Virus record (IMG/VR): IMGVR_UViG_3300048686_000279
Coordinates: 1 to 38,650 of that record
Source: a virus
Reading direction: 5' to 3' (one strand)
Length of the DNA: 38,650 nt
A program made the translations under genes and the position numbers. The notes beneath the pieces were generated by a model. The model had not been told where the DNA came from. It saw nothing but the letters and a program-made list of their open reading frames with translations, and searched no databases. This document shows positions 1 through 38,650 of the stretch, piece by piece (the stretch's first letter is position 1; each line of letters opens with the position of its first letter).

Positions 1-290
1 CATAATCAATAGTTTATATGTTTTCACTTCCGAGTTTGGCTGTGTTTTACTTCCTGATTTGGCCGTTTATAGCTCATTTATATGTGGCCAAAACCCATTT
101 ATAGCTCATATGTGAGCGATAATGTCCGTTATAACGGACAAAAATGAGCCATAATGTGCATTTTAACGGACATTATATCCTTTTGCATATAAATGTGCAA
201 CATATTGCTCTTTTATATGCTTTCGGATATAGAATAACATTTTTACGTACGTAAAAGTGTGATTTACAGCACTTTTTCAAACATAAAAAT
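1..290. repeat. Gene-free left end with nested inverted repeats
   Basis: No credible gene is visible here. The stretch is AT-rich and full of repeats. An imperfect tandem repeat (ACTTCCGAGTTTGGC / ACTTCCTGATTTGGC) lies near 27-66. TTTATAGCTCAT occurs twice near 65-103. GTCCGTTATAACGGAC (124-139) is a perfect 16-bp palindrome, and its left arm ATAATGTCCGTTA (119-131) is repeated inverted at 164-176. TTTTACGTACGTAAAA (242-257) is another perfect 16-bp palindrome. AAAAGTG (254-260) and CACTTTT (271-277) form a further stem. Such clusters fit operator sites, a replication signal or a terminator region; the sequence does not decide which. Confidence 0.6.
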
Positions 291-319
291 GGAACAGCCC
301 ATATTTCAGGACTGTTCCA
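285..319 (-). terminator. Rho-independent terminator of the 48-aa gene
   Basis: On the minus strand, GGAACAG (312-318) pairs with CTGTTCC (292-298) across a 13-nt loop, followed by ATTTTTATG. It lies just downstream of the stop codon at 332-334. Confidence 0.75.
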
Positions 320-331
320 GGATTACAGCAC

Positions 332-478
332 TTAGTAACCCAACCCTTCGAGTTCATATGCACTAGCTTCCACGATCACTTGACCATGGGACACTGTGTA
401 CATAAATATTATTTGCATGTGATTGGCAAGCTTTTGAAACAGCTTGAACTCTGTGGGCGTGAATGTGATCTTTTTCAT
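332..478 (-). CDS. 48-aa protein of unknown function
   Basis: This short minus-strand reading frame starts at ATG 476-478 (MKKITFTPTEFKLF...) and ends at TAA 332-334 with ...YELEGLGY. A hairpin terminator follows directly, which supports a real gene. The N-terminal half (FTPTEFKLFQKLANHM) looks like an amphipathic helix; the rest alternates hydrophobic and polar residues as in beta strands. No family was recognised. The 41-aa lipoprotein gene ends 24 bases upstream with no terminator between, so the two are probably co-transcribed. Confidence 0.6.
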   Translation of the reverse strand: MKKITFTPTEFKLFQKLANHMQIIFMYTVSHGQVIVEASAYELEGLGY

Positions 479-502
479 TTTTGAAGGATTTTATTGTGTT
501 GA

Positions 503-628
503 TTAATAAGGACGATTTGCTTTACGAACAACCTGTTCCCAGGATGTTCTACCCTTGCAGCCATATCCTGTGGTCCTGCAAGACGACATAAATATAGCAA
601 TAACTGCTAATATAACCAATTTTCTCAT
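503..628 (-). CDS. Putative 41-aa lipoprotein
   Basis: The reading frame extends upstream to 703, but the ATG at 626-628 is the better start because the protein then begins with a typical lipoprotein signal peptide. Residues 1-4 are MRKL, a hydrophobic core VILAVIAIFM follows, and the lipobox-like FMSSC places the lipidated Cys at residue 17. The predicted mature peptide is about 25 residues (CRTTGYGCKGRTSW...), contains a second Cys and is basic. Very small phage lipoproteins can act in superinfection exclusion (T5 Llp-like) or, in other systems, in lysis; which of these applies here, if either, is inference. The gene lies downstream of the hairpin terminator of the 67-aa membrane-protein gene. 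Confidence 0.65.
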   Translation of the reverse strand: MRKLVILAVIAIFMSSCRTTGYGCKGRTSWEQVVRKANRPY

Positions 629-650
629 TTTACATGATTTAATGAATGAA

Positions 651-683
651 TAAAAAGAGGGGCCAGGATAGACATCCAGCCCC
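651..683 (-). terminator. Rho-independent terminator of the 67-aa gene
   Basis: On the minus strand a GGGGCTGG arm (676-683) pairs with CCTGGCCCC (659-667), with a wobble pair, followed by TCTTTTTATTC. It lies downstream of the stop codon at 711-713. Confidence 0.7.
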
Positions 684-710
684 GTACGATTGCTTGCTTC
701 CATAATATCT

Positions 711-914
711 TTAATAACACTCTTGATCTACGTCTGTGCTGACTATTGCAGCTGGAATCCAACCAAATATCAGCATCAACATCAACACCCCACCATGTGT
801 CATACACTGTTTATACGTAGGAATATCTGTAAGTAGATAGGCAGCCAATCCTAATGTCATCCATGTAATAATAAGAGCTCCCAAGAAGGTGAGCATAATC
901 GTTGTGTTCTTCAT
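711..914 (-). CDS. 67-aa membrane protein with two predicted TM helices
   Basis: The frame is open upstream to 974, but the internal ATG at 912-914 (MKNTTIMLTF...) is preferred: it puts the hydrophobic segment right after a short charged N-terminus. Helix 1 is roughly residues 6-28 (MLTFLGALIITWMTLGLAAYLL). Helix 2 is roughly residues 41-57 (GVLMLMLIFGWIPAAIV). A short polar loop (TDIPTYKQCMTHGG) separates them and the tail is acidic (STDVDQECY). Size and topology would fit a small holin or an inner-membrane accessory protein, but no lysis enzyme is seen nearby, so function stays open. A hairpin terminator follows. Confidence 0.6.
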   Translation of the reverse strand: MKNTTIMLTFLGALIITWMTLGLAAYLLTDIPTYKQCMTHGGVLMLMLIFGWIPAAIVSTDVDQECY

Positions 915-974
915 AAAAAACAATTTAAATGATTGATTAATAATAAGTTGTATGTCCATCCTACATATATACAT

Positions 975-1212
975 GCATCACAGATGAATGAAGACTCTAC
1001 GCGGTCACATACAATATTTCCCTCTGCACTCAGATGTAGCTGTTATCTTGCAACCTGATGTCAGCTAATTTAGAGGTATACATCTGTCAGCCCTTGGGAA
1101 GCTGAAATGGTGCATTAAATACACACACCAAAAGTTGATAGACCAGTGTACATCGTACACCACTATCCCCATAACATAGTTATGGTGGACTCTTGGCATG
1201 TGTAAATAGATC
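975..1212. other. Intergenic stretch with short hairpins, no convincing gene
   Basis: Small inverted repeats are present: GTGTAC-atc-GTACAC around 1146-1160, and CCAC...CATAAC-atag-TTATGG...TGG around 1160-1190. A 44-codon minus-strand frame (1065-1199) exists, but its composition does not look like a protein and no terminator follows it. The hairpins could belong to the leader of the downstream minus-strand gene at 711-914. Confidence 0.4.
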
Positions 1213-1235
1213 AAAGAGCCCTGTTACAGGCTCTA
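1213..1235 (-). terminator. Terminator, AGAGCC family, copy 1
   Basis: The minus strand reads AGAGCC-tgtaacag-GGCTCT, with arms at 1229-1234 and 1215-1220, followed by TTGATC. It overlaps the stop codon of the 55-aa gene and closely resembles the hairpins at 1450-1468 and 1821-1838. Confidence 0.65.
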
Positions 1236-1400
1236 TTTATTCCTAACAAACCTAAAATACATACCTTGACTATTACAATCCATATAGATGTCAATAATAT
1301 CTTTAAGGCTGTCAGAGGAATATGTATTCCTTCCACCACTAACTGAATCATAGACAGTAATTTGATATTTATACTGCCAACGGAATTTGTAACTGGTCAT
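1233..1400 (-). CDS. 55-aa protein of unknown function
   Basis: It starts at ATG 1398-1400 (MTSYKFRWQYKYQITVYDS...) and stops at TAG 1233-1235 (...GMYFRFVRNK). The first 25 residues alternate aromatic/basic and hydrophobic residues like a beta hairpin; the middle (SSDSLKDIIDIYMDC) looks helical. The start context ATTGTTATGAC is shared with the 51-aa gene upstream, and each gene ends in a closely related hairpin terminator, which supports both being real. No known family was recognised. Confidence 0.65.
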   Translation of the reverse strand: MTSYKFRWQYKYQITVYDSVSGGRNTYSSDSLKDIIDIYMDCNSQGMYFRFVRNK

Positions 1401-1439
1401 AACAATCATTTAGCTGTGTACAGCCATTTTGGTGAATAA

Positions 1440-1468
1440 AAAGAAGAAAAGAGCCCATTACAGGCTCT
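1440..1468 (-). terminator. Terminator, AGAGCC family, copy 2
   Basis: The minus strand reads AGAGCC-tgtaatg-GGCTCT followed by TTTCTTCTTTTT. Arms are at 1463-1468 and 1450-1455. The strong T-tract makes this a confident intrinsic terminator of the 51-aa gene. Confidence 0.8.
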
Positions 1469-1623
1469 TAAAATACCCTAAGACTATCCCAACAAAATAT
1501 AATATCCCTAATAGAAAATCTAATTTGTCCATTAGGAGATGTAAATGTTTTAATAAGTTGAGAGTGATCTTGTTCAACATACCCATTAGCTAATAGATAG
1601 TCAATCTTTTGTTTTGTAGTCAT
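1468..1623 (-). CDS. 51-aa protein of unknown function
   Basis: It starts at ATG 1621-1623 (MTTKQKIDYLLANGYVEQDH...) and stops at TAA 1468-1470 (...FCWDSLRVF). The N-terminal segment KQKIDYLLANGYVEQ looks like a short helix-turn element; the second half (TSPNGQIRFSIRDIIFCW) looks like a beta hairpin. This could be a compact DNA- or protein-binding fold, but no family was recognised. It shares the ATTGTTATGAC start context with the 55-aa gene and ends directly at a strong terminator. Confidence 0.65.
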   Translation of the reverse strand: MTTKQKIDYLLANGYVEQDHSQLIKTFTSPNGQIRFSIRDIIFCWDSLRVF

Positions 1624-1777
1624 AACAATACGTTTTATGTTAATTAATGCTATATTTATTCTCTAATGTTTTGATTCACCTAGTTACCAATTTACCCCTT
1701 GAAAGTGTCTATGTGTGACACTACCACTCTCTAACTCACACAAAATCAATGAGTTATGAGAACAGTTTGTCTATTAG

Positions 1778-1805
1778 CCCACCCTAGAATGCATTCTTCC
1801 CACCC
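1778..1805. repeat. Palindrome framed by CCCACCC repeats
   Basis: The perfect 12-bp palindrome AGAATGCATTCT (1786-1797) is flanked by direct repeats CCCACCC at 1778-1784 and 1799-1805. It lies between the terminator of the 132-aa gene and the 51-aa gene, in a position suited to an operator or upstream promoter element for the minus-strand genes. Confidence 0.5.
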
Positions 1806-1814
1806 TATATATAA

Positions 1815-1840
1815 GAGAAAGAGCCCCGTTAGGGGCTCCT
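1815..1840 (-). terminator. Terminator, AGAGCC family, copy 3
   Basis: The minus strand reads GAGCCCC-taac-GGGGCTC followed by TTTCTCTTATATA. Arms are at 1832-1838 and 1821-1827. It lies 9 bases past the stop of the 132-aa gene. On the plus strand the hairpin is followed by CTTTCTT, so it may work in both directions. Confidence 0.8.
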
Positions 1841-1846
1841 TTCTTA

Positions 1847-2245
1847 TTACAGAGCGATTAGCTCTGAGGGATCAAACGTGCTCACAGGCTCGTAAGTTGG
1901 AATCACGTCAGTGATTTCAACGCTTGGAAGCGTTGTGCCAGCATTAGGCATTACAACCACGTTCATCACTTCGCCTTTTGTTGTGAGTTGCTCAACGATG
2001 GTGAATCCCGCCAGTTGAGAGAGTTTAATCTCTTTGCTTCTCAATCTCTTGCTGAGTTCTGTGGAACAAGTGACAAGGTCACTTGTGCCGTCTTTCTTTG
2101 CAAGCACAAGCACAACACGCTTGTTAGCGTCCAGCCAATTGGCCATTGTTGCTGGTCTAAATGTGCCACCTTGACCGACGATTTCTGCAATTGTTCCGAG
2201 TTCTGTTCTGTCTGCTCTTTGATACTGTTTGAAATTCAGTGCCAT
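1847..2245 (-). CDS. 132-aa protein of unknown function
   Basis: This is the largest of the minus-strand leftmost genes and the first one next to the divergent intergenic region. It begins MALNFKQYQRADRTELGTIAEIV and ends with an acidic tail (...STFDPSELIAL). The centre has predicted beta strands (RVVLVLAKKDG, VMNVVVMPNAG) and a basic patch with helix (STELSKRLRSKEIKLSQLAGF). Codon use and a strong terminator just after the stop support a real gene. The A-rich context TTTTTAAAAATGGCA precedes the start. No family was recognised. Confidence 0.75.
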   Translation of the reverse strand: MALNFKQYQRADRTELGTIAEIVGQGGTFRPATMANWLDANKRVVLVLAKKDGTSDLVTCSTELSKRLRSKEIKLSQLAGFTIVEQLTTKGEVMNVVVMPNAGTTLPSVEITDVIPTYEPVSTFDPSELIAL

Positions 2246-2682
2246 TTTTAAAAGTTTTTGTTGTTAATAATAAGTGGGGGGCTACCCCAACATTGCAAAA
2301 TATGCGTAGGGTTGCTGTTGGAAGTACCCTCCCCTCCCATGCACATGATAGGTTTTTGGGTATAGGGGGGTTTTTGGTTCCACGTGGAACATGGGGGGAT
2401 TGTCAGCCTATAGGTTTACATATGGGGGTGTTTTGTAAAGCTATAGGCTTACGGAAAAAAAATTTGGAAGTGTATATGGGGAAGTTGTAACTTTGGGGCG
2501 GAGGGTGGGGTAGTGGAGATAGATGCTCCCTATAGATATATAGTCAATATGTGGTGTGAATGGTGAACGGAGACATCCTCATCCAAGGATAATAGAATGG
2601 GGGAGGTGTATCTGGTTGAAAAAAAGGATATAATATAGCAATAGGTTAAAAGATTGTATTTGAATATGTTAGAATAACCCCC
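2246..2682. promoter_or_regulatory. G-rich divergent intergenic region
   Basis: The leftward 132-aa gene and the rightward operon start on either side of this region. The plus strand is unusually rich in G runs (GTGGGGGGC, TAGGGGGGT, ATGGGGGGA, ATGGGGGTG, GGGGCGGAGGGTGGGG), unlike the rest of the window. CCTATAGGTTTAC (near 2409) and GCTATAGGCTTAC (near 2441) form an imperfect repeat. The parS-like palindrome lies inside. Two weak open frames on the plus strand lack normal composition and are not called. It is a plausible regulatory hub; an origin role is possible but unproven. Confidence 0.5.
2376..2391. promoter_or_regulatory. parS-like centromere site
   Basis: GTTCCACGTGGAAC (2377-2390) is a perfect 14-bp palindrome. 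Read on the minus strand with its flanks it is TGTTCCACGTGGAACC, which fits the bacterial parS consensus TGTTnCACGTGnAACA at 15 of 16 positions. parS is the loading site for chromosomal ParB, a CTP-dependent clamp. No ParA or ParB gene is visible in the window, so host ParB or a phage ParB encoded elsewhere would be the reader. It could instead be an operator for another protein that recognises CACGTG palindromes. Confidence 0.6.
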
Positions 2683-2690
2683 TATCTTTG
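2659..2690 (+). promoter_or_regulatory. Bacteroidota-type promoter of the packaging operon
   Basis: The -33 element TTTG (2659-2662) and -7 element TATCTTTG (2683-2690) are spaced by 20 bp, matching the known TTTG/TAnnTTTG consensus of primary sigma factors in Bacteroidota. The expected transcript start is about 2694-2697, only a few bases before ATG 2701, so the mRNA would be nearly leaderless. Confidence 0.75.
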
Positions 2691-2700
2691 TAACAACTAT

Positions 2701-3048
2701 ATGACGGTGATATTACAAAAACTGAAGAAAGAGGAAGCTGACAGCTATAAGGTGGCTGAAAGGTATTACACCATACTTTCTGCAGTGAATGATTTGAAGC
2801 TGACACAAAGGGAGATACAGCTCCTTGCCTTTACAGCTATTAGGGGTAACATCTCCTATGCTAACATACGCAAGGATTTCTGTGACACATATGGCACCAC
2901 CAATCCTTCTATAAACAACATCATCTCCAGGCTGAAGAAGATGGGGGTGCTGGTGAAGGATGGGACAAAGGTGAAGGTGAATCCCAGGATAGTATTAAAC
3001 TTTGAAAATGACATCACCCTTGAAATCAGACTTGTTCACGGACAATAA
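2701..3048 (+). CDS. Winged-helix DNA-binding protein
   Basis: This 115-aa first gene of the rightward operon has the helical pattern of a winged helix-turn-helix. A helix (residues about 15-32) is followed by LTQREIQLLAFTAIRG, an HTH with a probable recognition helix in NPSINNIISRLKKMG (about 68-82), and a beta wing (VLVKDGTKVKVNP, about 83-95). The pattern resembles MarR/replication-initiator-like wHTH proteins, but no specific family is assigned. As first gene downstream of the divergent region, it may regulate it or take part in DNA packaging. Its 3' end overlaps the HU-like gene by 41 bases. Confidence 0.75.
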   Translation: MTVILQKLKKEEADSYKVAERYYTILSAVNDLKLTQREIQLLAFTAIRGNISYANIRKDFCDTYGTTNPSINNIISRLKKMGVLVKDGTKVKVNPRIVLNFENDITLEIRLVHGQ

Positions 3049-3466
3049 GCCTGTGAGCCTGTCTGTTAAAGACTGGATCATTAGAAAACTGGCGCCTAAA
3101 ATGCTGCTTGGTGAGAAAACCATCGAGGCTGTCATCAATCACCAGTTTCAAGAAGCCAATCTGGCGCTAGCCAAGAATAAGAGCTTGGAAATCAGTGGGT
3201 TTGGGAAGTTCTTCTTCAATGAGGGAAAGGCTGTCAAGCAGATGGAGAAATACGAGAGTCAGAAAGCTCTGTTCGAGAGCAGGCTCCTGGACGAAACATT
3301 GACAGACCAGAAGAGGAAGTCGTACGAGCTGAAGCTTCAGATAGCAAAGGATTGCATAAGAGATTTAAAACCAAGAATGTATGCTTTCACAGATTTACGA
3401 GGGATGGAGGAACAACCTTCTGCCCCCAGAGAAACTGAAGACAGCGATATTAGAGACGAGCAATAA
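3008..3466 (+). CDS. HU/IHF-like DNA-binding protein
   Basis: The frame opens with TTG at 3002, but ATG 3008 (MTSPLKSDLFTDN...) is the likely start, giving 152 aa. The helical N-terminus (VKDWIIRKLAPKMLLGEKTIEAVINHQFQEANLALAKN) followed by SLEISGFGKFFFNEGK matches the HU/IHF core, in which an xxGFGxF motif starts the beta saddle. A long charged helix (about 75-120, MEKYESQKALFESR...) replaces the usual DNA-binding arms, so DNA bending may be changed. HU/IHF-like proteins are typical of crAss-like phages. The start overlaps the wHTH gene by 41 bases. Roles in genome condensation or terminase positioning are inference. Confidence 0.8.
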   Translation: MTSPLKSDLFTDNKPVSLSVKDWIIRKLAPKMLLGEKTIEAVINHQFQEANLALAKNKSLEISGFGKFFFNEGKAVKQMEKYESQKALFESRLLDETLTDQKRKSYELKLQIAKDCIRDLKPRMYAFTDLRGMEEQPSAPRETEDSDIRDEQ

Positions 3467-3671
3467 ACGATTAGCCATCTGTAAGAGGTGTGAGTTTCAC
3501 TCAGCTAACAGAAAAGACTACAAAACCATCCGTCTTGACGCTCATTGCACCCAGTGTGGATGCACCCTGTCTGCTAAAACCAAATGTCTTTCATGCTCCT
3601 GTCCATTAGAAAAGTGGCTGGGAGAGGTTACGCCAGAACAAGAAGAGCAAATTAAAAAAGATGGAAAATAA
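3381..3671 (+). CDS. Zinc-ribbon protein
   Basis: This 96-aa protein has three Cys pairs in its second half: CKRC (about 34-37), CTQCGC (about 56-61) and CLSCSC (about 69-74), with nearby His residues. This fits a treble-clef or double zinc ribbon binding DNA, RNA or protein. It starts inside the HU-like gene with an 86-base overlap in another frame; no later ATG exists in frame, so either the overlap is real or an unusual start is used. The C-terminal tail is charged (TPEQEEQIKKDGK). It overlaps the next gene by 11 bases, so translational coupling is likely. Confidence 0.7.
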   Translation: MLSQIYEGWRNNLLPPEKLKTAILETSNKRLAICKRCEFHSANRKDYKTIRLDAHCTQCGCTLSAKTKCLSCSCPLEKWLGEVTPEQEEQIKKDGK

Positions 3672-3918
3672 CGAAGTGGTATTCAAAAAGATTCCGTTGG
3701 AGGTGTTCATAAACATTCTCCAAGACGCTTGGAACAAGGGAGCCGACTATATTGATATTATAGGGGTGCCTGACCAGGTGCAGGATAACATTTCTGTAGC
3801 TATTCGTGAAGAATACATGAATGTCAATCCTGAGGATGAGTTTGAAGTGGATGTAGAGCTAGAGCATCCTGAGGATGAAAAAGATTTATCAGACGAAGAT
3901 TTAAACCAACTAATATGA
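3661..3918 (+). CDS. Small acidic protein, 85 aa, unknown
   Basis: The protein has a hydrophobic helix-rich first half (VVFKKIPLEVFINILQDAWNKGADYIDIIGV) and a strongly acidic second half (NPEDEFEVDVELEHPEDEKDLSDEDL). The acidic tail could mimic DNA or bind a basic partner. Its ATG overlaps the stop of the zinc-ribbon gene and its stop overlaps the next ATG (ATGA), so it is translationally coupled in the packaging operon. No family was recognised. Confidence 0.7.
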   Translation: MENNEVVFKKIPLEVFINILQDAWNKGADYIDIIGVPDQVQDNISVAIREEYMNVNPEDEFEVDVELEHPEDEKDLSDEDLNQLI

Positions 3919-4094
3919 ACCCTGTAGTAGAAGCATGGATTGTTATTGAGAAGCTGGGGGCACTTGTTGCCACACCAGGCATCTCAGAAGATGTTAAAAA
4001 CCTGGCCAACGACCAGATTGCTAAGCTTATAAAGGACGTGATTACGCCTGGACTAAACAAGCTCTCTGCAAGCTCGGCTGGAATTATAGCCTAA
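3915..4094 (+). CDS. 59-aa helical protein, unknown
   Basis: The start ATG (3915-3917) overlaps the preceding stop in an ATGA arrangement. The protein MNPVVEAWIVIEKLGALVAT...KLSASSAGIIA has two amphipathic helices (about 3-18 and 24-42) around a TPGISED turn and ends in a small-residue, hydrophobic tail. Tight coupling and normal codon use support a real gene. A small helical protein in an operon with the large terminase might be an adaptor of the packaging complex, but this rests on position alone. Confidence 0.65.
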   Translation: MNPVVEAWIVIEKLGALVATPGISEDVKNLANDQIAKLIKDVITPGLNKLSASSAGIIA

Positions 4095-4103
4095 ATTGTA
4101 GAT

Positions 4104-4385
4104 ATGGGAAAACCCAATGATTATTATAGAGTGCTTGCACTATTCCAGCAATTACATATTTCCTACCCTAATTACAATATGGGTAGGCATATAGCCACTG
4201 CGCTAGATGAATATGGGGATGTGTGGGGACTCAGTGACAGAGAGATATTGTTTGCTCTTGAGAAATACAAGGCAGAGCTAGATATGGATGTCCCTCACAC
4301 AGACGAGAGTGAGATTGATCAGATTATAAAGGAGGGGATGAATCTAGAGAATATTCTAAAAGAAGAAGATGGCGAAGATTATTAA
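4104..4385 (+). CDS. 93-aa protein, unknown
   Basis: The protein begins MGKPNDYYRVLALFQQLHISYPNYNMGRHIATALDEYG and is helix-rich, with an acidic C-terminal third (TDESEIDQIIKEGMNLENILKEEDGEDY). The segment YNMGRHIATALDEYGDVWGLSDREILFALEKY looks like packed helices, as in small adaptor or chaperone proteins. It overlaps the next gene by 17 bases. Its place just before the terminase makes a packaging role possible. No family was recognised. Confidence 0.7.
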   Translation: MGKPNDYYRVLALFQQLHISYPNYNMGRHIATALDEYGDVWGLSDREILFALEKYKAELDMDVPHTDESEIDQIIKEGMNLENILKEEDGEDY

Positions 4386-4704
4386 AAAAACTACATACAT
4401 AAACACAGAGCTTGAATGGGCAGAGCAACAGCTCACATCCTGGAAAGCTTATGTTGATGCAAACCCACTACATGAACTGAAGGACAGAATTGAGTGGAAA
4501 CCTACAGCCAAAGGAGGCATGCTTCCAATGGTGATAGCTTCCATAGAGGCACAGGGTAAGTTCATACAGGAGACAATGAAAAACTATTTAGCTCTTCTTG
4601 AGGTGGTGGAGAAACTACGTGAGAAAGAGGAAGCTAAGGTGGAAATCAGAGGCAGTGGAGAACTAAGCTCTATGGCTGAAGACTTCCTAAAGAGCAGACG
4701 ATGA
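4369..4704 (+). CDS. Helical protein before terminase, small-terminase candidate
   Basis: The protein is 111 aa with a long, mostly helical body. An N-terminal lysine-rich stretch (MAKIIKKTTYINTELEWAEQQLTSWKAYVD) precedes a central helix (MVIASIEAQGKFIQETMKNYLALLEVVEKLREKEEAK) that reads as a coiled coil and could drive oligomerisation. Its stop overlaps the ATG of the large terminase gene (ATGA). By position and helical, oligomer-prone character it is the best small-terminase candidate in the window. No HTH is clearly visible, and small terminases diverge beyond simple recognition, so this is a hypothesis. Confidence 0.5.
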   Translation: MAKIIKKTTYINTELEWAEQQLTSWKAYVDANPLHELKDRIEWKPTAKGGMLPMVIASIEAQGKFIQETMKNYLALLEVVEKLREKEEAKVEIRGSGELSSMAEDFLKSRR

Positions 4705-6728
4705 GTGAGCTTATAAGCATAGACTACAAAGACTGGTTTATTAACCAGGGGCGTCTGCCTGACCGTGAGTCTGCAGAGTATAAGCCATTCTTTGACTTTC
4801 ATAAAGAGATATGTCTAAACGGGTGTATGATGAATGGTGTATACATCAACCCATTCCTTTACTGGCACCTGAATGTTTGGCATACAGAGGTGGATGTTGT
4901 AGATGAAAGAGGACGCATCTTCCAAAAATATGCAAATCCCCTGTTACGTGATAACGAATGGATTGTGACAAATGAGATAGACAGGGCACAACAAGAAAAA
5001 AAGGGCTTGGTGATACTAGGAATACGACGTTTTGCCAAGTCTGTTTTAGAGGCTTCTTACATAGGGTGGGGCGCAACATTTGATGAAAACTCCCAGAATG
5101 TGATCGCTGGGTTAAATGCCCCCGACATAAAGCTGATCACAGATAAGCTGGACAAGGGCCTCAACTTCCTTCCTGAAGCATGGAGATGGCAGAGAGTTGA
5201 GGACAACTGGAAAAACCAAGTCACCCTAGGTATCAAGACTCGTGGAGGAGAACGTATACCATTCTCCCAAATCCTCATCCGTAACTTGGATGAAGGTAAT
5301 AACGAAGAGGCTATTGCAGGTACTAAACCTCGTAAACTAATTATTGACGAGATTGGTAAGGGCAACTTCCTCAGAGGCTTTCAGGCAGCTGTGCCTGGTT
5401 TCACCACTCCGTACGGATGGGGATGTTCTCCTCTCCTGACAGGAACAGGTGGTGATATGAAGAAATTTATGGACGCTAAGTCCTTAATGTTTGACGCAGA
5501 CAACTTTAACTTTCTTGCTTATAACAATGAAAAAGATGAGAAACGTGTTCATGGCTTGTTTATTTCGTATAAGTATAGAATGGAAGCTAAGGAAGAGAGC
5601 ACGCTCGGTGAGTTCCTAGATCAGCCTGAAGGAAGCGATCTTCACAATGTTAAGATGCTGGTGAGCAACGAAGAGAAAGCTCTTGAAATCACCACATCCA
5701 ACCTAGAACGCTTAAAGAAGGCTGGAGATAGAGTGGCCTATCTAAAAGAAAAGATGTACTACCCACTTGAAGTGGATGACATCTTCCTGAATGAAGACAC
5801 AAACATATTTGACATTGAAGCAGCTAAACGTCAAAAGGGTAGACTGCTTAATCAGGGGCGTACAGGCACTCCTGTTATTTTGTTTCATGATGGAGAGAAA
5901 ATAAGTCACGAGTTCACAGACAAACAACCAATAACCAACTTCCCTCTCAAAAATAGTGACTTAAAAGACGCTCCTGTTGTTATATACGAGTTCCCTATCG
6001 AGAATCCTCCATATGGACTTTATGTGGCAGGGGTTGACCCGTATAGACAAGGACAAGCTGCATACAGCACCTCTCTAGGTTCTGTGTATATTTATAAGAG
6101 AATGCACGACATCACTGGTGAGAAATACCAAGATATGTTCGTAGCTTCGTATTGTGCACGTCCTGATAAGAAAGAAACTTGGGAAGAACAAGCCAGATTT
6201 CTTATTAAGTATTTCAACGCACGTACGCTCTGTGAGAATGATGACATCTCCTTCATAGAATATATGAAAGCAAAAGGAGATGCACACTACCTTGAGAAAC
6301 AACCTGATTGGTTGAAAGAGGTGGTACCTGGTACCACGGTGAAACGTGAGTATGGTGTGCACAGAAGCTCTGAAAAAATCAGAGACTACCTGCACAACTG
6401 CCTCAAGAAGTATATGGAGGAAGTGGTGTACACTGAGAAGGATGAAGATGGTAATGTGATCAAAGAGGTGCTCGGAGTGTCAAAGATATTTGATCCTGTT
6501 CTGCTGGAAGAGATAATTCAGTATAACGATCAGGGTAACTTTGACCGTATCATTGCTGCAGAACTTGCTATTGCTCAGGCTCTTAAGATGGACCCTGTGC
6601 TTGGTAAGGTGGGAGGATCAGCTGACCCTAGAGTGAGTGCAATATTCAAACCCAACAAGAAGAACATGTTGTTCACAGAATCTCGTGGGTTATTTAACAA
6701 AAGGAAAAAAAGTAAACTTTTTATATAA
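4701..6728 (+). CDS. terL: Terminase large subunit
   Basis: This 675-aa protein is the ATP-driven DNA packaging motor and headful/cos nuclease. The N-terminal ATPase has a deviant Walker A (GIRRFAKS, residues 107-114) and a Walker B with catalytic Glu (LIIDE, 213-217), followed by a probable coupling motif region (LLTGTGGDM near 251). The C-terminal RNase H-like nuclease begins with the hydrophobic strand VAGVDPYR, whose Asp is expected to bind metal; a second acidic cluster follows (CENDDISFIEYM). Length and gene order (terL then portal, overlapping by one base) match crAss-like phages. The identity is secure; the nuclease residues are inferred from position. Confidence 0.95.
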   Translation: MSELISIDYKDWFINQGRLPDRESAEYKPFFDFHKEICLNGCMMNGVYINPFLYWHLNVWHTEVDVVDERGRIFQKYANPLLRDNEWIVTNEIDRAQQEKKGLVILGIRRFAKSVLEASYIGWGATFDENSQNVIAGLNAPDIKLITDKLDKGLNFLPEAWRWQRVEDNWKNQVTLGIKTRGGERIPFSQILIRNLDEGNNEEAIAGTKPRKLIIDEIGKGNFLRGFQAAVPGFTTPYGWGCSPLLTGTGGDMKKFMDAKSLMFDADNFNFLAYNNEKDEKRVHGLFISYKYRMEAKEESTLGEFLDQPEGSDLHNVKMLVSNEEKALEITTSNLERLKKAGDRVAYLKEKMYYPLEVDDIFLNEDTNIFDIEAAKRQKGRLLNQGRTGTPVILFHDGEKISHEFTDKQPITNFPLKNSDLKDAPVVIYEFPIENPPYGLYVAGVDPYRQGQAAYSTSLGSVYIYKRMHDITGEKYQDMFVASYCARPDKKETWEEQARFLIKYFNARTLCENDDISFIEYMKAKGDAHYLEKQPDWLKEVVPGTTVKREYGVHRSSEKIRDYLHNCLKKYMEEVVYTEKDEDGNVIKEVLGVSKIFDPVLLEEIIQYNDQGNFDRIIAAELAIAQALKMDPVLGKVGGSADPRVSAIFKPNKKNMLFTESRGLFNKRKKSKLFI

Positions 6729-9310
6729 TGGCTATCATTAGATATACGAAAGATGCTACGATTAGATATGCCTATCTAAACATATTCCCTGATCAGTTCA
6801 AAACTGACAAGGAGAAGCAGGATGAGAGTTGGATAAAGAACACTATGGACTACTTTGCAAACAAGGCATATGCTGAGTATGTAAAGAACCGTGACACCTT
6901 TGTCAAAAACTATGACTTAATTAAAGGTATCCTGAGGATGGAAGACTTCTATCAAGAGCCTCAGGTGAAGAGCTTTACAGATATGATGACAGCTGATCTT
7001 CAGCTTCCTGCATATGTAAAGATGTATTCCATCATGACCACACCAGTGAATGAGCTGGTAGGTGAAATCACAAAACGCCCTGACACATTCAGGGTGAAGG
7101 CATTTGATGATGACAGTAAGGCTGAAGAGCTACAATTTAAGACAGACATTCTTCAACAATATGTAATTGCTCAAGCTAAACAGAAAATTGTTCAGCAGGC
7201 GGCAATGCAAGGTGAAGAGATTGATGAGGAAGAGTTGCAACAGATGACAATGGATCAGGTGAAGGATGTACTTGATAGCTATACGTCTGTGGCTGAGAAG
7301 TGGGCCAACCATGTTCTCACCTGTCAGAAAGCAGAATTTAATTTAAAAGAAAAGTCAGAGGACGCCTTCCGTGATATGCTTATATCTGGAAGGGAGTTCT
7401 ACCACATTTATGAAGATAATTCAAAACTTGGATTTAATATTGAGGTGGCTAACCCCAAGAACACTTGGTTTCTTACAACTCCTGATAGAAAATGGATCTC
7501 TGATCCTACAGGTAGAGCTCAGGGTGCTTATGCTGCTGGTACGGTACAGGTTATGGAACTTTCAGAAATCATTGAAAGCATTCCTGACCTAACCAAAGAA
7601 GAAATTGATCATCTAAGAAGTTCTCTCCAAGACTATGGACTTATTAATGTCCGTGAATCAAATTTGGGTAATCCTGATGCGATACCTGGTACAGATTCAA
7701 TTATGTACGATACGTTTGATCCACTGGTCCTTCAAACCCGTATGATTATCGAGAGTGAAATGAAGGAGAACAACGATGGTCTAAAAGATTTCTTAGGACT
7801 TACATCTAATGTAAGCTCATTTGGATACAAATACGTTGTTGTACGTTCCTATTGGATTAGTAAAAAGAAGATTGGTAAACTCATCTATCTGGATGAATTG
7901 GGTAACGAACAGTCTGTCCTGGTAGATGAAAATTACAAATCTGGCACTGTTCCTACACAACAATCTTTGGAATGGGGCTGGATTAACCAGTGGTATCAGG
8001 GTACAAAGATTGGACCAGACATCTATCACATCAAACCGTTCAAGCTTCTTAACTATTGTCCCATCATTGGTACAACATTTGAGGTGAAGAATACAGAGGC
8101 TAAGAGTCTTGTGGATTTGATGAAGCCTTTCCAGGTGTTGTATAATGTATGTATGAACCAGCTTTACAAACTCCTTGAGAAGGAAGTGGGTAAGGTGTAT
8201 TTGACATCCATCAGACATATTCCTGTTCCAAAGGATGGTGATGCTCAAGATGCTCTTGACATCTGGGAAATGGAAGCTCGTAACAGAGGTGTTGTCTTCA
8301 TTGACGATAGCCCTGAGAACCTGAAGAGTCCTTCTAGCTTCAACCAATTTAGAGATATTGACCTTACACGTACACAGGAAATACAATCTCGTTACACACT
8401 GGCACAACAACTCAAGAACGAATGTTGGGAGCTCGTGGGTATGAGTAGACAACGTATGGGATCTGTGGCAGCTAGTGAATCTGCTACAGGTGTAAATGCA
8501 GCTGTACAACAATCTTATTCTCAAACAGAACCTCTGTTTGTAGCTCACGAATATATCATGGGCCAGCTCTATCAATCAATCATAGATGCTGCTCTATACG
8601 TAGAAAGCAAGAAGCCTCAGTCTACACTCTCTTACATTACAAATGAAGGAGAAGCTGCTTTCGTTCAGGTGAATGGATCTGACCTTAGATTCCGTGACCT
8701 GAAGGTGTTCTTGACAAATCGTCCTGAAGATAAGCAAATGTTTGACGAGCTTAGAGGACTTTCTCAGGCTGTTATACAGAATGGTGGCTCTCTCTACGAC
8801 GTTATTGAGCTTTACAGCACCAAGTCTATGAGAGCTATGAAGAAGGTGTTCAAAGACCTGAGAGACAGACAAATGCAAATGCAAGATCAGCAAATGCAAC
8901 AGCAACAGCAGCAGATCGAACAACAAAGAGAGATTGCAGCTGCTCAGCTTCAACAAGCTCAGCTTCAGAAAGAGCAAGATATGGCTAATGATAACTATCA
9001 AAACGAACTTGATAGAATCAATAAGAAAGAGATTGCCCTTATTGCTGCTGAATCAAAAGCAGGTCCTCTCTCTGATGTAGATGAAAGTGGCACTCCTGAT
9101 GTTCTAGAGATTAACAAACTTGTTGCTGAACAATCTCGTACAGCAAAAGAATATGAAATGAAAATGGCAGATATTCAAGGAAAGAATGTCCAGAATCTTC
9201 AAAAGCTTGAGATTGAAAGAGAGAAGCTGAAGGTGGCTAGAGAGAATCAAAAGAATGACCTTGAGATAGCAAAACTAAACGCTAAGAATCGAGGTGCAAA
9301 ACCTAAATAA
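6728..9310 (+). CDS. Portal protein
   Basis: This 860-aa protein is expected to form the dodecameric ring at the capsid vertex through which DNA enters and leaves. Support comes from the one-base overlap with terL, the size, the alternating helical/beta composition, and a DUF/portal-like core with MTTPVNELVGEITKRPD near 100-120 and GMSRQRMGSVAASESATGVNAA near 575, the latter typical of the region near the portal stem. The C-terminus is an extended Gln-rich coiled coil (about 714-765, many MQ and QQ) followed by more charged helix, as in portal barrels reaching into the capsid. No frameshift or stop was seen. Confidence 0.9.
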   Translation: MAIIRYTKDATIRYAYLNIFPDQFKTDKEKQDESWIKNTMDYFANKAYAEYVKNRDTFVKNYDLIKGILRMEDFYQEPQVKSFTDMMTADLQLPAYVKMYSIMTTPVNELVGEITKRPDTFRVKAFDDDSKAEELQFKTDILQQYVIAQAKQKIVQQAAMQGEEIDEEELQQMTMDQVKDVLDSYTSVAEKWANHVLTCQKAEFNLKEKSEDAFRDMLISGREFYHIYEDNSKLGFNIEVANPKNTWFLTTPDRKWISDPTGRAQGAYAAGTVQVMELSEIIESIPDLTKEEIDHLRSSLQDYGLINVRESNLGNPDAIPGTDSIMYDTFDPLVLQTRMIIESEMKENNDGLKDFLGLTSNVSSFGYKYVVVRSYWISKKKIGKLIYLDELGNEQSVLVDENYKSGTVPTQQSLEWGWINQWYQGTKIGPDIYHIKPFKLLNYCPIIGTTFEVKNTEAKSLVDLMKPFQVLYNVCMNQLYKLLEKEVGKVYLTSIRHIPVPKDGDAQDALDIWEMEARNRGVVFIDDSPENLKSPSSFNQFRDIDLTRTQEIQSRYTLAQQLKNECWELVGMSRQRMGSVAASESATGVNAAVQQSYSQTEPLFVAHEYIMGQLYQSIIDAALYVESKKPQSTLSYITNEGEAAFVQVNGSDLRFRDLKVFLTNRPEDKQMFDELRGLSQAVIQNGGSLYDVIELYSTKSMRAMKKVFKDLRDRQMQMQDQQMQQQQQQIEQQREIAAAQLQQAQLQKEQDMANDNYQNELDRINKKEIALIAAESKAGPLSDVDESGTPDVLEINKLVAEQSRTAKEYEMKMADIQGKNVQNLQKLEIEREKLKVARENQKNDLEIAKLNAKNRGAKPK

Positions 9311-9840
9311 TGTTTGATAGGCTAATTGACCTAATTACTGGATGGTTTGAACAACTGCTTCCCTTTTTCATTGTTAGGGATTTTGAGGAAGCAGTTGTTC
9401 TGCGTTTTGGTAAGTTCCATAAGACGGTTAAACCTGGTTTCCACTGGCGCATCCCATTTGTAGATGAGCCTATGGAACAGCATGTTGTGGTTACAACCAT
9501 AAGCCTAGCTCCCCAGAGTTTGTATACAAAGGACAAACAGAACATTGTGGTGAAGGGGGTGATTAAGTATAGGATAGCTGATATTCAGACATTTATATTG
9601 GAAGTGTATGATGCTCAGGATGCTATATCAGACATGACACAGTCTATTATTAAGAACATCATCATGGACAAAACCCTAGATGAGTGTATAGATCCTGAGA
9701 TAGATAACACCCTCACGAAGAAAGCTAGGGTGGAAGCTAGGAAATGGGGGGTGGAAATTCAACAGGTAACCCTCACTGACCTAGCTCCAATCCGCTCTTA
9801 CAGACTCATAAATGACACGGTGATAAACAAACTTGATTAG
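9310..9840 (+). CDS. SPFH/band-7 (stomatin/prohibitin-like) protein
   Basis: The 176-aa protein reads as a compact SPFH domain. Residues 4-22 (RLIDLITGWFEQLLPFFIV) form a hydrophobic membrane-inserting hairpin. The band-7 hallmarks follow: EEAVVLRFGKFHKTVKPGFH (26-45), IPFVDEP (48-54), TKDKQNIVVKGVIKYRI (73-89), the DE pair in KTLDEC (121-126), and WGVEIQQVTLTDL (146-158). Cellular relatives (HflK/C, stomatin, flotillin, prohibitin) organise membrane microdomains and control proteases such as FtsH. The long C-terminal coiled coil of cellular members is missing. It overlaps the portal stop by one base, so it is made with packaging proteins. Confidence 0.85.
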   Translation: MFDRLIDLITGWFEQLLPFFIVRDFEEAVVLRFGKFHKTVKPGFHWRIPFVDEPMEQHVVVTTISLAPQSLYTKDKQNIVVKGVIKYRIADIQTFILEVYDAQDAISDMTQSIIKNIIMDKTLDECIDPEIDNTLTKKARVEARKWGVEIQQVTLTDLAPIRSYRLINDTVINKLD

Positions 9841-9898
9841 AGTAATTTACATTAATGCTATATTATATGTGAAAAACATTCATATAGATGCATAACTC
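9841..9898. other. AT-rich spacer upstream of the scaffold promoter
   Basis: The 58 bases after the SPFH stop are AT-rich with small repeats (ATATTATATG, CATTCATATAGATGCAT). No clear terminator was found, so readthrough from the packaging operon into the capsid operon is likely. Confidence 0.4.
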
Positions 9899-9929
9899 TT
9901 TGCTATTCAATAATCTCTGACTATTTTTA
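9899..9929 (+). promoter_or_regulatory. Bacteroidota-type promoter of the capsid operon
   Basis: TTTG (9899-9902) and TATTTTTA (9922-9929) are spaced by 19 bp, near the TTTG/TAnnTTTG consensus with the last G replaced by A. The predicted start is about 9934, giving a leader of roughly 28 bases before ATG 9962. The same -7 variant ending in A occurs at 18741-18748. Confidence 0.55.
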
Positions 9930-9961
9930 CACGCGTATAAACCAATTTAAACAAACTACAT

Positions 9962-11251
9962 ATGGCTGAGAACCTAGATACCCCGTCATTCGGTAACTTT
10001 AGTATTGAAAATACTATGGAGATGGGACCTGGAGGTGCAGAGCTCCTCAATGATCTTATGTCTCCTGAGACATCAACAGGCAATCCTGATGATATCCAGA
10101 AGATTGTAAAAACTGCTGAGCCCGCTGCCCCAGATCCAAAACCCGATGTTCCTAAAGGAAAAGAAGTTGTTCCTAAAGCAGATGGTGAAGAATTCACTGG
10201 TCAAGATTTGATTTCAAGCTTCCTCGGTGACAACACTGATGGAGAAGAAGATTCAGAAGAGGTTGATCCTCAACCAGTTAAGAAGAAAGCTCCTGCTGCA
10301 CCAGCGGCTGAAGCCACTCCTGCTGCAGAAGAAAATGAGAATGAAGATGGTGAAGGAGAAGAGCAAGTGAGTCAATTCACAGCTTTGTCTCGTGACCTTT
10401 TCAAACTTGGTGTGTTTTCAAAGGATGAAGATGAAGAAGATGTAAGCATCTCCACTCCTGAAGAGTTCCTTGAGCGCTTCCAAAATGAGAAGAAAAAAGG
10501 AGCAGTTGAGATGGTGCAAAACTTCATTGGTCAGTTTGGCGAGGATTATCAACAAGCGTTCGATGCTATATTCGTTAAAGGCGTTAATCCAAAAGAATAT
10601 TTTGGTGCATATAATAACGTGGTGGGCTTTTCTGAAATGGACCTTTCACAAGAAAGCAATCAAGTGAGAGTAATCAAGCAAGCATTAGCTGACCAGGGTT
10701 TTGAAACCGAAGATATTGATACTGAGGTGGAAAGACTCAAAAACTATGGTGATCTTGAGAGCGTAGCTACAAAACACCATAAAGTGCTTGTTAAGAAGGA
10801 AGCCCAGAAACTTGCTCAAATGGAGCAAAAAGCTGAACAAGAGCTCCAACAAAAACAAGCAATCAAAAACCAATACATCCAGAATGTTCAGGGAGTCCTA
10901 CAGGACAAACTGAAATCTAAGGAATTTGATGGAATCCCCATCAATCCCAAGTTGGCAAACGAACTACAAGACTTCCTGCTGGTAGATAAATACAAGACAG
11001 CAAGCGGTGAGACCCTCACTGATTTCGACAAAACCATCTTGGAATTGAAGAGACCTGAGAACCATGCAACAAAGGTGAAAGTTGCCCTCCTGCTTAAAAT
11101 CCTAGAAAAAGATCCCACCCTATCTACCATCCAAAGAACAGGCGTTTCAAAGAAATCAAACGAGCTGTTTGGGGAAGTGGCTAGACAGGTGACTAAAACT
11201 AAGACAGCTAGCAGTGGTCAACCAGCCAAACAAAATTCATGGTTCATTTAA
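9962..11251 (+). CDS. Scaffold-like head assembly protein
   Basis: This 429-aa, highly acidic protein lies between portal and major capsid protein, the usual place for a scaffolding protein. Residues about 1-150 are disordered and rich in E, D, A and P (KKKAPAAPAAEATPAAEENENEDG). The middle is helical, with coiled coil around 280-310 (KKEAQKLAQMEQKAEQELQQKQ). The C-terminus is basic with a final NSWFI that could contact the capsid shell. No protease motif is seen, and no prohead protease gene was recognised in the window. The start ATG lies in AAACTACATATGG, the same context as the gene after the capsid gene. Confidence 0.65.
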   Translation: MAENLDTPSFGNFSIENTMEMGPGGAELLNDLMSPETSTGNPDDIQKIVKTAEPAAPDPKPDVPKGKEVVPKADGEEFTGQDLISSFLGDNTDGEEDSEEVDPQPVKKKAPAAPAAEATPAAEENENEDGEGEEQVSQFTALSRDLFKLGVFSKDEDEEDVSISTPEEFLERFQNEKKKGAVEMVQNFIGQFGEDYQQAFDAIFVKGVNPKEYFGAYNNVVGFSEMDLSQESNQVRVIKQALADQGFETEDIDTEVERLKNYGDLESVATKHHKVLVKKEAQKLAQMEQKAEQELQQKQAIKNQYIQNVQGVLQDKLKSKEFDGIPINPKLANELQDFLLVDKYKTASGETLTDFDKTILELKRPENHATKVKVALLLKILEKDPTLSTIQRTGVSKKSNELFGEVARQVTKTKTASSGQPAKQNSWFI

Positions 11252-11278
11252 ATTTTCATTAAATAAAAGGATAACAAA

Positions 11279-12832
11279 ATGGCAATTCAAACAATCCCAG
11301 GTCTAACTGGCTTCACGTATGCTCGTGTCGCATCTATGGACAAGCGTGCTGTGGGTAAGCTAACTGACGCTAACCACCTGGAGAGCTTTCACTCAACTGA
11401 GCCTGCTGATTACGATAAGAAAATCATCAGCCTCTACACACAGAGCTCTCTTTACAGCAACGACTTTCTTGACATGATCAACAAAAGCACGCCTTATTAC
11501 ATTGATAATAATAGCGATGCTTGGAAATGGCAAGTAGCTGTTCCCTACAAATTCCCTAAGATTATCGACATCCCTGCTGCTACAGCTGAGCTGAGCAAGC
11601 CTGGTATCGATGGTCAAGAGTTCCAATTGGTAATTGACACAAACGAGTTCTCTAAGAACGCAATCGTTTCTGTTGGTTCTCGCCAATATGGTCCTCGCTT
11701 TTACGTTATTAAGGATCCAGTTCCTTGGAACATGGGCTTCCTTTATAGCTTCACTTTGGTTACAGACAATCCAACTGTAGACTTCGTTAGCTCTACCTTC
11801 TTGCAAGTGGGCATCGAACTTGAGTTGGTTGATGCTGCAATTGGTGAGTTCGATCAAGATTTGTTAGGTCTTCCTCGTTTGGGTGAGCAAATCACAATGT
11901 TTGAATCTTTGGGTTCTGCATATGGTTTTGAGCACAAAATCACTGAGTGGGCTGATGACAAAATGATGCGTGACTCTGCAGGACGTCCTTTGGATATCCT
12001 TGTATATGCACCTCAGCGTCGTAACCAACTTCCTTTGACTCGTAACGATGTTAAATGGGAGCCATTTATTGAGTTCTGGATGCGTAAGTCTATGCTTGAG
12101 TTGAAAGTTAAGCGTATGATTTGGTCTCGTCCTGGTACTGTTAAGACTAACGGTAGCAAGCAAGAACTTAAGCGTACCTCTGCTGGTGTTTATCACAGAA
12201 TGCGTAATAACGGTAACCTTGTTCAGTACAACCGTGGAGAATTCACTGCAAACTTGATTCGTTCAGTGTTTGGTGACTTGTTCTATCGTCGTGTGGATGT
12301 TAAGGACCGTCGTGTTAAAATGTACACTAACGAAGCAGGTTTTGACGTATTCCAACAAGCTTTGAAGACAGACGCTTTGAACAGTGGTCTTACCTTCATG
12401 GCTGATAGCGGAAACCGTTACATGCAAGGAGAAGGACAACACATCACTTACAACTTTGCATTCGATGCAATGGTTACTCGTGAGACTGGTCGTGTTGAAC
12501 TTATCCACTTGAAAGAACTTGATCTTCCTCAAACTAACCTTGAATTCGGTCAGAACAAGAAGAGCACTCCAGTATTTATGGTATTCGACGTGTCTCCAAT
12601 GTCTGATGGTTCTTTGGTTAATAACATCCGTGAAGTTCGTATGAAGGGTGCACCTTCTATGACTTGGGGTTATATCGATGGAACTCGCCACCACTTAGGC
12701 TTTGCTAAGTCTCAGGGTATGAGCTCTGCGAACAAATTCCCAGGCTACGAAATCTGGATGAAGGATCGTTGTGATGTATTCATTGAGGACTTGTCTCGTA
12801 CAGTTCTTATTGAGGAAATCCCACAATTCTAA
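11279..12832 (+). CDS. Major capsid protein
   Basis: This 517-aa protein is assigned as the HK97-fold capsid subunit from size, position after portal and scaffold, and composition: mixed alpha/beta, few Cys, balanced charge. The N-terminus (MAIQTIPGLTGFTYARV...) and the central region (DLLGLPRLGEQITMFESLGSAYGF, near 198-221) fit capsid proteins of crAss-like phages as I know them. Its codon use differs from its neighbours: arginine is mostly CGT, whereas surrounding genes use AGA/AGG heavily, as expected for the most abundant virion protein. It starts 28 bases after the scaffold stop, with AAAAGGATAACAAA before the ATG, the closest thing to a Shine-Dalgarno seen here. Confidence 0.9.
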   Translation: MAIQTIPGLTGFTYARVASMDKRAVGKLTDANHLESFHSTEPADYDKKIISLYTQSSLYSNDFLDMINKSTPYYIDNNSDAWKWQVAVPYKFPKIIDIPAATAELSKPGIDGQEFQLVIDTNEFSKNAIVSVGSRQYGPRFYVIKDPVPWNMGFLYSFTLVTDNPTVDFVSSTFLQVGIELELVDAAIGEFDQDLLGLPRLGEQITMFESLGSAYGFEHKITEWADDKMMRDSAGRPLDILVYAPQRRNQLPLTRNDVKWEPFIEFWMRKSMLELKVKRMIWSRPGTVKTNGSKQELKRTSAGVYHRMRNNGNLVQYNRGEFTANLIRSVFGDLFYRRVDVKDRRVKMYTNEAGFDVFQQALKTDALNSGLTFMADSGNRYMQGEGQHITYNFAFDAMVTRETGRVELIHLKELDLPQTNLEFGQNKKSTPVFMVFDVSPMSDGSLVNNIREVRMKGAPSMTWGYIDGTRHHLGFAKSQGMSSANKFPGYEIWMKDRCDVFIEDLSRTVLIEEIPQF

Positions 12833-13006
12833 GGAACCATTCTAAGGATAGTATCCTTAGACTCCTATATCGAGAAGAGAGTGCCCCCCACATCCCCGTG
12901 GGGGAGCTCTTCTCACTTACAGAGTGTTTGGATTGGGGAGTCTCCCAGTCGCTGGCCCTTCGGTGGGAACCACTCTGCAAAACAAACCAAATAAAATAAA
13001 CTACAT
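12833..13006 (+). ncRNA. Structured intergenic region after the capsid gene
   Basis: Three stems follow the capsid stop. The first is TCTAAGGATA/TATCCTTAGA (12841-12861). The second is GAGAAGAG...CTCTTCTC (12872-12879 with 12907-12914), enclosing CCCCCAC/GTGGGGG (12885-12891 with 12898-12904). The third is a closing stem CAGAGTG/CACTCTG (12920-12926 with 12971-12977) holding GATTGGG/CCCAGTC and a short CCC/GGG stem, which reads as a three-way junction. None ends in a T-tract, so this is not a simple terminator. It may be an mRNA 3' stabiliser, a processing site or a cis-acting RNA. Confidence 0.5.
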
Positions 13007-13975
13007 ATGGGTAAGTTAGGTAAAATCTCAACTATTAAGAAGGAGTATAACAACTCACAACTTCAAACAATGCAAGGCGGTCTTTCACTCAAAGGCCTAA
13101 CACGTATTCCTGGTACAGGGGTATTTAAGTATCCTTACAAGGAATTGGACGGACAGTATAGAACAGGACTTGATCCTAATGCTAGTTACATCCGTAGAAT
13201 CTCTGATCCTCTTGAAAGAGAAATGGAGACTGAGCGTGTTAAAAATCTTAGAGACAAATTGCAAGCTGCATTGGGGGATGTTGACTTAGGTCCTCGTTCT
13301 AGTTTCTGGAACTATGGATTGTCTACATCAACAAGTGATACATTGCACGTTCAGCCTGTAAAACTTTTGGATGGTGATAACTTCTTTGATCTTTCTATTC
13401 CTTTTCAGGAATTAGCCTTCTCATGGCTTCGTGTTCATCCAACAATTGCAAGCTCTTATCAAGCTTGGGAGCGTGGTGAATATCCAGCTGAAACTCAGTT
13501 CTATGTAGCTGATGATGAAATCGAGAATGCTGTTCTGTTCAAGAAGAAGCAAATGATTAACAAGGCTATTGTTAAGTTTGACGGAATGACTCCTGAAAGA
13601 AAAAGAAAAGTGGCACGTTTGTTGGGACTACCTGTGACTGATGATACTAAAGAGGAAGCAGTTTACAACCTTGTAGACAATGTCCTCAAACAAACCGAGT
13701 TTAAAAACGGTAAGTATCAAGGACTCAATCCTGTTGAAGTGTTCACACGCTTCGCAGACATGAAGGATAACTTACTCCATATTAAAGACTTAGTGAAGCA
13801 AGCCATCACCCATTCCATATATAGATCTAAACCTAACGGTAAAATATATGAAGGTGAGTTTGAAGTAGCTAAGGACGAAGATGATTTGATTAAGATGCTT
13901 TCTGATGATGATAATCAGGATCTCCTGTTAACACTCGAAGGAAAGCTGAAAACTAAGAAATTAGCTGCAGTATGA
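13007..13975 (+). CDS. Virion protein after the capsid gene, unknown
   Basis: This 322-aa protein starts in the context AAACTACATATGG. The N-terminal third is basic and loop-rich (MGKLGKISTIKKEYNNSQLQTMQGGLSLKG). The centre has mixed strands and helices. The segment TPERKRKVARLLGLPVTDDTKEEAVYNLVDNVL (around 200-230) has the helix-loop-helix look of SAP-like DNA-binding modules. The acidic C-terminus ends in GKLKTKKLAAV. The position between the capsid protein and connector-type proteins suggests a head-completion or auxiliary capsid role. It overlaps the next gene by four bases (ATGA). Confidence 0.7.
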   Translation: MGKLGKISTIKKEYNNSQLQTMQGGLSLKGLTRIPGTGVFKYPYKELDGQYRTGLDPNASYIRRISDPLEREMETERVKNLRDKLQAALGDVDLGPRSSFWNYGLSTSTSDTLHVQPVKLLDGDNFFDLSIPFQELAFSWLRVHPTIASSYQAWERGEYPAETQFYVADDEIENAVLFKKKQMINKAIVKFDGMTPERKRKVARLLGLPVTDDTKEEAVYNLVDNVLKQTEFKNGKYQGLNPVEVFTRFADMKDNLLHIKDLVKQAITHSIYRSKPNGKIYEGEFEVAKDEDDLIKMLSDDDNQDLLLTLEGKLKTKKLAAV

Positions 13976-14703
13976 TACCAGTAGACAGTTTATTATACAA
14001 GATCGACCAAAAACTAAATAAACTGTCAACCAATATTCACCAGCAAATAAACTTAGAAGATAAGATCTTAGCACTTAATGAGGCTCAGATAAAGCTGATA
14101 AAACAAAAGGTTGATGGTTTTAGTGTAGTTAGCGGAATGGGACTTGATGCTTTTAAGAAGCGTTATGAGGACCTTCAAAGCTTGGTCGTAACATACAACC
14201 ATCAACCTCTTGATCTCACTCTCAAGAACAAAGAACTAAATCAATGGTTTGCTAATCTGCACCTGCTTGTTCCTAAGTATATGTTCTACATTGATAGTTA
14301 TATACTTGCTGACAAAGGGGTGTGTAAGGATAGAAAGATCTGGATAAACAGAGACTTGGCTAAACATGGTGACCTTCAGTTCATTCTGAATAACGACCAT
14401 TACAAACCAAGCTTTGAATACCAAGAGACTTTCAACTTCCTTTCGACAGATGAAATATCCATCTTTACAGATGGTACGTTCACTCCTAGTAAGATATATA
14501 TGTCTTATATGAGATATCCAGTGTATATAAATGCAGAAGGATATGTCATGCTAGATGGCCAACCATCATTTAACCAAGACTGTGAACTTGAACTCTATCT
14601 AGAGGATGAGTTGTTAGACTTAACAGTACAAAACCTGGCCATGTACACAGAGAACGCTGCTGCTGTTCAGAGTGCACAGTTCAGGATACAGACAAACGAA
14701 TAA
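13972..14703 (+). CDS. Probable connector/neck protein
   Basis: The 243-aa protein has a helical N-terminus with heptad character (about 5-60: LYKIDQKLNKLSTNIHQQINLEDKILALNEAQIKLIKQ), then a beta-rich second half ending in short strands (YMSYMRYPVYINAEGYVMLDGQP, ELELYLEDELLDLTVQNLAMY). The C-terminal part resembles that of the 242-aa protein at 20027-20755 in layout (strand, short gap, long final helix with a basic/polar tail). Both may be ring-forming connector proteins of the head-tail junction. It is coupled to the upstream gene by ATGA. Confidence 0.6.
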   Translation: MIPVDSLLYKIDQKLNKLSTNIHQQINLEDKILALNEAQIKLIKQKVDGFSVVSGMGLDAFKKRYEDLQSLVVTYNHQPLDLTLKNKELNQWFANLHLLVPKYMFYIDSYILADKGVCKDRKIWINRDLAKHGDLQFILNNDHYKPSFEYQETFNFLSTDEISIFTDGTFTPSKIYMSYMRYPVYINAEGYVMLDGQPSFNQDCELELYLEDELLDLTVQNLAMYTENAAAVQSAQFRIQTNE

Positions 14704-14731
14704 ATTTTTTAATCACCTAAAATAAAGCAAA

Positions 14732-15904
14732 ATGGCTGATTTTTCATTAACTACGCTGTTCGTAGTACCAGTAGGGCAATCTGCGCTCCCTAGCTCTGGA
14801 TCTACGCAAAACTTAACAGCAGGCCAAGTGGGTATTTTCAAGAATGATTATACCGTGGCTACAGCTGGCAATATTGCCGCTGCTCCTTACTTTTATATTG
14901 CGCAGGGCCGTACAAACACTTATCTGCAAGGCTCTAAGCGTTCAGATAAGATTAAAGGCTGTCCTTCTGGTGCTGGTTGTAACAGCAATGTAACTGAGTG
15001 GTACAAAGTGGACGGTTGTCCTACTCCTCTCACTCAAATTACAGATGTTGTTAACTGGAACGCACAGTGTGGTGACATCATCACTGTTACACTTCGTGCT
15101 CACTCTAGCTACCTTGACACCTTGTACTTCAACGGTTTCACTCGTTCAGTAACTGTAAATGCACCTTGTTGTGATTGCGGTGGTGATCCTTGTTCTGACG
15201 TTGATGTACCTGCTTTGATTGATGATGTTATCTATCACTTCAATCTTCAAGCTCCTGGTAACAACCCTGACAACATCACTTTCTCTGACTTCTATCAGTT
15301 CCAGAGAATTGGTAACGACCAAAACGCTTTCTTGCGTATCACTGGTAAGCCTCTTACCAAATATGGTCAGCCTTGTGATGTAGCAGCATTTCCTTTCGAG
15401 TATGACAGAATGTGGTTCCGTACATTCGTGTTCAGCGGACCTGCAACTACAGCTGACTTCATTGTAGCTGATCCTTGTAACACCGTTGCTGATCCTGTTG
15501 TTGTACAGCGTTCTTCTTACGCTTCTGGTACTTCTGCAGAGATTGCACAATTGGAGAAAAACTTCTACAGCTACCAAGCTGGTTACCTGAAGCATCTCTA
15601 CAGGATGAATGGTTACAATGAGAACTTTGAAAGCTGGGTGAGTGATGGTACAACTTATAGTACCTACTACATCAAGTTTAATGAGTTCGACAAGTCTGCT
15701 TATCAGTGGGGCGATTATATCTATGAAGACAGCACAGTAATTCTTGCTGTTGAAAAAGATAGCGCTATGGAAACCGCTATTGAAGCAGTTCTTGTGGCAG
15801 GTCTTGGTGCAGTTGTTTCTCAGAACGGTGCGTGTGTAACCACCACTTCTACAACAACCACTGTATGGCCTTCTACTACTACAACATCAACCTTGATTCC
15901 GTAA
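14732..15904 (+). CDS. Virion protein with Cys cluster and Thr-rich C-terminus
   Basis: This 390-aa protein has a beta-rich N-terminal half, a Cys-rich loop near 147-156 (CCDCGGDPC), a mixed middle domain, and a low-complexity C-terminal tail of Thr/Ser (TTTSTTTTVWPSTTTTSTLIP). It is probably an abundant surface protein such as a head fibre or auxiliary capsid protein; codon use is capsid-like, with many CGT and GGT. Its Thr-tail codons (ACA/ACT/ACC mixtures) resemble those in the proteins at 18060, 22218 and 27483. A strong hairpin follows the stop. Confidence 0.65.
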   Translation: MADFSLTTLFVVPVGQSALPSSGSTQNLTAGQVGIFKNDYTVATAGNIAAAPYFYIAQGRTNTYLQGSKRSDKIKGCPSGAGCNSNVTEWYKVDGCPTPLTQITDVVNWNAQCGDIITVTLRAHSSYLDTLYFNGFTRSVTVNAPCCDCGGDPCSDVDVPALIDDVIYHFNLQAPGNNPDNITFSDFYQFQRIGNDQNAFLRITGKPLTKYGQPCDVAAFPFEYDRMWFRTFVFSGPATTADFIVADPCNTVADPVVVQRSSYASGTSAEIAQLEKNFYSYQAGYLKHLYRMNGYNENFESWVSDGTTYSTYYIKFNEFDKSAYQWGDYIYEDSTVILAVEKDSAMETAIEAVLVAGLGAVVSQNGACVTTTSTTTTVWPSTTTTSTLIP

Positions 15905-15934
15905 TAGTAGGCAAGTAACATAGATTATATAACC

Positions 15935-15982
15935 TAAGCCAGAGGTGAGAGGATACTACTCAATCCTCTGGCTTATTTATTT
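15935..15982 (+). terminator. Hairpin/terminator after the Thr-tailed protein gene
   Basis: TAAGCCAGAGG (15935-15945) pairs perfectly with CCTCTGGCTTA (15965-15975). The loop extends the stem with TGAG (15946-15949) pairing CTCA (15959-15962). TTTATTT follows. The next ATG is only 9 bases after the tail, so it may attenuate rather than fully stop transcription. Confidence 0.7.
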
Positions 15983-15990
15983 AAAGCAAC

Positions 15991-16554
15991 ATGGCAGATT
16001 TAAAACTAGACATATTGGTGATCCCAACGTATAATGTAACGACTCTTGGGGTTGCTGATGCTTCCGTTTACCCAACTAATCCTCCTGTTGTTTCTGGTGC
16101 TACAATTGAAATTACGGTTCCTGGATTTGGAACATTTATTAAACCATTCAGCGTTAACGACTTTAACATATTCACCACGTCAAATTTAGGAATAACCCCG
16201 CCAGGTATAGATCAACCTCTACCAGATGGGGTTTACCGTTTAAAATACTCTGTAGCTCCTGCATATATAAACTTTGTAGAAAAGTCAATTATGCGTGTTG
16301 AACAGCTGCAAGAGAAGTTTGATGGTGCGTTTATGAAGCTCGATATGATGGAATGTGATAGAGCTATTAAGACCCAAGCAAAAGTGGATCTCAACTCTAT
16401 CTATTTCTTTATGCAGGGAGCTATTGCTGCTGCAAACAACTGTGCTGATCTTGAAGCAACAAAGCTTTATAATCAGGCAGACATGATGCTGAATAATTTT
16501 ATAAAGAACAATTGTGGGTGCTCTGGAACCAACTACGTTATAAATTTCTACTAA
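15991..16554 (+). CDS. Structural protein, unknown, beta domain plus helical bundle
   Basis: The 187-aa protein starts MADLKLDILVIPTYNVTTLGVAD with beta-sandwich-like alternation through about residue 95 (ATIEITVPGFGTF, DGVYRLKYSVAPAYI), followed by a long helical part (NFVEKSIMRVEQLQEKFDGAFMKLDMMECDRAIKTQAKVDLNSIYFFMQGAIAA) and a short Cys tail (CGCSG). This looks like a small virion decoration or baseplate-type protein with an Ig-like head. Two small genes follow closely. No family was recognised. Confidence 0.65.
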   Translation: MADLKLDILVIPTYNVTTLGVADASVYPTNPPVVSGATIEITVPGFGTFIKPFSVNDFNIFTTSNLGITPPGIDQPLPDGVYRLKYSVAPAYINFVEKSIMRVEQLQEKFDGAFMKLDMMECDRAIKTQAKVDLNSIYFFMQGAIAAANNCADLEATKLYNQADMMLNNFIKNNCGCSGTNYVINFY

Positions 16555-16555
16555 T

Positions 16556-16708
16556 ATGGCTATGTGTAAAAAATGTGGAGCTAAGGTTGGATGCGGATGT
16601 CAATTGATTAACGGTCTTTGTGCTGCATGTAATAGTGCTGTAAAACAAGGAAGAAAACTTATAGGAAATGTTATCACCCAGGCTCACAAATTGTCCAGAG
16701 TGCGCTAG
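16556..16708 (+). CDS. 50-aa Cys-rich mini zinc-ribbon protein
   Basis: The ATG at 16556-16558 lies two bases past the preceding stop. The protein begins MAMCKKCGAKVGCGCQLING and has six Cys at positions 4, 7, 13, 15, 22 and 25 (CKKC, CGC, CAAC), the spacing of a compact zinc ribbon, with a basic helical tail (VKQGRKLIGNVITQAHKLSRVR). It overlaps the next gene by 41 bases. Such mini-proteins may join or stabilise fibres or act as regulators; neither can be told from the sequence. The regular Cys spacing and coupling support a real gene. Confidence 0.7.
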   Translation: MAMCKKCGAKVGCGCQLINGLCAACNSAVKQGRKLIGNVITQAHKLSRVR

Positions 16709-16934
16709 TATCCCAGCATTGATTGGCGATATAGATTGCAAACTAGCTTCTCTTGGAAACAATTTGTACAATAATGTTGTGTTTATGTTGAACCAGCCTG
16801 TACCTGGAGGGGTGATGCTGGACCTCATAAACTACAGAAGAATACTTGTCTACAAGTATTGTAACCCCGATTATGCTGCTCCATTCACGGTGAACATGAT
16901 CGCGAGTAGAGTAAAACTTTTAAAATATAAATAA
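16668..16934 (+). CDS. 88-aa protein with N-terminal CxxC
   Basis: The start overlaps the mini zinc-ribbon gene by 41 bases in another frame. The protein begins MLSPRLTNCPECASIPALIGDIDCKLASLG, with a CPEC pair near residues 9-12 and another Cys at 24, and continues with hydrophobic helices (NNLYNNVVFMLNQPV) and a basic C-terminus (ASRVKLLKYK). The next gene starts immediately after the stop. It looks like a small virion-assembly or fibre-chaperone protein, but no family was recognised. Confidence 0.65.
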   Translation: MLSPRLTNCPECASIPALIGDIDCKLASLGNNLYNNVVFMLNQPVPGGVMLDLINYRRILVYKYCNPDYAAPFTVNMIASRVKLLKYK

Positions 16935-18038
16935 ATGTCCAACATTTGTTCAAATTGCTATAACGGATGTACAGAAACCACATCTGATCAATGTGTAAGA
17001 TATACGGGCGTGGATGTTCCTATTTTGGGAATCAAGACAGGAGACTCTCTTTCGTATGTTGAGCAAGCATTGATTACGTTTCTTACATCTACGCTCGATG
17101 GAAGCGGAATAATCCTACCCATCAATCCTCAGATTATTTGCGAGATTGTAAGTAAGAATCTTGTATCATGTGAAGACCTCAGTCTTCCAAATGTAATCAG
17201 CGCAATCATCAAAGCTGTATGTGAACTAGACACACGTGTTACTGCTCTAGAGGATGACTTTGCTGCTTTAGAAGCATCTTACACTGTGGGATGTCTTACA
17301 GGCGTAACTGGTTCCTCTGGAACACATGATATTCTGCAAGCTGTAATTACAAAGCTTTGTGGCTTAGAGGTGGAGCTTGATGCTCTTGCTCTTGATGTAG
17401 ACACAAACTATGTAAAGCTCGCTGACCTCAACTCTCTGATTGCAGCCTACCTTGCTAGTGTTGGAACTAGCACTAAGTATTACAACCGCATGGTTCCTTA
17501 TGCTGTTGTAGAATACTATGGTACGCTGACAGGTAAGTTTGATGGTACAGGTGCAGGTATTGTTGGAACTGATTGGGAGAAAATCTATCTCTGTAATGGC
17601 TTAAATGGCACTCCTGATAAAAGAGGACGTGTGCCAGTTGGTGCTACAACAGGTATGGGTGGAGGAGCTTTCAATCCTGCAGTGGACCCTGCCATAGCTG
17701 GTAATCCTGCTTATGCCTTATTGGGAACTGCTGGTTCTAACACTGTGACCCTTTCAGCTACAGAAATCCCTGCTCACTCTCACTCAGCTACAGCTATTGT
17801 AACTGACCCTGGACACTTGCATACAATTTCATATGCCCACGGAGAAGCTGATCAGAATGAACCTGGTGTGTATGGTGATCTCATGGATATGAATGGCACA
17901 AAGAGTTCTTCTACTAGCACAAACACAGCAGTTACAGGAGTTTCTGTGGCAGTGAGTGTTGGTTCTACAGGAGGCGGATTAGCCCATACTAACTACCAGC
18001 CTGGTCTGGGATGCTACTACATTATGTATATTCCTTAA
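16935..18038 (+). CDS. Fibre protein with tail-collar-like C-terminal domain
   Basis: The 367-aa protein has an N-terminal Cys-rich attachment segment (SNICSNCYNGCTETTSDQC), a helical/coiled-coil shaft around 90-160 (VTALEDDFAALEAS, LEVELDALALDVD), and a C-terminal domain of the phage tail-collar/short-fibre type. The evidence is DWEKIYLCNGLNGTPDKRGRVPVG (about 214-237) followed by NTVTLSATEIPAHSHS (about 271-286) and a second HLH (near 297), matching the His-rich metal-binding repeats of receptor-binding tips. It probably contacts host polysaccharide. Such domains are frequently exchanged between phages. It starts directly at the stop of the previous gene. Confidence 0.8.
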   Translation: MSNICSNCYNGCTETTSDQCVRYTGVDVPILGIKTGDSLSYVEQALITFLTSTLDGSGIILPINPQIICEIVSKNLVSCEDLSLPNVISAIIKAVCELDTRVTALEDDFAALEASYTVGCLTGVTGSSGTHDILQAVITKLCGLEVELDALALDVDTNYVKLADLNSLIAAYLASVGTSTKYYNRMVPYAVVEYYGTLTGKFDGTGAGIVGTDWEKIYLCNGLNGTPDKRGRVPVGATTGMGGGAFNPAVDPAIAGNPAYALLGTAGSNTVTLSATEIPAHSHSATAIVTDPGHLHTISYAHGEADQNEPGVYGDLMDMNGTKSSSTSTNTAVTGVSVAVSVGSTGGGLAHTNYQPGLGCYYIMYIP

Positions 18039-18059
18039 TAGTTAAACTCTTTATATAAA

Positions 18060-18596
18060 ATGTTATTCCTTCCACAAAATCCCTGTTGTACAACAGCTCC
18101 ACTTGTGACACCCATTTCTTGTGGATGTGATCCTTGTGCTGCACCCCCTATACCAACTAATAATGTTTCGTACAGTGGGCCCAATCTTTCTTGTACGTTG
18201 ATTGCAAACTGTGATTCAGCAACTGTAGCTTTCCAAAAGATTGACACTCAGATTTGTAGCCTCAAACAGCAAATCTACAATCTTCAGGTGGCTTTGGCTA
18301 ATTGTTGCCCAACCACTACAACAACGTCCACTTCTACAAGTTCAACAACAACAACCACCACAACAATTGCTTGTCCTTCTTGTTTGTTCTATTCTGTGAC
18401 TAATTCAACGTTGTCACCTGTTAATATATCCTACTACCAATGTGGAGGGGTTCTTGTAGAAACTTCTGTAGCAGGACCTAGTACGATATATGTATGTGCT
18501 TGCGAAGGAACATTAGTTGTGCCTCCTGTACCAGGTGTGTCATCAGCTAATCTTGGAGCATGTCCTACAACAACCACTACAACTACTGTAGGGTAA
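18060..18596 (+). CDS. Cys-rich protein with two Thr-rich linkers
   Basis: The 178-aa protein begins MLFLPQNPCCTTAPLVTPISCGCDPCAAPP, with many Cys and Pro. It continues with a helical trimer-like segment (CDSATVAFQKIDTQICSLKQQIYNLQVALANCC) and a Thr/Ser tract (about 84-101). After that comes a small Cys domain (CPSCLFYSVTNSTLSPVNISYYQCGG...CACEG), and the protein ends in a second Thr tract (CPTTTTTTTVG). The helix before the linker suggests oligomerisation, as in fibres. The module order (Thr linker, Cys domain, Thr linker) recurs in the 1750-aa protein. A strong terminator follows. Confidence 0.7.
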   Translation: MLFLPQNPCCTTAPLVTPISCGCDPCAAPPIPTNNVSYSGPNLSCTLIANCDSATVAFQKIDTQICSLKQQIYNLQVALANCCPTTTTTSTSTSSTTTTTTTIACPSCLFYSVTNSTLSPVNISYYQCGGVLVETSVAGPSTIYVCACEGTLVVPPVPGVSSANLGACPTTTTTTTVG

Positions 18597-18634
18597 AGTA
18601 ATAAAAAAGCTCTGTTTGTTGGTTTTCAGGGCTT

Positions 18635-18667
18635 CTCCCTGGGGTTTCTACCCTGGGGAGTTTTTTT
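18635..18667 (+). terminator. Strong intrinsic terminator ending the capsid/fibre operon
   Basis: CTCCCTGGGGT (18635-18645) pairs with ACCCTGGGGAG (18650-18660), an 11-bp stem with two G-T pairs, across a TTCT loop and followed by seven Ts (18661-18667). It separates the capsid/fibre genes from the next promoter. Confidence 0.9.
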
Positions 18668-18715
18668 ATTTATAACCAACTTGGTTAGAATGGATAACTG
18701 GAAAGGTTAAAATAA

Positions 18716-18748
18716 TTTGGAAAATATCAAAAAACCTTCGTACCTTTA
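18716..18748 (+). promoter_or_regulatory. Bacteroidota-type promoter of the tail operon
   Basis: TTTG (18716-18719) and TACCTTTA (18741-18748) are spaced by 21 bp, just past the strong terminator. The predicted start is near 18753, leaving about 24 bases to ATG 18777. Confidence 0.6.
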
Positions 18749-18776
18749 GGGCAATTTTAATTATAAAAAGTTGCAA

Positions 18777-20027
18777 ATGCCTGAAAATCAATCTCTTCTG
18801 CAACAGCTGGAGCAAATGCTTCACTGGAAAAAGAGCAAAAAGTTCTATGCAGACAAACTAAACATCACAGAAAATGAGGTGGATGAGTTAATGAGGGAGT
18901 TGCGAGGATCAGAAGAAATACAGAATGACGCTGAAATTGCGAACTATATTGGAGAGCTAGAAGACCATGTGGTAAGGTTTTTGGAGGATGTGCAGAAGGG
19001 AACAGGTGAGGTGGTGTTCAACTCCAAAGATGAAATTAAGAGCTTAGACGAGTTAATTGAGAAGTGCAATATTGACACAGAAAAGTGGGAGATAACTAAA
19101 TACGTACAGAACTACTGGGGTAATGGTAACCAGCCTCATTGGCAAGTGAAAGCTTGGTTGGGTAAGAAGAAGGATGAGCAAGTGTTTCAAGATAGCTTCA
19201 TATCCTTCCTAGAAAACTACAAACCAGTATCTCCAGAAATAATGGCTCCCAAATATGAGAAAGGTAAAGAGAGTGCTTGCCTAATCATCAATAAACAGGA
19301 TTCCCATTTAAACAAGCTAGATGTAGGAGGAGAGAATGATATCGAACAACGCTTTGGTGATTTCATCCAGAGGGTGGAAATAATCCTAAATCAATCTTCT
19401 CTGTCTAACAATCTCACAGATATCAAATACATCATTGGTTCTGATGAGTTCAATAGTGAATTCACTAACACAACTACAAAGGGCACTCCCCAACAAAACA
19501 TCCTTTCATATCATGATGCTTTTCAGGCAATATGTGATCATGAAGTGAGCGTGATAAACCTGCTCCTTCAGAAAGGAGAAAATGTGGATGTTATATTTGT
19601 AGCTGGCAATCATGATGAATATGTAGGATGGCATTTGGCCAGTTGGTTACAAACCTACTTTAGAAACGAGGAGCGTGTGTTCTTTGATATCTCTCCAAGA
19701 TATAGGAAGTACGTAAGCTATGGCACCTCAGCATTAATGTTCAATCATGGAGATGCTCTGAAGCCTGCAAAGCTTGCTGGTTTGTTCCCTATGGAATTTA
19801 AGAGTGAGTGGTCAGATCATGAGAATTTCTACATATTTACAGGTGATAAACACCATGAAATGAGTCTTGATTTCAATGGTATTAAGTTCTATCAGCTCCC
19901 TGCATTCTCTACAGCCAAAAGTGGCTGGGATGATAAGAATGGATACACCATCACTAAAGGTGAGGTGACTGGGTTCTTGATAGATTTACAAGACGGAATA
20001 ACGAATATATTCAAACAGTATTTATAA
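18777..20027 (+). CDS. Calcineurin-like metallophosphoesterase
   Basis: The frame opens with TTG at 18771, but ATG 18777 is preferred, giving 416 aa. Residues about 18-45 (KSKKFYADKLNITENEVDELMRELRG) look like a helix-turn-helix. The catalytic core has DxH (D175, H177 in NKQDSH), GSDE (221-224, in place of GD), GNHD (277-280), NHGD (323-326) and GDKHHE (356-361), the ordered metal-ligand set of Mre11/SbcD-type and other metallophosphatases. Substrate (nucleic acid, nucleotide or phosphoprotein) cannot be told. It opens the tail-gene operon and overlaps the next ATG by one base, an unusual neighbourhood for an enzyme; virion association is possible. Confidence 0.85.
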   Translation: MPENQSLLQQLEQMLHWKKSKKFYADKLNITENEVDELMRELRGSEEIQNDAEIANYIGELEDHVVRFLEDVQKGTGEVVFNSKDEIKSLDELIEKCNIDTEKWEITKYVQNYWGNGNQPHWQVKAWLGKKKDEQVFQDSFISFLENYKPVSPEIMAPKYEKGKESACLIINKQDSHLNKLDVGGENDIEQRFGDFIQRVEIILNQSSLSNNLTDIKYIIGSDEFNSEFTNTTTKGTPQQNILSYHDAFQAICDHEVSVINLLLQKGENVDVIFVAGNHDEYVGWHLASWLQTYFRNEERVFFDISPRYRKYVSYGTSALMFNHGDALKPAKLAGLFPMEFKSEWSDHENFYIFTGDKHHEMSLDFNGIKFYQLPAFSTAKSGWDDKNGYTITKGEVTGFLIDLQDGITNIFKQYL

Positions 20028-20755
20028 TGTCAACTTTTAGGAAGTTAGTTTCAGATGCGCGCTCTATGCACAAGTTGCTCTCCACGGACAACTTGATCAC
20101 GGATAGGGCTATCATGTCTGAAATTAAGAACAATGCCTTCCTCTTGATAAAGCGTGAGACTAACTTGAGGAAGTTATGGGCAACCGATACAGTTTTTACT
20201 ACCGTTCCGTGTTTGGAAATGGTGGAAGTTCCTATTTCTGAATGCTGTGATTATGCTGATCCTTGTACAGTGGCTAGAACAAAATTCAAGCTTCCTAGGA
20301 TTACAGAGGGTAATTATCAGTATGTTATTCAGGGTGTTTATTCAATTAACGCCATGAGTGGACAAGGAAAGAAACTTAAGGAAATAACCATCAACCGATA
20401 CGTGAATTTGCTCAAGCTTCCAATAATCAAGAAGGAAGAATACTATTGGATTTCTAATGGATATCTGTATGTGAACAACCCTCTGTTGAAAGCAATAAGA
20501 CTTGTTGCTCTATTCGAGGAAGATGTTCCAAATGAGATAATGTATCCAGAATGTGGATGCGGCACTCCAGATTACACCACAGAACAACTGTGTTTAAATC
20601 CGTTAGACAAAGAATCCCCTGTTCCTGGCTACCTGGAAAAGCAGGTGTTGGAACTCACTTCTCAGAAGCTTCTCTCCACGTATTTCAAATTGAAAACAGA
20701 CATCACAAGTGATGGCGTTGATGGTCAAGCACCTAACGCTCCAAACTTGAGATAA
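20027..20755 (+). CDS. Probable tail ring/connector protein
   Basis: The 242-aa protein begins MSTFRKLVSDARSMHKLLSTDNLITDRAIMSEIKNNAFLLIKRE, a helical start. It continues with beta-rich segments (YQYVIQGVYSINAM, KEITINRYVNLLKLPIIKKEEYYWISNGYLYV), Cys pairs (CCDYADPC; CGCG) and a final helix with an acidic then polar tail. This fits a ring-type connector of the short tail. Its C-terminal pattern resembles the protein at 13972-14703. The position between the phosphoesterase and the HU-like/adaptor genes matches where crAss-like phages carry ring proteins. Exact ring identity cannot be given. Confidence 0.6.
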   Translation: MSTFRKLVSDARSMHKLLSTDNLITDRAIMSEIKNNAFLLIKRETNLRKLWATDTVFTTVPCLEMVEVPISECCDYADPCTVARTKFKLPRITEGNYQYVIQGVYSINAMSGQGKKLKEITINRYVNLLKLPIIKKEEYYWISNGYLYVNNPLLKAIRLVALFEEDVPNEIMYPECGCGTPDYTTEQLCLNPLDKESPVPGYLEKQVLELTSQKLLSTYFKLKTDITSDGVDGQAPNAPNLR

Positions 20756-20758
20756 GAC

Positions 20759-21235
20759 ATGAGAATAAAGATAGACTGGAGAAGCGCCAGCAAAGAAAAC
20801 TACATCAGTTTCTGTAAGAAACATCCGTCCATCAAACTCACTTTCGATCAATGGAGAAACATCATCTATTCATTTAATGATGCTTTCAAAGAGTACATCC
20901 TTGAGACAGGAGAACGAGCAAAGCTACCTTTTGGTTTTGGTGAGTTTGCAATAAACAAGAAAAAGCGCAGGAAGATAAAAGGAGTTGATGGGAAAGAGTT
21001 TGTCAACCTTCCTATTGACTGGAAAAAGACAAGGGAGAAAGGCAAGCGCATCTACAACTTCAACTTTCACACAGAGGGATTCTTTTTTGGATGGATGTGG
21101 TTCAAGACAACAGCTAGATTCAAACATTCTCAGCTGTGGTATTTTAAACCTTCCAGAAACACGTCTAGGCTTCTTTCACATTACATAAACGCTGATGATA
21201 AATATCAGCATCTCTATCACGAATGGAAAAAGTAA
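20759..21235 (+). CDS. HU/IHF-like protein in the tail cluster
   Basis: The 158-aa protein begins MRIKIDWRSASKENYISFCKKHPSIKLTFDQWRNIIYSFNDAFKEYILETGERAKLPFGFGEFAINKKK. The helix-turn-helix-like first part followed by PFGFGEFAI and a run of Lys/Arg (KKKRRKIKG) is the HU/IHF pattern, with GFGEF at the start of the beta saddle. An extra basic, aromatic C-terminal part follows (GFFFGWMWFKTTARFKHSQLWYF). In crAss-like phages IHF-like genes lie next to the tail ring genes, as here. It may line the DNA exit channel or organise DNA in the virion; this is inference. Confidence 0.75.
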   Translation: MRIKIDWRSASKENYISFCKKHPSIKLTFDQWRNIIYSFNDAFKEYILETGERAKLPFGFGEFAINKKKRRKIKGVDGKEFVNLPIDWKKTREKGKRIYNFNFHTEGFFFGWMWFKTTARFKHSQLWYFKPSRNTSRLLSHYINADDKYQHLYHEWKK

Positions 21236-21240
21236 AATAG

Positions 21241-22212
21241 ATGTCATACTATTACAAATATAATTTCATCAGTCCTGAGCCTGTGTATGCCACCGTTAAG
21301 GAGGAATTCAAAAGCTATTTTGACACAGGAGCTGTTGATGATTTGATGTTCCCCACCTACCTGGACAAATGTCTCAGGAAGCTGGGTAGAACCACTTATG
21401 TGATTTCTCAGGAAATCCTACACATCTGTGATTATGAGGCTAGGCTCCCAGATAACTTTTATGCCGTTCGTGAAGCTTGGATGTGTACAGCTGTAAATGG
21501 TTTTCCTTATCAGCAAGCTAATTCATTCTACTCACAGGCTGCTAGTTCTACAACAATTCAGGTGAGTCCTGTAATTGTATACGGTAATCCTTGTGAAGAG
21601 GGTAATTGTGGTCAAGAGTTTTGTCCTAAGTGTATGCCTAACTTGGTTCAGGCTGTCTACAAGACAAACAACCAAGCTGCTGTTACCTATCGAAAGGAAT
21701 ATCTTCTCAAACCTGGTAATATCTCCGCACAGGGTAACTGTGGTGTAGACTATACCAACAACTGGGAATTCTATCAGGAGGCACCTCCACTTAATGAATT
21801 TACCCCTGGTTCCTCTTGGTATGACTCATTTGACATTAGAGACAATAAGTTTGTCACTAACTTCCGCAATGGTATTGTTCACCTTCTTTTCTATGCTACA
21901 GAATATGATGCTGGTGGAAACCAGTTAATTCCTGACAACTATCGTATCAGGGAGTTTGTTGAAGCTTTCATTAAGTACAAGGTGGTAGAAACTCTCACCA
22001 ACCAAACTAATGATGAGACATACAATCAGCTAGAGAGGAAGATGATGAACTATAAACAACAGGCTGATGAAGCGTTCATCATGGCTGATATTGAGATTAA
22101 GAAGCAAGATCCTTGGACTAAACAACGTAGGATTAAGAACGACCTTAACAGATTTAATATGTATGAACTCCCCAATCGTACTAACAGATATGGTTGGAGA
22201 CGTAATAACTAA
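21241..22212 (+). CDS. Tail adaptor protein (P22 gp4/T7 gp11-like candidate)
   Basis: The 323-aa protein has a helical N-terminus (FISPEPVYATVKEEFKSYFDTGAVDDLMFPTYLDKCLRKLG), a central beta region with a Cys cluster (CEEGNCGQEFCPKC, about 119-132) and a long C-terminal helical hairpin (REFVEAFIKYKVVETLTNQTNDETYNQLERKMMNYKQQADEAFIMADIEIKKQD, about 248-300). That last pattern is the one seen in head-to-tail adaptor proteins of podoviruses. The Cys cluster may bind zinc. It sits directly before the giant tail protein, as expected for an adaptor docked between portal and tail. Confidence 0.65.
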   Translation: MSYYYKYNFISPEPVYATVKEEFKSYFDTGAVDDLMFPTYLDKCLRKLGRTTYVISQEILHICDYEARLPDNFYAVREAWMCTAVNGFPYQQANSFYSQAASSTTIQVSPVIVYGNPCEEGNCGQEFCPKCMPNLVQAVYKTNNQAAVTYRKEYLLKPGNISAQGNCGVDYTNNWEFYQEAPPLNEFTPGSSWYDSFDIRDNKFVTNFRNGIVHLLFYATEYDAGGNQLIPDNYRIREFVEAFIKYKVVETLTNQTNDETYNQLERKMMNYKQQADEAFIMADIEIKKQDPWTKQRRIKNDLNRFNMYELPNRTNRYGWRRNN

Positions 22213-22217
22213 CAGTA

Positions 22218-25200
22218 ATGGCTGAACAGGAACAAGGCAATATTAGACAGGAGTATAACAATGCTACCACTGGTCTTAACATGGACCAAACCCCTAACCA
22301 AATTCCGAAGGGGAAATTAACGTATGCATTAAATGCTGCTGTTGAGAACTATGATGCTAATTCTGTAAACTATCAGAATGAGCCTGGGAACGAACTTTGT
22401 GTTACGTTCCCTTCTGGCTTTGTGCTTATAGGTAATCACTTCATCCAAGAGAAGAATAAACACATATTCTTCATCACCAATCCTGATACAGGAGATAGTC
22501 AGATTGGATATATGGAGAACAACGACTGTATATATCGTGTTATTGTAAATGCTCCTTGCCTCAACTTTAATACTAGCTATCCCATCCATAAGGTGGCGCA
22601 TAAGATTACTAATTGCACCACTGAGATATATTGGACAGATGGATACAATCCTAGAAGATATCTGGACATTGATAATATTCCAAAAGTTCTAAAATCTGGA
22701 ACTCCGTTCTGTGATCCGAAATATACAGATGATCTGGATTGCAACCAGCTTAAGCTTCAACCCAATTTTAACATCCCTCAACTAGAGGTAACTAATGTCA
22801 CTAACACAGGAAACCTGATTGCTGGTACATATCAGTTTGCTATTCAGTATTCTGATGCTCAGGGTAATCCTTACACTTCCTATTATTCTGTTACTAACCC
22901 AACACCTATTGCTGATGAGTTTATTACATCAGTGAACTTCAACTATGCTGTTGGAAAGTCCATCATCCTCAATATAAGCAATCTTGAGGACACTGGATTG
23001 TATCAGTATTTCAACCTAGCGGTGATTAAGACAGTTAATGACATCACTTCTGTTGAGTTGGTTGGCACCTATTACATTGATGCTGTTCAGAAGGAAATCA
23101 CATACACTGGTCAGAATGTTACACAAATCAGACTAACCATCAATGATATATTCGAGAAGTTCCCTTATTACGACATTGCACAGGATCTCACTGTTGCGCA
23201 GGATGTCTTAATATGGGACAATCTTACATCTATTGATCGTATCAACTACCAAAGCATTGCTAGTCAAATTCCTCTATTGTGGGAAAGCTGGAGAATTCCT
23301 GCTAATGAAAACTATGCAGATGAATTGAATGCCACCAATCTTAGAGGTTATCTGAGAGATGAGGTGTATGCTTTTGAGATAGTGTTCTTGCTTAAGAACG
23401 GTAAACAAACTGATGGGTTTCATATTCCTGGTAGAATCAAAGGTCCTGCAGAGAACCTGCAACCTGATGTACCAGACACCAACCCAGACTTTATAGGCGT
23501 TCCTGATTACACATCTGGAGGAGTGGGATATAGCCCATATTGGAAAATCTACAACACAGGATCGGTACTTGGTACAAGTCCTGGATATTCTCCAGCTCCT
23601 GACTACAAAGGTCCATATCAGTATGGTCAATTTGGATACTGGGAGTCTACAGACACCTATCCATGTAACAAAGATGTATGGGGAGATCTTGCTGGTCAAC
23701 CTATCAGACACCACAAGTTTCCTGATATAAATGTAAGTCCTGCTTACGAATCTAAGATATTTACAGGACCTTCAGGTATGGTGATGGGTAATGATGCTGT
23801 GTTCCCTATTGGTGTACAGATTGATGTACAACTTGTGAGCTCACTCATTCAGACATCCAACCTTACACCAGAGCAAAAGGATGATATCGTAGCATTCAAA
23901 ATCATCCGTGCTGATCGTGGCACAAACAAATCTATTGTTGCTAAGGGCATCCTTAGGAACGTAAATACATATGAGAGGGAAGAAGAAACTTACTACTACC
24001 CTAACTACCCATATAACGATCTTAACTCAGATCCATTCCTTAATACAACAAACAATGCCTATTCACAAATCTGTGATGGATACACTGTATTCATAGATAC
24101 ACTTGTTGTAGACCCTGCAGGTGGACCATCTTTTGCAGAAGTGGAATGGACAGATTGTAATACAAACAAAGTTACAAAGAAGAAACTCTTCACTATTGGT
24201 CAACATCCATTTTGTTCAATTGGTAAACCTACAATTCTTGGTCCTGCAACAGGCAAGGTGGGGCTTTCTACATATGAAGTGTGGACAGCTCAGGTTTGTA
24301 ATCCTAGCCCTTTTGCATTTGCTAGAGGTGGTAGAATTGAATGGAATGACATCTACACAGGTGTCACTACACAATGGGTGAATGGGTGGCCAACATCTCC
24401 AGTGTATACATTGTATGTAGTTCCTGGCACAGGTGGCCCTGTACAGATTGAGGGCCCTGGTGAAATATGTTTCACTGGACCTACATTAGTAACAGGGGCT
24501 AATTGCAAAGCTGAAACTCCTCAACCTGGTGTTACAGAGAAATACAGACAGATATTCAACTCTCCTGAAACTTCCTTTGGACAGCCATTCTTAGGTGGTG
24601 TTCTGAAGCTTGAGAGTGTAATGTTTGGTAGAGGTAAGGGTCACTTTGTTGAGGTGAGAGATAACGCCAAGTATAAGCTGTTGACAGAAGAAGCTCAGCG
24701 TGATGCTCTTGAAAGTGCTGAAGAACTAGGTGATGTAACTACACCGTTTAATGCCACTGCTATGTTCACAGCATATCAGGCGTATTTGACAATATATATC
24801 AATGGTATCACGAGGAAGAACTATGCCTACTCTTTCAACTCTATAGGTGATTATAACTATGGTGTGGGAGTTCCTGATAACCAAGGAATTAAGCAAAGAA
24901 CCCTTGACATTGCTAGATACCTCATTCCTGGTGTGCAGAACGTTGGTGACCTATATAACATCAACAACTTCCAGAGAGAATCATCTGTCTACCTGAGAAC
25001 CGATCTTAACAAGACAGCGCTTCCTTTCCCAGACCAAAGTCCTAACATGTTGTCTGCAGGAAGTCCAATAGTTACAGACATATCAAGATTCACTATATCA
25101 GAAAGAAACAAATGTCAAGCTCCTGCTAAGGAAGAAGACATGTCTGTTGTTTCTTATTACGCATCTCTTAAGAATGTATTTGTTAACCAATACGGACAAA

Positions 25201-27470
25201 TCTATTCTTATAGCACGGTGGACACTGGTTTCCAAGTGCTTGTGGATGAAACCACCCCAGACGTAAGAACAGTGTTTGGTGGTGACACATTCATTAGCAG
25301 GTTTGCATTTAAGACCAAGCTTCCATTCTTTATTGACAACCGTGTGAATGCTCCTGATGACAGTGATATATTCTATGATGAGATAGGTAATATAGCCTAT
25401 CCAAAATACTGGCACTCAGCACGTTCTATTCTTAGAGACTACACCATCACAAGTGTAGGTGTATTGTCAAACATTATATCTTACAAGGCTCACAACTTTG
25501 ACTGTCCAAACAGTCAGTTTGTAGCTCCTGGACAGCCTAAGGATAGCAATCCTGGAAGGACCTACTATGATGGATATTTCTATTTGTTTGCATACGGTAT
25601 TCCTAATTTCTATTGTGAGAGCTCTTACAACGTAGACCTACGTCAAGCTTTCAATAATAGAGAGGGTGATTTCTGGCCTCACGTAAGCACAGGAATTCCT
25701 GATGACTGGGTGCAGCAAAGCTATGTTCCTATTGTTCAGGACAATACATACTACTACAATGTCACATATTCTAAGCAGAATAGAGAGAACACATTTACAA
25801 ATCTACCTATCGACTGGGGTAAACCTTGCTTCACATACTACCCTTTCAGAGCTATCTATTCTGATTCTCAGAATATCGACTCTGATAACAGGGTAAATAG
25901 CTGGTTGATTTACAGGGCCATATCTTATTATGATTTCCCACAGAACTATGGAAATCTTATATCTCTGGACGGAATTCAGAACAAGTCAGTTCTTGCCCGT
26001 TTTGAGAACAAGACACTTCTGTACAACAACCTCCTCACGATAGATACAAGTAACCCTCAGGCAGCGTATGTGGGTAATCCTCAGTTCTTTAGATCAGCCC
26101 CTCCGATTGACTTCGCAGAAACTGATTTGGGATATGTAGGAACCCAAAACAAGATGTTGTTGAAGATTCCACAAGGACAAGTGTCTGTGGATGCTAAACG
26201 TGGTCAGGTGTTCCTGATTGCTGGTACACAGGCTGTAGACCTGTCAGGGTTTGGTTCAGGACTTAACAGGTTCTTTACAGACCACCTAGCATTTGAAATC
26301 CTGCGTTATTTCCCAGACGTACCCACAGATAACCACTTCACAGGAATTGGTATACATGGTGTGTTTGATAGTAAGTATGACAGGGTGCTCATCACTAAGC
26401 TTGATTATGTTCCAAAGAGCAATGATGTTAAATATGATGCTGTAAAGAGAGAGTTTTATGTTGAAACTCGATATGTAATGCCTTCAGAAGATCTTTCATA
26501 CAGTGTGGTTCGTGAGAGAGTGTATTTAACAGATGAGAAATACTTCTGCAACAAGAGCTGGACAGTGTCTTTCAACTTCAATACTAAGAGCTGGATAAGC
26601 TTCCATAGCTACCTGCCTAACTGGTACATTGGTGAGAACAACTTCTTCTACTCTGGTATAAATGGATGTTGTGATGACTTTGATGTGATTGTTGGTGTTC
26701 CTGGACCTGTTCCAACTACCACCACCACTTCTAGTACATCTACAACTTCCACAAGCTCAACCACCACTACAACCACTACATTGAACTGTAATCTTGTAGG
26801 AACTGTTACAGAGACAAACTGTACCCTATCAGGGACAGCTGTGGTAACAGTCCCACCACCAATACCTCCTTGTGAAAGACCCGAAGGTTTGATAGAAGAT
26901 GTATTCTTTACAGGATATAACATCACATCTCCCCCTAGCAATGTGGATTCTACAGGAAGTCAGTCAGACGCATGTAATGCTGTTGCCTACCTGAATACAT
27001 TTGGTGGATCGTATGTGAACGTTGTACCTACATTCCTCACTATCGAATATCAAGGATTGTATATTGGATCTGGAGTGTTTGTGACCAATGGTACAAATGA
27101 TTGTACAACAATCCCTGATGGTTGGTATTTCACAGGGGCTTCTCAATCGGTTAATACAGTGTTCCAAGTGGTAGGTGGGTTGATTGTATACATCACTGAT
27201 TGTACAACTACAACAACCTCTACAAGTAGTACAACAACTAGTACAACCAGCACAACATCTACAACTAGTACAACAACTACTAGTACGTCATCTACAACAA
27301 CCACAACAACAACTGCTGTACCTGTAACTACAACCACTACATCTACTAGTAGTAGTACAACAACTACCACTACAACAGATACACCAACAACCACTACAAC
27401 CACAACAACTGCACTCGATTGCTCGCTAGCTGGAACAGCTGTTGAAGAAGATCCATCATCATACCTTTAA
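22218..27470 (+). CDS. Giant tail protein, tail-stabilisation/muzzle-like, with Thr-linked C-terminal modules
   Basis: This 1750-aa protein begins MAEQEQGNIRQEYNNATTGLNMDQTPNQIPKGKLTYALNA and is beta-rich for about 1490 residues, which would fit beta-propeller-like blades. The conserved N-terminal portion fits the tail stabilisation protein of crAss-like phages. From about residue 1498 a Thr/Ser tract leads to a Cys-containing domain (LNCNLVGTVTETNC..., ending DGWYFTGASQSVNTVFQVVGG...TDC). A second long Thr/Ser tract (about 1663-1730) then leads to ALDCSLAGTAVEEDPSSYL and stops. The last 19 residues repeat the start of the previous module, as if a duplicated module were cut short. It is probably the main tail body with host-contacting appendages. 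Confidence 0.75.
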   Translation: MAEQEQGNIRQEYNNATTGLNMDQTPNQIPKGKLTYALNAAVENYDANSVNYQNEPGNELCVTFPSGFVLIGNHFIQEKNKHIFFITNPDTGDSQIGYMENNDCIYRVIVNAPCLNFNTSYPIHKVAHKITNCTTEIYWTDGYNPRRYLDIDNIPKVLKSGTPFCDPKYTDDLDCNQLKLQPNFNIPQLEVTNVTNTGNLIAGTYQFAIQYSDAQGNPYTSYYSVTNPTPIADEFITSVNFNYAVGKSIILNISNLEDTGLYQYFNLAVIKTVNDITSVELVGTYYIDAVQKEITYTGQNVTQIRLTINDIFEKFPYYDIAQDLTVAQDVLIWDNLTSIDRINYQSIASQIPLLWESWRIPANENYADELNATNLRGYLRDEVYAFEIVFLLKNGKQTDGFHIPGRIKGPAENLQPDVPDTNPDFIGVPDYTSGGVGYSPYWKIYNTGSVLGTSPGYSPAPDYKGPYQYGQFGYWESTDTYPCNKDVWGDLAGQPIRHHKFPDINVSPAYESKIFTGPSGMVMGNDAVFPIGVQIDVQLVSSLIQTSNLTPEQKDDIVAFKIIRADRGTNKSIVAKGILRNVNTYEREEETYYYPNYPYNDLNSDPFLNTTNNAYSQICDGYTVFIDTLVVDPAGGPSFAEVEWTDCNTNKVTKKKLFTIGQHPFCSIGKPTILGPATGKVGLSTYEVWTAQVCNPSPFAFARGGRIEWNDIYTGVTTQWVNGWPTSPVYTLYVVPGTGGPVQIEGPGEICFTGPTLVTGANCKAETPQPGVTEKYRQIFNSPETSFGQPFLGGVLKLESVMFGRGKGHFVEVRDNAKYKLLTEEAQRDALESAEELGDVTTPFNATAMFTAYQAYLTIYINGITRKNYAYSFNSIGDYNYGVGVPDNQGIKQRTLDIARYLIPGVQNVGDLYNINNFQRESSVYLRTDLNKTALPFPDQSPNMLSAGSPIVTDISRFTISERNKCQAPAKEEDMSVVSYYASLKNVFVNQYGQIYSYSTVDTGFQVLVDETTPDVRTVFGGDTFISRFAFKTKLPFFIDNRVNAPDDSDIFYDEIGNIAYPKYWHSARSILRDYTITSVGVLSNIISYKAHNFDCPNSQFVAPGQPKDSNPGRTYYDGYFYLFAYGIPNFYCESSYNVDLRQAFNNREGDFWPHVSTGIPDDWVQQSYVPIVQDNTYYYNVTYSKQNRENTFTNLPIDWGKPCFTYYPFRAIYSDSQNIDSDNRVNSWLIYRAISYYDFPQNYGNLISLDGIQNKSVLARFENKTLLYNNLLTIDTSNPQAAYVGNPQFFRSAPPIDFAETDLGYVGTQNKMLLKIPQGQVSVDAKRGQVFLIAGTQAVDLSGFGSGLNRFFTDHLAFEILRYFPDVPTDNHFTGIGIHGVFDSKYDRVLITKLDYVPKSNDVKYDAVKREFYVETRYVMPSEDLSYSVVRERVYLTDEKYFCNKSWTVSFNFNTKSWISFHSYLPNWYIGENNFFYSGINGCCDDFDVIVGVPGPVPTTTTTSSTSTTSTSSTTTTTTTLNCNLVGTVTETNCTLSGTAVVTVPPPIPPCERPEGLIEDVFFTGYNITSPPSNVDSTGSQSDACNAVAYLNTFGGSYVNVVPTFLTIEYQGLYIGSGVFVTNGTNDCTTIPDGWYFTGASQSVNTVFQVVGGLIVYITDCTTTTTSTSSTTTSTTSTTSTTSTTTTSTSSTTTTTTTAVPVTTTTTSTSSSTTTTTTTDTPTTTTTTTTALDCSLAGTAVEEDPSSYL
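27205..27408 (+). repeat. Thr-codon low-complexity tract (longest copy)
   Basis: The tract consists of ACA/ACT/ACC/AGT codons with recurring words such as CTAGTACAAC and AACTACAACC. Shorter copies lie at about 15838-15896, 18310-18366, 18564-18590, 26711-26779, 27698-27768 and 34783-34845, all in virion-type genes. The similar DNA could support recombination between genes. Confidence 0.8.
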
Positions 27471-27482
27471 ATATTATATAAA

Positions 27483-28091
27483 ATGACAGTATTAATAACA
27501 TTAACCACAGCTGGAACAGACACAGGTCCTTTTGATCTTTATTCAAATCTGGATGGTTATGTTTCAGCATTTGAAACAGGGGTGTCTAAAGCTGCACTTG
27601 TAGCAGGTTATTCATCTGCACTTGTTCCTAATGGTACTTCTACAATCAGGATTAAGTCCACTGGTGTATGTGTGAACTATATAGATGTTACAGTGATTAC
27701 AACCACTACAACTACTACATCTAGTAGTACATCTACAACAACCAGTACAACCAGTACAACCACCACTGCAGCACCAGCTACTGAGTTATTTGTTTATGCA
27801 AAATATATAAACTCTCAATCTGCTGGTGATTTACAATACACTATTAATGGCGGATCTCCAGTTACAATTGGAGCTGTAAGCACATCGTCTTGTTTGTATT
27901 TGTATACAATAAGTGGAATCACTACAGGTGATAGTATTTCATTCAGTGATTCAAACAGTCAGGCAATTGGAGGAAGTACATCAACTTGTCCTTCAGGTCC
28001 TGGTGGATTTAGCTGTGTGTACAACTACTCTGTATTAGTGTCTGGTCCACAATATGCATACATTTCTGTTGACGGAACTAACGCTTGCTAA
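27483..28091 (+). CDS. Virion protein with duplicated N-terminal domain and Thr linker
   Basis: The 202-aa protein has an N-terminal beta domain (about 1-73, ITLTTAGTDTGPFDLYSN...GVSKAAL...IRIKSTGVCVNYIDVTV) that is clearly similar to the start of the next protein. A Thr/Ser linker (about 73-97) follows, then a C-terminal beta domain (TELFVYAKYINSQSAGDLQYTINGGSPVTIGAV...YAYISVDGTNAC) with four Cys. The shared N-domain suggests a common docking site, perhaps on the giant tail protein, and the C-domain a binding tip. It starts 12 bases after the previous stop. Confidence 0.7.
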   Translation: MTVLITLTTAGTDTGPFDLYSNLDGYVSAFETGVSKAALVAGYSSALVPNGTSTIRIKSTGVCVNYIDVTVITTTTTTTSSSTSTTTSTTSTTTTAAPATELFVYAKYINSQSAGDLQYTINGGSPVTIGAVSTSSCLYLYTISGITTGDSISFSDSNSQAIGGSTSTCPSGPGGFSCVYNYSVLVSGPQYAYISVDGTNAC

Positions 28092-28102
28092 AACAAATAA
28101 GA

Positions 28103-28969
28103 ATGGCTAAGACAATCATCATAAAATTAACTAGCTCAGGACCCACAGCGGGACCCTTTACAATCATTGACCAACTTGGAAACACTCTAGCAACGGGTGT
28201 TTCCAAGGAGGACTTGATTTCTGGGGTGAGCTATGTTGTGGATGATGCTGTTAATGTCATCACTATAGAATCTACAGGTAAGTGCAAAAACAAGAAAAAC
28301 TTCCCTGTCACTACAGTTAATCCTGTAAGTTTAGCAGCTACCACGTATAACCAAATATCAACAGCTTGTATCTGGAGGCACTTGAAGAACCCAGTGGTGT
28401 ATAACTACTTCTATGGAAACATAGAACCTTACATCATCGAGTATCCATTTGCCTATCAGTATCAGGATGAAATCCTACAATCTGTTCAGGATTACACCAA
28501 GGCATACAGATACTTCTCTGATCCAGATGGTGTGTCTGATGATAATCGCAAGATAGAAACTGACAATGCTTGGTTTAATAAGGCTGTTCTTTACAATGGT
28601 CAACAGAGTACAGGTGTGCTTGAGTTGGTTCCTAAACCAATCAACAACCTGAAGGAATACTTGAAGTATCCTATATACAACGCTGATAGTAAGACAATTA
28701 CATTCACAAAGAGTGATAACTTCTACCAATACAATACGTTCTGGAGTCTTGTAAAGAACAAACAAGAGCCTCTGTTCATACGCACGTGCGAGAACTTGTC
28801 TCTGGATAAGGTGGTGAACCAGGCTAATATGGACTATGGAAAGAGATCCTTTAAGAAGGAACCTCTAAGAGCTAAGGAGCTTAAGGTGAGACACATCCTT
28901 GATAACAGATATGATGCACACCTAGTTTCTCAGTTTATTTACACACCATCTCAAATCTCTTACAAATAA
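28103..28969 (+). CDS. Virion protein with duplicated N-terminal domain
   Basis: The frame begins with TTG at 28085, but ATG 28103 (MAKTIIIKLTSSGPTAGPFTII...) is preferred; 288 aa. Residues about 1-72 repeat the N-domain of the previous protein (LTSSGPTAGPF / LTTAGTDTGPF; ATGVSKEDLISG / ETGVSKAALVAG; ITIESTGKCKN / IRIKSTGVCVN). The rest is different: no Thr linker, but an aromatic-rich domain (ISTACIWRHLKNPVVYNYFYGNIEPYIIEYPFAYQYQDE...) and a basic C-terminus (RSFKKEPLRAKELKVRHILDNRYDAHLVSQF). The two proteins probably dock alike but do different work. The stop overlaps the next ATG. Confidence 0.7.
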   Translation: MAKTIIIKLTSSGPTAGPFTIIDQLGNTLATGVSKEDLISGVSYVVDDAVNVITIESTGKCKNKKNFPVTTVNPVSLAATTYNQISTACIWRHLKNPVVYNYFYGNIEPYIIEYPFAYQYQDEILQSVQDYTKAYRYFSDPDGVSDDNRKIETDNAWFNKAVLYNGQQSTGVLELVPKPINNLKEYLKYPIYNADSKTITFTKSDNFYQYNTFWSLVKNKQEPLFIRTCENLSLDKVVNQANMDYGKRSFKKEPLRAKELKVRHILDNRYDAHLVSQFIYTPSQISYK

Positions 28970-29700
28970 TGGCTAAGTGGTTAGACAAATATGAACAAGG
29001 AGGATTGGTCTTGAAACAAAAGACCAAGGATAACTATGGTGTAAAGCCAAACGTTAACGATGATAAAGCCACCTACCCTGATGGATTTGTAGGATGGGAG
29101 TATGACATAACAGGACGTAACTATAGCCCTGCATGGGGTGGTCAGTTTAAAGATGGTGGTAACTTGATGCCCGCTATGGCTGGAGCCAACCAAACTATTC
29201 CTATGTATCAAATGGGAGGCAGTCTTCCTGGTGCTGTAGGATTCATGTACGCACGTACACAGAATCCTGCTCCTAGCAATGGTCCATACGCTAAGAAGAC
29301 CAAGGCTAGTGCACAGAATGGAATGGAGATGAAATACTACCAAGAAGGCTTGGATTTCAAACCTAAGACCATTAGTCAGGATGGTACGGTGATAGATCCT
29401 AAAGGATATTGGAACCCTGAGAACTGGGGTAATCCTGTAATCATCCCATCCACAGATATCACTATGGAGGGTGTGTATGAACCGCTGATTGGTATATCTG
29501 ACACAGGAGATATACAATATATGGAACCTGGAGAGGATTATGAATTTGATGGTGAATATGTAACAGAATACCCTGTGGCAAAAGGAGGAATTAGTGTGAA
29601 TAATGCTGATGCTCAACCTGTTAAGAAGTTAGATCAATTGCTTAACTTTACAAACTATAACAAACCAACCAAGGGCGGCTGGTTAGATAAATATAACTGA
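28969..29700 (+). CDS. Cargo-like protein framed by WLDKY motifs
   Basis: The 243-aa protein starts MAKWLDKYEQGG and ends KGGWLDKYN. The same WLDKY pentapeptide thus sits at residues 4-8 and 238-242, with similar DNA (TGGTTAGAYAAATAT). Between them the protein is Gly/Pro/Asn-rich with QMGG (about 84), KKTKASAQNG and QEGLDFKPK, a loosely folded composition typical of ejected internal proteins. Its stop is one base before the ATG of the next cargo-like gene. Identical end motifs suggest a signal for packaging, assembly or processing. No enzyme motif is visible. Confidence 0.6.
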   Translation: MAKWLDKYEQGGLVLKQKTKDNYGVKPNVNDDKATYPDGFVGWEYDITGRNYSPAWGGQFKDGGNLMPAMAGANQTIPMYQMGGSLPGAVGFMYARTQNPAPSNGPYAKKTKASAQNGMEMKYYQEGLDFKPKTISQDGTVIDPKGYWNPENWGNPVIIPSTDITMEGVYEPLIGISDTGDIQYMEPGEDYEFDGEYVTEYPVAKGGISVNNADAQPVKKLDQLLNFTNYNKPTKGGWLDKYN

Positions 29701-29701
29701 T

Positions 29702-32700
29702 ATGAAAAAACAGATGCTTAAAATTGCTGGTGTCAAGTCTGAAAAGGAATTCTACAAGAAGTTTCCTACAGAAGAAGCATTCATGGCTAAGCACGGTAAG
29801 GCCTTTAAGAAAGCTCAAATTGGTGCATATATTGGTGGTGAGAAAGATGCTGGTTTCCAGCCTACAAACTTCCAAGAGATGTATGATGCTGTAGACTACG
29901 GTGTTACAGGATCTACAGATGAAATGCGTAAAGAGGATGCTTATAGAAAGGCTGAAATTTCTGCTGCACAACAAGCTGCCAAAAATAGTAGTGGAGGAGG
30001 TGGAGGACTTGGTAATATTGCCAATGTTCTTCAGAGTGAAGAGCTTATGAGTGCTCTTAGCAGTGCAGCTGGTGGTGCTAGAAAAGGTAAGAAGATTAAG
30101 AAAGCACAGCCTGGAGAAGTGATTGAATCAGACACTCCTGGTGGAATGGGAAGACCTTTACCTCCTGAGCTTAGACAAAATGATATTGATGTAGAAGAGA
30201 TACCAGGTGGAGACTTTTTCAAGCAAGCATCTAAATATGCAGGTCCTGCAGGACAACTTATTCAGGGCTTTCAGCAATTAAAAGCAGAGAAAGAGGCGCT
30301 TAAAAGTGCTGAGCAAATGAGAGATGTGAGTGGACTTGTTAAACAAGCTGCTAGCACACGTCCTGAAGAAACACAACGTAGATATGTTCGTCCTGAGGAT
30401 GTAGTGAACACAGGAGAAGAGTTCTTCCCAATATATGGTGTAGGTACAAACGTACTTGCAAGAAATGGAGCTTCTGTTGGTGGTGGAGAAATCATGAACA
30501 CGTTTGCTCCTAATACATTGTATGACAATCTTGGATATGAACCTTTGAACGAGAGCGAACGTTACAAACAGTTTATGCATGGCGGTAAAATGCATAAAGC
30601 TCAAACTGGTTTAGAAGCATTTGCTGAAGCTGGTGGTGGAGATATTACAAGTAAATTAATTGGTAGCATCACTGGTGAAAATGCTGGTGGTAACATAGGT
30701 GGCACGATTGGTAAGACAGCTGGAATGTTCTTTGGACCAGTGGGAAGCATGGTGGGTCAAGCAGCTGGTCAACTTATTGGTGCAGCTCTAGACAGAAAGC
30801 CACAACAGATTAAGAAAGCTAAGGATGCTACACAAAGAAATCTCAAAGCTACAGCTCTTCAATCAGGGCTTCAGGGTGGGCTTGCACAGAATACATCATT
30901 CATGCAAGATGGTGGAACTACATCTCCTTATGCATGGATGAGTCATACATGGCAACCTCAGGTGATAGCCACCTTTGGAGAGCACAAAGTGAGCGACTTG
31001 CTTAGACCTCCTAAGGATGCTGATATGCTCAGAGCTGGTGGTCATCTAAAAGAATACACTCCTCCTAGTGCAAGAGCTATGTCTACAGAAAGACCTGACT
31101 TCCAGATGGGTGGTGAGCTTCAGACACATTGGGGTGGATATGCTGAACCTATGTCTCAGAATCCATACCTACCAGATGGTGGTGAAACTGTAATGTTCAG
31201 AGGTCAGTCTCATGATGAGAGTGATGGAAAGGGCAACACAGGTATTGGTATCACCTATGGTGACAATCCTGTAGAAGTGGAAAGAGGTGAACCTGCTATG
31301 AAGATGAAAGACGGATCTAATGGAGATAGCAGCCTTGTAGTGTTTGGCAACATCAAAATAACAAAGGGTTTTGCAGATATGTTAGGTGATCCTAAAGCTG
31401 CTGGTAAGAAGTTTAAAACTTATACAGCTGATTTGTCTAAGCAAGAGAACAAAGCTAACAAAGCAATCGATAAAGCTTCTGCAATGCTAGATGACTATGA
31501 TCCTATAACATCTATTGACAAGCTAGAGGGAAACTCTTATGCAGCAACAGTGTATGGTAAAAACAAACAACTTCAAATTTTAGCAGATAAGAAGATGAAC
31601 GCTGCTGCTTTACAAAATGCTGTTAACGATACTAAAGAAGAAAACTTGTTAAAGATTACAGATAAAGGAGATGTGGTAGCTAGAAAAGGAGCTAACATTC
31701 CTAAAGCTCAAGCTGGGTACACTAGTAAATATGGTCTTGTTCCTTGGACAGGTGATAAGAACAGTGGTATTAAGAATGCCTCTGCTTATTCTACAAAGGA
31801 GTGGGATGAGATTGCTGAATACCTAGGATTTGATAAAACTGGTCAGCGTGGTAATAAAGCATTCCAAGAGTTCTTGTTCAAAAACGAAGAACTTAAAAAT
31901 GCTATTATCAACAACCACCAACGTTTGTACAACTCAGATCCTACATCTACATCTAGAAACTGGTATGACAATAAGTTAGGTGCTGGATGGGCTGCTCCTG
32001 AGCTTAAGCCTAAGGCTCCTCAGACACCTCCATCAACTATCCCTACACTTACAACCACTGAGTTGAAACAACCTACAGGTGAAAAGACAACCACCACTCA
32101 GACAACTAGGTATGGTGTCACTCCTTATAAGAGAAGCGGACTTGTTGATATTCTGAGTCAGGCACTTCCATTTGTACGTCCTTCAGATATAGAGGAGCTT
32201 GATGCTAGACAGCTTGCTGGTGAGATGTATGCGCTGGCTACCAATCAGTTAGAGCCTGTAGCTGCACAAACAATTCAGCCTCAGCTAACTGTTCCTTATG
32301 ACATCTCTCTTCAAGACATTCTGAATGAGAACAGGGCTTCCTTGAGATCACAACAAAGACTTGTGGGATACAATCCTGCTTTACAAAGTCAACTTGGGGC
32401 ACAAGAATATGCTGCTAATCAGAGAGTGCTAGGTGAGCAATTCCGTATGAATCAAGCTATGAAGAATCAGATTTACAAAGAGAACAGAGATAAGCTTGAT
32501 CTGTTTGGCTTGAAGAATCTGGAGATTCTTGACCGTCAGTATGTTCGTCAGGCTGAGGCTAAGAGTAAAACCAAGGCTACAACACAGGCTGCTCTCAACT
32601 CAATCAGTGACAAATATCTACGTAACCAGTTGGAAAACAGGACATTAGCTACAATGGAGAATCTGTACAACTACCGTTACGATCCTAGATTCAGAACTAT

Positions 32701-33076
32701 CAATATGAACGCTCCATATCAACCTACCATACCAACTGTATACGGGGGAGATGTTCAAAGAGTTCCTGTTCTAGATGACAAGGGAAATATCCTCTATTAT
32801 GAGCAAAAGGTAGTGAACCCAGGTACAGCCACCGCTGTAGAGGTTCCTGCCCCAGGCGTTAGGGTTCCTGTTTCAAGAAGGGAAGAAATCGCTATAGAAC
32901 TTCCTGCTAATGCCACTGTGCCAGCAGAAAAATCTCAACTTGGTCAGACTAATCCTTACATGAGTGAGGCTCAGGCCATGGAAATGGGATTTGAACCATT
33001 TGGAAAAAATGGGCTGAAGGTGGGTAAGAAAAAGAAACTCAATAGCTCAATCGTAAAGGCTATGAAAAATCTATAA
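29702..33076 (+). CDS. Large internal virion (cargo-like) protein with KAQxG repeats
   Basis: The 1124-aa protein has a Lys-rich N-terminus (MKKQMLKIAGVKSEKEFYKK) and four KAQxG motifs: KAQIG 37-41, KAQPG 134-138, KAQTG 299-303 and KAQAG 668-672. A glycine-zipper hydrophobic segment (about 331-365, IGGTIGKTAGMFFGPVGSMVGQAAGQLIGAAL) is suited to membrane insertion. MGG/DGG turns recur (MHGG, QDGG, QMGG). The C-terminal third (about 870-960) is helical. Long, loosely structured proteins with membrane-active segments behind the tail genes are ejected with DNA in crAss-like phages. The KAQxG repeats may be cleavage or packaging sites. Confidence 0.65.
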   Translation: MKKQMLKIAGVKSEKEFYKKFPTEEAFMAKHGKAFKKAQIGAYIGGEKDAGFQPTNFQEMYDAVDYGVTGSTDEMRKEDAYRKAEISAAQQAAKNSSGGGGGLGNIANVLQSEELMSALSSAAGGARKGKKIKKAQPGEVIESDTPGGMGRPLPPELRQNDIDVEEIPGGDFFKQASKYAGPAGQLIQGFQQLKAEKEALKSAEQMRDVSGLVKQAASTRPEETQRRYVRPEDVVNTGEEFFPIYGVGTNVLARNGASVGGGEIMNTFAPNTLYDNLGYEPLNESERYKQFMHGGKMHKAQTGLEAFAEAGGGDITSKLIGSITGENAGGNIGGTIGKTAGMFFGPVGSMVGQAAGQLIGAALDRKPQQIKKAKDATQRNLKATALQSGLQGGLAQNTSFMQDGGTTSPYAWMSHTWQPQVIATFGEHKVSDLLRPPKDADMLRAGGHLKEYTPPSARAMSTERPDFQMGGELQTHWGGYAEPMSQNPYLPDGGETVMFRGQSHDESDGKGNTGIGITYGDNPVEVERGEPAMKMKDGSNGDSSLVVFGNIKITKGFADMLGDPKAAGKKFKTYTADLSKQENKANKAIDKASAMLDDYDPITSIDKLEGNSYAATVYGKNKQLQILADKKMNAAALQNAVNDTKEENLLKITDKGDVVARKGANIPKAQAGYTSKYGLVPWTGDKNSGIKNASAYSTKEWDEIAEYLGFDKTGQRGNKAFQEFLFKNEELKNAIINNHQRLYNSDPTSTSRNWYDNKLGAGWAAPELKPKAPQTPPSTIPTLTTTELKQPTGEKTTTTQTTRYGVTPYKRSGLVDILSQALPFVRPSDIEELDARQLAGEMYALATNQLEPVAAQTIQPQLTVPYDISLQDILNENRASLRSQQRLVGYNPALQSQLGAQEYAANQRVLGEQFRMNQAMKNQIYKENRDKLDLFGLKNLEILDRQYVRQAEAKSKTKATTQAALNSISDKYLRNQLENRTLATMENLYNYRYDPRFRTINMNAPYQPTIPTVYGGDVQRVPVLDDKGNILYYEQKVVNPGTATAVEVPAPGVRVPVSRREEIAIELPANATVPAEKSQLGQTNPYMSEAQAMEMGFEPFGKNGLKVGKKKKLNSSIVKAMKNL

Positions 33077-33117
33077 CTAACTCAGTTATAGCGAATTACC
33101 AAAACTTGTTATTGCTC

Positions 33118-33148
33118 TTGGAAAATACAACTATTCATAATACATTTG
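33118..33148 (+). promoter_or_regulatory. Bacteroidota-type promoter of the last cargo genes
   Basis: CTTG with its TTG at 33118-33120, and TACATTTG (33141-33148), are spaced by 20 bp; the -7 element fits the TAnnTTTG consensus exactly. The expected start is near 33153, only about 10 bases before ATG 33164, another very short leader. Confidence 0.7.
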
Positions 33149-33163
33149 CTAACTTGACTTAAA

Positions 33164-35794
33164 ATGGCTTCATTTACAGATATCATACCGCAATTTAACC
33201 CCTATGTCCAGCAGCTTCCTGTGGAAGCTATGGTACAGGTGGGTATGGAGAAACAGAAGCGCTACGATGAGGGCATCCAAAAGATTCAGTCTCAGATAGA
33301 TAATATTGCTGGACTAGATGTAGTTCGTGATGTAGATAAAGCATATCTGCAGTCTAAACTGAACGAACTTGGAAACAACCTGAAGAGTGTAGCCGCTGGT
33401 GATTTCTCCAACTTCCAGCTTGTCAACTCTGTAGGAGGCATGGCTAACCAGATCATTAAAGATCCAAACATTGTGAACGCCCTGTCTTCTACAAAGGCTT
33501 ACAGAAAGGGCCTAGAGGACATGGCTGCCCTTAACAAAGAGGGTAAAGGGTCTATCTCAAATGACTGGGATTTTAAGAGCAGAGCAAGTAAGTGGTTGAA
33601 TAGCAGCAACTTAGATGAGTCGTTTTCTGGAACATATAACCCATACACCAACTACAAGAAGAATGCTCTAGAGGTGGTGAAGGGTCTTACAAAGAACAAG
33701 AATATCACAGAAGATGCTTTTGACTTTGATAGCAAGGGTAACATGGTTATCAAGGATGCCATCCTTCGTACAGAACTAGCTGGCATATCTCCTGAGCAAA
33801 TTCAACAGGCACTGTTGGTAGGTCTTAGTCCTAATGACTGGAAACAGATGGAGATTGACGGTAGGTACAACTATGCAAATGTTGATGACCAAGCATTTGC
33901 AAACTCTGTAAACACTTCTTACAAGAGTAAGTATGATAGCTTTGCTGAGCAACGCACCATCCTTGAGAACGCTAAAAGCTCTACATCTTCTGCTGTGGAG
34001 AAAGCTGCATTAGATAAGAAGATCAAAGATATTGACAAAACTCTTCAGAGCATTACCACTGAATACAACAATGTTTCTAAAACATTCTCACAAGGAGATG
34101 TAGAGTCTGCTAAAGCTAGACTGTTCACTTCCAACTTCATGAATGGATTCTCTAATGCATTCTCGTTTACAGAAACTTCACAGGAGTATAAGACTAATCC
34201 TTTTGTTCAGAACGAACAATGGAGACAAACCAAAGAACAAGATTGGAAGAAGTTCATTCTTGGTTATAATTTGGATTTAGAAAAACTTGAGGTACAGAAA
34301 GGAGAACTTGCTGAGAAAAAAGAAGCAAATCGTATAGCAAGGCTTGCTACCGAGGGATATGGTGGGCTTTCTAGTCCTGTTGATCCTAGCACACTTCCTA
34401 AGCTTGTATTGGATAATGTAGTTGCTCAAACACAAGGATATAGAGAAGCTATAGCAAAATCAGATGGTGACTTTATAAAGAGTCAGGGAAAAGACCAAGC
34501 TTGGTTAGACCAACAAAAACAGGCTTATCTAAAGTCTCCAAATGGAGTGGATGTTTTGGTTAAACAACACTTTGATAAAACAGAAGGGATGAGAAGATTG
34601 GCTGATGAGAATCAGACAATGGTTCTTCAAATCAATGCAGAGGCTGATAGAGTGTATGGGGATGTGTATAAAAAAGTTCCTGCGAATGCTCCAAACATAA
34701 CATACAACAATGGTGCAGGAACTACGTATGTTTATACACCAAAAGACTTTGTAGACTTTAACTCAAAGATTAGCAGATACAAAACTACAACCACTACACC
34801 AGGAAGTCCAACAACAATGACTGGTGGTACAACAACTACAACATTCAATGATCAATTGGCAAAAGCAGAGCTTTCTCCAAAAGATTACACATTATATCAG
34901 GTAGAGAAAGAAAAATATTACGGTAAATCTAGTAGTCAAGGTAATAAGGTTCTATCAGATAACCTCAGTTACTACTTCAAAAATGTAAATACTCCGTATC
35001 AAAATGTCATTAATCAAAAGAATGAGTTTGTAGCTAAAGAAGTGAAAGATAGATTACTTGCTGCACAGGGAGTTCAATATACAATTCCTACAATTAATAA
35101 AGCACAGAAAGAAACTCTTGCTAACATGTTTAGTGCAGCTGTAGGCCTGGCTAAAAAGCCAGGAGGAATTGCTGAATCTCCTTCATTAGACTTGGATATA
35201 TTGAAGAAAATTTCAGAAAGTGGAGATGCTGAAGGAAGTATTACGGTGATAGAAGGTACAGAATTTGCACCAAGGATGTATCAAATTACAGCAAGAGGTA
35301 AAGGTATCGGAACCACTGTTTTTAATCTCACCCCTGAACAAAAAGATTTAGTATTTGGTGATAGATTTGAACCTTCTCAAGCAGTAAGAGCATTCAGGCC
35401 TTATCAGAGTATGATGCAGAAGTATAGTGAGATTGATCCTAAAACTGGTCAACGTAGCCCTTACATGTCTACTAATCCTGTTAAAGGACCTATTACATTC
35501 CAGAATTCTTCACTGAATAGTGCTGACTTCCCTAATATAAAATCATATGGGGTTACAGGTGCTGTTGTCACTCAAGATGGTGGAACCACTTACTCCCTAA
35601 GACTTAACTTCTACGATCCTATTACAGGAAAGTATATTGATGATGTTGGCTATCCTAGAATACTAAATGAGGAAGAAGTGGCTGCTGCAATGGTGCAGAT
35701 TACAGACGCACATGTCTACGAATTGTTGAATGATAGAAAAGCTACTAGAAATGATTTGCAAATATTGCAAAGGGCTTCTAAAAAACCGTTATAA
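33164..35794 (+). CDS. Large internal virion (cargo-like) protein
   Basis: The 876-aa protein begins MASFTDIIPQFNPYVQQLPVEAMVQVGMEKQKRYDEGIQKIQSQID, an amphipathic, helical start. Most of the protein is helical with long charged coiled-coil stretches (about 255-320 and 350-405). A short Thr linker (about 541-561, TTTTTPGSPTTMTGGTTTTTF) separates it from a mixed alpha/beta C-terminal part. There are no Cys-rich modules and no clear enzyme motif. It has its own promoter. The stop overlaps the ATG of the next gene by one base. This is the expected build of a protein carried in the head or tail lumen and ejected into the host. Confidence 0.65.
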   Translation: MASFTDIIPQFNPYVQQLPVEAMVQVGMEKQKRYDEGIQKIQSQIDNIAGLDVVRDVDKAYLQSKLNELGNNLKSVAAGDFSNFQLVNSVGGMANQIIKDPNIVNALSSTKAYRKGLEDMAALNKEGKGSISNDWDFKSRASKWLNSSNLDESFSGTYNPYTNYKKNALEVVKGLTKNKNITEDAFDFDSKGNMVIKDAILRTELAGISPEQIQQALLVGLSPNDWKQMEIDGRYNYANVDDQAFANSVNTSYKSKYDSFAEQRTILENAKSSTSSAVEKAALDKKIKDIDKTLQSITTEYNNVSKTFSQGDVESAKARLFTSNFMNGFSNAFSFTETSQEYKTNPFVQNEQWRQTKEQDWKKFILGYNLDLEKLEVQKGELAEKKEANRIARLATEGYGGLSSPVDPSTLPKLVLDNVVAQTQGYREAIAKSDGDFIKSQGKDQAWLDQQKQAYLKSPNGVDVLVKQHFDKTEGMRRLADENQTMVLQINAEADRVYGDVYKKVPANAPNITYNNGAGTTYVYTPKDFVDFNSKISRYKTTTTTPGSPTTMTGGTTTTTFNDQLAKAELSPKDYTLYQVEKEKYYGKSSSQGNKVLSDNLSYYFKNVNTPYQNVINQKNEFVAKEVKDRLLAAQGVQYTIPTINKAQKETLANMFSAAVGLAKKPGGIAESPSLDLDILKKISESGDAEGSITVIEGTEFAPRMYQITARGKGIGTTVFNLTPEQKDLVFGDRFEPSQAVRAFRPYQSMMQKYSEIDPKTGQRSPYMSTNPVKGPITFQNSSLNSADFPNIKSYGVTGAVVTQDGGTTYSLRLNFYDPITGKYIDDVGYPRILNEEEVAAAMVQITDAHVYELLNDRKATRNDLQILQRASKKPL

Positions 35795-38650
35795 TGGCAG
35801 AAAATCCACAAGGACCACTACTTGATAGAATGGGTTTAGAAGAGCAGTTTGGTGGGTACACACCTCCTGGCGCTCCAGAACCATTACCTAATATTCCTTT
35901 CAGAGGACTTAGAAATCCTATGCCTGGAGGAAGTGGGGATGAACCCGTGTCTTCTCTTGAAGCTCTTGATGCTTCTATTAGAAAGTCTGTAGGTCAGAAA
36001 AGAGGTGGATCTATTCTTCGCCCTCTTAGTCAGATGAGTAATCCTAGATATGATTCATTCGTACCTGGTGATTACAATAATGAGGATGCGTATGCTCAAG
36101 GACAAAGCTGGACTGAAAAGATGGTGAATGGTGTTGGTAAAGGACTTGTTCTTACAGGCACTACCTTCTTACAGAGTACCGTAGGGCTTGTTAACGGTGT
36201 TGGTAACTGGATAGCTACAGGTAACGCTTCTTCGTTCTACGATAATGAAATGAACAGAAGTCTTGATAGACTGAACAAAGAACTTGATGACAACCTACTT
36301 CCTAACTATTACACTAATGTTGAGAAGAATGCTGCATGGTATTCTCCTGACAATCTCTTTACAGCCAACTTCCTTTGGAATGGTATTGTAAAGAATCTTG
36401 GTTTTGCTGCTGGTGCTGCATTATCAGGGGGTGTATACGCTGCTGGCATTAAAGGACTTAGTGCACTTCCTGGCATATCTCGTCTTGTATCAATAGGTAA
36501 ACAAGCTGAGGTGTTGGCTGCTACAGAAGCAGGAATGATGTCTGCTAACAAGGTGGCTGATACATATGGTAAAATAAAATCTCTATCTGATAGATTCCTC
36601 ACTTCCTACAAGATTCTTAATCCTGGAGGAAGAGCTGTTGTTGCTGGTCTTGCTACAACTGGTGAGGCTGGATTTGAAGCTCTTCAAAATCTCAATGAGG
36701 AAAGAACTAAGCTCATTGAGGAATACATGATTGAGAACAATGGTGTATATCCACAAGGCGAAGCTTTAGATGCTATCAACAGGAAGGCTGAACAAACAGG
36801 TGATGCATCTTTCTGGGCTAACGTAGGACTTCTTACAGCCACCAACTATATTCAGTTCCCCAAAATACTTGGCTCTTCTTTCAAGGCAGAGAAGGGAATG
36901 ATCAATTCTCTTGCAGCAGAAACAAAAGAGATTATAGAAGAAGGTGGTAAGTACATTGCAAAGCCTGCAGCAGGCAATAAGATACTCTCCACTCTTAACA
37001 AGATTAGACCTTATACATTCTCCACATCTGAAGCATTTGAAGAAGGTGCTCAGTATGCCATTGGTATAAGTGTAAAAGACTACTATAACAAGAAGAACAA
37101 TAACGAAGCTACAAGCTTCCTTGACAGTCTTTCAGAAGGACTTACACAAACCTTTGATACCGATGAGGGTATGGAAAACATCATCATTGGTGGCTTGTCT
37201 GGAGCTATCATGCAGGGTAGGGGAAGATTTGTAGAGGATAGACAAAAGACCAAAAATACAGCTGATGCTATCCAGAAGTTTAATCAGTTCAAACTATCAG
37301 ACTTCACTAAGGACACAATTGACTCTGTCAATCGTGGAACTGTTCTACAACAGGAAAGAGAAGAACTGTTGAAGAGAGGTGATGTATTGAATAGTAAAGA
37401 TAAGGAAGCAGACTATGTTATTAACTATCTGTCTCCTCGTATCAAGTATGGTAGGTTTGATCTAGTGCAAGCTGACATAAATGACTATAGAGCGTTAGCT
37501 AGTACAGATGAAGGTTTTGCTCAGCTTGTGGCTGAGGGCAAAGCGCTTCCTACAGATACAAAAGAGTCATTCCTTGCACGTGTAGAGAACCTGCAACAAA
37601 CTGCAGATAATGTTAAATCTCTCTACCAATCTCTTAACTTGCGTTATGCTGGTCAAGTGGATGAGCAAGGGAAACCTATGTACCCACCTGCTGTAATTGA
37701 CCAGATGGTATATGCTGCTTCTAAGGTGGCTGACTATGACGTTCGTATTCCTAAACTTAGTCCTAAACTATCTGCTGCTGGCATCAATGTAGATGAGGTG
37801 GTTAAAGATATTGTTGAGGGTAAGGTGGAAAGCTTCAACGCTGCTGTTGACACCATTGCAAACATGAAAGATCTCACTGATGATCAGAAAGAAGATCTTG
37901 GTCAAGCTCTGGAGGATGTATCTGAAATGAGTATTCGTAGAGACAAGTTCTTGAAAGAATACAATGATATGAAGAAGACTCCTGAGAAATACAAGGAGTA
38001 TGAGCCTACACCAGAAGATGAGGCTAAGGCGGCTGAAGCACCTGGTGCTATTGTAAAGGTGAAGGGCAAGACTGGTGAGAAGAGTCTAATAGTTGGTGAA
38101 GAGTATTTTATAGGTAAGTCAGTGGATTATGATAAGGACGGGCTAGAAGTTCCTGTTCCAATTAGCAGCTTGACAATCCTTGGTGAGAATGAGAATGGCA
38201 CCATCAAGATTAAGGATAATAAGGGTGAGGTGAGAGATGTGTCTAAGGAGGTTCTTCTTGACTACAAGATATCTAGGGTGGCGTCTGTTCGTGAGAACAA
38301 GATGGCTAACTATTTCTTCAAACACAGAAATGAGATATTCCAATATAACTTTGGTGAGCAGTATGGTGGAAAGAAACCAGGAAGACTTGAGTATATTGAC
38401 GACAATCTATTTTTTGTATACAGAGATGACAAAGGAAAGATCAGAAGAAAGAAGCTGAAGAAAGAACAGTTTGTTGCTCAAGAAGGATTTACACAACCTC
38501 GTATTCAGATGGTTGGTGATATCAGAAATGAGGAACAAAGAGCTGCTCTTGAAGAAATGACATCTGACGAAGAGCTTGCTAGAGAAAGAGAAACTCTGGC
38601 TAAGAACAGAGATGCACGTCTTGAGATTATTACACAACTAGAGAATGAAA
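35794..38650 (+). CDS. Giant cargo-like protein, 3' end outside the window
   Basis: The frame starts at ATG 35794 in a TAATG overlap and stays open through the last complete codon, so at least 952 residues are coded. The N-terminus is disordered and Pro/Gly-rich (MAENPQGPLLDRMGLEEQFGG). Then come hydrophobic stretches (about 110-150, KGLVLTGTTFLQSTVGLVNGVGNWIATG, and about 200-225, NLGFAAGAALSGGVYAAGI) that could insert into membranes. The rest is charged and mainly helical (about 440-760), with a beta-rich part near 750-830. No DxDGD RNA polymerase motif or peptidoglycan hydrolase motif was seen in the visible part, though virion RNA polymerase genes follow in crAss-like phages. Confidence 0.7.
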   Translation, partial: MAENPQGPLLDRMGLEEQFGGYTPPGAPEPLPNIPFRGLRNPMPGGSGDEPVSSLEALDASIRKSVGQKRGGSILRPLSQMSNPRYDSFVPGDYNNEDAYAQGQSWTEKMVNGVGKGLVLTGTTFLQSTVGLVNGVGNWIATGNASSFYDNEMNRSLDRLNKELDDNLLPNYYTNVEKNAAWYSPDNLFTANFLWNGIVKNLGFAAGAALSGGVYAAGIKGLSALPGISRLVSIGKQAEVLAATEAGMMSANKVADTYGKIKSLSDRFLTSYKILNPGGRAVVAGLATTGEAGFEALQNLNEERTKLIEEYMIENNGVYPQGEALDAINRKAEQTGDASFWANVGLLTATNYIQFPKILGSSFKAEKGMINSLAAETKEIIEEGGKYIAKPAAGNKILSTLNKIRPYTFSTSEAFEEGAQYAIGISVKDYYNKKNNNEATSFLDSLSEGLTQTFDTDEGMENIIIGGLSGAIMQGRGRFVEDRQKTKNTADAIQKFNQFKLSDFTKDTIDSVNRGTVLQQEREELLKRGDVLNSKDKEADYVINYLSPRIKYGRFDLVQADINDYRALASTDEGFAQLVAEGKALPTDTKESFLARVENLQQTADNVKSLYQSLNLRYAGQVDEQGKPMYPPAVIDQMVYAASKVADYDVRIPKLSPKLSAAGINVDEVVKDIVEGKVESFNAAVDTIANMKDLTDDQKEDLGQALEDVSEMSIRRDKFLKEYNDMKKTPEKYKEYEPTPEDEAKAAEAPGAIVKVKGKTGEKSLIVGEEYFIGKSVDYDKDGLEVPVPISSLTILGENENGTIKIKDNKGEVRDVSKEVLLDYKISRVASVRENKMANYFFKHRNEIFQYNFGEQYGGKKPGRLEYIDDNLFFVYRDDKGKIRRKKLKKEQFVAQEGFTQPRIQMVGDIRNEEQRAALEEMTSDEELARERETLAKNRDARLEIITQLENE

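Follow-up and report, generated by a model that had tools for sequence, protein, structure and literature searches.

The window under analysis, by which we mean the whole stretch of 38,650 bases, is a virus fragment from IMG/VR. The genes and features that bear on the present analysis are as follows:

1847 to 2245, minus strand: divergent gene to the left of the site, an open reading frame for 132 amino acids with no family match in PHROGs and Pfam
2376 to 2391, no strand assigned: parS-like site at location A, the 16-mer GGTTCCACGTGGAACA with the palindrome at 2377-2390 inside it; exact, single copy
2659 to 2690, plus strand: putative Bacteroidota-type promoter TTTG-N20-TATCTTTG, 5′ of the HTH gene, seen in the sequence and conserved in the alignment of relatives
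2701 to 3048, plus strand: winged-helix (HTH) protein of 115 amino acids to the right of the site, which weakly resembles the phage replication protein O
4701 to 6728, plus strand: large terminase (phrog_6681), the query with which relatives were collected
9310 to 9840, plus strand: SPFH/band-7-like gene, whose homologues carry parS at the equivalents of 9438-9451 (location B) or 9634-9647 (location C)
11279 to 12832, plus strand: major capsid gene (phrog_11589), whose homologues carry GTTACACGTGAAAC (location E) in the codons for VTRET

The terminase, portal and capsid genes of the window match phage families common to crAss-like phages, and on this crAss-type gene set the window can be counted among them. 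By terminase, the closest named phages are Leptolyngbya phage Lbo-JY46 (40%) and the Cellulophaga phages phi17:2 and phi4:1 (33%). A Bacteroidota host is likely, because the conserved promoter preceding the gene at 2701 is of the Bacteroidota type. When genome contigs were scanned by terminase, the sole find was a contig of this phage group (DHFP01000064.1) that has been binned in the Clostridiales MAG UBA4821, where it is probably misplaced.

The intergenic region between the two divergent open reading frames contains GTTCCACGTGGAAC, which forms a perfect 14-bp palindrome at exactly 2377-2390, in agreement with the preliminary description. It is the sole exact copy in the window, and within three mismatches there is one further place, at 27161, against a chance expectation of 0.83. 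The 16-mer around it differs from TGTTYCACGTGRAACA at the first base only, which confirms the reported fit to the parS consensus at 15 of 16 positions. The figure of 0.00014 expected copies that accompanied this report was calculated correctly (38650/4^14), but it ignores the many known motifs that were open to noticing. On the 3′ side of the parS-like site, the window also holds two near-palindromes, GTCAGCCTATAGGTTTAC at 2402-2419 and GTAAAGCTATAGGCTTAC at 2435-2452, which are flanked by G-runs on both sides; like modules recur in relatives.

Occurrence and locations of the site in related phages

The terminase search yielded 80 related loci, to which a second query with a distant member added more. 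Exact copies of GTTYCACGTGRAAC were present in 29 of the 80 loci, whereas 1241 of 1260 control palindromes, obtained as permutations of the half-site, occurred in none. For the degenerate form GTTNCACGTGNAAC, near-duplicates were removed, leaving 86 non-redundant loci with 8-18 kb fetched for each. This form was found exactly in 45 of these loci, compared with a mean of 0.09 and a maximum of 15 for the other 1259 permutations, showing that the palindrome is conserved among related phages and that its recurrence is not due to chance. The B. subtilis parS consensus TGTTNCACGTGAAACA likewise has an N at the position that is freed in GTTNCACGTGNAAC (PMC7022226). Thus, the phage site has both the palindromic GTTNCACGTGNAAC sequence and the evolutionary conservation of a chromosomal-type parS. 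A search for further parS sites in whole records showed mostly one exact copy in each, while the backwards control was almost always at zero. One phage record had two exact sites and a minority had none, the exact site being absent from some large records (G003, G006, G008, G010, G017 and G080).

The site is found at five locations. Location A, that of the window's clade, is intergenic and lies 2.2-3.2 kb upstream of the terminase gene. Upon alignment of 27 non-redundant A-type sites, most core positions displayed a pairwise identity of 0.86-1.0, as compared to 0.31-0.33 for the flanks, and the variation was mainly at the degenerate 4th and 11th bases and at the 1st base. Some A sites have decayed (GTTCCACAAGGAAC and GTTCCATATGGAAC). 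Location B is in the SPFH-like gene, with the codons GGG TTY CAC GTG AAA CTN (PGFHVKLP); the corresponding peptide of A-type phages is PGFHWRIP. Location C is a second place in the SPFH-like gene, GTT TCA CGT GGA A. In a gene tree built without the site columns, B and C were separate lineages, every member of which has its site either exactly or with one mismatch; the window's own SPFH-like gene has neither. Location D, inside a gene for 406 amino acids about 12 kb from the terminase, was seen in one record only (G009). Location E is GTTACACGTGAAAC within the major capsid gene, in the codons for VTRET; the window encodes the same residues at 12473-12487 with GTT ACT CGT GAG ACT and lacks site E.

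In distant relatives, the GTTCC...GGAAC arms of location A are retained around an altered core (CATATG, CACAAG or CACATG), as observed in loci L063, L363, L075-L077, L079, L081, L372, L382 and L386-L389. Either the site has decayed in these loci, or it is one that a different ParB recognises.

No locus combined A with B or C. Among the 64 loci in which all regions were covered, the 24 with an A or A-like site lacked E, whereas E was present in 12 of the 29 loci without A, B or C; in three loci E stood beside B or C, and L014-L016 carry two sites, B and E. This mutual exclusivity of A, B or C and E was significant by Fisher's test (p = 0.003), but not when the phylogeny of the terminase was taken into account by a Pagel-type test (p = 0.34). 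Since the phylogenetic test was not significant, we regard the exclusivity as a suggestive pattern and do not use it as proof.

Selection on the site within genes

The sites within genes made it possible to compare the parS codons with the remainder of the gene. In lineage B, with 73-95% nucleotide identity, a single codon was kept at 20 of 109 conserved residues, while all four constrained parS codons (GGG, CAC, GTG and AAA) were invariant and the one variable base inside the site was the degenerate 4th base. In lineage C (69-92% nucleotide identity), a single codon was kept at 13 of 89 conserved residues, and the site coincided with an invariant run of 12 bp, the next longest run being 5. 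By a sliding count over 14 bases, only one separate segment in each of the B and C genes was equally invariant. The codons of the site thus hardly change although the gene around them has diverged, so that selection acts on the DNA itself. The same peptides are also encoded elsewhere by other codons: in L377, PGFHVK is specified by GGA TTC CAT GTA AAG, and in L394, a sister of lineage C, DIARG is specified with AGA. Both these loci lack the parS sequence in the SPFH-like gene and carry site E. For E the invariance is a circular observation, as loci were assigned to the E group by the motif itself.

The putative reader of the site and alternative explanations

The preliminary description had seen no ParA or ParB in the window and had noted that crAss-like phages lack obvious integrases. 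Accordingly, ParA (PF13614) was absent from all 25 records searched, HTH_ParB (PF17762) from 32 records, and integrases of the family PF00589 from 25 records. PF02195 gave two weak hits only, both in records without a parS site. The phages thus lack a self-contained ParABS system with ParA and ParB in the same genome, and like phage-plasmids they have no integrase in these searches. In loci L322 and L323 (records G008 and G003), which belong to two large relatives without parS, there is a protein of 253-255 amino acids with a weak ParB/sulfiredoxin-type domain.

The sources of host-type parS sites were two chromosomal records that are classed as plasmids, together with a study that mapped parS clusters at the origins of twelve gut species, Bacteroidota among them (PMC10197239). 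The Prevotella record NC_022111.1 (1.77 Mb) has two exact parS sites 744 bp apart and also encodes ParB. The other, NZ_CP081938.1, is a 101,897-base piece of a Riemerella chromosome with ricT, mnmG, pckA and glmM, and has two exact sites 1.9 kb apart beside mnmG. When the Prevotella ParB was aligned to Caulobacter ParB (6T1F), the arginine of its GKSR motif and a glycine corresponded to the parS-specific residues R173 and G201. Since neither ParA nor an HTH_ParB protein could be detected in the phages, host ParB is the presumed reader of the site. Recruitment of host ParB, which the preliminary description had proposed, is plausible because the site is parS-like and conserved in phages with neither a ParA/ParB of their own nor an integrase. 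The sequence evidence strongly favours a parS of the host type, to which host ParB is probably recruited. The part of the proposal that tied its function to the divergent control region did not hold: regulation of the divergent promoters by ParB spreading cannot be the general function, as sites B to E are inside genes in relatives that keep the HTH gene.

The same locations bear on the idea that the palindrome serves as an operator, at which a regulator encoded by the phage would act on the divergent promoters at 2245-2701. Such an operator would suit a divergent intergenic region with two matches to Bacteroidota-type promoters, near-palindromes nearby and a winged-helix gene following. However, relatives retain the HTH gene without site A and have the motif in the SPFH-like or capsid gene instead. 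With the site retained both between genes and inside them, its general function cannot be the local control of promoters, and the operator was rejected on the locations of B to E. Furthermore, the agreement of the motif with the parS consensus of hosts extends to the degenerate positions, which would be unexpected for a private operator, and we consider this explanation very improbable. We also deem it very improbable that a phage protein, for example the small terminase, recognises the site for packaging (pac) or replication. The usual single copy per record and the position of most copies no farther than about 8 kb from the terminase gene would agree with such a site, but D is about 12 kb away, some relatives have no copy at all, and the likeness to chromosomal parS would have to be a coincidence.

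A chance palindrome, combined with codon coincidences in the relatives, is scarcely credible. The controls refute it for A, B and C: the number of loci with the motif far exceeds the control mean, codons are frozen in B and C, and A sites are kept amid diverging flanks. Chance is possible for E alone, which is two synonymous bases away from the VTRET capsid codons and for which the pattern of presence and absence was not significant phylogenetically. Lastly, host ParB could be recruited for silencing or insulating phage genes by spreading, or for loading host condensin, an explanation that overlaps with the preferred one and that we regard as unlikely. In many bacteria, ParB does spread outwards from parS and brings SMC onto the DNA (PMC10197239, PMC12704722). 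Sites at differing places would, however, silence differing genes, and no known condensin was found in the two Bacteroidota studied (PMC10197239).

Beyond this lineage, occurrences in IMG/VR were counted with 16-mers, as counts of 14-mers were uninformative for the motif versus the control. The 16-mer parS TGTTTCACGTGAAACA was present in at least 120 IMG/VR stretches, as compared to 33 for the control palindrome TGTTTCAGCTGAAACA and 5 for TTGTTCACGTGAACAA. This over-representation suggests that other phages may likewise carry a host-type parS, but it is a lead only, because plasmids or host DNA may account for some of the contigs. No relative of the Prevotella ParB was found in the fetched flanks of 80 of these loci (L455-L534). 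Some contigs in this set have up to five copies within about 1 kb.

Proposed function and comparison with known systems

If host ParB does read the site, the host's own ParB-CTP clamp would load at the phage parS and then slide onto the adjacent phage DNA. The ParA-ParB system of the host would subsequently position and partition the non-integrating phage genome, be it in a carrier state, in a phage-plasmid state or during infection. We hold it to be about evenly balanced whether positioning or partition by host ParA-ParB is indeed what the phage gains. If the phage genome is partitioned in this way, a single site at any place would be enough, and an old site might decay once a new one has arisen. 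More tentatively, a whole lineage of non-integrating crAss-like phages could possess one movable host centromere per genome, at times embedded in capsid or SPFH-like codons, by which host ParABS segregates the genome in the carrier state. Such segregation would account for stable persistence in the absence of lysogeny genes. As to how host populations continue to harbour non-integrating crAss-like phages, partition by the host offers a direct and simple hypothesis. The site would also illustrate that a binding site can shift its place while the selection on it persists. In a literature search that was incomplete, we found no report of phages recruiting chromosomal ParB in this manner.

The phage site shares the 14-bp core GTTNCACGTGNAAC with chromosomal parS of the Spo0J/ParB family. 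On the two Bacteroidota chromosomal records these sites come as clustered pairs, whereas the phage copy is usually single, is not accompanied by a phage parAB and is often inside coding sequence. With crAss-like phages (Crassvirales and relatives), the window shares a terminase similar to those of Cellulophaga phi17:2, csAssE-Sib and gut crAss-like phages, but a search of the whole records showed that the parS site is absent from four named phages, crAss-like or related to these, that had been retrieved by their terminase. Phage-plasmids of the P1 type resemble the present phages in having a non-integrated genome that could be maintained by partition; P1, however, has its own ParA and ParB, which were not found here. 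The closest parallel in terms of borrowing is SGI1, which has no par genes, bears parS and is stabilised by ParA and ParB of the IncC plasmid (PMC10954446). In both cases a mobile element with parS and without parAB would have its copies read by the ParABS system of a partner, but SGI1 borrows from a plasmid and the presumed donor for the phage is the host chromosome. While this function has been shown for SGI1 and is inferred for the phage, SGI1 shows, by analogy, that the borrowing of a partition system can work.
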